From: a bacterium
GTDB taxonomy: Bacteria > Hydrothermota > UBA3073 > JACQXS01 > JAQTXJ01
DNA: 38,395 nt
Assembly (NCBI GenBank): GCA_028688815.1
Contig: JAQTXJ010000019.1
Location: forward strand, 1-38,395
Direction: 5' to 3'
The position numbers and the translations under genes were made by a program. The notes below the pieces were generated by a model. It had not been told where the DNA came from. It did not search any database and saw nothing but the letters and a program-made list of their open reading frames with translations. The first letter of the stretch is position 1. The number at the start of each line of letters is the position of its first letter. This document shows, one piece after another, positions 1-38,395 of the stretch.

Positions 1-249
1 AAGAAAACTCCTGTGATTATAAATGAAAGTCCGAAAAGCGATGAAAAGAAGGTTTACCAGGAAAACAAACCTGTGACAAAACCCAAATCCGAGCAGAAAA
101 CAGAGAAAGCAAGAGAAAGCAGTCCCGCAACAAACGTTGTTGCGCCTGAGAAATCATACTCCGAGCAAAGTAAACCTGTTGAGAGAAAACCGGTTAATTC
201 GGGGATATCTTCTGGAAATAAAGGGAATACAAAACGTCCAAGAAAATGA
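1..249 (+). CDS. Lys/Pro/Ser-rich protein, 5' end outside window
   Basis: The frame is open from the first base (it begins Lys-Lys-Thr-Pro-Val) to TGA at 247-249, so this is probably the C-terminal end of a gene that starts before the window; a GTG at 13 is the only in-window start and has no clear ribosome binding site. The visible tail is low-complexity and strongly basic, rich in Lys, Pro, Ser and Glu, with KPV and PEK-type repeats. It resembles the Lys/Pro-rich tail of the next gene, so the two may be paralogues or adjacent exported proteins with similar disordered tails. The stop overlaps an ATG of the next frame (246-248), but the better start of that gene lies at 267. No function can be assigned. 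Confidence 0.5.
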   Translation, partial: KKTPVIINESPKSDEKKVYQENKPVTKPKSEQKTEKARESSPATNVVAPEKSYSEQSKPVERKPVNSGISSGNKGNTKRPRK

Positions 250-266
250 TAAAAATGGAGAATCTT

Positions 267-734
267 ATGAAAACGAATAACAGAATCGTGGTAATTCTCT
301 CTCTCGGGATTATTTTGAGCAATGTATCTTTTGCGAAAGAGTCGTTACCTTTTATAGACAAAAAGCATGGAAGATTGAAAAACGAAACCAGAATATTCAA
401 TCAATCCGGTAATCAAAGGAAAAGTTCTGTATTTGCGCAAAAGGATACGTTTATTGACAACAATAAGGACGGGATTAACGATCGGTTAAACAAGGAAAGA
501 GATTCATCTCCTTTGTTTCAATTTCTGAATGATAAAGTAAGTAGTTCGTTATCTAATGACAAATCAAGCAGCGTAAAAGAACCGGTCGGGACGGTCCCCA
601 TTCAAAAATCCAATGCTAAAAGTATATCGGGGGAACAAATAAAGTATCCTAAAAGGCCTGAAAAACCTGTGGTAAATCCTGCTAAATCGGTAACCGTAAA
701 GAAACCTGTGCCACTAAAGGTAAAGACTAAATAA
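267..734 (+). CDS. Exported Lys/Pro-rich protein with a calcium-loop-like motif
   Basis: About 155 residues. I choose ATG 267 because GGAG lies 6 bases upstream (257-260) and because it gives a clean Sec signal peptide: basic MKTNNR, hydrophobic stretch to residue 20, cleavage likely after SFA (residue 23). Residues 60-74 contain DNNKDGINDR, which resembles the DxNxDGxxD calcium loops of thrombospondin type 3 or dockerin-like motifs. The rest is polar and looks disordered, ending in a Lys/Pro-rich tail similar to that of the upstream ORF. A strong terminator follows directly. I do not recognise the family. Secretion to the periplasm or beyond is likely; calcium binding is inference from one motif. 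Confidence 0.6.
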   Translation: MKTNNRIVVILSLGIILSNVSFAKESLPFIDKKHGRLKNETRIFNQSGNQRKSSVFAQKDTFIDNNKDGINDRLNKERDSSPLFQFLNDKVSSSLSNDKSSSVKEPVGTVPIQKSNAKSISGEQIKYPKRPEKPVVNPAKSVTVKKPVPLKVKTK

Positions 735-748
735 GTATTATTGAAACT

Positions 749-790
749 AAAAGCTCTGCGATTACTCAAGTAGTCGCAGAGCTTTTTTTA
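749..790 (+). terminator. Rho-independent terminator
   Basis: A perfect 11-bp stem, 751-761 (AAGCTCTGCGA) with 774-784 (TCGCAGAGCTT), extended inward by T-G, T-A and A-T pairs around a CTCAAG loop, and followed by a T tract (783-789). It ends transcription of the exported protein at 267-734. The A run before the stem could make it bidirectional. Confidence 0.85.
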
Positions 791-1090
791 AACAAAGTTT
801 TCTCGCAAGGCTAATCCGTCTAACATATAACAAAAAACTGAAAAGAAAACGTAAAGAGTTTTATCACGAAAAACAAAAGAAAAAAGAAAGAAGGATGCGA
901 AAAACGGAATACATAAAAAATTTGGACAGGATTAACAGGATAAAAGAAAAATGACTCCGGTTGTCCCGCCCTACATAAAAAAGAAGGGCGACTCATCGAG
1001 TCGCCCTACGATATTTCTACGGAAGAAAAACAGAGTGGGCATAGCACGCTATGCCCCTACGATATTTTTATAGACAAAATTCAAGTAATA
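791..1090. repeat. Intergenic gap with two TACGATATTT-tailed hairpins
   Basis: No gene seen. Bases 986-994 and 998-1006 form a perfect 9-bp palindrome (GGGCGACTC / GAGTCGCCC) followed by TACGATATTT; bases 1037-1045 and 1048-1056 form another (GGGCATAGC / GCTATGCCC) followed by CTACGATATTT. Stem sequences differ but the tail is constant. Related copies lie at 4580-4640 and 4659-4685. The rest (791-985) is A-rich, with a fragment at 923-945 resembling a degenerate genome-wide repeat about a lattice of AGGATTAACAGGAT. Neither hairpin has a T tract on the minus strand, so they are poor terminators for the TonB receptor gene that ends at 1091. Confidence 0.7.
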
Positions 1091-3088
1091 TCAGTAAGAA
1101 AGTCCGAAATAAATTCCCCGTCCCGGGACGCTATATCCCCAGTTTTCCATATATTGTTCATTTATCAGGTTTTCTATTCGCACCTGAAATTTTAGTCCTT
1201 TTTTGCTTACATCAGACGGGAACGAATAACTTACGTCTATTTTTCTGCAGGATTTAATATCTACAAGTCCGAAAGCATCTTTATCCTGTCTTTTCCCTAT
1301 ACAGCAGAATTTCACGTTAAACCAGCGGTAATTTATTCCCCACCTATAATTAAGAGATGGGATAAGGAGATACGCTTCCGGCCAATCGATTTTATCCACA
1401 CCGGTAAAATTTATATCCATACTTAAATCGTCAAAAAGCATAAGCAAAAAATAAAATTCTATTCCATCGGTGCACCATGCATTACTTACGGTTCTGTTTT
1501 TATATTTACCATCTATGAGATCAATTGATTGAACAACATGTTGGTTGAAATATGTAATTTCCGCCCTTCCATCTTTGAATCTATGTTCTGCTCCGACATC
1601 ATACCCTCTGTTTTGTTCCGGTATAAGTCCCGGATTTCCGGATACCGGGTTAAACAGCTGATAAAAAGTCGGGGTTTTGAATCCGTATCCATAATTCCCC
1701 TTAAACTTTGTATTTTTAACCAGGAAAGCCATAGAGAACAACCACGCGCTCTGAGTTTTGAATCTCTGGTAACCGTCAATTCTCCCGCTAAGATTAAGGA
1801 ATAGGTTTTTATAACTCGGTTCGATTTCCGCATAAATGGCGCGATTAGATATGGAATGAGCGGTATCCCTGGTACAGTTACAGTTCTCCCCGGTTTCTTT
1901 TGCATATTCGATACCCGTTATTACGTGGAAAGATTTCTTAAAGTTAAAACTATTTTGAAGTTCCGTTTTTGCATATTCGCCTTCATAATAATTCTCGTTC
2001 ATATTTGTTCTTGATTTGTCAATACTTTCGTTTCCCCGGGTATTTGTTACTTCCGAACTTATCTTATAGCCATATAAATTTGATAATTTATGGTTAAGCG
2101 ATAATACACCGTATTTAAAGTTCAATAAAGAGACAAGATTAGAACTGTCGGCAAACTGCCCCGCATCAACATCTACTTGCGAACTTCGCATTCCCATTGT
2201 CAGGTCAACGGATAAATTGTTAAACGGGTAAGTGTTTATTTTCGTATAAACGCCTTTATTTTCATATCCATCTTTTTCCGTAGCGGGCAAGCTATCAGTT
2301 AACGAAAGGGCTTTAGATAATCCTCCAGAATTAATATTAAACAAAGAAACGGCATAGTCAAATTTGCCTGTGCCCCCACTTATTCCTGCTCTTTCTTCCA
2401 TAGTCTTATATGCGCCGCCATATCCTTTAGCGTTAATTCGGAACCCTTTTCTCCCTTTTTTTGTAATGATATTTATTACACCGCCGCCTGCATCGTTTCC
2501 GTATATTGAACTCTGGGGGCCACGAATTATTTCTATTTTTTCTACGGCTGTCGTTGATAAGGTACCCCAGTCAAAGCCTCTATCCGTGGATGCGGGATTA
2601 TTTACTTTTACCCCATCTATAAGAACAAGCGTATAGTTTCCTTCAAGGCCTCTCATATGCACGTCTGTGATTCCACCGAATGGACCTTCCTGGGCAACAA
2701 AAACTCCCATATAGTTTCGCAGAACATCAAATACCGTAGGAGACCCATCTCTTTCTATTTCTTCCTGAGTAATAACGCTATAGCACTTGCCGGTATATTT
2801 AACAGATTCTTCCGTTTTTGCAATCGTGTACATATTACCTTTTCTTTTATATGCTTCTTTCATTTCGGCTATTTCTGCAGAGTCCGATTGTTTTAATTTA
2901 ATGTCCGGCAAATATTGGGCTAAATTACTATCTTGTTTGGCACTATCCGGTATGTAAGATACAATGCTGTCGGGAATCTCTTCTACCGAATTGCTGTCGG
3001 GTAAAAATTGTTTTGGATAGGTATTAGGCTTCTCCGGCGGAAGAAAAAAAGAAGAAGCAAGAAGAATTAAGTTAAGAAATATTGTCAT
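1091..3088 (-). CDS. TonB-dependent outer-membrane receptor, BtuB-like
   Basis: 665 residues. It should take up a scarce ligand (cobalamin or a metal chelate) across the outer membrane using TonB energy. A short hydrophobic leader (residues 1-17) is followed by an unusual Asp/Ser/Pro-rich linker (about 20-90) with repeated PDS motifs; the plug domain covers about 100-215, with the hallmark segments VFDVLRNYMGVFV, DVHMRGLEGNYTLVLIDG, VEKIEIIRGPQSSIYG and GGVINIITKKG. The remainder is a beta barrel ending in ENWGYSVPGRGIYFGLSY, matching the aromatic C-terminal strand and the GYxxPGR motif typical of BtuB-like receptors. The ribosome site AGGGGG precedes ATG 3088. It lies 35 bases after a glycine-zipper gene, probably in one operon. 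Cobalamin would suit a cell that uses corrinoid HgcA, but the substrate is inference. Confidence 0.85.
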   Translation of the reverse strand: MTIFLNLILLASSFFLPPEKPNTYPKQFLPDSNSVEEIPDSIVSYIPDSAKQDSNLAQYLPDIKLKQSDSAEIAEMKEAYKRKGNMYTIAKTEESVKYTGKCYSVITQEEIERDGSPTVFDVLRNYMGVFVAQEGPFGGITDVHMRGLEGNYTLVLIDGVKVNNPASTDRGFDWGTLSTTAVEKIEIIRGPQSSIYGNDAGGGVINIITKKGRKGFRINAKGYGGAYKTMEERAGISGGTGKFDYAVSLFNINSGGLSKALSLTDSLPATEKDGYENKGVYTKINTYPFNNLSVDLTMGMRSSQVDVDAGQFADSSNLVSLLNFKYGVLSLNHKLSNLYGYKISSEVTNTRGNESIDKSRTNMNENYYEGEYAKTELQNSFNFKKSFHVITGIEYAKETGENCNCTRDTAHSISNRAIYAEIEPSYKNLFLNLSGRIDGYQRFKTQSAWLFSMAFLVKNTKFKGNYGYGFKTPTFYQLFNPVSGNPGLIPEQNRGYDVGAEHRFKDGRAEITYFNQHVVQSIDLIDGKYKNRTVSNAWCTDGIEFYFLLMLFDDLSMDINFTGVDKIDWPEAYLLIPSLNYRWGINYRWFNVKFCCIGKRQDKDAFGLVDIKSCRKIDVSYSFPSDVSKKGLKFQVRIENLINEQYMENWGYSVPGRGIYFGLSY

Positions 3089-3123
3089 TATTTACCCCCT
3101 AAGTTTAGTATAATATTTTATAA

Positions 3124-3681
3124 TTACCAATGATATCCCCATACAGCTCCGGCAATAGAAAAGAGACTTCCGACACCTACACCAACGACAGTTGCCGCTA
3201 CTCCAGATCCATTTTCGTCTATCAGATACGACGCATATCCTCCCGCAACCAGTCCTACTCCGGTCCCGACTAATGTTCCTAAAAAAGTTTTCCAATACGA
3301 ACCTTCTTCTCCAATATCTTTGCCTGCAATAACAACTCCTTTTATAAGGCCTAAAAAAGCGCCTGGTGGCGCCCCTAATAAGAAACCCACCGAAGTCGTC
3401 ATATCTTCTCCCGAACAACCTTGAGCGCCTCCCAACATACTTAATCCTATAATAGCCACACCGGCTCCAATTAATCCTCCTAAAACCTCTCCGAAAAAAC
3501 CATTCATCGCCTCATAAGAATATTTATAAAGCGAACTTTTTTCTTCTATGTTATTATCTCTTGTATCCGCTGTTTGTAGTAAACTAAAATTCAATAAATT
3601 ATTTGTAGTTTGAGGGTGAAATCCAACATCTGCAAAAACGTATACAGGTAAAAGTAAGATTAAAATTCCTATTCTTTTCAT
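3124..3681 (-). CDS. Exported glycine-zipper protein, second of a tandem pair
   Basis: 185 residues, starting at ATG 3681, whose ATGA overlaps the TGA of the upstream paralogue, so translation is likely coupled. It starts MKRIGILILLLPVYVFA, a signal peptide cut before DVGFHPQ. The N-terminal mature segment (TTNNLLNFSLLQTADT) is nearly identical to the paralogue. Residues about 60-180 consist of three Gly/Ala-rich hydrophobic stretches with GxxxG spacing, like glycine-zipper proteins that insert in membranes or line envelope pores. A longer reading to 3744 exists but would begin inside the upstream gene and lose the signal peptide. Function unknown; envelope localisation is inferred. Confidence 0.75.
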   Translation of the reverse strand: MKRIGILILLLPVYVFADVGFHPQTTNNLLNFSLLQTADTRDNNIEEKSSLYKYSYEAMNGFFGEVLGGLIGAGVAIIGLSMLGGAQGCSGEDMTTSVGFLLGAPPGAFLGLIKGVVIAGKDIGEEGSYWKTFLGTLVGTGVGLVAGGYASYLIDENGSGVAATVVGVGVGSLFSIAGAVWGYHW

Positions 3682-4202
3682 AAGTTGTAACCCCAGACCG
3701 CTCCCGCAATTGGGAAAATACTTCCGACGCTTAAACCAACCCATACATTTTTGGTAAATGTTCCTGCAAATACGCCTATCAAGACGCCTATTAATGTTCC
3801 TGCAACTGTTCCTGCAAAAGATTTCCCATACACTCCTTTATCTCCAATAATCTTCCCTGAAATTGCAACACCTGCGGGAGTTCCAAAAAGGATGCCGGAT
3901 GTCCCACCTACAAAAAATCCAATTAAATTTGTGTAGTCCATTGCGCCATCATTTTTTGCGTTTAACATAATCGTAAGCGCTTCTATTCCAATTATTCCTC
4001 CAAGCGCGCCCCCTAAAATACCACCGATTATCTCTACAGGATATTTAAAAGATATGGCTTTCCTTTCTGTGTTATTCTCATTTGTATCTGCTGTCTGCAG
4101 TAAACTGAAATTCAATAAATTATTTGTAGTTCTAGGGTGAAATCCAACATCTGCAGATACGTATAAAGGTAAAAGCAAAATTAACATTGCTATTCTTTTC
4201 AT
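3678..4202 (-). CDS. Exported glycine-zipper protein, first of a tandem pair
   Basis: 174 residues with signal peptide MKRIAMLILLLPLYVSA and mature start DVGFHPR. After the conserved TTNNLLNFSLLQTADT segment come Gly-rich hydrophobic helices (GGILGGALGGIIG, GTPAGVAISG, GTVAGTLIGVLIGVFAG) with dense GxxxG repeats, and an end IAGAVWGYNL that matches IAGAVWGYHW in the downstream copy. The pair clearly arose by tandem duplication and diverged mainly in the middle. A consensus-like promoter lies about 30-60 bases upstream. Likely an envelope protein; the link to the downstream TonB receptor is by operon position only. Confidence 0.75.
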   Translation of the reverse strand: MKRIAMLILLLPLYVSADVGFHPRTTNNLLNFSLLQTADTNENNTERKAISFKYPVEIIGGILGGALGGIIGIEALTIMLNAKNDGAMDYTNLIGFFVGGTSGILFGTPAGVAISGKIIGDKGVYGKSFAGTVAGTLIGVLIGVFAGTFTKNVWVGLSVGSIFPIAGAVWGYNL

Positions 4203-4230
4203 AAGTTGTAAATCATATCCTTAACAAACA

Positions 4231-4261
4231 ATTATCTATAATGAAACTATCCTTATGTCAA
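4231..4261 (-). promoter_or_regulatory. Candidate promoter for the glycine-zipper/TonB receptor operon
   Basis: On the minus strand TTGACA (4261-4256) is followed by an AT-rich segment containing TTATAGATAAT. The best -10 choice is ambiguous: TATAGA with a 15-base spacer or GATAAT with a 19-base spacer. Position 30-60 bases before ATG 4202 supports a promoter. Confidence 0.5.
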
Positions 4262-4834
4262 GAAAGCTTTTAGAATTTCTATGTTTAGCTAGACTTTGCA
4301 CCGTAGGGGCATTATAGGCAAGCTCTTAGGAGTTTTACTTCTTAGAGATTTCTATCCCGCTTTGCGGGAGTCTAGCTTATCCAGCTATGCTGGGCAATTG
4401 TTTTTATCTTTTTTATCAGGGTAGAGTTGGGATGCCCAGCAGTACCGGATAAGTTGGACTAAAGTTCCGCCTTTGCCGTAACTAAAATCCAACTAAATGT
4501 CATCCCAACTACCCTTTATGTTTAGTTGGAGTAATACTTTCTTACATCGGAAACTCCAACTAAACAAAATAGGAGAAACAGAAAACAGGCGCAAGGCTCC
4601 CGCCATAGCGGGATAAATTCCGCCTTGCGCTACGATATTTATACAAAAGGGAACAGATGGGCATAGCACCGCTATGCCCTTACGAGAAAATATAGATGGG
4701 TCAATCCGAAAATCTTTTTTATGTTCTTTGACAAGGCATTAAAGCCTTGTCTACCCGCTATTCTTTTTCGTTTTCTTCTTTGCGAACTCTGCGTCGGAGT
4801 TTACCCCGAAGCAGGCGGGGCGGGGAGAAACCTT
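4262..4834. repeat. 573-base gap filled with palindromic repeats
   Basis: No gene seen. It holds, in order: a minus-strand two-hairpin element (4319-4396); a degenerate TAAGTTGGACT unit (about 4448-4496); a perfect 12-bp hairpin at 4521-4532 / 4553-4564 (TTTAGTTGGAGT / ACTCCAACTAAA); a nested hairpin with arms GCGCAAGGC / GCCTTGCGC around an inner CCCGCCATAGCGGGA, tailed by TACGATATTT (4580-4640); GGGCATAGC / GCTATGCCC (4659-4679); and a minus-strand copy of the GCGGGATAAACTCCGACGC family (about 4777-4832) that abuts the stop of the next gene. Confidence 0.8.
4319..4396 (-). repeat. Two-hairpin intergenic element, copy 1
   Basis: Read on the minus strand: CCAGC-atagct-GGATAA hairpin, a CCCGCaaaGCGGGAT hairpin, then AAATCTCTAAG ... 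CTAAGAGCTT. The same order of conserved blocks (AATCTCTAA, inner loop, AAGAGCTT) recurs at 8885, 15482, 18386, 20189 and 36435. Confidence 0.65.
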
Positions 4835-6052
4835 CTACGTTTTCAATCTTTTTGATTTTGCTGCCGGGAAGAGCACATTATTTAATATCAATCTATATCC
4901 CGGGGAGTTAGGATAAAGTTCAAGTTTTGTCGGAGGATCACCTACAAGATGGGTATAATCTTCGGGGTCATGTCCACCATAGAATGCAAAAAATCCCTTA
5001 CCGCAATCACCATATAAATATTTAACTTCTACCGTTCCTTTTGCCTTTCCCAGTACGACTACATTTGGTTTTATCAGTTCTTTCCTGAATCCGGTTGTTT
5101 GTCCCATAAATTCAGAAACAACATTTGTATGGTCTTGAGTCAAGAGAGTAGGTATCGGGTCATATTTGGCGGAAAATTCGGATAATTCAAAATATGCATT
5201 TGGACCTCGAATACTTACCTCATTAGTTACGTTAATATTGGAGTGTCTGTATCTCATCGGGTCAATATCCACTTCAAAATCTTTGAAAGCGAACGTATTC
5301 TGAAAATTCAATTTTCTTTGGCAGGAATGGTCATAACCATCTCCGTCTAATAAAGGAACGATATCCATTCCATAAGCTGCAAGGCTGATATCAATTGTTT
5401 CCGTCGCGGAACACATTGCAAAAAGAAACCCCCCATTGTTTACGTATTCAGATATTTTTCGCGCAACGTTTTGTTTCAACTGCCATACTTTCTTAAAACC
5501 CAATTTTTTTGCCATTGCTTCGTTCGTTTTTACTTCTTCTATAAACCATAATTCCCTTCCATTGCTACTAAGATATTTCCCATATTGTCCCGTAAAATCC
5601 TCGTGATGTAGGTGCAACCAGTCATAATCCGAAAGAGTTCCGTTAATTACTTGTTCATCCCATATTTTAGTGTACGGAATATCTGCATAGTTCAGCGCAA
5701 GGGTTACTGCATCGTCCCAGGGCGAACTGTATAGTGGAGTATAAACCGCAATTTTAGGAGCCATTGTTAATTCGACCCTCTCCATATTTTCGGATTCTAT
5801 GGTGGAATATATGGACTGGGCAGCTCCCTCGGAGACCGTTTCGTAACTTACGCCTTTCATTCTACACAGTTTTTCGGTCAGATTGTTTTTATCGAGCAAA
5901 AACGAACCACCGCGATAATTAAGCAACCACTCTGCTTTTATGCCGGACTGGAGAGATTTATAAACTACTCCGTAAGCCCGTAAGTGGTCAGTCTGGGATA
6001 AGTCCATTGGTATAAGGAGTTTGGAAAGTATAAATAAAATTAACATATTCAT
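4835..6052 (-). CDS. Exported conserved protein, family often labelled asparagine synthetase B
   Basis: 405 residues. I recognise the family from Bacteroidetes proteins that databases often name asparagine synthetase B, but it lacks any visible Ntn-type glutaminase start or PP-loop, so that name looks wrong. Conserved family blocks are all present: LIPMDLSQTDHLRAYG (13-28), WLLNYRGGSFL (42-52), PWDDAVTLALNYADIPY (111-127), HLHHEDFTGQYG (147-158), GGFLFAMC (207-214), GGHDPEDYTHLVGDPPT (359-375) and SPGYRLILNNVLFPAAK (383-399). The GGFLFAMC elbow followed by the catalytic-looking Cys214, and the His-rich block, suggest a class I glutamine amidotransferase-like or ThuA-like fold; this is inference. 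The N-terminal 12 residues are hydrophobic and fit a short signal peptide. Full length. Its role is unknown. Confidence 0.75.
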   Translation of the reverse strand: MNMLILFILSKLLIPMDLSQTDHLRAYGVVYKSLQSGIKAEWLLNYRGGSFLLDKNNLTEKLCRMKGVSYETVSEGAAQSIYSTIESENMERVELTMAPKIAVYTPLYSSPWDDAVTLALNYADIPYTKIWDEQVINGTLSDYDWLHLHHEDFTGQYGKYLSSNGRELWFIEEVKTNEAMAKKLGFKKVWQLKQNVARKISEYVNNGGFLFAMCSATETIDISLAAYGMDIVPLLDGDGYDHSCQRKLNFQNTFAFKDFEVDIDPMRYRHSNINVTNEVSIRGPNAYFELSEFSAKYDPIPTLLTQDHTNVVSEFMGQTTGFRKELIKPNVVVLGKAKGTVEVKYLYGDCGKGFFAFYGGHDPEDYTHLVGDPPTKLELYPNSPGYRLILNNVLFPAAKSKRLKT

Positions 6053-6109
6053 TAAATTATTTTAACTAATTCCCCAATCCAAATTCCAAAGTCTGAAGTC
6101 CAAAATTCC

Positions 6110-6862
6110 CTATTTTCCCAACAATTTCTGCAATTTATCCTTATCTTTTTTCGCTCTGTCCAGCTTGCCTATCTTTTCATAAGCCAATGCTCTGTTTCTA
6201 TAACCTTTTGGATTATTCGGAGCTAACTTGATTAACTTGCTATATGCGACCACTGCGAGTTCATAATCGCCGGTAGTCATATATATTTCACCTATATACG
6301 GCAGTAATTCTATATCCGCAGAATCCGCAGTTATCGTATCTTCAATAGCTATCTCGGGAAGTTTCACCCCCTTAGATGTTAACACCGGAAGAAGCCCGGG
6401 TTTTTTGATGGGCTCGCCCCTTCGCAATCGTTTTGCAGTTTTTAGGTCTGAGTTTGCCTGAGACTGCAATCCGAGTTTCCAGTAGGCAGTTCCCCTGTTT
6501 TCATAAGCGCGGGGGAGTTGCTGGTTAAAAGAAATGATTCTCGTGTAAACGACTACGGCGGATTTATAATCTCCTTTAACAATGCATATAGCCCCGAGTT
6601 GAAACATAGCATCAATATCGTTTGGATATAAACTAATCGCTTTGTTAAAAGAACTTATTGCGTCGTCGTATTTTCTTATTTTGGCAAAAGATGCACCAAG
6701 GTTATAATAAGCATCTTTTGATAAAGAATCTTCTTTTATTACCTGTTTGAACATTGCAATACTACTGTCATATTTACCGGAATTATAATAGTTTATTCCT
6801 TTTTGACAAAGCCATTCCCCGAGGTCAGAACATACAAAAAAAGTCATTATTAAAGCTAACAT
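6110..6862 (-). CDS. Exported TPR repeat protein
   Basis: 250 residues. A short hydrophobic N-terminus (MLALIMTFFVC) is followed by at least five tetratricopeptide repeats: about 14-47, 48-81 (AYYNLGASFAKIRKYDDAISSFNKAI-type), 82-115, 116-148 and, after a Pro/Leu-rich linker of about 45 residues, 190-245. TPR proteins scaffold protein complexes; nothing shows which. No Shine-Dalgarno is visible; a good promoter has its -10 only 6 bases before the ATG, so the message may be leaderless. It is 57 bases upstream of the previous entry on the same strand and could be co-transcribed with it. Confidence 0.8.
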   Translation of the reverse strand: MLALIMTFFVCSDLGEWLCQKGINYYNSGKYDSSIAMFKQVIKEDSLSKDAYYNLGASFAKIRKYDDAISSFNKAISLYPNDIDAMFQLGAICIVKGDYKSAVVVYTRIISFNQQLPRAYENRGTAYWKLGLQSQANSDLKTAKRLRRGEPIKKPGLLPVLTSKGVKLPEIAIEDTITADSADIELLPYIGEIYMTTGDYELAVVAYSKLIKLAPNNPKGYRNRALAYEKIGKLDRAKKDKDKLQKLLGK

Positions 6863-6868
6863 TTTTGT

Positions 6869-6897
6869 ATACTACACTTTTCTTTATGAGAATGCAA
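6869..6897 (-). promoter_or_regulatory. Candidate promoter giving a leaderless TPR transcript
   Basis: On the minus strand TTGCAT (6897-6892), a 17-base spacer, then TAGTAT (6874-6869). Only ACAAAA separates the -10 box from ATG 6862, so transcription should start at or next to the start codon. Confidence 0.55.
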
Positions 6898-7335
6898 CTA
6901 AAAAATAACAGATAACAGAATACAAAATTACTGCCCACCTAAAACCTGCCACAAAGGCACTAAGCCCAGCGGAACTGCTGGATAAGTTGGAGCAAACCTC
7001 CTTGCATCGGAAACTCCAACTAAGCACAAAATAGCACCTCCAAGACTGCACGCGAATTTACACGAACAACAGTGAATTAAACCACAGGGGACACAGAGAA
7101 AGAAAAAGAGTTATAGTTCGCCTGAGACGGATAAAAACGAACAGAAAACAAAAAAATAGATCGAGGTCACAAAGAAAAGAAAATTAGGGCCGGCAAGTAG
7201 GGAACAGGCATGCCTGCTCCCTACCAATTATATCAAAGCCGGAAGTCTATCTGAGGCGGATTTTTCACAAATCGGAAAATCGTCATCTTGTTCCAAATTC
7301 TGAATTATAGATTCAAAAGTTCCTGTAATTTTTTC

Positions 7336-7374
7336 TTGACAAGTTTATTCTTATATGCGAATGTAAGCATATAG
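7336..7374 (+). promoter_or_regulatory. Candidate arsR promoter with ArsR-type operator dyad
   Basis: TTGACA at 7336-7341 is followed by a perfect 7-bp inverted repeat, TATATGC (7352-7358) and GCATATA (7367-7373), with 8 bases between. Position between -35 and the start region and the AT-rich, partly symmetric form fit operators of the ArsR/SmtB family. A convincing -10 box with normal spacing is not visible, so promoter assignment is weaker than the dyad. Confidence 0.5.
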
Positions 7375-7454
7375 TTGTGCAATAGAAAGTAGGGGGTCCT
7401 TTTCTACTCTTTAAGCAATACCTTAAATTTTGTCCATTAAAACCGGACAAAATT

Positions 7455-7506
7455 GGATAAGTTGGAGTAATCTCGCTCCGCCTAAGGCGGACGGGAAACT
7501 CCAACT
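7455..7506 (+). repeat. Hairpin element directly before arsR
   Basis: AGTTGGAGT (7460-7468) pairs with ACTCCAACT (7498-7506) and encloses TCCGCCTAAGGCGGA (7477-7491). It ends 7 bases before ATG 7514, and no Shine-Dalgarno lies between, so the structure may affect arsR translation. Confidence 0.65.
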
Positions 7507-7513
7507 AAACAAT

Positions 7514-7867
7514 ATGGAAGAACTGATAAGAATTTTTGAAATTCTTGGCGATGAGACCAGGTTGAGAATTATGAAGATTTTATTGGAAAGAGATACTCTC
7601 TGTGTCTGCGAAATAATGCAGGTGCTTGGCGCATCCCAGACACGGGTGTCCAAACATTTGAGAATTTTAAAAGATGCCGGACTTCTAAAGAGCAAAAAAA
7701 AGGGACTGTGGGTTCACTATTCAATTAATAAAAATAGTTCTAAGAATATGAAAGAAATATTACTGTTTTTGAAAGAAATGCTTAATGAAGATGGAATTCT
7801 AATAAAAGATAAAAAACGATTAGCGAAAGCCGTAAAATTCAGTCAATGTAAATGTAAAATAGTATAG
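7514..7867 (+). CDS. arsR: ArsR/SmtB-family metal(loid)-responsive repressor
   Basis: 117 residues from ATG 7514; the frame is open to 7430 but that extension is encoded by a palindromic repeat, and homology begins with EELIRIFEILGDETRLRIM. The winged helix-turn-helix is clear: ILGDETRLRIMKIL (10-23) and the recognition region GASQTRVSKHLRILKDAGL (39-57). TLCVCEIM carries Cys30 and Cys32, the arsenic/antimony/mercury-sensing pair of classical ArsR; a second pair, Cys112 and Cys114, sits in the C-terminal QCKCKIV. It should repress its own cluster and release DNA on metal(loid) binding. The 21-base gap to the permease suggests an operon. No good ribosome site is seen, so translation may use a weak or structured start. 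Confidence 0.9.
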   Translation: MEELIRIFEILGDETRLRIMKILLERDTLCVCEIMQVLGASQTRVSKHLRILKDAGLLKSKKKGLWVHYSINKNSSKNMKEILLFLKEMLNEDGILIKDKKRLAKAVKFSQCKCKIV

Positions 7868-7888
7868 ACGGTAAAACAAAAACATATA

Positions 7889-8857
7889 ATGGATATATTT
7901 TATCCGGTTAAGTTATTTGCGAATTGGATAACTTACGGGATTTTGAGCTTAAAAGCAAAGACGCTTTTGGCGGAGGCGATAAACTTTTTTATCTTTGATA
8001 CGATAAAAATTTTCATTCTGCTTTCGGTTATTATTTTTGTCGTTTCTATAATAAGGTCGTTCCTGCCCCCGGAAAAAATCCGTAATATCTTAGCAAGAAA
8101 AAATAAATATGCAGGAAATGTTCTTGCGGCTTTGTTCGGCATTGTTACGCCTTTTTGTTCCTGCAGCGCTATTCCCTTGTTTCTGGGGTTTTTGGAAGTT
8201 GGCGTCCCACTCGGGGCAACTTTTTCTTTTCTTGTTGCTTCACCTATGATTAATGAAGTTGCGCTGGTTATGCTTTTCGGGATGTTTGGCTGGAAAATTG
8301 CACTTATTTATGTCGTAAGCGGACTTATAATTTCAATTCTTTCCGGTATAATTATAGGGAAACTAAAAGTCGAAAACTGGGTGGAAAAATTTTCGTTTGC
8401 CAATAAAATAAAAACTTCGGAAGATGGCTCAAAAATAGAATGGAAAGAAAGAATTAATTATGCCAGGGGGTACACTTCCGACATAATTAAAAAAGTCTGG
8501 ATTTACATTCTGGTTGGAATTGGCTTGGGAGCATGGATACACGGGTATGTCCCGATGAACTTTTTGGCTAAGTACGCGGGCGCGGATAAGTGGTATGCGG
8601 TCCCGTTAGCTACGATTATTGGCATTCCGCTTTATTCGAATGCCGCCGGAATTATCCCGTTGGTAAGCGCATTGACCGAAAAGGGAGTAGCGTTGGGAAC
8701 TACCTTGGCGTTTATGATGGCAGTTACTGCTTTGTCTTTGCCTGAATTTATGATTTTAAGAAGGGTAATGAAAACGAAATTGATTTTAGTTTTTGCGGGA
8801 ATTGTCGGAATAGGAATTATTTTTACGGGGTATTTGTTTAACTTTATTATAAAATAG
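7889..8857 (+). CDS. COG0701/DUF318-family CxC permease, ArsP-like
   Basis: 322 residues, about eight to ten membrane helices in two halves separated by a charged loop (about 165-200). The first half ends in GIVTPFCSCSAIPLF, with the family's Cys90-x-Cys92 metal(loid)-binding pair, and the second has the matching IGIPLYSNAAGIIPLVSAL. Members include ArsP (methylarsenite and related organoarsenical efflux) and Cu/Zn or other export permeases. Here it directly follows arsR and precedes the small thioredoxin-like partner that often accompanies this family. Because hgcAB lies downstream, export of methylated mercury or arsenic is a tempting inference, but the substrate cannot be read from sequence. 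Confidence 0.85.
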   Translation: MDIFYPVKLFANWITYGILSLKAKTLLAEAINFFIFDTIKIFILLSVIIFVVSIIRSFLPPEKIRNILARKNKYAGNVLAALFGIVTPFCSCSAIPLFLGFLEVGVPLGATFSFLVASPMINEVALVMLFGMFGWKIALIYVVSGLIISILSGIIIGKLKVENWVEKFSFANKIKTSEDGSKIEWKERINYARGYTSDIIKKVWIYILVGIGLGAWIHGYVPMNFLAKYAGADKWYAVPLATIIGIPLYSNAAGIIPLVSALTEKGVALGTTLAFMMAVTALSLPEFMILRRVMKTKLILVFAGIVGIGIIFTGYLFNFIIK

Positions 8858-8884
8858 AGAGTGAAGTAAGTTAAGTAGGTTAAG

Positions 8885-8945
8885 TCCAGCGGGACTGGAT
8901 ATTAACCTCTAAGGACTATCGTCCAAGAGTTTTTTATAAGTTGAG
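8885..8945 (+). repeat. Two-hairpin intergenic element, copy 2
   Basis: GTCCAGCgggaCTGGAT hairpin, then ACCTCTAA, the inner hairpin GGACtatcGTCC, AAGAG and TTATAAGTTGAGT. It fills most of the gap between the permease and the small thioredoxin. Confidence 0.7.
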
Positions 8946-8972
8946 TGGGGAAGAATAAAGATAGGGGGGAAG

Positions 8973-9209
8973 ATGAAGATAGAAATACTGGGGATTGGGT
9001 GCGCGAAATGCAAACAAACTTATGCCAATGCAGAAAAGGCAGTTAGTGACTTGGGCATTTCCGCAGAGATAGTAAAAGTGGAAAAAATAGATGAAATAAT
9101 GAAATACAGTGTAATGATGACCCCTGCAGTAGTAGTTGACGGCGTTGTTAAATGTTCAGGGAAAATGCCTACAGTTGAAGAAATAAAAGGGTGGATTAAA
9201 CCCGGATGA
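8973..9209 (+). CDS. Small thioredoxin-like redox-active disulfide protein
   Basis: 78 residues, close to the length of the redox-active disulfide protein 2 family (TIGR00412-type, glutaredoxin-like fold). It begins MKIEILGIGCAKCK with the CxxC pair Cys10 and Cys13, has the cis-Pro segment MMTPAVVVDG, and an extra Cys61. No signal peptide, so it acts in the cytoplasm. Genes of this family commonly sit beside, or are fused to, COG0701 permeases, as here. It may deliver thiol-bound metal(loid) to the permease or reduce it. AGGGGGGAAG precedes the ATG. Confidence 0.85.
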   Translation: MKIEILGIGCAKCKQTYANAEKAVSDLGISAEIVKVEKIDEIMKYSVMMTPAVVVDGVVKCSGKMPTVEEIKGWIKPG

Positions 9210-9425
9210 GGACATTAGGAAAAGATATCCAGCGTGGCCGGATAGAAAAATGTTTAAGGTTTGAATGTTAAAGCAGAAAAATTTGGTATGGAATAAGAAT
9301 AGCGAACAGAAAGTTTGGGAAGGATGGGTTTTGGGCTAAAGCCCGAGAGACGATAAGAGGTTTTTTGCCCCCGCCCTAAAGGGCAGGGTAATTAGAAACA
9401 ACCTTTAAGTGAAAGGAGGAAAGCA

Positions 9426-10889
9426 ATGATAAAACAAAAAGTATTACTTGCAGGTATTTTGTTTTTTATTTGTTCTGCAGCTTTTGCAGAACAGGATAAA
9501 TTTACGATAACCGGGGAAGGGAAAATAAGATTTAAATACGTAGAGGCAAACGTAGACACCATAAAAGGCAGTTACGGAGAAACACTAAAGAAAGGACTTA
9601 CATTGCGAGAAAGGATTGATTTATCGGTTAATGTCCCGATTACCGAATATCTCAAAATAAGCGGGACGGTAAGAATAAGCAATGAGGATACGCCCGTTGT
9701 AATGCTGCCTGCTCCCGATTTTGTTTCTACAAAAGCTATCGCAGGATGGTTGTCGCTGAGTTTTGAAAAAAGTCCCTTTGCTGTAACCGCAGGAAGCTAT
9801 GATGCAAGTTTTACTCCGTTGACGTTTATGCGATGGGATTTGAATGATAACCCTCTTGGCGCTACAAGCTGCGCGTGTCAGGCATCAGTTGGCGGAATCA
9901 GTGGAGAGAGCCTTGAAGAACTCCAAGAAGATTATAAGCTGGAAGGTCTTAAAACGGAGTTGAGCGGAGAATTCGGCGACATTACGGCACTGTTTGCGAT
10001 TCCCCAATTTGAAAGTAAAAATATAAGCGCCAATAAATATATGTATGGCGCAAGAGCGCGGTTTGTTCCGGCTTTCATAGAAAATCTTTCTTCCGCGAGT
10101 TTTGGCGTGACGGGATTGAGCCTAAAAGACGATACCGCAAAAGTCGGAATGTCTTACACGAAACCGTTTCAAAGCGACGTGTTTGGATTTGATGCCAGGA
10201 TTCCTATTTTATGGAATACTTCTTTTGTCGCGGAATATGCCCGAAGCATAAGAGATGATGATTTACGAGATACCTTGAATATAATTCGCAGAAATAATGG
10301 TATTAGTGGAGGATTACAGCTTTTAAGCAGTGATAAGATAGATGTAAATTTGTTATACTTACAGATGGACCCTTATTTTGCTCCCCTATACAGATCGTTA
10401 TCTTGTGCGGCCAATCGCAGGGGAGTTCGTTTTTCCTTTACTTATAGGGACATGCCACTGTTTTCAAAAGAAATAACCATTGCAGGCTATTATAAAAAAC
10501 TCAAGGAAATTGAACCGACATGGGATGATATGTTTATACCTATCCCTATATCGATACCTACTACATATGATTCAAAAATTACAACCTTCCACAGCTCGTT
10601 AACAGATTTTCTTGTTGCGAACTTCGGAATAACCGTGCCAATCGTTTCCAACTGGAAAATAGAGAACGATTATGAATACAGGTCGGAGTATAGGCCGGAC
10701 GATATTTTGACAACAATGGACGAGAAAATAAATAACCAGACAGCTATAGTATCTTTGATATTATCTTATGAATTTACAATGCAAAGCAAGGTTTTGCTAA
10801 AATACCAATTTATAGATTATATGGATAATCTCGGGGAAAAAGATTATATAGCGAAAATACCAATGTTACAGTTTAGTTTTAAGTTTTAA
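9426..10889 (+). CDS. Predicted outer-membrane beta-barrel protein of the metal island
   Basis: 487 residues. Signal peptide MIKQKVLLAGILFFICSAAFA, then alternating hydrophobic/polar strands throughout, and a C-terminal strand ending MLQFSFKF, whose final Phe fits outer-membrane barrel assembly. Cys149-x-Cys151 (in ATSCACQAS) and a further Cys near residue 327 are unusual for a barrel and may bind metal or be thioredoxin targets. The strong AAAGGAGG site at 9413-9420 supports ATG 9426. I do not recognise a named family; porin-like or a structural barrel are both possible. Its place between two thioredoxin-like genes in the arsR-hgcAB run suggests a role in moving or binding thiol-metal species at the outer membrane, which is inference. 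Confidence 0.65.
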   Translation: MIKQKVLLAGILFFICSAAFAEQDKFTITGEGKIRFKYVEANVDTIKGSYGETLKKGLTLRERIDLSVNVPITEYLKISGTVRISNEDTPVVMLPAPDFVSTKAIAGWLSLSFEKSPFAVTAGSYDASFTPLTFMRWDLNDNPLGATSCACQASVGGISGESLEELQEDYKLEGLKTELSGEFGDITALFAIPQFESKNISANKYMYGARARFVPAFIENLSSASFGVTGLSLKDDTAKVGMSYTKPFQSDVFGFDARIPILWNTSFVAEYARSIRDDDLRDTLNIIRRNNGISGGLQLLSSDKIDVNLLYLQMDPYFAPLYRSLSCAANRRGVRFSFTYRDMPLFSKEITIAGYYKKLKEIEPTWDDMFIPIPISIPTTYDSKITTFHSSLTDFLVANFGITVPIVSNWKIENDYEYRSEYRPDDILTTMDEKINNQTAIVSLILSYEFTMQSKVLLKYQFIDYMDNLGEKDYIAKIPMLQFSFKF

Positions 10890-11197
10890 TAACGGAATAC
10901 AGAAAATCAAACCACAGAGAGCGCAGAGAAGGGAAATAAAAAATAGAAAAAAGCTTTAGATTTAAAAGAAAAAGATAAAAGAGAGTACACAGAGGGAAAG
11001 AATAGAAGGCAAAGAGAAAATCGGTTATAGCGCGGACAATAGAAAAATAGTTGAGAGCAAAAGATTAATTATTTTCGCAAGAGATTAAGAGTTTAACTGT
11101 CTAATTAAGTAGAATAAAAAAGATAGAATGGAAAAATCCAGCTAAGCTGGATAAGAAACTCTAAACATAAAAAGATAAGAGTTTCTAAGGAGGAAAG
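10890..11197. repeat. 308-base gap with repeat fragments and a hairpin leader
   Basis: No gene seen. It holds ACCACAGAGAGCGCAGAG (10911-10928) and a related fragment near 10984, long purine runs, and at 11136-11189 a TCCAGCtaaGCTGGATAA hairpin followed by AGAAACTCT ... AGAGTTTCT (9-bp arms). The second stem ends just before the AAGGAGG site of the next gene. Confidence 0.6.
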
Positions 11198-11656
11198 ATG
11201 AAAAGAAAATGCTTTATGTTTGTCCTAATATCTATATTAGGATTCGCGACGAAAGGGTTTTGTACAAGTAGTGACTCAAGCAAGACCGTTCATGCTATTA
11301 TACGGGACACTACAACCGTTCAGGTTATTCTACATGATAGCGTCCAAGCTATTCCGGTAGTTAGCTCCCAGGCTGACTCAACAAGAATTCCGATGCTTAT
11401 GGATTTTGGCGGCAACAGGTGCAAAAATTGTATAATAACAAAAAAACGACTGGAAAAGATTGAAAAGAAGTTCAAAGGGAAAGCAAAAATAATATCCATA
11501 GATGTGAATAAAGAAAAAGAACTTACGAAAAAATATAAAATACTTCTTATACCTACACTTGTATTCTTAGATAAAACAGGGAAAGAAGTTTATCGTAAAA
11601 CGGGTCTGATGGAAGAAAAAGCAATGAGTACGAAGCTGGAAGAGTTAACAAAATAG
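11198..11656 (+). CDS. Exported thioredoxin-like protein
   Basis: 152 residues with an N-terminal signal or anchor segment (MKRKCFMFVLISILGFATKG), a Ser/Thr-rich linker to about residue 60, then a compact thioredoxin fold. The active site is CKNC (Cys75, Cys78) after MDFGGNR, and the cis-Pro is in LLIPTLVFLD (Pro119). KIISIDVNKEKELTKKYKI matches the central strand and helix of thioredoxins such as TlpA/DsbD-c types. It is expected on the periplasmic side, kept reduced by the CcdA encoded downstream. Strong AAGGAGG ribosome site. Partner substrates (outer-membrane CxC protein, metal thiols) are inferred from gene context. Confidence 0.85.
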   Translation: MKRKCFMFVLISILGFATKGFCTSSDSSKTVHAIIRDTTTVQVILHDSVQAIPVVSSQADSTRIPMLMDFGGNRCKNCIITKKRLEKIEKKFKGKAKIISIDVNKEKELTKKYKILLIPTLVFLDKTGKEVYRKTGLMEEKAMSTKLEELTK

Positions 11657-11682
11657 AAACTACAAGATTGCACAGAACGAAA

Positions 11683-11740
11683 AGTCCAGCTTAGCAGGAT
11701 AACTTGGACTAAGTTCCTAGCGGAACAAACTCCAAGTAAT
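11683..11740 (+). repeat. Two-hairpin intergenic element, TTGGACT variant
   Basis: GTCCAGCttaGCAGGATAA, then ACTTGGACT (11702-11710) pairing with ACTCCAAGT (11729-11737, one mismatch) around the inner hairpin GTTCCtagcGGAAC (11713-11726). Confidence 0.6.
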
Positions 11741-11866
11741 CGCAGAGACCGCTGAGAATAGAAGACGATTTAGTCCGCCTGAGGCGGATAAAAATTAACA
11801 GATAACGAAAAACGAAAGAGGAGTTAGAGAGGATACAGAGAATACAGAGAAAGAAAAGGAGAAAAA

Positions 11867-12343
11867 ATGAAGAAAGGATTTTTTGTTCTAAGCGTTTTGA
11901 TGGTTGCATTAATAGCGGGCTGCAACAACTCTAAGGAACAGGCAGAAAACAAACAAGTATGCGTGGACACTACTTTGCAAGCTGCGATAAATAAGATAGA
12001 TACTTCCGTTCAAAATAAAACAGTTGGAAATACAACGGAGGTAAAAACGGGTTTGCCTAAGATTGTTTTAATTACTACATCCGAAGGATGCGACTGCACG
12101 CTTGCGAATTGTTCTGCGGGAGAAAAAACAATTACGGGTTATGTTTCACAATTCAAAGATAAAGTAATTTTTGAAAAACTTGATTATACAAAAGACCAGG
12201 ATCCGGTTGCAAAACTGGCAGATAAATATGGGATTACGACTATACCTGCTTTGTTGTTTTTTGATAAACAGGGGAATTTTAAGGGGAAACTGGAAACTTC
12301 CTGGGATGAGAAAGCAATAAAAGAAAAGCTTGGAACAAATTAG
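11867..12343 (+). CDS. Thioredoxin-fold lipoprotein with CDCTLANC motif
   Basis: 158 residues. The lipobox LIAGC puts lipidated Cys19 at the mature N-terminus. After a polar linker, residues 64-158 form a thioredoxin fold: KIVLITTSEGCDCTLANC, a helix, VIFEKLDYTKDQDPVAKLADKYGI, and cis-Pro127 in TTIPALLFFDKQG. The active site is unusual: Cys75, Cys77 and Cys82 give CxCx4C in place of CxxC, which could bind a soft metal or act as a resolving-Cys relay. It is membrane-tethered on the periplasmic side next to the gene for CcdA. The AAAGGAG site precedes ATG 11867. A substrate of CcdA is likely; the metal role is speculative. Confidence 0.85.
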   Translation: MKKGFFVLSVLMVALIAGCNNSKEQAENKQVCVDTTLQAAINKIDTSVQNKTVGNTTEVKTGLPKIVLITTSEGCDCTLANCSAGEKTITGYVSQFKDKVIFEKLDYTKDQDPVAKLADKYGITTIPALLFFDKQGNFKGKLETSWDEKAIKEKLGTN

Positions 12344-12356
12344 CAAGATGAAAAAC

Positions 12357-12384
12357 GAGATTCTTCGCTACACTCAGAATGACA
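12357..12384 (-). repeat. GTCATTCTGAG..GAAGAATCT repeat fragment
   Basis: On the minus strand this reads TGTCATTCTGAG then CGAAGAATCTC, a short repeat widespread in bacterial intergenic DNA. A second copy has entered the coding region at 38265-38302. Confidence 0.55.
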
Positions 12385-12433
12385 AATTAGAAAGTAGGTA
12401 GTAGGAAGGGACAAAAAGAAATAGGAGAAAAAT

Positions 12434-13135
12434 ATGTTACAGAATTTGTTGGATAATGCAGGTTGTTTAGTCCAGACTAACCCGTGGTTAGCGTTTGGCG
12501 CAGTATTCATTGGCGGACTTCTTACTGCTTGCAACCCCTGTGTTTTGGCGATGATTCCTTTGATGATCGGGTTTGTCGGGGGGATGGAAGGCACATCGGG
12601 ATTCAAAAAATCTTTTCTTTTTACGCTTGTTTTTATTTTAGGTTTATCCATAACTTTTGCCATTCTCGGGATTATAGCCGCTACTGCAGGAAAACTTCTC
12701 GGCGACGTGGGAGTTTTCTGGAAATGGATTGCAGGCGGAGTATGCGTGATTATGGGAATCCACCTCTTGGATTTAATAAAGTTCAACGTCCCGGCATTTG
12801 GTAAAGTTAAAGTTAAGCAAAAAGGTCTTTTAGGGGCATTTTTATTGGGATTGCTTTTTGGTATAGTTTCTACTCCTTGCGCTGCGCCTATTCTTGTAGT
12901 CTTATTAACTTATATAGCGGCAACCGGGTCCAGCATAATTTACGGAGCCATATTGCTTCTGGTATATGCTTTGGGACATTGTATGTTAATTCTTGTCGTT
13001 GGCACGTCAGTCGGGCTCGCAAAAGGATTGCTCGAATCCAAAGGCTTTAGAACTTCCACTAATATTTTAAGAAAAATAGCCGGAGTCCTGATAATATCCG
13101 TAGGAATATATTTCTTGTTTTTCTTGCATAAGTAA
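12434..13135 (+). CDS. ccdA: CcdA-type transmembrane thiol:disulfide transporter
   Basis: 233 residues, six membrane helices, no fused thioredoxin domains: the length and form of CcdA. The two half-repeats each carry the conserved Cys motif: LLTACNPCVLAMIPL (Cys33, Cys36) and GIVSTPCAAPILVVLL (Cys149). CcdA takes electrons from cytoplasmic thioredoxin and passes them to periplasmic thioredoxin-like proteins. Two such proteins are encoded directly upstream, so this gene probably supplies them. ATAGGAG precedes the ATG. CcdA often serves cytochrome c maturation, but no cytochrome or heme-handling genes are present here. Confidence 0.92.
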   Translation: MLQNLLDNAGCLVQTNPWLAFGAVFIGGLLTACNPCVLAMIPLMIGFVGGMEGTSGFKKSFLFTLVFILGLSITFAILGIIAATAGKLLGDVGVFWKWIAGGVCVIMGIHLLDLIKFNVPAFGKVKVKQKGLLGAFLLGLLFGIVSTPCAAPILVVLLTYIAATGSSIIYGAILLLVYALGHCMLILVVGTSVGLAKGLLESKGFRTSTNILRKIAGVLIISVGIYFLFFLHK

Positions 13136-13191
13136 CATCAAACCGATAACAAAAAGTTGAGTAGGTTAAGTGGGTTGAGTTAGGAAAAAGT

Positions 13192-14277
13192 ATGGGCAAG
13201 AAAAGTCTTTCATTGTTGGATAGGTTTCTTACTCTCTTAATATTTATAGCTATGGGAGTAGGCATAGGAATTGGGTATTTTATTCCTTCCGTAACTTTAG
13301 CCATCACTAAAATGCAAGTCGGGACGACTTCAATTCCCATTGCAATAGGTTTAATATTAATGATGTATCCGCCTCTGGCAAAAGTAAAATACGAAGAATT
13401 AGGCAAGGTTTTCAAGGATACAAAAGTTATGGGGTTGTCCCTTATACAGAATTGGATTGTCGGGCCTATATTAATGTTTGTTCTTGCGTGCACATTCCTC
13501 TGGAATTATCCCTCCCTTATGTATGGAGTTATTCTTATTGGGATCGCCCGCTGTATTGCTATGGTAATCGTGTGGAACGAACTTGCCGAAGGCGACACTG
13601 AATATGCCGCTGCTTTAGTCGGGTTGAATTCTTTGTTCCAGGTTTTTTTATATTCTTTTTATGCGTATATATTTATTACCGTACTTCCTGCTCGTATGGG
13701 AATAGGAAAAGGACTTGCCGTAAACATTACTATAGTACAAATTGCAAAAAGCGTTTTCATATATCTGGGAATACCTTTTATCGCGGGAATGATTACACGC
13801 TTCTCTTTAATAAAAACAAAAAGTAAAAAGTGGTACGAAGAAAAGTTTATACCTAAAATAAGTCCTATTACTTTAATCGCATTACTTTTTACGATTATAA
13901 TAATGTTTTCATTAAAAGGCAATTACATAGTTAAGCTTCCTATGGATGTTTTAAGAGTTGCAGTCCCTTTACTTTGTTATTTCTTTATTATGTTTTTTAT
14001 AAGCTTTTTTATGTCTTACAAACTGGGCGTGAATTACGAAAAGTCGGCAACGCTTTCGTTTACGGCAGCAAGCAACAACTTTGAACTGGCAATTGCAGTA
14101 GCCGTTGCGATATTCGGGATTAATTCACAGGTGGCGTTTGCGGCAGTCGTCGGGCCTTTGCTGGAAGTTCCGATTCTTATAAGTCTTGTAAACGTGGCGT
14201 TGGTTTTTAAGAAGAAGTATTTTGTAAAACCGATGACAAAAATTTTCACCGTCCCGCCACAGCGGGATAAACTCTGA
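13192..14277 (+). CDS. acr3: Acr3-family arsenite efflux permease
   Basis: 361 residues, ten membrane helices. Hallmarks of Acr3 are present: [19 protein letters not shown] (Cys121 is the conserved transport cysteine) and the discontinuous-helix segment [20 protein letters not shown] with Glu298. It expels As(OH)3 using the proton motive force. It sits 56 bases after ccdA and 144 before hgcA on the same strand. The last nine residues (TVPPQRDKL) and the TGA stop come from a palindromic repeat (14244-14292) that also occurs in intergenic DNA at 33401-33463 and 4777-4832, so the native end has been replaced; the transport core is complete. Confidence 0.95.
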
Positions 14278-14292
14278 CGCAGAGTCCGCAAA
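14244..14292 (+). repeat. GCGGGATAAACTC repeat forming the acr3 3' end
   Basis: TTTTCACCGTCCCGCC, a short loop, then GCGGGATAAACTCTGACGC and AGAGTCCGCAAAG. The same order of blocks appears on the minus strand at 33401-33463 and, more diverged, at 4777-4832. Confidence 0.7.
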
Positions 14293-14421
14293 GAAAAGAA
14301 AAATAAAAAAAAGATAGTTTTTGGATTAAACAATAACAAAAAATAGAAGAGTAACGGGAGAGGGAACAGAGAAGAGAAAGAAATTTAGAGGAAGGTTTAC
14401 AGGGTTAAAAGAAAGGAAAAG

Positions 14422-15462
14422 ATGGGGAATACAAATAAAAAATATATTATAGGGGTTATAGATACAGAAGCAGGAAAAATGCCCAAAGTGTCAACTACGC
14501 TTAGCGTTGCCGATAAATGGGGAACATTTAAAGTCAGATGGTCGTTTAACCGAATGGATTATAGAGTAACCCCTGGTATTTATGCCGTAGGAAATCCAAA
14601 CCGTGATTCGCTTGTATTTGTATCTGCAAACTATAAATTAAGTTTTGACGTTTTGCGGCAATCCCTAAAAGGAATGGATGCGTACATAATGGTACTTGAT
14701 ACGCACGGCATTAACGTATGGTGTGCCGCAGGAAAAGGAACGTTCGGGACATCCGAAGTAGTCAATCGTATTGGATTTGTGGAATTGAAAAAACTCGTTA
14801 ATCACCGGAATATTATCTTGCCCCAACTCGGAGCGCCAGGAGTTTCGGCACACGAAGTAAAAAGATTGTCCGGGTTTTCGGTTATTTACGGACCGGTTCG
14901 CGCTGTTGACATAAAGTCCTTTATCAATGCAGGAATGAAAGCTTCAAAGAAAATGCGGCAAGTAAGGTTTTCGATTTATGACAGGTTGTTGCTGGTTCCG
15001 ATGGAAATTATGAGCGGGTTAAAGTATATATTGTGGGGGGCGTTTATAACTGTTCTGCTTTCGGGGTTTTCAAAAACAGGGTATTCAACTAATACAGCCG
15101 TAATTGTGGGAGCGCATTCGGCAATAATCCTCATACTTGCATATTTAACCGGAACTGTTTTTGGCCCTCTGCTTCTCCCCTGGTTGCCCGGCAGAAGTTT
15201 TGCATTCAAGGGAGGAATTCTCGGGTTTGTTTTGTTTGCAATTTTATATTTTACGGGTTTTATGGGAAAAGATTTAATTGAGGTTATAGCATGGGGATTA
15301 TTAATTCCCGGAATAAATTCGTTTATATTAATGAACTTTACGGGCGCTTCAACGTATACGTCTTTGTCCGGGGTAAGAAAAGAAATGCGTTTCGCAGTGC
15401 CTTTGCAAGCAATATCAGCATTTATAGGGATAGTTTTATATGTGGTTAGTAGGTTTCGTTAA
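14422..15462 (+). CDS. hgcA: Mercury methyltransferase corrinoid protein HgcA
   Basis: 346 residues, usual HgcA length. HgcA donates a methyl group from a corrinoid to Hg(II), giving methylmercury. The N-terminal half (about 5-180) is the CFeSP-like corrinoid domain with the cap-helix motif GINVWCAAGKGTFGT; Cys101 is the expected cobalt ligand. The C-terminal half has about five membrane helices (about 197-345) and the HgcA-typical NFTGASTYTSLSGVRKEM (305-322). CFeSP large subunits share a related cap region but have an N-terminal TIM barrel and iron-sulfur site and no membrane domain, so this is HgcA. AAAGGA precedes ATG 14422. Downstream hgcB completes the pair. No promoter is evident in the 144 bases after acr3, so it may be transcribed with the arsenic genes and governed by ArsR. 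Confidence 0.97.
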   Translation: MGNTNKKYIIGVIDTEAGKMPKVSTTLSVADKWGTFKVRWSFNRMDYRVTPGIYAVGNPNRDSLVFVSANYKLSFDVLRQSLKGMDAYIMVLDTHGINVWCAAGKGTFGTSEVVNRIGFVELKKLVNHRNIILPQLGAPGVSAHEVKRLSGFSVIYGPVRAVDIKSFINAGMKASKKMRQVRFSIYDRLLLVPMEIMSGLKYILWGAFITVLLSGFSKTGYSTNTAVIVGAHSAIILILAYLTGTVFGPLLLPWLPGRSFAFKGGILGFVLFAILYFTGFMGKDLIEVIAWGLLIPGINSFILMNFTGASTYTSLSGVRKEMRFAVPLQAISAFIGIVLYVVSRFR

Positions 15463-15481
15463 CAATAAGTAAAGTGGGGTG

Positions 15482-15540
15482 TTATCCAGCCAAGCTGGAT
15501 AACAATCCCTAATCCCGCAATGGCGGGAAAGGGCTTGTTA
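15482..15540 (+). repeat. Two-hairpin element between hgcA and hgcB, overlapping the hgcB ribosome site
   Basis: TTATCCAGC-caa-GCTGGATAA is a perfect 9-bp hairpin. It is followed by ATAACAATCCCT ... AGGGCTTGTTAT enclosing TCCCGCaatgGCGGGA. The last arm (GGGAAAGGG) is the only purine-rich stretch before ATG 15540, so the hgcB ribosome site lies inside the repeat. Confidence 0.75.
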
Positions 15541-15842
15541 TGAAAGAAAAATATCTTAAGAATGTAGTTACCCTGGAGTTTTACTTGGACAAATGTACGG
15601 GATGCGGCATGTGTGAGACCGTTTGTCCGCATAGTGTTTTTAAAATAGAAAAAGGAAAAGCGCATATTACGGAGAGGGATTTATGTATGGAATGTGGCGC
15701 TTGCGCCGGAAACTGCCCTGCAAAAGCAATTAAAGTAAGAGCGGGAGTCGGTTGTGCAGGTGCGATTATTGTGGGAGCGCTTACGGGAAGCGAACCTACT
15801 TGCGGCGGCTCGGATGATTCGAAAAAATCCTGTTGTGGGTAG
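15540..15842 (+). CDS. hgcB: Mercury methylation ferredoxin HgcB
   Basis: 100 residues. Two [4Fe-4S] motifs are intact: Cys19, 22, 25, 29 (CTGCGMCETVCP) and Cys49, 52, 55, 59 (CMECGACAGNCP). HgcB-specific features follow: Cys72 in RAGVGCAG, and the C-terminal vicinal pair Cys98-Cys99 in KKSCCG, with an extra Cys88 in PTCGG. HgcB reduces the HgcA corrinoid and its C-terminal thiols may pass Hg(II) to HgcA. The gene is 77 bases downstream of hgcA, a distance made up by a two-hairpin repeat that carries its likely ribosome site. The order hgcA-hgcB is the standard one. Confidence 0.97.
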   Translation: MKEKYLKNVVTLEFYLDKCTGCGMCETVCPHSVFKIEKGKAHITERDLCMECGACAGNCPAKAIKVRAGVGCAGAIIVGALTGSEPTCGGSDDSKKSCCG

Positions 15843-15954
15843 AAGAGACAGTTTGAATAGTATAGGGAGTTTAGAGCTATCTCACGCAAAACATAGAAAC
15901 GCCGAATAAATTAGACGCATGCTCTTATGTCTTAACCGCTAAGCAGCGCCGACT

Positions 15955-18087
15955 TTATTTTATCAGTATTAGTTTCTTTGTTTCTTTAAATGTATTGGTA
16001 GTTAGCCTCACAAAATATATTCCGTTAGTGTAGATATTAGGAGCAAATGTATAATTCCCTTTGCTTAAAACACCTGTATAAATATCTTTTTTCAGTCTTC
16101 CGCATAAATCGTATATTTTTATATCCGTTTGCATTGTCTTCGGAACTGACAGATAAATTTTGTCTTTTATAATTTTTAAATCCGCATTCCAAGATCCAAA
16201 ATTCGAAATTGACCGTTCTTCTATCCCTTGTTCGTTATAGCTTGACACCCCACCACCGGAGGTCCCAATCCATTTTATGCTCCCCTCTATTGCTATTGCC
16301 GTAATTCCATTTGTCGGCAACCCTGAATTACTCATATCGTACGTAGTCCAGTTAGTGTCGTCAAACTTTGCCAATCCGGCATCATCAGTTCCAATCCATT
16401 TTACTTCGGTCGTGTCTTCTATTGCTATGAAATTAACATAATTACTCGGCAAATATGAACTATAAATATCATACACAGTCCAATTAGTTCCGTCAAATTT
16501 TGCCAAACCATTATAAGTTCCAATCCATTTTACTCCGGTCGTGCCTTCTATTGCTATTGAACTAACATAATTATCCGGCAATCCGGAATTATACATATTA
16601 TAAACAGTCCAGTTAGTCCCATCAAACTTAGCTAAACCACCACCGGTTCCAATCCATTTTGCGCCGGCACCATCTATTGCTATTGAACGAACATAATTAT
16701 TCGGCAAACCTGAATTAAGCGTATCGTACACTGTCCAGTTAGTCCCGTCAAACTTCGCAAGCCCCTTGCTCTCACCAAAACAATCGCTGCCAATCCAGAC
16801 GTTGCTCCCTTCTGTTGCAATAGCATAGATATGGTTGCAAAATAAACCTGAATTACTCGTATCATATACAGTCCAATTAGTCCCGTCAAACTTTGCAAGA
16901 CCTCCGTAATCAAAATCATCCCAGGTGCCAATCCATATATTGCTCCCACCTGTTGCAATGGCGCTGACACATTTGGTAGGAAATACAGAATTTAAAGTGT
17001 CATAAGTAGTCCATGCGTTAGCTTTAAACTCCGTAATGCCTAAACCGGTTCCAATCCATTTTCCGCCGGTCGTGCTTTTTATTGCCATTGAATAAACATA
17101 ATTACTCGGCAAACCTGAATTACTCATATTATACGTAGCCAAATTCGTCCCATAAAACTTTATTAAGCCCCCGCTGGCTCCAATCCATTTTGTGCTGCCT
17201 TCTACCACTATTGAGTTAACATCATTCAAATCATATACGGTCCAGTTAGCGTTCTCAAACTTTGCAAGCCCTTCCAATGTCCCAATCCATTTTACGCCGG
17301 CGCCATCTATTGTTATTGAACGAACCGAATTATTCGGCAAACCTGAATTAAGCATATTGTACACAGTCCAGTTGATTCCGTCAAGCTTCGCAAGCCCATT
17401 GCCGGTACAAATCCATTTTGCCCCGGCGCCTTCTATTGCTACTGAAACAACATTATTACTCGGCAAACCTGAATTATAAGTCCCATAAACAGTCCAGTTG
17501 ACGTTATCAAATTTTGCAAGTCCCTCATCAGAAGTCCCAACCCATTTTGCGCCGGTCGCGCCTTCTATTGTTATTGAACGAACATAATTACTTGGTAAGC
17601 CTGAATTGCTCGTATTATATACAGTCCAGTTCGTACCATCAAATTTTACAAGACCACTGTATGTTCCAATCCATTTTATGTTTCCTTCTATTGCTATTGC
17701 CATAATTCCATCCGTCGGCAAGCCTGAATTATAATCATATACGGTCCAGTTCGTACCATCAAATTTCGCCAACCCATAAGGCGTTCCAATCCATTTTGCG
17801 CCGGTACCATCTATTGCTATTGAACTAATATAATTATTCGGCAAACCTGAATTGGAGTGATTATAAAACGCCATATCTCCTGTAGCCGTATCCATACAGA
17901 CTAGTCCTCCATCCGTTCCAATCCATAGTTTGTTCCCTTCCCCGACAATATCCTGAACAAAGCTTCCACTTGTATAATTAGTCCACCCCGGGTGTTGTGC
18001 GTTGGCGGTATTAAAAAACACTCCAACAAGTAAAACAATCCTGCCTACCCGAAAAACGAGCATTCCCAAAAAATCTTTATTTTGCAT
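15955..18087 (-). CDS. Fourteen-repeat beta-propeller surface protein with type IX sorting domain
   Basis: 711 residues from ATG 18087, chosen for the GGAGGG site just upstream and a signal peptide ending TANAQ; a longer frame to 18150 lacks both. Residues about 40-625 contain 14 imperfect repeats of about 42 residues with consensus KWIGT..GLAKFDGTNWTVY and NSGLP.NYV.SIAIEG, the two-component-regulator-propeller (Reg_prop) repeat; 14 blades would make two seven-bladed propellers. The C-terminal 80 residues (ADLKIIKDKIYLSVP, IYDLCGRLKK, GNYTF, GIYFVRL, KLILIK) form a type IX-like sorting domain shared with three proteins at the right end of the window. Likely secreted or surface-bound. Convergent with hgcB; TTGACT at 18150-18145 is a possible -35 box. 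Confidence 0.85.
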   Translation of the reverse strand: MQNKDFLGMLVFRVGRIVLLVGVFFNTANAQHPGWTNYTSGSFVQDIVGEGNKLWIGTDGGLVCMDTATGDMAFYNHSNSGLPNNYISSIAIDGTGAKWIGTPYGLAKFDGTNWTVYDYNSGLPTDGIMAIAIEGNIKWIGTYSGLVKFDGTNWTVYNTSNSGLPSNYVRSITIEGATGAKWVGTSDEGLAKFDNVNWTVYGTYNSGLPSNNVVSVAIEGAGAKWICTGNGLAKLDGINWTVYNMLNSGLPNNSVRSITIDGAGVKWIGTLEGLAKFENANWTVYDLNDVNSIVVEGSTKWIGASGGLIKFYGTNLATYNMSNSGLPSNYVYSMAIKSTTGGKWIGTGLGITEFKANAWTTYDTLNSVFPTKCVSAIATGGSNIWIGTWDDFDYGGLAKFDGTNWTVYDTSNSGLFCNHIYAIATEGSNVWIGSDCFGESKGLAKFDGTNWTVYDTLNSGLPNNYVRSIAIDGAGAKWIGTGGGLAKFDGTNWTVYNMYNSGLPDNYVSSIAIEGTTGVKWIGTYNGLAKFDGTNWTVYDIYSSYLPSNYVNFIAIEDTTEVKWIGTDDAGLAKFDDTNWTTYDMSNSGLPTNGITAIAIEGSIKWIGTSGGGVSSYNEQGIEERSISNFGSWNADLKIIKDKIYLSVPKTMQTDIKIYDLCGRLKKDIYTGVLSKGNYTFAPNIYTNGIYFVRLTTNTFKETKKLILIK

Positions 18088-18482
18088 TTTCCCTCCAATT
18101 TGTTTTATATACGTTACATCCTTATTATTATATATTGCATAATAAGTCAAGATATATATAGAAAAACGTATTATTTCAACGGCTATTCCCGCCGTCTATC
18201 CAAATCAGAGCCCCCCCAATCCAATCCGTCTCAGGCAAACTAAAAACTAAAGTTTTAATGGCTTGCCAACGTTTCCGCCATTAACTCCAAATAAACAAAA
18301 CTACGCTCTTGACAAATTCTGAATTATGTATCATACATATAATATTATAAAAAAGTTCAGTCCGCCTTGGGCGGAGATAAGTTAGAGTCCGGATAGCGGG
18401 ATAGCAATCTCTAATCCAGTAAAACTGGAAAGAGCTTGACTATAATGTTTCTGCCGAAACAAACTCTAACTAAGGAGGAAGA
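18088..18482. promoter_or_regulatory. Divergent intergenic region: two promoters, a dyad and a nested hairpin element
   Basis: No gene seen. Minus strand: TTGACT (18150-18145) with an AT-rich -10 region before the propeller gene. Plus strand: TTGACA at 18309-18314, the 15-mer CAAATTCTGAATTAT (18313-18327) shared with the arsR upstream region, a perfect 7-1-7 dyad TATGTAT-c-ATACATA (18325-18339) and TATAAT (18338-18343). Then TCCGCCttggGCGGA (18361-18375) and a nested element (18380-18471) whose outer arms AGTTAGAGT / ACTCTAACT enclose a two-hairpin unit. AAGGAGG at 18472-18478 serves ATG 18483. Confidence 0.55.
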
Positions 18483-19562
18483 ATGAAAACATATAAAGTA
18501 TTAGTTTCAATGGCATTAGTTATGTCTTTTTTCGTTGTGTCTCAAGTAAAAGCTGAGACAAGACAGGTAGTGGTAATAGAAGAAGTAACGACAACAGTTG
18601 GCTGACCGTACTGTCCTGCTGCAGCGGGTCCGCTGCATCAAATAGAAGTTGCCCAGGGCGATGCAATAGCAGTCATAAGTCTTCACGTACAATATTCGGG
18701 AACAAGCAATCCATTTAGAACGACAGAAACTTCACCAAGAGCTTTGACTTATTATGCGCCATCAGGTATACCTGCTTCATATTGCGATGGAATTGTTGCA
18801 AGAACAGGGGCACAAGCTTACAGCACGCATCTTTCAGATTTTAATGCCCGCAAAGCAGTAGCTTCTCCGATTAAAATAGAAATTACGGGTACTTATAATT
18901 CAGGAGCAAAAACGGGAGTTGCAAATATCCATATAAGCAATACGAGTGGCTCTACTGTTAGCGGAACTATGCAGTGTATTATTACGGAAACCAAAATTGC
19001 TTATGCCTGGGGTGCAGGAACAAGCGCGCCTCAAGACAGCATATTCCACGTAGCAAGAGATTTGATTCCCGACCAGAATGGAGAAGCAGTATCAATATCG
19101 GCAGGCGGCACTCTTGATAAAGTAAGAAATTTTACCATAGGTTCAACATGGAAACCAAACGATTGTTACCTTATTGTTTTTGTCCAGGGGAGCAACAAAG
19201 AAATATACCAGGCTGCAAAAGTTTGCGCACCACAAATACAAGGGATTGAGGAGTCTGCTTTAAAATATCCCATTATGTTACAGAACGAGCCCAATCCATT
19301 TAAGGATAAAGTAACTATTAGTTATAATATTCCTGTTACCTCTAAAACATCACTAGAAGTTTATGACATAACGGGAAAACTTTTAAAGACAATAGTTAAC
19401 AAGGTAGAAACAGCCGGGCATAAAGAAGTTATATGGAACGGGAAAGACATCAAGGGAAAAGAAATGCCATCTGGTTTATATTTTATAAAACTTATCTGTC
19501 TATCGGCAAGGCAGGTATCCGAGAAAACCGAATTGACAAGCAAAGTAATGTTATTGAGGTAA
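18483..19562 (+). CDS. Candidate selenoprotein: Omp28/thioredoxin-like exported protein with in-frame TGA
   Basis: Read through TGA 18603-18605 this is 359 residues from ATG 18483 (AAGGAGG 5 bases upstream). Signal peptide MKTYKVLVSMALVMSFFVVSQVKA, then VVVIEEVTTTVG-(TGA)-PYCP-AAAGPL: the TGA is codon 41, at the first Cys position of a CPYC redox motif, with Cys44 following. DAIAVISLHVQYSG and SGIPASYCDG fit the Omp28-like thioredoxin fold (strand after the active-site helix, cis-Pro loop). Residues about 180-270 look Ig-like, and the end (NEPNPFKDKVTISYNIP, YDITGKLLKT, GLYFIKL) is a type IX sorting domain. Frame and homology continue on both sides. If the TGA is a true stop, the gene is a pseudogene cut at residue 40. 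A SECIS-like hairpin downstream favours selenocysteine. The sorting domain end (LICLSARQVSEK) may hold a degenerate palindrome. Confidence 0.75.
18603..18640 (+). promoter_or_regulatory. Candidate bacterial SECIS element
   Basis: Starting from the in-frame TGA (18603-18605), 14 bases later a perfect 7-bp stem begins: TGCAGCG (18620-18626) with CGCTGCA (18631-18637), apical loop GGTC (18627-18630). Two further pairs (18617-18640, 18618-18639) flank a C/T mismatch. The loop GG(U) lies 22 bases past the TGA; bacterial SECIS loops such as that of fdhF also present GGU at about this distance. No SelB-binding test is possible here. Confidence 0.6.
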
Positions 19563-19585
19563 GACTGAAAAGGAATTAAAAAAAT

Positions 19586-20110
19586 ATGAAAATAGCAATT
19601 GGTTGCGACCACAGAGGAATAGATTTTAAAAGTAAAGTAATAAATATTTTAAAATCCAAAGACATTGAAGTTATAGATGTAGGGGCCAATACAAACCAAT
19701 CTTGTGATTATCCGGATTTTGGATTTAGGGTAGCCGAAATTGTTGCCAAGAATGAAGCAGACTGGGGGATACTAATATGTAATTCCGGCATAGGAATGTC
19801 TATTGTTGCGAACAAAGTAAAGGGTATTCGTGCAGCGCTTTGTATAAATGAAAAGCTTGCGGAGTATGCCCGGTTACATAATGATGCCAACATTCTTGTT
19901 ATTGGGGCAGGATTTGTCAGTGATGAATTGGCAGAAGGCATCATAAATAAATGGCTTGATACTAAATTTGAGGGAGACAGGCACATAAAAAGGTTGCAAA
20001 AGATAAGTGATTTTGAAGAAAAACAGGTATCCAAAGAAGAATGTGACAGGCTTGTAAAGAAATGGCAGGATGAAGTAAGAAAATGGCAATCAAAGACGTG
20101 GCGAAGGTAA
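19586..20110 (+). CDS. rpiB: Ribose 5-phosphate isomerase B
   Basis: 174 residues. RpiB interconverts ribose 5-phosphate and ribulose 5-phosphate in the pentose phosphate pathway, in the cytoplasm. Seen: N-terminal IAIGCDHRGIDFKSKV, active-site loop ICNSGIGMSIVANKVKGIRAALC, and the conserved HNDANILVIGAGFV. The motif is CNSGIG where most homologues have CGTGIG, a modest change. It is about 25 residues longer than the usual 145-150; the extra C-terminal tail is charged (KQVSKEECDRLVKKW) and helical. AAGGA precedes the ATG; it is only 24 bases after the candidate selenoprotein, so co-transcription is possible. Confidence 0.92.
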   Translation: MKIAIGCDHRGIDFKSKVINILKSKDIEVIDVGANTNQSCDYPDFGFRVAEIVAKNEADWGILICNSGIGMSIVANKVKGIRAALCINEKLAEYARLHNDANILVIGAGFVSDELAEGIINKWLDTKFEGDRHIKRLQKISDFEEKQVSKEECDRLVKKWQDEVRKWQSKTWRR

Positions 20111-20188
20111 CCCACTCTTTAATTAGTTGGAGGTTGTTCCGTCGATTATCTAGCTATGCTGGACTCAATTTTCTTGCCCTATGCTACT

Positions 20189-20265
20189 ACTTAACTTATA
20201 AAAAGCTCTTGGGCGAAGCCCTTAGAGATTCCTATCCTGCTCTGCCGGACTCAACTTACTTAACT
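20189..20265 (-). repeat. Two-hairpin intergenic element, copy 5
   Basis: Minus strand: GTCCGGCagaGCAGGAT hairpin, GGAATCTCTAA, the inner hairpin GGGCttcGCCC, AAGAGCTTTTTATAAGTTAAGT. It lies between rpiB and the lipoprotein gene. A degenerate TCCAGCatagctAGATAA half-unit follows on the same strand (about 20145-20165). Confidence 0.7.
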
Positions 20266-20297
20266 TATCCCATCTTGAGTATAGTGGATAATTTTTG

Positions 20298-20325
20298 TTG
20301 ACAATAAGAATATTGTAGTTATTTT
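20298..20325 (+). promoter_or_regulatory. Candidate promoter for the lipoprotein/LysM pair
   Basis: TTGACA (20298-20303), 16-base spacer, TATTTT (20320-20325), in a strongly AT-rich region 40 bases before ATG 20365, which has a full AGGAGGTGA ribosome site at 20353-20361. Confidence 0.5.
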
Positions 20326-20364
20326 TGCAAATATTGTTATAAATATTCTTTCAGGAGGTGAAAG

Positions 20365-20643
20365 ATGCTAAAGGTAATACCACTTTTAATAGCTGTTTTT
20401 GCATTTGTAGTAGGTTGCGGACCTAAAGGAGCTTCTCAGGAACAATTAGCAACTTTAGCCCAGTCAAAAGCAGCCTGTGATGCAGCGGAAAGCAAGCTAA
20501 AAGAAATAGAAGCTCAGAAAGCGGAATATGAAGCAACTATTGCGGATAAACAAAAAGAGGTTCAAGCGTTACAGGATGAACTTAATAACTTAGAAAAAAC
20601 TTTAACAGACAGAAAACAAGCAGAAACTAAAGAAACCAAGTGA
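20365..20643 (+). CDS. Small coiled-coil lipoprotein
   Basis: 92 residues. Signal peptide ending FAFVVGC puts lipidated Cys18 at the mature end, followed by GPKGASQEQ and a long heptad-patterned helix (about 25-85: AESKLKEIEAQKAEYEATI, KEVQALQDELNNLEKTL), highly charged. The form recalls Lpp-like or SlyB-adjacent spacer lipoproteins that tie the outer membrane to the wall. AGGAGGTGA is an excellent ribosome site. The next gene, 23 bases on, encodes a coiled-coil LysM protein, so the two may form a peptidoglycan-outer membrane tether. Family not recognised. Confidence 0.75.
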   Translation: MLKVIPLLIAVFAFVVGCGPKGASQEQLATLAQSKAACDAAESKLKEIEAQKAEYEATIADKQKEVQALQDELNNLEKTLTDRKQAETKETK

Positions 20644-20666
20644 AAAAATAAGGGAGGATAATACTT

Positions 20667-21098
20667 ATGAAACCCAGAACTATTATGTTAGCCCTTATGG
20701 TATTTGCTACTATAGGGTATGCACAGGAGAAGCTTACGTATGTTCAAGCTACTTCCCTTATAGCTCAATATAAGGGGAAAGAAACAGAGCTTCAGACAAG
20801 CATTACAAATGGAACTGCAGAAGTAGACAGTTTAAAAAACGTAATCGCTCAATTGGATGTAGAAATTTCCACACTTACGACGAGAGTAGAGGAACTCAGA
20901 GCCGCAACAGCAGAACCGGAATGCACGTATTATGTGGTACAAGAAGGAGATTTCTTAGCGAAACTTGCCGAATATAAAGAAGTATACGGACGCGGGAACT
21001 ATGCCAAATGGCCCAAAATTTATAATGCTAACAGAGATTTAATCAAAAATCCTACAGTGATTCAGCCGGGATGGAAGCTTAAAGTTCCAAGACCATAA
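20667..21098 (+). CDS. Periplasmic coiled-coil LysM protein
   Basis: 143 residues: signal peptide MKPRTIMLALMVFATIGYAQ, a coiled coil (about 28-85, QYKGKETELQTSI, VAQLDVEISTLTTRVEEL), then a single LysM-type domain (about 90-142): YYVVQEGDFLAKLAEYKEVYG, WPKIYNANRDLIKNPTVIQPGWKLKVP. LysM binds peptidoglycan, so the protein probably sits at the wall with the preceding lipoprotein as partner. GGGAGG precedes the ATG. A hairpin terminator follows at 21114, closing the two-gene operon. Similar coiled-coil/LysM proteins occur in Tol-Pal-linked envelope systems, but nothing here proves that. Confidence 0.85.
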   Translation: MKPRTIMLALMVFATIGYAQEKLTYVQATSLIAQYKGKETELQTSITNGTAEVDSLKNVIAQLDVEISTLTTRVEELRAATAEPECTYYVVQEGDFLAKLAEYKEVYGRGNYAKWPKIYNANRDLIKNPTVIQPGWKLKVPRP

Positions 21099-21113
21099 AA
21101 ACTATAAAACTAA

Positions 21114-21160
21114 TAAAGCAGGGAATTCTGAAAACAATCGGGGTTCCCTGCTTTATTCTA
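21114..21160 (+). terminator. Hairpin terminator after the LysM gene
   Basis: AAAGCAGGGAA (21115-21125) pairs perfectly with TTCCCTGCTTT (21144-21154), 18-base loop, followed by ATTCT. The T tract is short (TTTATT), so strength is uncertain. Confidence 0.7.
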
Positions 21161-21183
21161 ATGAACAGGCTTTTATTTTCTAT

Positions 21184-22185
21184 ATGATAAAAACTCGTAT
21201 TTCAACAAAAGGAATTAACCCGTTATTTCTTTATGGAAAACTGGATGAAAACCTAATAACATTATCTAAAAAATACAATGTTAAAATTACCGCAAGAGGA
21301 GAAAATCTTTTTTTGCAAGGGAACCAGGAAAACGTAGAGAAATTAAGGGAAAATCTAGTATATCTAATAAAAGAAATAAAAGAAGGTCGTACTATAAACA
21401 AAGACAATCTTTTTTTAAGCAATAATCAGAATAACATTCTACGCGACAGGGGAAACTCAAAAGATTATAACGCGAATGGAACATCCCGCTACGGCGGCAA
21501 TGATTATTCTCAATTTAACAATTTCGAGCAAATTATCGGCGTAGTGACTCCGAGAACACCGGGGCAGGACGTTTATCTAAAAGCGCTTAACAAGTTTGAC
21601 ATTGTTATTTGTATAGGGCCTGCAGGAACCGGCAAAACTTTTCTTGCAGTTGCAAAAGCAGTAGACTTGTTAAAAACCAATGCCGTTCGTAAAGTAATAC
21701 TTACGAGGCCGGCAGTTGAAGCGGGTGAAAGACTTGGGTTTTTACCCGGGGATTTCAAGGAGAAAATAGATCCCTATCTACGGCCATTATATGATGCATT
21801 GCATGAATTGCTTCCCCGCGATAAAATAAGACAATATATGGAAGACCACACCATTGAAATAGTGCCATTAGGATATATGAGAGGGAGAAACCTCGACAAA
21901 TCGTTCATCATACTTGATGAGGCACAAAATGCAACCAAGCTCCAGATGAAAATGTTTTTAACGAGGCTTGGCGTGGGGTCAAAAGCCTGCATTACGGGAG
22001 ACATTACACAGATTGATTTGAAAACAAATGAGGAATCCGGGTTACCGCACATTCAACATGTACTTGCAAATATCCCGGGTATAAAATTCGTAACGCTCAC
22101 CGGGAAAGACATTGTAAGGCATCCTCTTGTTAAAAAGATTGTAGAAGCCTACGAAACATATGAAAAAGAAAATAAGAACCAATAG
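21184..22185 (+). CDS. phoH: PhoH-family ATPase (YbeZ-like)
   Basis: 333 residues. An N-terminal KH-like segment (about 1-70) is followed by a variable Asn-rich linker (75-115) and the PhoH P-loop domain: Walker A GPAGTGKT (145-152), TRPAVEAGERLGFLPGD, and Walker B ILDEAQNAT (L244-D245-E246). The end HPLVKKIVEAYE is typical. PhoH/YbeZ works with YbeY in RNA and ribosome metabolism; both genes and the HD gene between them keep the common bacterial order. The stop lies 26 bases inside the next gene, so they are translationally linked. No Shine-Dalgarno is seen at ATG 21184. Confidence 0.94.
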   Translation: MIKTRISTKGINPLFLYGKLDENLITLSKKYNVKITARGENLFLQGNQENVEKLRENLVYLIKEIKEGRTINKDNLFLSNNQNNILRDRGNSKDYNANGTSRYGGNDYSQFNNFEQIIGVVTPRTPGQDVYLKALNKFDIVICIGPAGTGKTFLAVAKAVDLLKTNAVRKVILTRPAVEAGERLGFLPGDFKEKIDPYLRPLYDALHELLPRDKIRQYMEDHTIEIVPLGYMRGRNLDKSFIILDEAQNATKLQMKMFLTRLGVGSKACITGDITQIDLKTNEESGLPHIQHVLANIPGIKFVTLTGKDIVRHPLVKKIVEAYETYEKENKNQ

Positions 22186-24244
22186 TATTATTCTATTTGC
22201 AGCTTTCCTCGTTGTGCTCAATTTGATGTATCCTGCTCCCATCAACACCAAGTTTAATTTACAAATCGGGACAGTTGCGCCAAGGGACATAATAGCTCCC
22301 TGTACTTTTTACATTCAAAAGAATAAAAGCGAACTTCAAATGGAAACGGAAAAGGCAAAACAGTCCGTAGTTCCCGTATTAAGAAAGACGCTAATTCCTG
22401 CAAGTCAACAAGCAAGTCAGTTTTTTCAAAAGCTTGATGAAATAAAAACAGATTCCGTGCCTTATGACAAAAAGAAAGAAAACCTCGCTTTAATAATGCC
22501 GACGATTACAGAACAATCGAGTTCCATGCTTTTGAAAAAGCCTTATTCCGCCATACGGGATACGTTAATTAGTCTTATAGACGAATTTATGGAAAAAGGC
22601 GTTATTGAATCTACGAGTTTAATTATCTCGCCCATTGTTGTGATTGTGGGACAGGAAGTGCCGACTTTTTTAGAAAATTTTATAGATTACGATAATATTT
22701 CTATATCTCTTAAGGAAAAAGCCTCAAGCAGCTTTAAGGATAAGGCAACAACAAATGCTTTTGTAGAAATAGGAGAGTTTTTTATTAAGCCAAACTTAAA
22801 ACTCGACTATGCGGAAACGGAAAAAAGGAAAGAACAAATTATCGCTCAGGTAAAGCCAACAAAGGGTATCATCCAAAAAGGAGAAATTATTGTCAGGGCG
22901 CACGACATTGTTACTCCAAGCATTTTAGAAAGATTAAGTTCTTTGCCACAATCTTCAGGAGAAACCAAATTGTCTATAATTCTTGGCAGGAACGTTATTT
23001 ATATTATAGCAATATTTGTTCTATTACTATGCATTTATTTTCTTCATCTTACATTACTTAATGATTTAAAGAAGATGGGTTTACTTTTACTGCTTCTAGC
23101 GGTTACGGCAGGGATGACATCCATCGTATTAGTTTTAAACTTATCCGGGTATCTTATCCCGGTAGCGACATTTGGGATACTCGTCTCCTTATTGTTGGGC
23201 ACACAAGTAGGAATAATAGGAGTCATCACTCTAACTATTTTAATTAGTGCATATACCGGGGGGGATTTCGGTCCGATAATTTTATCTCTTTTTGCCGGAA
23301 ACATTTCAGTATTTGCCTCTTCGAATGTAAAAAGGAGTTTTGATTTTTACAAACCGTTAGCTTATCTTGCTTTAGCTTATGGGGTTACGGCTGTTGCGGT
23401 AGAGTTGCTAAAATTAAGTCCTTTTTTACCTTTATTGGTATCAGTGGGATGGGCATTACTCGGAGGAGTTGCATCTGCTTTTATAGCATTTGGATTATTG
23501 CCGTTATTTGAAAATGCTTTTAAGATTACGACATCCATTACTTTATTAGAATACGCGGATTTCAATCATCCTATGATGCAAAGGCTTGCCGTTTATGCGC
23601 CGGGGACATATCATCATTCGATTACCGTTGCTAATCTTGCAGAAGCCGGTGCGAGAGCAGTAAATGCATATCCTTTATTGGCAAGAGTAGGCGCATATTA
23701 TCATGACATAGGGAAATTAAAGAAACCTAATTATTTTGTTGAAAACCAAGGAGAACGGCATCGCAACAGCAAAATTAAGCCTGAGTTAAATGCGTTAGTT
23801 GTTATTTCTCACGTAAAAGAAGGAGTAGAGCTTGCACAGAGCGAAGGTTTTCCAAAAGAAATAGTAGACATCATTGCATCTCATCATGGAACGACTATGG
23901 CATCTATGTTTTACCAGAAAGCAAAAGAAAACGAGAGCGAGGGAAGTGATGTAAACGAACTGGACTTTAGATACCCGGGGCCGTTACCAAAAACAAAGGA
24001 AGCGGCTATTGTTATGCTTGCAGACGTAGTTGAAGCAACGGCAAGGAGTGTTGATTCGCCAGCACCTAACAAGTTAAAAAACATTATAGAAGAAACCATA
24101 AAAATGAGATTGGAAGAGAATCAACTTTCCATGGCAAATTTAAGTCTGGAAGAATTACGAAAAATAGAGAGCAGTTTTTTACCTATATTAATGGGCGTAT
24201 TTCACCCACGTATTTCTTATGAAAAAAATATTTCTTCAAAATAA
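22160..24244 (+). CDS. 7TM-HD cyclic-dinucleotide phosphodiesterase, PgpH-like
   Basis: 694 residues. N-terminal membrane helix (about 8-25), extracytoplasmic 7TMR-HDED domain (about 40-270), seven membrane helices (about 275-455), then a cytoplasmic HD domain: YHHSITVANLAEAGA (His485-His486), YYHDIGKLKKPNYF (His515-Asp516), IIASHHGTT and MLADVVEATARS. This is the architecture of PgpH, which hydrolyses c-di-AMP. It overlaps phoH by 26 bases and ybeY by 26 bases, showing a tight operon. Signal sensed by the outer domain is unknown. Confidence 0.93.
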   Translation: MKKKIRTNSIILFAAFLVVLNLMYPAPINTKFNLQIGTVAPRDIIAPCTFYIQKNKSELQMETEKAKQSVVPVLRKTLIPASQQASQFFQKLDEIKTDSVPYDKKKENLALIMPTITEQSSSMLLKKPYSAIRDTLISLIDEFMEKGVIESTSLIISPIVVIVGQEVPTFLENFIDYDNISISLKEKASSSFKDKATTNAFVEIGEFFIKPNLKLDYAETEKRKEQIIAQVKPTKGIIQKGEIIVRAHDIVTPSILERLSSLPQSSGETKLSIILGRNVIYIIAIFVLLLCIYFLHLTLLNDLKKMGLLLLLLAVTAGMTSIVLVLNLSGYLIPVATFGILVSLLLGTQVGIIGVITLTILISAYTGGDFGPIILSLFAGNISVFASSNVKRSFDFYKPLAYLALAYGVTAVAVELLKLSPFLPLLVSVGWALLGGVASAFIAFGLLPLFENAFKITTSITLLEYADFNHPMMQRLAVYAPGTYHHSITVANLAEAGARAVNAYPLLARVGAYYHDIGKLKKPNYFVENQGERHRNSKIKPELNALVVISHVKEGVELAQSEGFPKEIVDIIASHHGTTMASMFYQKAKENESEGSDVNELDFRYPGPLPKTKEAAIVMLADVVEATARSVDSPAPNKLKNIIEETIKMRLEENQLSMANLSLEELRKIESSFLPILMGVFHPRISYEKNISSK

Positions 24245-24722
24245 TTTGGCATTTACCTTGCCGGTTAAATACATAAAACAACTCAAATCGTTGACGTTGC
24301 AGATACTTGAGACAGAGGAGAAAACGGTCACCGCTCACCGCCACGGCGGGATCTTCGACAAGGCGGGATGTTCCACATCTCTAAAACTACCTTCAAACAT
24401 AGAGATCGGAATCACATTCGTAGACAATACACAAATTAAGAAATTAAATGCAAAATACAGAAAGAAAAATACACCGACAGACGTTATTGCTTTTCGTATA
24501 GACGCGGAAACATCCAAGAAGTCCAACAAAAACGTAGCACTTGGAGACATATACATATCCGTGGAAAGAGCATCCGAACAAATTATAAAAGGCGAAACCC
24601 TTGCATTAGAGTTAGTACATCTTTTAATTCATGGTGTATTGCACGTTCTTGGATACGACCACAGTGTTAAAATGCGCAGCAAAGAGAAATATTATTTCAA
24701 GAAATTCAGTTCTAACTATTGA
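24219..24722 (+). CDS. ybeY: Endoribonuclease/rRNA maturation factor YbeY with an internal repeat insertion
   Basis: 167 residues, longer than the usual 150 or so. The zinc site HGVLHVLGYDH (His138, His142, His148) and the conserved NAKYRKKNTPTDVIAF are intact, so the enzyme should work in rRNA processing. Residues about 37-53 (VTAHRHGGIFDKAGCST) have no family counterpart; their DNA (about 24327-24378) contains CACCGCCACGGCGGGAT, like the GCGGGAT palindromes found between genes, placed in the loop between the first helix and the strand EIGITFVD. This looks like an in-frame palindrome insertion in a tolerant loop. Overlaps the HD gene by 26 bases. Confidence 0.9.
   Translation: MKKIFLQNNLAFTLPVKYIKQLKSLTLQILETEEKTVTAHRHGGIFDKAGCSTSLKLPSNIEIGITFVDNTQIKKLNAKYRKKNTPTDVIAFRIDAETSKKSNKNVALGDIYISVERASEQIIKGETLALELVHLLIHGVLHVLGYDHSVKMRSKEKYYFKKFSSNY
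24327..24378 (+). repeat. Palindromic repeat inside ybeY
   Basis: CCGCCacGGCGGGATC followed by a second AAGGCGGGATG. It resembles the intergenic CCCGCC ... GGCGGGAT units and adds about 17 codons to ybeY without a frameshift. Borders are approximate. Confidence 0.5.
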
Positions 24723-24758
24723 AATAGTAAGTTATTTTTTCCATAATAAATTACAAAA

Positions 24759-25682
24759 ATGCTTTTAATAGAATTCATTTCTTTAATTGTTCTTCTTAGC
24801 ATGTCTGCTTTTTTTTCCGCTTCCGAGACGGCTATATTTCATCTGCCGGTTATAACGATTGACAAACTAATTTACCGCCATAAAAATCTACAAATATTGA
24901 AAAGGAGGGAACTATTTCTCGGGACGATACTTTTTGGGAATACGCTTGTTAACGTAAGCGCATCAATAATTTCAGGACAAATAGTTTACCAGATATTTCA
25001 CAGCTCATACATACTAATATTAACTTGTGTTTTGACTTATATTTTACTGGTATGCGGTGAAGTTACGCCGAAACTTTATTCCCTCCGTAATGCAGAAAAA
25101 ATTGCAATTAAGGCAACTCCTATTTTAAATATATTGAGATATATATTATCTCCGGTTGTGTTCCCGCTGGAAGCATTAATTTCTTTTATTTCTCCTAAAA
25201 AGCAATCAAATTTCAGTAAAGAAGAATTCAAAACCTTTATCGAATCAGACAAACAATTGAGTATGAAAGCCCAGAAGATTATATTGAATTTATTAGATTT
25301 TAAAAACTTTACCGCAGAGAATTTAATGACACCTATTACACAGTTGGAGTGTCTTGAAGATTCTAGTCTCCCGGACAAAACGTTGGTTGCAAAATTAAAA
25401 CACTCCAGAATTCCAGTCTACGAAAATGATATTGCAAATATAAAGGGCATTTTCTATGTGAAAGATATGTTAAAAATAAATAACAATGAAACGTATATGT
25501 CTCTCAAACAATTAATGCGGGAGCCTTATTATGTAGAGAAATCAATGAAAGCATCGGAAGTGTTTACGGAATTTAATAGAAGACGCATTCACATTGCCGT
25601 GGTGACGGACGATTCAAAAAAGACATTGACTGTCGGAATAATTACTATGGATGATATTTTAAAAACCATAATTCTTAAATAA
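24759..25682 (+). CDS. DUF21/CBS-domain membrane protein (CorB/CNNM-like), first of pair
   Basis: 307 residues. Three to four membrane helices of a CNNM/DUF21 domain (1-135; SAFFSASETAIFHLP, FGNTLVNVSASIISGQIVY, CGEVTPKLYSLRNAE) followed by a CBS pair (about 180-305; NLMTPITQLECLED, RIPVYENDIANIKGIFYVKDML, GIITMDDILKTI). The family includes CorB/CorC and YhdP-type proteins tied to Mg2+ export and resistance. No C-terminal CorC_HlyC domain is visible, so it is a short form. Adjacent to a second copy; together they may form a heterodimer. Follows ybeY as in many genomes, where CorC is also a neighbour of ybeY. Confidence 0.88.
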   Translation: MLLIEFISLIVLLSMSAFFSASETAIFHLPVITIDKLIYRHKNLQILKRRELFLGTILFGNTLVNVSASIISGQIVYQIFHSSYILILTCVLTYILLVCGEVTPKLYSLRNAEKIAIKATPILNILRYILSPVVFPLEALISFISPKKQSNFSKEEFKTFIESDKQLSMKAQKIILNLLDFKNFTAENLMTPITQLECLEDSSLPDKTLVAKLKHSRIPVYENDIANIKGIFYVKDMLKINNNETYMSLKQLMREPYYVEKSMKASEVFTEFNRRRIHIAVVTDDSKKTLTVGIITMDDILKTIILK

Positions 25683-25686
25683 TAAT

Positions 25687-26622
25687 ATGCTTATAATACT
25701 TATATTGTTGTTGTTCTGCGCTTTTTTTGCTGCCTCGGAAATGGCATTTATCGGGTGCAACTGGGTAAGATTGAAGAACTGGGCAGATAATAAAAAACCG
25801 GGAGCAAAGCTGGCTTTGAAATTATTACATCACCAGGAAAACCTTTTAGGAACGATACTTGTAGGAACGAATTTAACCATTGTCGGAATGAGTTTGCTCG
25901 CAAATAAATACTGGGAAAATAAAATACCGGAATTTTTAATATCCCTGATATGTACTGTAGCTATTTTTCTATTCGCTGAGATACTTCCAAAGGCTATCGT
26001 TTCAAGAGCCAAAGATAAGTTCTTCATTCTGTTTACGCCTATGTACATATTTTTTTACTGGGTTCTTTATCCTTTTATATTCATTGTTTACAGGACTGCT
26101 ACAGGAATATTGAAGTTATTAAAATCAACTTCTTTGCCACGTAATTCCGTCTTTACAAAGGAAGAATTCAGGGTAGCTTCCAAACATCTTTTCTCGCTCA
26201 AGGAGCAAGGGATTATATTACGGTTAGTTGAATTCGACAGCAAGCCTGCGAGAGATATAATGATTCCATTAAATCAAATATGCGCGATAGAAATAAGTTC
26301 TTCCGTTGAAGAAGCGAAAAAAATAGCTGCTGAAACTCAATATTCAAGACTTCCCGTGTATGAAGAAACGCTTGATAAAATAGTCGGGTATATAAGAGCA
26401 AGGGATTTATTAATCACGGATGACATTAAAACTATTATTAAAGAATGCAAAATTGTAACGGAAACAAAATTACTTAATGAAATGCTTAACGAATTGAATA
26501 TGGATAAGCCCGGGCTTATAATGGTAACGAATGCGAACAATAAAATAACGGGTATGATTACGATGGAAGACATCATCGAAGAGCTGTTTGGTGAAATAGA
26601 AGACGAGTACGATAAGATATAA
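25687..26622 (+). CDS. DUF21/CBS-domain membrane protein (CorB/CNNM-like), second of pair
   Basis: 311 residues, 4 bases after the previous stop. The DUF21 domain has the family elements LLFCAFFAASEMAFIGCN, LGTILVGTNLTIVGMSLLA and FAEILPKAIVSRAKDK; the CBS pair has IMIPLNQICAIE, YSRLPVYEETLDKIVGYIRARDLL and TGMITMEDIIEELFGEIEDEYD, whose end is the classic CBS-to-CorC junction, but the CorC domain itself is absent. The two copies are only distantly alike, so the duplication is old or both were inherited together. Probably divalent-cation transport at the inner membrane. Confidence 0.9.
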   Translation: MLIILILLLFCAFFAASEMAFIGCNWVRLKNWADNKKPGAKLALKLLHHQENLLGTILVGTNLTIVGMSLLANKYWENKIPEFLISLICTVAIFLFAEILPKAIVSRAKDKFFILFTPMYIFFYWVLYPFIFIVYRTATGILKLLKSTSLPRNSVFTKEEFRVASKHLFSLKEQGIILRLVEFDSKPARDIMIPLNQICAIEISSSVEEAKKIAAETQYSRLPVYEETLDKIVGYIRARDLLITDDIKTIIKECKIVTETKLLNEMLNELNMDKPGLIMVTNANNKITGMITMEDIIEELFGEIEDEYDKI

Positions 26623-26762
26623 TCTTTCTCAAACAGACAAAACAATTTGCCACTAAAACACTAAAGCACTAAAAAACAGACAACAGAAAGCAACCACTCC
26701 GCCATAGCGGAGTAAACTCCGAACACAGAGAACAGATAACGAAAAGAGTAAGCAACTAAAAT

Positions 26763-27290
26763 ATGCAAGATAATACAATGCCTTTGATTTTTGGACGCCC
26801 ATTGTGGAATAAAATTTTATTTATTGTTTTTGTTTTGTTAACTATTTTGGAGTTCGGGATTGATTTGCAAAGTGATTTACATTATGGTTTCTCTTTTTAT
26901 AAAATATCAACGTATCTTATGGCTGTTGTTCTGTTAGATTTTTTTGCAGCTATAATGTTTTCTAAAGTAATTGTAACGAAAGAAGAATTGATTTATGAGC
27001 CAGGTGGCTTCATTTGTAAATGGTTTTTCAGAAAAAGATTAAAATGGCAGGATTATAAGTTTTATCTACATTATTGGATAGATGTGCTCCCTTCAAGTAA
27101 ACACCTATATTCGTATACAACGATTTGTGCTGTTGAAAAGAAAAGCAATAAAATGCGGTTTAAGTTAAAATCAAGATATCCTGAATATATGAAAGGAATA
27201 GTAGAAGCGTTGGGAGATGCTTGTTCAGAGTCTGAAAGAGTAAGAGACTATACGTTTTGGGATTGGTTAGACGATAAGTTTGATAGATAA
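26763..27290 (+). CDS. Unknown membrane protein with PH-like cytoplasmic domain
   Basis: 175 residues, no recognised family. Two N-terminal membrane helices (about 15-35 and 48-70: KILFIVFVLLTILEFGI, TYLMAVVLLDFFAAIMF) are followed by VIVTKEELIYEPGG and a soluble part with alternating strands (RLKWQDYKFYLHYWIDVLP, YSYTTICAVEKKSNKMRFKL) ending in a Glu/Asp-rich helix. Two helices followed by a strand-rich domain recalls bacterial PH-domain membrane proteins (YdbS/DUF304-like), but this is only a shape argument. No clear ribosome site. It stands alone between the CBS pair and a repeat-rich gap; 26640-26760 holds CCGCCATAGCGG and ACACAGAGAAC repeat fragments. Confidence 0.6.
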   Translation: MQDNTMPLIFGRPLWNKILFIVFVLLTILEFGIDLQSDLHYGFSFYKISTYLMAVVLLDFFAAIMFSKVIVTKEELIYEPGGFICKWFFRKRLKWQDYKFYLHYWIDVLPSSKHLYSYTTICAVEKKSNKMRFKLKSRYPEYMKGIVEALGDACSESERVRDYTFWDWLDDKFDR

Positions 27291-27610
27291 AAAGACGAAT
27301 ACTAGAATATTTGTCGCGACCTGCCCAGACTTTTTCAAATCCCTGTTAAATTAGCTGTCTTTCTTTTTCTTGTAAATCTGAGTTTATCTGCGTCCAAAAA
27401 TTCTGTTTTTCTAACTTTCAATCTTTCCGTTTTTCGTGGTAATTCGTGTGGACTGTAATTCTTCTCGTTTTTATTTTTCCCCTGTCTTCTATTTGTTAAT
27501 CCGTGGTAATCCGTGTAAATCCGTGGCTGAATTTTCTGTTTTTCTAACTTTCAAGCTTTCCGCTTTTCGTGGTAATCTTTGTAGTCCTGTAGTTCCATTC
27601 TTTTGCTATA
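27291..27610. repeat. Gap with CCGTGGTAATCCGTG repeats and a long direct repeat
   Basis: No gene seen. A 43-base segment at 27401-27443 recurs with three differences or so at 27534-27577 (TTCTGTTTTTCTAACTTTCA, then CTTTCCG, TTTTCGTGGTAAT). Between them GTTAATCCGTGGTAATCCGTG and TAAATCCGTGGCTGAATTTT are tandem variants of a GTGGTAATTCGTG unit; the reverse complement of the same motif appears at 7049-7066 and 38365-38390. This family of near-palindrome-free repeats is common in metagenomic bacteria; it has no CRISPR spacing. Confidence 0.7.
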
Positions 27611-29539
27611 TTAATAGAAAATAGTCACCAGCAATATCAGCATTCCGACAAAGAGCCATACTACGTAAGAAGTTATGATTCCGGTGTGGGCTTTCCTTAA
27701 CAGGTTGCCTGCTTCAACAAGCGCTTTATACATAGTATTCCAAACATAGTCCGCTAACCTGTCGCCTAATACCCAGATGATATTTGCAAATGCAAGGAAG
27801 AATCCTTTTCCCCAGAGATAGAAATCGTATTTTCCGTTTGATGCGTTATTATATATTTTTCCGAATCCCATTTCATTTTTTACGGTATTATAAAATTCTC
27901 CTCCACTGACATTAGCTGTTTCCATTTTATCGATATCTTCTCCTCCGATGAAAGCGGTAGTGGTTCTCGTATTTTTAACTCCGTTCAACAGATAAATAAT
28001 TACTCCGACTATAAGTCCTACGATAATAAGTAAAGTCGCCAGTGTCGGCACCCAGTTTCCCAGAGACGGCGGTACTGAGCCAATAATTGGGTAAATAAAA
28101 GTGCTTAATGGAACTTTATACGCAAATATGCCAAACGCTATACAAAGCAAAGCAAGCACAACTACGGGTCCGGCTGTGGCAAAACTTTCTTTTTCTTTTA
28201 CATCCTGAGAGTTTCTTTTCTGTCCAAGGAATACTCCATGAACCAATTTTACGAATGAAGCAAGCGTTAAAGCGCTTCCGAACATTGCTGCAATCAACCA
28301 TAACACCCATATCCCCGTCCCTGACCTTCCCGATTCTATTATGCCCTGATACACCATCCACTTCGAGAAGAATCCGTTAAACGGGGGGACGCCTGAAATT
28401 GACAATGCGGCAACAAGACACGCGACAAAAGTCCAGGGTAGAGCTTTTGAGAGACCGCCCATATTTTCTATTTCCGCGCTGTTTGCGGTTTTTGCTGCTG
28501 AGCCTCCGCATAGAAACAAACAGCTTTTATATATGGCATTGTTGACCATATGGAAAAGTCCTCCCGCTATACCGATCGGAAGACCCGTACCTATACCAAT
28601 GACCATATATCCTACTTGAGATACTGCGTGATAAGAAAGCAATTTCATTATGTTGTGTTGAACCATAGCCATCATTACGGCAGCAATAAGTGTAAACGAG
28701 CCGATTATCATAAGCACTAAAGACAACCCAGAATTCGGAACAAAATCAAAAAAGTTAAGACAGATTCTGGAAAGCAGATATATTCCTAATAGTTTGTCTA
28801 AAGATGCCGGCAAGAATGCCATAATCGGGACAGGCGTAGATTTGCTGGCGTCAGGTATCCACGTATGAAAAGGCATAGAGCCTGCTTTGGCAAGGGCGCC
28901 TATCAGCATCAGGATAAAAGATGTGATAGCGAGTCCACTGTTTAATGGGATTTTTGATATATCGCTCATTCTGAACGTGTGCGTTATGCTCCACAACAAT
29001 AAAATTCCCAGTAATAAGCAGAAATCCGAAAACCCCATAATAAATAACCCTTTTAATGCTACTTTATAAGAGCCGAGACTTAACAAGCCATACATAGTCA
29101 GAAGCACTATTCCCCAGAAAATCACGAATATTATAAAATCGTTTGCCAGAACTGCGCCGCATCCCGCTCCAATCGTAAGAAGCAAGTATCCATAATATTC
29201 CGGGAGACGGGGTTTCTGCCCTTCATTATCAAATGAGTTATTTATGCTTTTTGTGGAATATATGGAAACAAGAAGACCGAACAAGTTGATAAATATCAGT
29301 AAGAACGCGGAATATATATATCCCCTTAAAGCAAAGTTAACTCCGATAGCCGGTATCCAAGTGTAATTTAAAGATATGTCATAGCCGGAATTAACGGCAT
29401 TTAATATATAAAAAGAAAATAAAAGTCCTACAGAACTTCCGGTTATTGCCAATGCGGAACGGAATCCTTTTGAAATTTTAGGAAAAACAAGGACAAAAAC
29501 TCCAAGAATAATCGGTAAAAAAATTGTTAAAGCAAGCAT
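27611..29539 (-). CDS. Stand-alone NuoL/MrpD-like proton-conducting subunit
   Basis: 642 residues from ATG 29539, which has AGGAGG 5 bases upstream; a longer frame to 29662 adds a repeat-derived hydrophobic stretch with no ribosome site. About 16 membrane helices. The antiporter core is clear: ALAKAGSMPFHTWIPDASKSTPVPIMAFLPASLDK with Lys in the two key helices, LLSYHAVSQVGYMVIGIGTG, GGLFHMVNNAIYKSCLFLC and SGVPPFNGFFSKW with the distal-channel Lys. Such subunits pump H+ or Na+ in complex I, Mrp antiporters and membrane hydrogenases. No partner subunit gene flanks it, and the C-terminal 130 residues (GGEDIDKMETANVSGGEFY...) resemble the extension of HyfB/EhrA-type proteins. Host complex unknown. 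Confidence 0.88.
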   Translation of the reverse strand: MLALTIFLPIILGVFVLVFPKISKGFRSALAITGSSVGLLFSFYILNAVNSGYDISLNYTWIPAIGVNFALRGYIYSAFLLIFINLFGLLVSIYSTKSINNSFDNEGQKPRLPEYYGYLLLTIGAGCGAVLANDFIIFVIFWGIVLLTMYGLLSLGSYKVALKGLFIMGFSDFCLLLGILLLWSITHTFRMSDISKIPLNSGLAITSFILMLIGALAKAGSMPFHTWIPDASKSTPVPIMAFLPASLDKLLGIYLLSRICLNFFDFVPNSGLSLVLMIIGSFTLIAAVMMAMVQHNIMKLLSYHAVSQVGYMVIGIGTGLPIGIAGGLFHMVNNAIYKSCLFLCGGSAAKTANSAEIENMGGLSKALPWTFVACLVAALSISGVPPFNGFFSKWMVYQGIIESGRSGTGIWVLWLIAAMFGSALTLASFVKLVHGVFLGQKRNSQDVKEKESFATAGPVVVLALLCIAFGIFAYKVPLSTFIYPIIGSVPPSLGNWVPTLATLLIIVGLIVGVIIYLLNGVKNTRTTTAFIGGEDIDKMETANVSGGEFYNTVKNEMGFGKIYNNASNGKYDFYLWGKGFFLAFANIIWVLGDRLADYVWNTMYKALVEAGNLLRKAHTGIITSYVVWLFVGMLILLVTIFY

Positions 29540-29760
29540 AGTTCCTCCTGTAATTTTAATAATCTTAATAATTACAAAATTATTAATATCCAACCACAGA
29601 GCACACAGAGAAAACAACAAAAAACAAAAACAGAAAACGAAAAGTTTGAGTTTTGAGAGCAAAACACGGAGAGCACAGAGAACTAATGTTTTCTATGCGC
29701 TCCCTATGGTTTCTTTCCGTTTGTTTCATATAATTATACATACAATTTAATTTCATTTTG
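29540..29760. repeat. Gap with ACCACAGAG.ACACAGAG fragments
   Basis: No gene seen. CAACCACAGAGCACACAGAG (29591-29610) and AAACACGGAGAGCACAGAGA (29662-29681) are copies of a repeat also seen at 7081, 10911, 11832 and 26728. A TTTCATATAATTATACATAC segment near 29735 could hold a minus-strand promoter for the NuoL-like gene. Confidence 0.5.
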
Positions 29761-30210
29761 TCAAATTTTAGTATTTTTATTTCGTAATTTTTTGAAAAAT
29801 TCTTCCATAAGAGACTTGCAAACCGGTTCAAGAATACCCGAAACTACTTGAAGTTTAGGAGTTTTAATCTTGTAAGAGCTGACAAGTCCGCCTGCAAGGT
29901 GGTCGGCAACTCCAAATACGCATTTGGAAATACGCGCGAGCATTATTGCCCCGGCGCACATCGGACAAGGTTCAACCGTTACGTAAATAATGGCATCGTT
30001 AAGTCGCCAGTTGTTTAAAGTATTTGCGGCGCTTGTGATGGCGATTATTTCGGCGTGGGCGGTTGGGTCATTTAGGGATTCAATCCGGTTATGTCCGCGT
30101 CCTATTATTTTATTATCCAGAACAATAACAGCGCCGACTGGGACTTCTTTCTTGTCCAATGCGAGTTCCGCCTCTTTAACGGCTTCCCCCATAAAATATG
30201 CATCCGTCAT
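29761..30210 (-). CDS. tadA: tRNA-adenosine(34) deaminase TadA
   Basis: 149 residues from ATG 30210, whose ATGA overlaps the TGA of the transketolase gene; an upstream in-frame start at 30276 lies within that gene. TadA converts A34 of tRNA-Arg to inosine. Zinc and catalytic residues are His52 and Glu54 in TAHAEI and Cys82/Cys85 in VEPCPMCAGAI; the substrate-loop residues GHNRIESLNDPTAHAE and the C-terminal RNNK-like LRNKN are present. Length is normal. Guanine deaminase is a related fold but lacks this pattern of TadA residues. Confidence 0.92.
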   Translation of the reverse strand: MTDAYFMGEAVKEAELALDKKEVPVGAVIVLDNKIIGRGHNRIESLNDPTAHAEIIAITSAANTLNNWRLNDAIIYVTVEPCPMCAGAIMLARISKCVFGVADHLAGGLVSSYKIKTPKLQVVSGILEPVCKSLMEEFFKKLRNKNTKI

Positions 30211-31022
30211 AATGATTTTTCTATTTCTTCGACCGCCTGTTTCGCCTGTTCCGCATTTGGCGTTACGCCGTGCCATTTCAGAGGAGTCTTTTCCATAAAC
30301 GACACTCCTTTACCTTTCTTGGTCGGCGCAATTATCATAACGGGTTTACCTTTTATCTTTTCTGCCTGTTCAAATGCGGACAAGAGTTCGTCAAAATTAT
30401 GTCCGTCTTTTAATTCAATAACTTCCCATCCGAAGGCTTTCCATTTATCCGCTAAAGGAAGGGGATTTTTTATATCCGTTATTGGACCGTCTATCTGGTA
30501 ACCGTTATGGTCAAGTACTACGCAAAGGTTATCGAGTTTGAATTTTGCGCTACCCATTGCGGCTTCCCAGATTTGTCCTTCATTAATCTCCCCGTCACCA
30601 AGTAAAGCATATACTCTATAGTCTAATTTATCGAGCTTCCCTGCCATTGCAATCCCGTTTGCGATTGACAATCCCTGTCCCAAAGAGCCTGTACTTGCTT
30701 CAATTCCCGGAATTTTTATGTAAGGGTGTCCCTGTAAAGGTTTTCCGCTTTTCCGTAATTCCCATAACCATTCCCGTGGGAAGTATCCCAGTTTTGACAG
30801 CACCGCATAAACCGTAGGAACGCCGTGTCCTTTAGAAAGAACGAATCTATCTCTCGACGGAAGTTTAGGATTTTTCGGGTCATATTTCATTACTTTAAAG
30901 TACAACGCGACTACAATCTCGACGCAGGACAATGACCCTCCCGGGTGTCCCGACCCTGCTTTTTCAAGCATTTGTATTATGTCTGTTCTTATTTCTTTTG
31001 CTGTTTGTTTTAGTTCTTGCAT
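30207..31022 (-). CDS. Transketolase, N-terminal (thiamine-diphosphate-binding) subunit
   Basis: 271 residues from ATG 31022, chosen for GGAGG about 10 bases upstream; a GTG at 31052 overlapping the pdxA stop is an alternative. Only the N-terminal half of transketolase is present: AGSGHPGGSLSCVEIVVALYF, SKGHGVPTVYAVL, EASTGSLGQGLSIANGIAMAGK, and the TPP motif LLGDGEINEGQIWEAAMGSAKFKLDNL. Split transketolases need a separate C-terminal subunit, usually adjacent; here tadA follows instead, so the partner must be elsewhere. It complements rpiB in the non-oxidative pentose pathway. Confidence 0.93.
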   Translation of the reverse strand: MQELKQTAKEIRTDIIQMLEKAGSGHPGGSLSCVEIVVALYFKVMKYDPKNPKLPSRDRFVLSKGHGVPTVYAVLSKLGYFPREWLWELRKSGKPLQGHPYIKIPGIEASTGSLGQGLSIANGIAMAGKLDKLDYRVYALLGDGEINEGQIWEAAMGSAKFKLDNLCVVLDHNGYQIDGPITDIKNPLPLADKWKAFGWEVIELKDGHNFDELLSAFEQAEKIKGKPVMIIAPTKKGKGVSFMEKTPLKWHGVTPNAEQAKQAVEEIEKSL

Positions 31023-31048
31023 TTTAATTTTTCCTCCGCTTTCTGTGT

Positions 31049-31984
31049 TCACTTTGCTAATTTTTCCGCCATTTTTATTGCATTCAGCATACTTCCGGGA
31101 TTAGCCGTCCATTTTCCCGCGATATCAAAAGCGGTGCCGTGATCCGGTGATGTTCTTACGAATGGCAAACCGAGAGTTATGTTTACGGCATTTCCGAATT
31201 CCTTTAATTTTAATGGTATCAACCCCTGGTCGTGGTACATTGCAACTATCGCATCAAACCCTGGTTTTGTAAATAAAGTATCTGCGGGATAGGGGCCGGA
31301 GACTTTTATGCCGTAGGATTTTGCTCTTTCAACCGCCGGACGGATAAAGTTTTTTTCTTCTTCTCCGAACTCGTCCGAATGAGGGTTTAGCGCACACACG
31401 CCGATGTTTGGCTGTTTAATGCCAAAGTTATTTACCAAAAATTCCTGGGTTAATTCTATTTTTTTAAGGATTGTTTCTTTGGTTAACGAGGAAGATACTT
31501 CCTTGATTGGGATATGAGTAGTAACAAGTGTAACACGTAAAGGTTTTTTATTTTTGGTAGTTTCGGTTCCCGCCAGCATCATTGCGAATCGTTTGGTATT
31601 AGAAAGTTCCGCAAGCAATTCGGTATGTCCGGGATAATCAAATCCTGCAAGTTTGATAGAAGCTTTGCAAATCGGTGCGGTTACGAGCGCGTTTATTTTT
31701 TTTTCTTTTATCAGGTCGTAACCTTTGAGTATAAATTGGTATGCAGCGTTTCCTGCGGTTACGGATATTTTTCCGTATTTTATGTATTCAGGGTATACGG
31801 GGATGCAATTTATTATTTCGCCGTCCCATTTGATATCACAATTTTTTTTTACGCTTTCAAGTATACCTTTTGAACCGATTATTAGGTATTTTCCGGTATC
31901 TTTTTTTTCAATTTTGTTTATGGCTTTAAGCGTAATTTCAGGACCAATTCCGGCGGGGTCGCCCATTGTTATTCCGATTTTCAT
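31049..31984 (-). CDS. pdxA: 4-hydroxythreonine-4-phosphate dehydrogenase
   Basis: 311 residues, complete. PdxA oxidises 4-phosphohydroxy-L-threonine for pyridoxal phosphate synthesis (the DXP-dependent route), or a related step. Motifs: ITMGDPAGIGPEI (5-17), the metal-binding His in LVTAPICKASIKLAGFDYPGHTELLA, MYHDQGLIPLK and RTSPDHGTAFDIAG. The stop overlaps the GTG of the following gene. Its upstream neighbour is a surA-like gene, the same surA-pdxA order as in Escherichia coli. No Shine-Dalgarno is clear before ATG 31984; only 59 bases separate it from surA, so a shared transcript is likely. Confidence 0.95.
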   Translation of the reverse strand: MKIGITMGDPAGIGPEITLKAINKIEKKDTGKYLIIGSKGILESVKKNCDIKWDGEIINCIPVYPEYIKYGKISVTAGNAAYQFILKGYDLIKEKKINALVTAPICKASIKLAGFDYPGHTELLAELSNTKRFAMMLAGTETTKNKKPLRVTLVTTHIPIKEVSSSLTKETILKKIELTQEFLVNNFGIKQPNIGVCALNPHSDEFGEEEKNFIRPAVERAKSYGIKVSGPYPADTLFTKPGFDAIVAMYHDQGLIPLKLKEFGNAVNITLGLPFVRTSPDHGTAFDIAGKWTANPGSMLNAIKMAEKLAK

Positions 31985-32043
31985 ATTAAAATTTTTTGCT
32001 AATCTGCGCGGTTTTGAATACGAATATCTTGTACAAATGGAAC

Positions 32044-33255
32044 TTACAATATGCTTTTTGTATATATTTCTTTTTTAAGTTTATCTACAAGTTGTTTATA
32101 ATACTTTGCCAATTTTTTCTGGTATACGAATTGTTTTAAGTCATCCCGGATATCTTCCCAGTTTGGCATTTTTTCTTCACGGACTTCAATGGGTTTAATT
32201 ACCTGAACGCTCAAGGGAGTATGGAATATGGCGACATTATTTACCTGTACTTTTTCAATGGAACCGAAGGGTGTATTAGTAATAGGAATAAAAGCTTCAC
32301 CCCAGCTCAGGAGTTCTATTTTTGCGGTATCTTTTAATATTTCGGGAATGGAATCCTGTTTTATCGTATCCAGGATACTTTTTACCAAGGTTACTCTTTT
32401 TTCTAATTCCAGGGAATCCGTTCTTGTCGGTTTTACGAACAGTATGAGGTCTCTTAGTTTAACCGTTTCTTCTTCTCTTGCTTCGCATTTAATAATGTGA
32501 TAAGCGAATTGCGATTTTACGATACCAGCATCGCCCGGGGAAAGTTTTGCCACGACATCGCGAAATTCCGCTCCCATATCATTCTGGTTTACGACGCCAA
32601 GGTCTCCACCGGAAGTTTTTGTTTTTTCATCATCGGAATATTTTTTAACAAGTTCAGAAAAAGACTCTCCTTTTTTTGCCCTGTTTAGAAGGCTTTCTAC
32701 TTTTTTATCGACTTTTTTCAGAGCCTCTCCCGAGATAGCATATTTTATAGATACGCCTAACAAACGTACTCCTGCGGGTTGAAGCGGAATTGAGTCTTTG
32801 TTGTTTTTATAGAACTCCAGGGCTTCCACGTCACCGACGGCAAGTTCTTTACCGAATTTTTTCTGGAATAACTTTTGAGTCAATAATTGTTCTTTCAATT
32901 TTTCCGAATATTTTTTGCGAATAGAAATTTCGGTCATGCCTGATTTTTCGAGTTCTGCTTTGTAAGTTTCATCCGAGGGGAACCTGCCTTTAAGGTCTAA
33001 AATGGCGCCTTCAACGGCACGCGACAACTCTTCATCTTTAATGAGTATAGTGTCGCGTTCTGCTTGAATCACTAATAATTTCTGTTCAATTAAACGGTTA
33101 AGTAATTCTTCATCGCTGATTTGGTTTGGGAGCATCGTTTTCATTTCTTCCAGTTCACTTCGTGTGATACAGGTGTTGCCTACGATGCCTACTACTTTAT
33201 CAAGCGGGCTGTCTGTGACTAGACCAAACGTAAAAAATAATATTAAGTTAATCAT
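32044..33255 (-). CDS. surA: SurA-like periplasmic peptidyl-prolyl isomerase/chaperone
   Basis: 403 residues. Short signal peptide (MINLILFFTFGLVTDS), then the SurA N-terminal chaperone part (about 20-155; DKVVGIVGNTCITRSELEE, LLNRLIEQKLLVIQAE) and one parvulin domain (about 160-265; FSELVKKYSDDEKTKTSGGDLGVVNQNDM, AYHIIKCEARE). A second, degenerate segment (270-365) sits where SurA has its other parvulin domain, and the final 40 residues form the C-terminal helix that packs back on the chaperone core. It escorts outer-membrane proteins such as the TonB receptor and barrel seen here. Followed by pdxA. Confidence 0.88.
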   Translation of the reverse strand: MINLILFFTFGLVTDSPLDKVVGIVGNTCITRSELEEMKTMLPNQISDEELLNRLIEQKLLVIQAERDTILIKDEELSRAVEGAILDLKGRFPSDETYKAELEKSGMTEISIRKKYSEKLKEQLLTQKLFQKKFGKELAVGDVEALEFYKNNKDSIPLQPAGVRLLGVSIKYAISGEALKKVDKKVESLLNRAKKGESFSELVKKYSDDEKTKTSGGDLGVVNQNDMGAEFRDVVAKLSPGDAGIVKSQFAYHIIKCEAREEETVKLRDLILFVKPTRTDSLELEKRVTLVKSILDTIKQDSIPEILKDTAKIELLSWGEAFIPITNTPFGSIEKVQVNNVAIFHTPLSVQVIKPIEVREEKMPNWEDIRDDLKQFVYQKKLAKYYKQLVDKLKKEIYTKSIL

Positions 33256-33579
33256 ACCGAAAACTTATTACGAATTTTCTATTATGTCAAGGTAATTCCT
33301 TTCTGTCTGATGACAGACAAGGGAGAGATTTTCACAGAACAAAAAGTCGCAGAGCTCGCAGAGGACAAAAGGATTTGCGCGAAAAATAGAAAATTATTTC
33401 CTTCTCTGCGAACTCGGCGTCGGAGTTTATCCCGCCAAGGCGGGACGGTGAAAAATCCCGTTTCCTCTCTTTTCCCCTTGACAACGTCAACAAATAGAGA
33501 TATAGAGTAAGTGTCTTGTTTAGGAACACGAAATAATTTTTATCGGGTAGCTGGTCTAGCCTATTGGGAAGAGAAAAAA
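33256..33579. repeat. Gap with repeat copies before a type IX-sorted gene
   Basis: No gene seen. CACAGAACAAAAAGTCGCAG and AGCTCGCAGAGGAC (about 33332-33365) belong to the CACAGAG repeat family; 33401-33463 is a minus-strand copy of the repeat that forms the acr3 end (CTCTGCGAACTCGGCGTCGG, then CCCGCCaaGGCGGGACGGTG). TTGACA at 33478-33483 could be a -35 box for the gene at 33580. GGGAAGAG is a weak ribosome site for that gene. Confidence 0.6.
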
Positions 33580-34920
33580 ATGTTGACTGCAAGGAAATCC
33601 GCCTCCCTGTCCGCCTTTTTTTTGGCGGAAGGCGGAAAAAAAATATTTATCGGTTTGATGTTGGCTGTGCCGTTAAATTTATTCGCAACGTATTGGACAA
33701 TTAAATATACCGGAACGGTTTCTGATATAAGTTTTCCCGACTCCCTGAACGGATGGGCGGCATTGGGCGGCGATGGCGGGGGCATATTCACAAAAGGGAA
33801 AGTTATGTGTACAAAAGATGGAGGTGAAAACTGGACTGTAAAAAATATATACGCTAGCAAGTCGGCTTATCTTGGCTCCGGTTGCAGTACAACACACGTT
33901 GCATTTGTTGATTCAAATTTTGGATGGGCAGGCGGAAGCTGGTCAACAAATGAAACTATCTCGGGTTATACGGGCAGCGGTTGGTACTTGGCATTGACGG
34001 AAGATGGTTTCAATACATATAGTTCATCAAGACATAGCGTAGTCTCACATTATCAGGGCGGGGGCATTACAAATATGGAAACGGCGGCAGGCAAATTGTT
34101 CCGGGCTTATTTCAACTCAGATGCAAAGTCTATGGATTGTTATATAAATAATAAATGGATGTCCTCATACACAATGTCAATATGTTTTATAGATGCTTAC
34201 CGCGGATGGGTCTGTTGCGAAGGACGTTTATTCGGAACTACTACAGGAGTTGATAGTTTATCTCCTTTATATAATTTTCCAATGAATGATATAGACTTCA
34301 TAGACAGCCTTCACGGATGGGCAGTTGGAAATGGAGGAGCGATATTATATACCGATAAATGCGGGGTTGACAGTATATGGGACACTCTGACAAGCGGAGT
34401 AACCAATAACTTAAGATGCGTAAAGTTTGTTGACTCGTTGAATGGATGGGTAGGTGGAGACGGAATCATCTTGAGAACTCGTGACGGGGGACAAAATTGG
34501 GTAACGGAATATTCGGACCTTGTTATATCCAAAATATGCGCCGTGGATACAAATTATGCATGGGCACTTTACCCTTATAGTTATTACAAATTGGGAGGCT
34601 TTGTTTTGAAATATCATCCGTATGTAGGTGTGGAAGAACCTTTGATTTCGGATCGCGCCTGCCTGACCGGTAGGCAGGGATTGCAGAATGCGGAATTAAA
34701 GATAATTAAAAATAAAATTTCCCTCTCCGTTCCGAATTCAATAAATACAAACATAAAAATATACGATTTATGTGGTAGAGAGAAAGAGACCATCTATTCC
34801 GGCACATTATCCAAAGGCAATTACACCTTTACGCCCAACATCCACAAGAGCGGGGTATATTTTGTGAGGCTGACGGCAGGTAATTATAATGTAACAAAGA
34901 AACTAACAATTATAAAATAA
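33580..34920 (+). CDS. Exported BNR/YCF48-like repeat protein with type IX sorting domain
   Basis: 446 residues from ATG 33580. The signal peptide is interrupted: MLTARK, then 13 residues (SASLSAFFLAEGG) coded by a nested TCCGCC/GGCGGA palindrome, then KKIFIGLMLAVPLNLFA. The mature protein has repeats of the type DISFPDSLNGWAAL, VDSNFGWAGG, IDSLHGWAVGNGGAILYT, VDSLNGWVGGDGIILRTRDGGQNW, which mark YCF48-like or BNR beta-propeller blades. The C-terminal 85 residues are a type IX-like sorting domain (ELKIIKNKISLSVP, IYDLCGREKET, GNYTFTPNI, GVYFVRLTAG, KKLTIIK), with a second palindrome inserted just before it. Paralogue of the gene at 37022. Expected on the cell surface or secreted; role unknown. 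Confidence 0.8.
   Translation: MLTARKSASLSAFFLAEGGKKIFIGLMLAVPLNLFATYWTIKYTGTVSDISFPDSLNGWAALGGDGGGIFTKGKVMCTKDGGENWTVKNIYASKSAYLGSGCSTTHVAFVDSNFGWAGGSWSTNETISGYTGSGWYLALTEDGFNTYSSSRHSVVSHYQGGGITNMETAAGKLFRAYFNSDAKSMDCYINNKWMSSYTMSICFIDAYRGWVCCEGRLFGTTTGVDSLSPLYNFPMNDIDFIDSLHGWAVGNGGAILYTDKCGVDSIWDTLTSGVTNNLRCVKFVDSLNGWVGGDGIILRTRDGGQNWVTEYSDLVISKICAVDTNYAWALYPYSYYKLGGFVLKYHPYVGVEEPLISDRACLTGRQGLQNAELKIIKNKISLSVPNSINTNIKIYDLCGREKETIYSGTLSKGNYTFTPNIHKSGVYFVRLTAGNYNVTKKLTIIK
33598..33636 (+). repeat. Nested palindrome inserted in a signal peptide
   Basis: Outer arms TCCGCC (33598-33603) and GGCGGA (33631-33636), inner arms TCCGCC (33610-33615) and GGCGGA (33624-33629), T8 loop. Exactly 39 bases, 13 codons, in frame. 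Removing it leaves a normal signal peptide. Confidence 0.7.
34657..34677 (+). repeat. 21-base palindromic insertion in a sorting-domain gene
   Basis: GCCTGCCTGACCGGTAGGCAG lies between GATCGC and GGATTGCAGAATGCGG. The paralogue at 36151-36169 has GATCGC joined directly to GGATTGCAGAATGCGG, so the 21 bases are a precise in-frame insertion of seven codons (CCTGCCT / AGGCAGG arms). Confidence 0.8.
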
Positions 34921-34971
34921 TCTGAATTGTAGGGGCGACCCTACGGTGAGCTTAAATAAAGAAGGAAGAAT

Positions 34972-36435
34972 ATGAGAAAATATTTGATTTTATTTATTAT
35001 CCTTACAGGAACAAACTTGTTTGCATCCGCACCCGACACTATCTGGACTAGAGTCTTCGGAGGCATAGGCACTGAAGAAGGCTGGAACGTGCAGCAAACA
35101 ACGGACGGCGGGTATATAGTCTGTGGTTATACCTCCTCTTTTGGAGCCGGAAGCGATGACATCTACCTTATAAAAACAAACTCTTCGGGCGATACTCTTT
35201 GGACTAAAACTTTCGGCGGAACAGGTTCGGATTATGGATATTCACTCCAACAAACTACGGACAGCGGATACATCCTCTGCGGGTATACCTCCTCTTTTGG
35301 AGCGGGAGGGAGCGATATCTACCTTATAAAAACAAATTCTTCCGGCGATACTCTTTGGACTAAAACTTACGGCGGAACAGGTTCGGATTATGGATATTCA
35401 GTTCAACAAACTACGGACAGCGGATACATAGTCTGCGGTTATACTTACTCTTTTGGAGCGGGAGGGAGCGATGCATGGCTTATAAAAACCGATGGGAACG
35501 GCGACACTCTTTGGACTAAAACTTTCGGCGGAACAGGTTCAGATTATGGACATTCAGTTCAACAAACTACGGACGGCGGATACATAGTCTGCGGTTATAC
35601 TTACTCTTTTGGAGCGGGAGGGAGCGATGCATGGCTTATAAAAACCGATGGGAACGGCGACACTCTGTGGACTAAAACTTTCGGCGGAACAGATTCGGAT
35701 AACGGATGGTCCGCGCAACAGACCGGAGATGGAGGATTTATAGTTAACGTAATTACCTACTCTTTTGGCGCAGGGTCAGAGGATGTGTGGCTCGTCAAAA
35801 CTGATTCTATGGGGAATACTTTGTGGACAAAAACTTACGGGGGAACGAGTTATGACTATAGTTATGTAACAAAACAAACGAAAGACGGAGGGTATATAAT
35901 CTGCGGACATACCGAGTCCTTCGGCGTAGGACAATGTGATGTATGGCCGATAAAAACGGACTCTATCGGAGATACGTTATGGACTAAACTCCTCGGCGGA
36001 GCAGGCGAAGATTGTATCCTCTCGCTCCAGCAAACTACGGATGGCGGATACATATTGTCAGGAAGAACATCCTCTTTTGGCACGGGCAGCAGCGATGTGT
36101 GGCTTATAAGACTTGCAACCGAAGCCTCCGTGGAAGAACCCTCAATTTTGGATCGCGGATTGCAGAATGCGGAATTAAAGATAATAAAAAATAAAATTTG
36201 TTTGTCCGTTCCTAATTCTTCTTCCCCTAATAACTATTACACTAATACCCTATTAACGAATGTTCAATTAACTATCTACGACCTCTGCGGACGACCAAAA
36301 GAAGTTGTCTATTCCGGCACATTAACCAAAGGCAATTATACTTTTACGCCGAATATTACAAAGAGCGGGGTATATTTTGTAAGGTTAACAGCGGGAAATT
36401 ATAAGGAAACAAAGAAGATTACGATTATAAGGTAA
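34972..36435 (+). CDS. Exported seven-repeat propeller protein with type IX sorting domain
   Basis: 487 residues. Signal peptide MRKYLILFIILTGTNLFASA. Seven repeats of 52 residues (about 22-385) with consensus GDTLWTKTFGGTGSDYGYSV, QQTTDGGYIVCGYTSSFGAG, SDIYLIKTNSSG; repeats 2-4 are almost identical in DNA (156-base units from about 35195 to 35665), showing recent amplification. Seven blades fit one beta-propeller. The end carries the same sorting domain as the neighbours (ELKIIKNKICLSVP, IYDLCGRPKEVVYSG, GNYTFTPNI, GVYFVRLTAG, KKITIIR). AAGGAAG precedes the ATG. Secreted or surface protein of unknown function, probably under variation by repeat number. Confidence 0.85.
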   Translation: MRKYLILFIILTGTNLFASAPDTIWTRVFGGIGTEEGWNVQQTTDGGYIVCGYTSSFGAGSDDIYLIKTNSSGDTLWTKTFGGTGSDYGYSLQQTTDSGYILCGYTSSFGAGGSDIYLIKTNSSGDTLWTKTYGGTGSDYGYSVQQTTDSGYIVCGYTYSFGAGGSDAWLIKTDGNGDTLWTKTFGGTGSDYGHSVQQTTDGGYIVCGYTYSFGAGGSDAWLIKTDGNGDTLWTKTFGGTDSDNGWSAQQTGDGGFIVNVITYSFGAGSEDVWLVKTDSMGNTLWTKTYGGTSYDYSYVTKQTKDGGYIICGHTESFGVGQCDVWPIKTDSIGDTLWTKLLGGAGEDCILSLQQTTDGGYILSGRTSSFGTGSSDVWLIRLATEASVEEPSILDRGLQNAELKIIKNKICLSVPNSSSPNNYYTNTLLTNVQLTIYDLCGRPKEVVYSGTLTKGNYTFTPNITKSGVYFVRLTAGNYKETKKITIIR

Positions 36436-36497
36436 GTCCAGCAAGCTGGATAAGAATCTCTGCGGACTTCGTCCAAGAGCTTCTTATAAGTTAAGTG
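36435..36497 (+). repeat. Two-hairpin intergenic element, copy 6
   Basis: GTCCAGCaaGCTGGATAA hairpin, GAATCTCTGC, inner hairpin GGACttcGTCC, AAGAGCTTCTTATAAGTTAAGT. Begins at the last base of the preceding stop codon. Confidence 0.7.
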
Positions 36498-36518
36498 AGT
36501 AACTGAAAGAGGAGAAAT

Positions 36519-36974
36519 ATGAAAAAAAATTATTTTTTTATTCTTTCCATTTGTAGTATGTTTTTTATGATTTTTACCCTTGCCTGCAATGCCCCTAAGA
36601 AAAAACCTTATAGGTACAATTATACTTGGGTTGATACAACATGGGTTATTCCCCAGAATGATTCCATTGTATGGAAACGTGGTAAAATAATAATCCAGAC
36701 ACCTCAATGGGACGAAGGAGATACCGTATATGTTAATGTAAGTCATGAAAATGGTCCCTTGAGCGGACACATATCTTTTCGTGAATATAAAGATAGCAGT
36801 TACGCAGAAATTAAGGAAGATACTGTTTACAATGTTAATTGGGTCTGGATAGGAAATAATGCTTCCGATACTGTTGTATTGGCAATCGTAAATACTTCTT
36901 CCAATGATTCATTACAAGTTAAAGTTGACATAAACAGGGCTCATTGGTATACAGACCCTGCGGTTTTACCATAA
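36519..36974 (+). CDS. Unknown small lipoprotein
   Basis: 151 residues. Signal sequence MKKNYFFILSICSMFFMIF with lipobox TLAC, so Cys23 is lipidated. The mature part is strand-rich with many Trp, Tyr and Asp (YNYTWVDTTWVIPQNDSIVW, WDEGDTVYVNVSHENG, DTVYNVNWVWIGNNASDTVVLAI), suggesting a compact beta-sandwich. AGAGGAG precedes the ATG. The stop lies 47 bases before the next start. Not recognised; outer-membrane or periplasmic anchoring inferred from the lipobox. Confidence 0.7.
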   Translation: MKKNYFFILSICSMFFMIFTLACNAPKKKPYRYNYTWVDTTWVIPQNDSIVWKRGKIIIQTPQWDEGDTVYVNVSHENGPLSGHISFREYKDSSYAEIKEDTVYNVNWVWIGNNASDTVVLAIVNTSSNDSLQVKVDINRAHWYTDPAVLP

Positions 36975-37021
36975 ATTATAAAATAATTATGACTGTAAAG
37001 AATTTAACAAGAGGGTGGATT

Positions 37022-38344
37022 ATGAAAAAATTCTGTTTGATTGTTTTAGGGTTAATTATGTTTGCAAAAATGAGTCATGCCGTCAACAGCTGGACAGTGC
37101 AATACAGCGGAACGGTTTATGATATAAGTTTTCCTGACTCTCTTCACGGATGGGCAGCAGGGGGCATAAATAACGATCACGATGGAAGAGTCCTATTTAC
37201 CAATGATGGTGGAAAAAACTGGACTGAAAAAATTATTGGGGATGTGTCAGACGCTATAACAGATTTGACGTGTATCTGTTTTGCCGACTCCTTGAAAGGA
37301 TGGATAGGCGGTAGTTCAAGTGCCGGCATTTCTATTGGCAGCAACTGGTTTACTGCAAGTACAACAAATGGATTTAATACGTGGACGTATGAGGCAAGGG
37401 GAGATGTATCTTATTATAGAAGCGGAGACGTTATAGAAATGACATTAGTTTCTGGCAAGGTATTCTGGTCAGTTCACTGGAATAATAGTGGTGATGAATT
37501 TGCTGAAGTTTATGGCAATGGAGCGCATTATAGCTGTAGTTTCGGCCAAACCCCACAATCAATGTGTTTTACGGATTATTTACATGGATGGATTATATTT
37601 CCCTATACTGGGGGTTCTATAAACGGTTTTCATAGAACCGTTTCGGGCGTTAAGAATTTTTCCCTATTATATTCTATGAGCGGCATAAATGGCATAACTT
37701 TCATAGATAGACTCCACGGATGGGCAGTTGGATATTCAGGGAAAATATTATACACCGATAACGGTGGGGCAGATAGTGTATGGGATACCCTGACAAGTGG
37801 AGTAACCAATAATTTAAAATGCGTAAAATTTGTTGACTCGTTGAATGGATGGGTAGGTGGAGAAGGAATCATCTTAAGAACTCGTGATGGCGGAAAAATA
37901 TGGGAAGTAGAAGCAACGGTTTCAGGCGTTATACGCAAAATATTCGCCATAGATACAATTTATGCATGGTCGTTAAATAAAACTTCTAAGGGGAACAGTA
38001 TCTTGAAATATAAACCTCTTATAGGAATAGAAGACCCTTCCATTTTGGATCGCGGATTGAAAAATGTGGATTTAAAGATAATTAAAGACAAGATTTATTT
38101 GGAAGTGCCTAATAACCATTATACTAGTACACTATTAACTATTTACGATTTAACAGGCAGACTTAAAGAGACTCTTTATTCCGGCACACTAACCAAAGGC
38201 GATTACACGTTTACGCCGAATATTACAAAGAGCGGGATTTATTTTGTAAGACTAACCGCTGTTTGTCGTTCTGACACTGAACGAAGTGAAGGGGAAGAAT
38301 CTAATATAATAACAGAAACAAAAAAACTAATACTGATAAAATAG
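37022..38344 (+). CDS. Exported BNR/YCF48-like repeat protein with type IX sorting domain, paralogue of 33580
   Basis: 440 residues from ATG 37022 (AGAGGGTGG upstream; signal peptide MKKFCLIVLGLIMFAKMSHA). YCF48-like blades: YDISFPDSLHGWAAGG, ADSLKGWIGGSS, IDRLHGWAVGYSGKILYTDNGG, VDSLNGWVGGEGIILRTRDGGK. Bases about 37780-37895 are nearly identical to 34375-34490 of the paralogue while flanks are diverged. The sorting domain (DLKIIKDKIYLEVP, IYDLTGRLKETLYSG, GDYTFTPNI, GIYFVRLTA, KKLILIK) is split near its end by about 18 residues (VCRSDTERSEGEES...) coded by a GTCATTCTGAG-type repeat. Surface or secreted protein, function unknown. Confidence 0.82.
   Translation: MKKFCLIVLGLIMFAKMSHAVNSWTVQYSGTVYDISFPDSLHGWAAGGINNDHDGRVLFTNDGGKNWTEKIIGDVSDAITDLTCICFADSLKGWIGGSSSAGISIGSNWFTASTTNGFNTWTYEARGDVSYYRSGDVIEMTLVSGKVFWSVHWNNSGDEFAEVYGNGAHYSCSFGQTPQSMCFTDYLHGWIIFPYTGGSINGFHRTVSGVKNFSLLYSMSGINGITFIDRLHGWAVGYSGKILYTDNGGADSVWDTLTSGVTNNLKCVKFVDSLNGWVGGEGIILRTRDGGKIWEVEATVSGVIRKIFAIDTIYAWSLNKTSKGNSILKYKPLIGIEDPSILDRGLKNVDLKIIKDKIYLEVPNNHYTSTLLTIYDLTGRLKETLYSGTLTKGDYTFTPNITKSGIYFVRLTAVCRSDTERSEGEESNIITETKKLILIK
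38265..38302 (+). repeat. Repeat inserted in a sorting domain
   Basis: GTCGTTCTGACACTGAACG then AAGTGAAGGGGAAGAATCT is a diverged GTCATTCTGAGCGAAG..GAAGAATCT repeat. In paralogues RLTAG runs straight into YKETKK; here the repeat codes for the extra residues, still in frame. Confidence 0.65.
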
Positions 38345-38395
38345 AAAAAAAAGAAATATGATACGCGAATTCACGCGAATATACACGAATAAAAA
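38345..38395. repeat. Window end: CGCGAATTCACGCGAA repeat
   Basis: ATACGCGAATTCACGCGAAT and ATACACGAATAAAA are tandem units of the repeat family also seen (reverse strand) at 27430-27590 and at 7049-7066. No gene begins here. Confidence 0.55.

Follow-up and report, generated by a model that had tools for sequence, protein, structure and literature searches.

A branch of Omp28-related selenoproteins with a type IX-like sorting tail in an uncultured bacterial phylum

Selenoproteins related to Omp28 were first reported in 2008 as the GOS_C family of ocean metagenomes, where 74 Sec sequences with a thioredoxin-like fold and SECIS-like elements were found (PMC2398784). A recent review lists the curated model NF045500, "Omp28-related selenoprotein," as the same family and gives its motif as UxxC (2026 review, Table 1, PMC13188914). 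Because this family has been catalogued and in print since 2008, selenoproteins of this kind are already known, and a sequence-only reading of the DNA studied here, which knew of no secreted, type IX-sorted Omp28-like selenoprotein, placed the novelty too high. What is new lies at the level of the branch. The protein described below scores 54.5 bits against NF045500, whose curated cut-off is 200, none of 147 genomes of its phylum reaches that cut-off, and a broader genome set searched with the same model held no member near it; the branch thus falls outside NF045500 as curated. By its sequences, it is a distinct, phylum-wide branch of a known kind of selenoprotein, with a tail of the type IX secretion system (T9SS). 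Literature searches, which covered few subscription journals, returned nothing on Omp28 together with selenoproteins, and for selenocysteine together with type IX secretion gave one paper, which names selenocysteine just once.

The gene was found in a stretch of 38,395 nucleotides, called the window here, from a fragmented MAG of 2.67 Mb that is 92% complete. It consists of 359 codons running from an ATG to a TAA at 19560-19562, with an in-frame TGA at codon 41 as the sole break and Pro-Tyr-Cys-Pro directly after it. Along the frame follow a signal peptide, a thioredoxin fold, an Omp28 domain, and a T9SS-type tail (Table 1). The sequence-only reading had described one long frame broken by this TGA alone, and both the sequence and a scan of the window for joined frames bear that out.

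Table 1. Coordinates of the Omp28-type selenoprotein gene and its features within the window
Feature	Position	Strand	Basis
Selenoprotein gene, read through UGA-41	18483..19562	+	Frame, Pfam, relatives, dN/dS 0.147 after TGA
Ribosome-binding site AAGGAGGA, preceding ATG 18483	18472..18479	+	Sequence
Putative signal peptide, residues 1-24, cleavage approximate	18483..18554	+	Hydrophobic helix 2-19 in structure model
Thioredoxin-fold domain, residues 26-126	18558..18860	+	Domain model pLDDT 93.1; PDB thioredoxins TM ~0.7
UGA read as selenocysteine 41	18603..18605	+	59 relatives: TGA (43) or Cys codon (16)
Redox motif Sec-Pro-Tyr-Cys	18603..18614	+	Residues 41 (Sec/Cys) and 44 (Cys) invariant in 40 aligned members
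bSECIS hairpin, 7-bp stem, loop GGTC	18620..18637	+	Sequence, codon shuffles, family covariation
Omp28 domain match, residues 90-247	18750..19223	+	PF11551 56.1 bits (cut-off 34.9)
T9SS-type C-terminal sorting domain, residues 270-338	19290..19496	+	PF18962 (Por_Secre_tail) 37.2 bits (cut-off 27), TIGR04183 31.4 bits, both above cut-off

A search for family members covered 199 relatives and gave matches in 149 genomes, some of them to the sorting tail alone, and many of the full-length matches hold exactly one internal TGA. Among 59 relatives aligned across the redox site, 43 carry TGA at codon 41 and the other 16 a TGC or TGT (three of these being weak, distant matches), with no further codon in that column. 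The first residue of the CxxC motif, proposed earlier from the window as the selenocysteine site, is exactly where homologues carry either Cys or TGA. The TGA is not a matter of chance, because it is kept in the orthologue of the sister genome (82% identity) and recurs in those 43 relatives. The window's genome and the sister genome carry six family copies each, every one with TGA. A tree of 56 members requires five changes between the Sec and Cys states, at least four of them forced by well-supported branches; by this reconstruction, exchanges between Sec and Cys have occurred several times within the phylum's branch.

Reading the UGA as selenocysteine calls for a hairpin, and the 7-bp stem with GGTC loop already noticed in the window is present, its strands TGCAGCG and CGCTGCA at 18620-18626 and 18631-18637 enclosing the loop at 18627-18630. 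Published constraints on bSECIS elements ask for a G in the first two bases of a loop of 3 to 9 nt, a stem of 4 to 16 bp, a distance of 16 to 37 nt from the UGA, and a minimum free energy of at most -7.5. The window's gene falls within all of them: its GGTC loop begins 21 nt past the TGA (the 7-bp stem begins at 14 nt), and the bare hairpin has -10.9 kcal/mol. Taken alone, this hairpin does not stand out from dinucleotide shuffles (z -0.82). It does stand out from synonymous-codon shuffles when loop and position are held to the bSECIS constraint (p 0.011), but it is the family that carries the case for a SECIS element. Most Sec members form a hairpin whose loop has a G among its first two bases and lies about 19 to 23 nt after the UGA. 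Compared with synonymous-codon shuffles of the same peptides, Sec members reach a mean z of 2.17, with 86% at p<0.05, whereas Cys members reach 0.32, with 6% at p<0.05. In 17 sequences that share one register, five of the seven stem pairs have changed on both sides, giving 15 covariation cells versus 4.9 in shuffles (0 of 500 as high), a signal destroyed by sliding the stem. A second register of eight sequences is fully paired and too conserved to add much, and a few Sec members (for example, L133, L135, and L139) show no clear hairpin under a simple model.

Outside the window, where the sequence-only reading proposed to look for selenocysteine machinery, counting a lack of selB and selC as a refutation, the same genome has selA (518 bits), selB (373 bits), and a tRNA-Sec (70 bits) with anticodon TCA, that is, UCA. 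The selA gene is divided between two contigs, whose ends share a 246-bp overlap at 99.6%, so selA, selB, and tRNA-Sec form one locus. The fourth component, selD, gave nothing above cut-off in this 92% complete assembly. It was found in 14 of 15 genomes tested, most often with one in-frame TGA, and in the sister genome a UGA-containing selD adjoins an Omp28 selenoprotein gene. Once sister genomes had shown such selD genes, the missing selD was set aside as a refutation of selenocysteine, although it still counts against that reading; its absence is probably an assembly gap, which we take as the simplest reading. The relatives' selD genes (L165, L170, L179, and L180) themselves contain UGA. The motif of the sister genome's selD is GGGUAAK, and genomes G125 and G021 have two UGA-containing selD genes each.

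The codon follows the machinery. Among the genomes listed, selB is above cut-off in 47 of 49 that have a TGA member and in 5 of 35 with only non-TGA members, the table being hand-compiled from the members listed, so that a TGA member outside the lists may exist in some of the 35. Fisher's test gives p 2.5e-15, a value in which the independence of related genomes is overstated. The two exceptions among the TGA genomes, G145 (53% complete) and G132 (88%, 760 contigs), are incomplete or fragmented, and G004, a genome of the same order, has a Cys member and no selB. Together with the codon column and the hairpins, these counts leave us very nearly certain that the Omp28-type gene encodes a selenoprotein.

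The fold bears on what such a protein might do. In a structure model of the full protein (mean pLDDT 90.6), the domain's first helix begins with Sec41 and Cys44, and the invariant Pro97 precedes the next strand. Searched against the PDB, a model of the domain alone matches thioredoxins, and its topology is that of a thioredoxin: beta-alpha-beta-alpha-beta-beta-alpha, with the redox pair at the first helix and a proline before the third strand. A fold search with the full-length model put Ig-like matches on top and was uninformative for the redox domain. At the other end of the protein, the proposed type IX sorting domain was upheld by sequence, in that the tail scores above cut-off and the genome encodes the T9SS translocon protein SprA (404 bits summed). 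A scan of genome contigs gave mostly T9SS tails from Bacteroidota. The protein is likely exported as T9SS cargo, judging by this tail, although export is less certain than selenocysteine because the same stretch also exceeds the cut-off of FlgD_ig (PF13860).

Reading frame, coding constraint, Sec/Cys exchange, SECIS element, machinery, fold, and tail match were all computed, and they are consistent with the following model. With the hairpin 14 nt downstream as the signal, SelB and tRNA-Sec(UCA) would insert selenocysteine at UGA-41. The N-terminal signal peptide, followed by type IX secretion through the C-terminal tail, would then bring the protein to the cell surface. There, the Sec-Pro-Tyr-Cys pair of the thioredoxin-fold domain may act as a selenol/thiol-disulfide oxidoreductase with Cys44 as the resolving residue, most likely reducing disulfides or peroxides on substrates that are exported or extracellular. 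Within the window, a DsbD-type membrane protein (12434-13135) and a thioredoxin (11198-11656) are candidate electron donors. An exported Sec-thioredoxin acting as a disulfide reductase is the most likely function, and we hold the model as a whole with high confidence.

Gene neighborhoods suggest two other roles. In 6 of 10 stretches examined (G001, G072, G110, G124, G021, and G027) an Omp28 gene adjoins selD, and in the other four it lies within a few kb of selB, usually with selA as well. One possibility is that the Sec protein is chiefly devoted to taking up, storing, or delivering selenium, and not to reducing disulfides in general. The ten stretches, however, were picked for proximity of Omp28 and sel genes and are not a random sample; the selD-adjoining copies in G021, G027, and G124 lack the TGA; Cys members remain in genomes that lack selB; and each protein has a single Sec in a classical UxxC thioredoxin site. 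We regard a selenium-handling role as unlikely.

Marginally less probable still is a specialization of the window's copy for mercury or arsenic stress. Its gene follows acr3, hgcA, and hgcB, and the order acr3-hgcA-hgcB-Omp28(Sec)-rpiB is common to the window and the sister genome. Among the 147 phylum genomes, however, only 11 have hgcA, an Omp28 gene stands in the flanks examined around hgcA only in this genus, and the Sec family extends far beyond that genus. Since adjacency to hgcAB is confined to this genus in those flanks, a general link with mercury methylation was rejected.

Several other genes surround the locus. The mercury-methylation pair occupies 14422-15842 (+), after acr3, and consists of hgcA (NF040863, 437.8 bits, motif NVWCAAGK) and hgcB (NF040864, 125.9 bits). 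Upstream, a metalloid and redox cluster at 7889-14277 (+) includes an ArsP-type permease (7889-8857), the thioredoxin and DsbD-type genes named above, and acr3 itself (13192-14277). Between hgcB and the selenoprotein gene, the window, unlike the sister genome, has a gene for a PorZ-like protein (15955-18150, -) with a T9SS tail and a score below the PorZ cut-off. A tandem pair of GldE/CorC-like genes at 24759-26622 (+) and a BtuB-like TonB-dependent receptor at 1091-3088 (-) also score below curated cut-offs, which in the latter case is that for B12 receptors.

The remaining alternatives deny selenocysteine altogether. Under the standard code the protein ends at residue 40, and in a fragmented MAG the TGA might result from a sequencing error or genuinely terminate a pseudogene that is decaying. 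Yet downstream of the TGA, dN/dS between the window's gene and the sister orthologue is 0.147, which points to purifying selection, and there are no further stops; the sister genome and 43 relatives have TGA at this codon, and the rest have Cys. Neither a cysteine codon misread in this assembly nor decay among homologues, both raised by the sequence-only reading as ways in which it could fail, was found: independent assemblies keep the TGA, and homologues are intact, the 59 aligned members having no second in-frame TGA. Decay or error is accordingly extremely improbable. Genome-wide reassignment of TGA to an ordinary amino acid, which an in-frame TGA within a conserved gene might suggest and which was doubted from the start, can be dismissed to the same degree, as the whole window read with TGA open yields the Omp28-type gene (43+318 codons) as its single gene-like joined frame, TGA members have one TGA each at the redox position only, and presence of TGA tracks selB.

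An Omp28 selenoprotein family that in several families has selD or selAB as a neighbor, and that by its sequences is exported, raises a broader possibility. We suggest, tentatively and with slightly more doubt than belief, that this uncultured phylum keeps its Sec machinery largely for multi-copy, T9SS-exported, surface-displayed Sec-thioredoxins, which would constitute a selenium-dependent extracellular redox system apart from marine GOS_C and repeatedly switching between Sec and Cys. The branch is notable for its phylum-wide spread, copy number, linkage to sel genes, and repeated Sec/Cys exchange. With many close Sec/Cys pairs and at least four exchanges, the question of why Sec is used rather than Cys becomes testable within one protein family. 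Standard annotation would start the gene past the TGA and lose the active site, and such genes are therefore missed in MAGs.

Three known groups frame the comparison. Like Omp28 outer membrane proteins (PF11551, NF033782), the window's protein carries the same domain over its length, but it differs in having Sec at the first CxxC residue and a T9SS-type tail, and it scores below the lipoprotein cut-off of NF033782 (59.7 versus 150). With Sec-containing thioredoxins (UxxC, PF00085) it shares the thioredoxin fold and a UxxC that opens the first helix, whereas its sequence is remote (best thioredoxin match, E 0.73), and it is predicted to be exported and continues into Omp28 and sorting domains. 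The closest likeness is to NF045500/GOS_C, which is also Omp28-type, with a thioredoxin-like fold, Sec in UxxC, a SECIS-like element, and Cys homologues; the window's family is set apart from it by NF045500 model score, by its multiple copies, and by its place beside selD or selAB.
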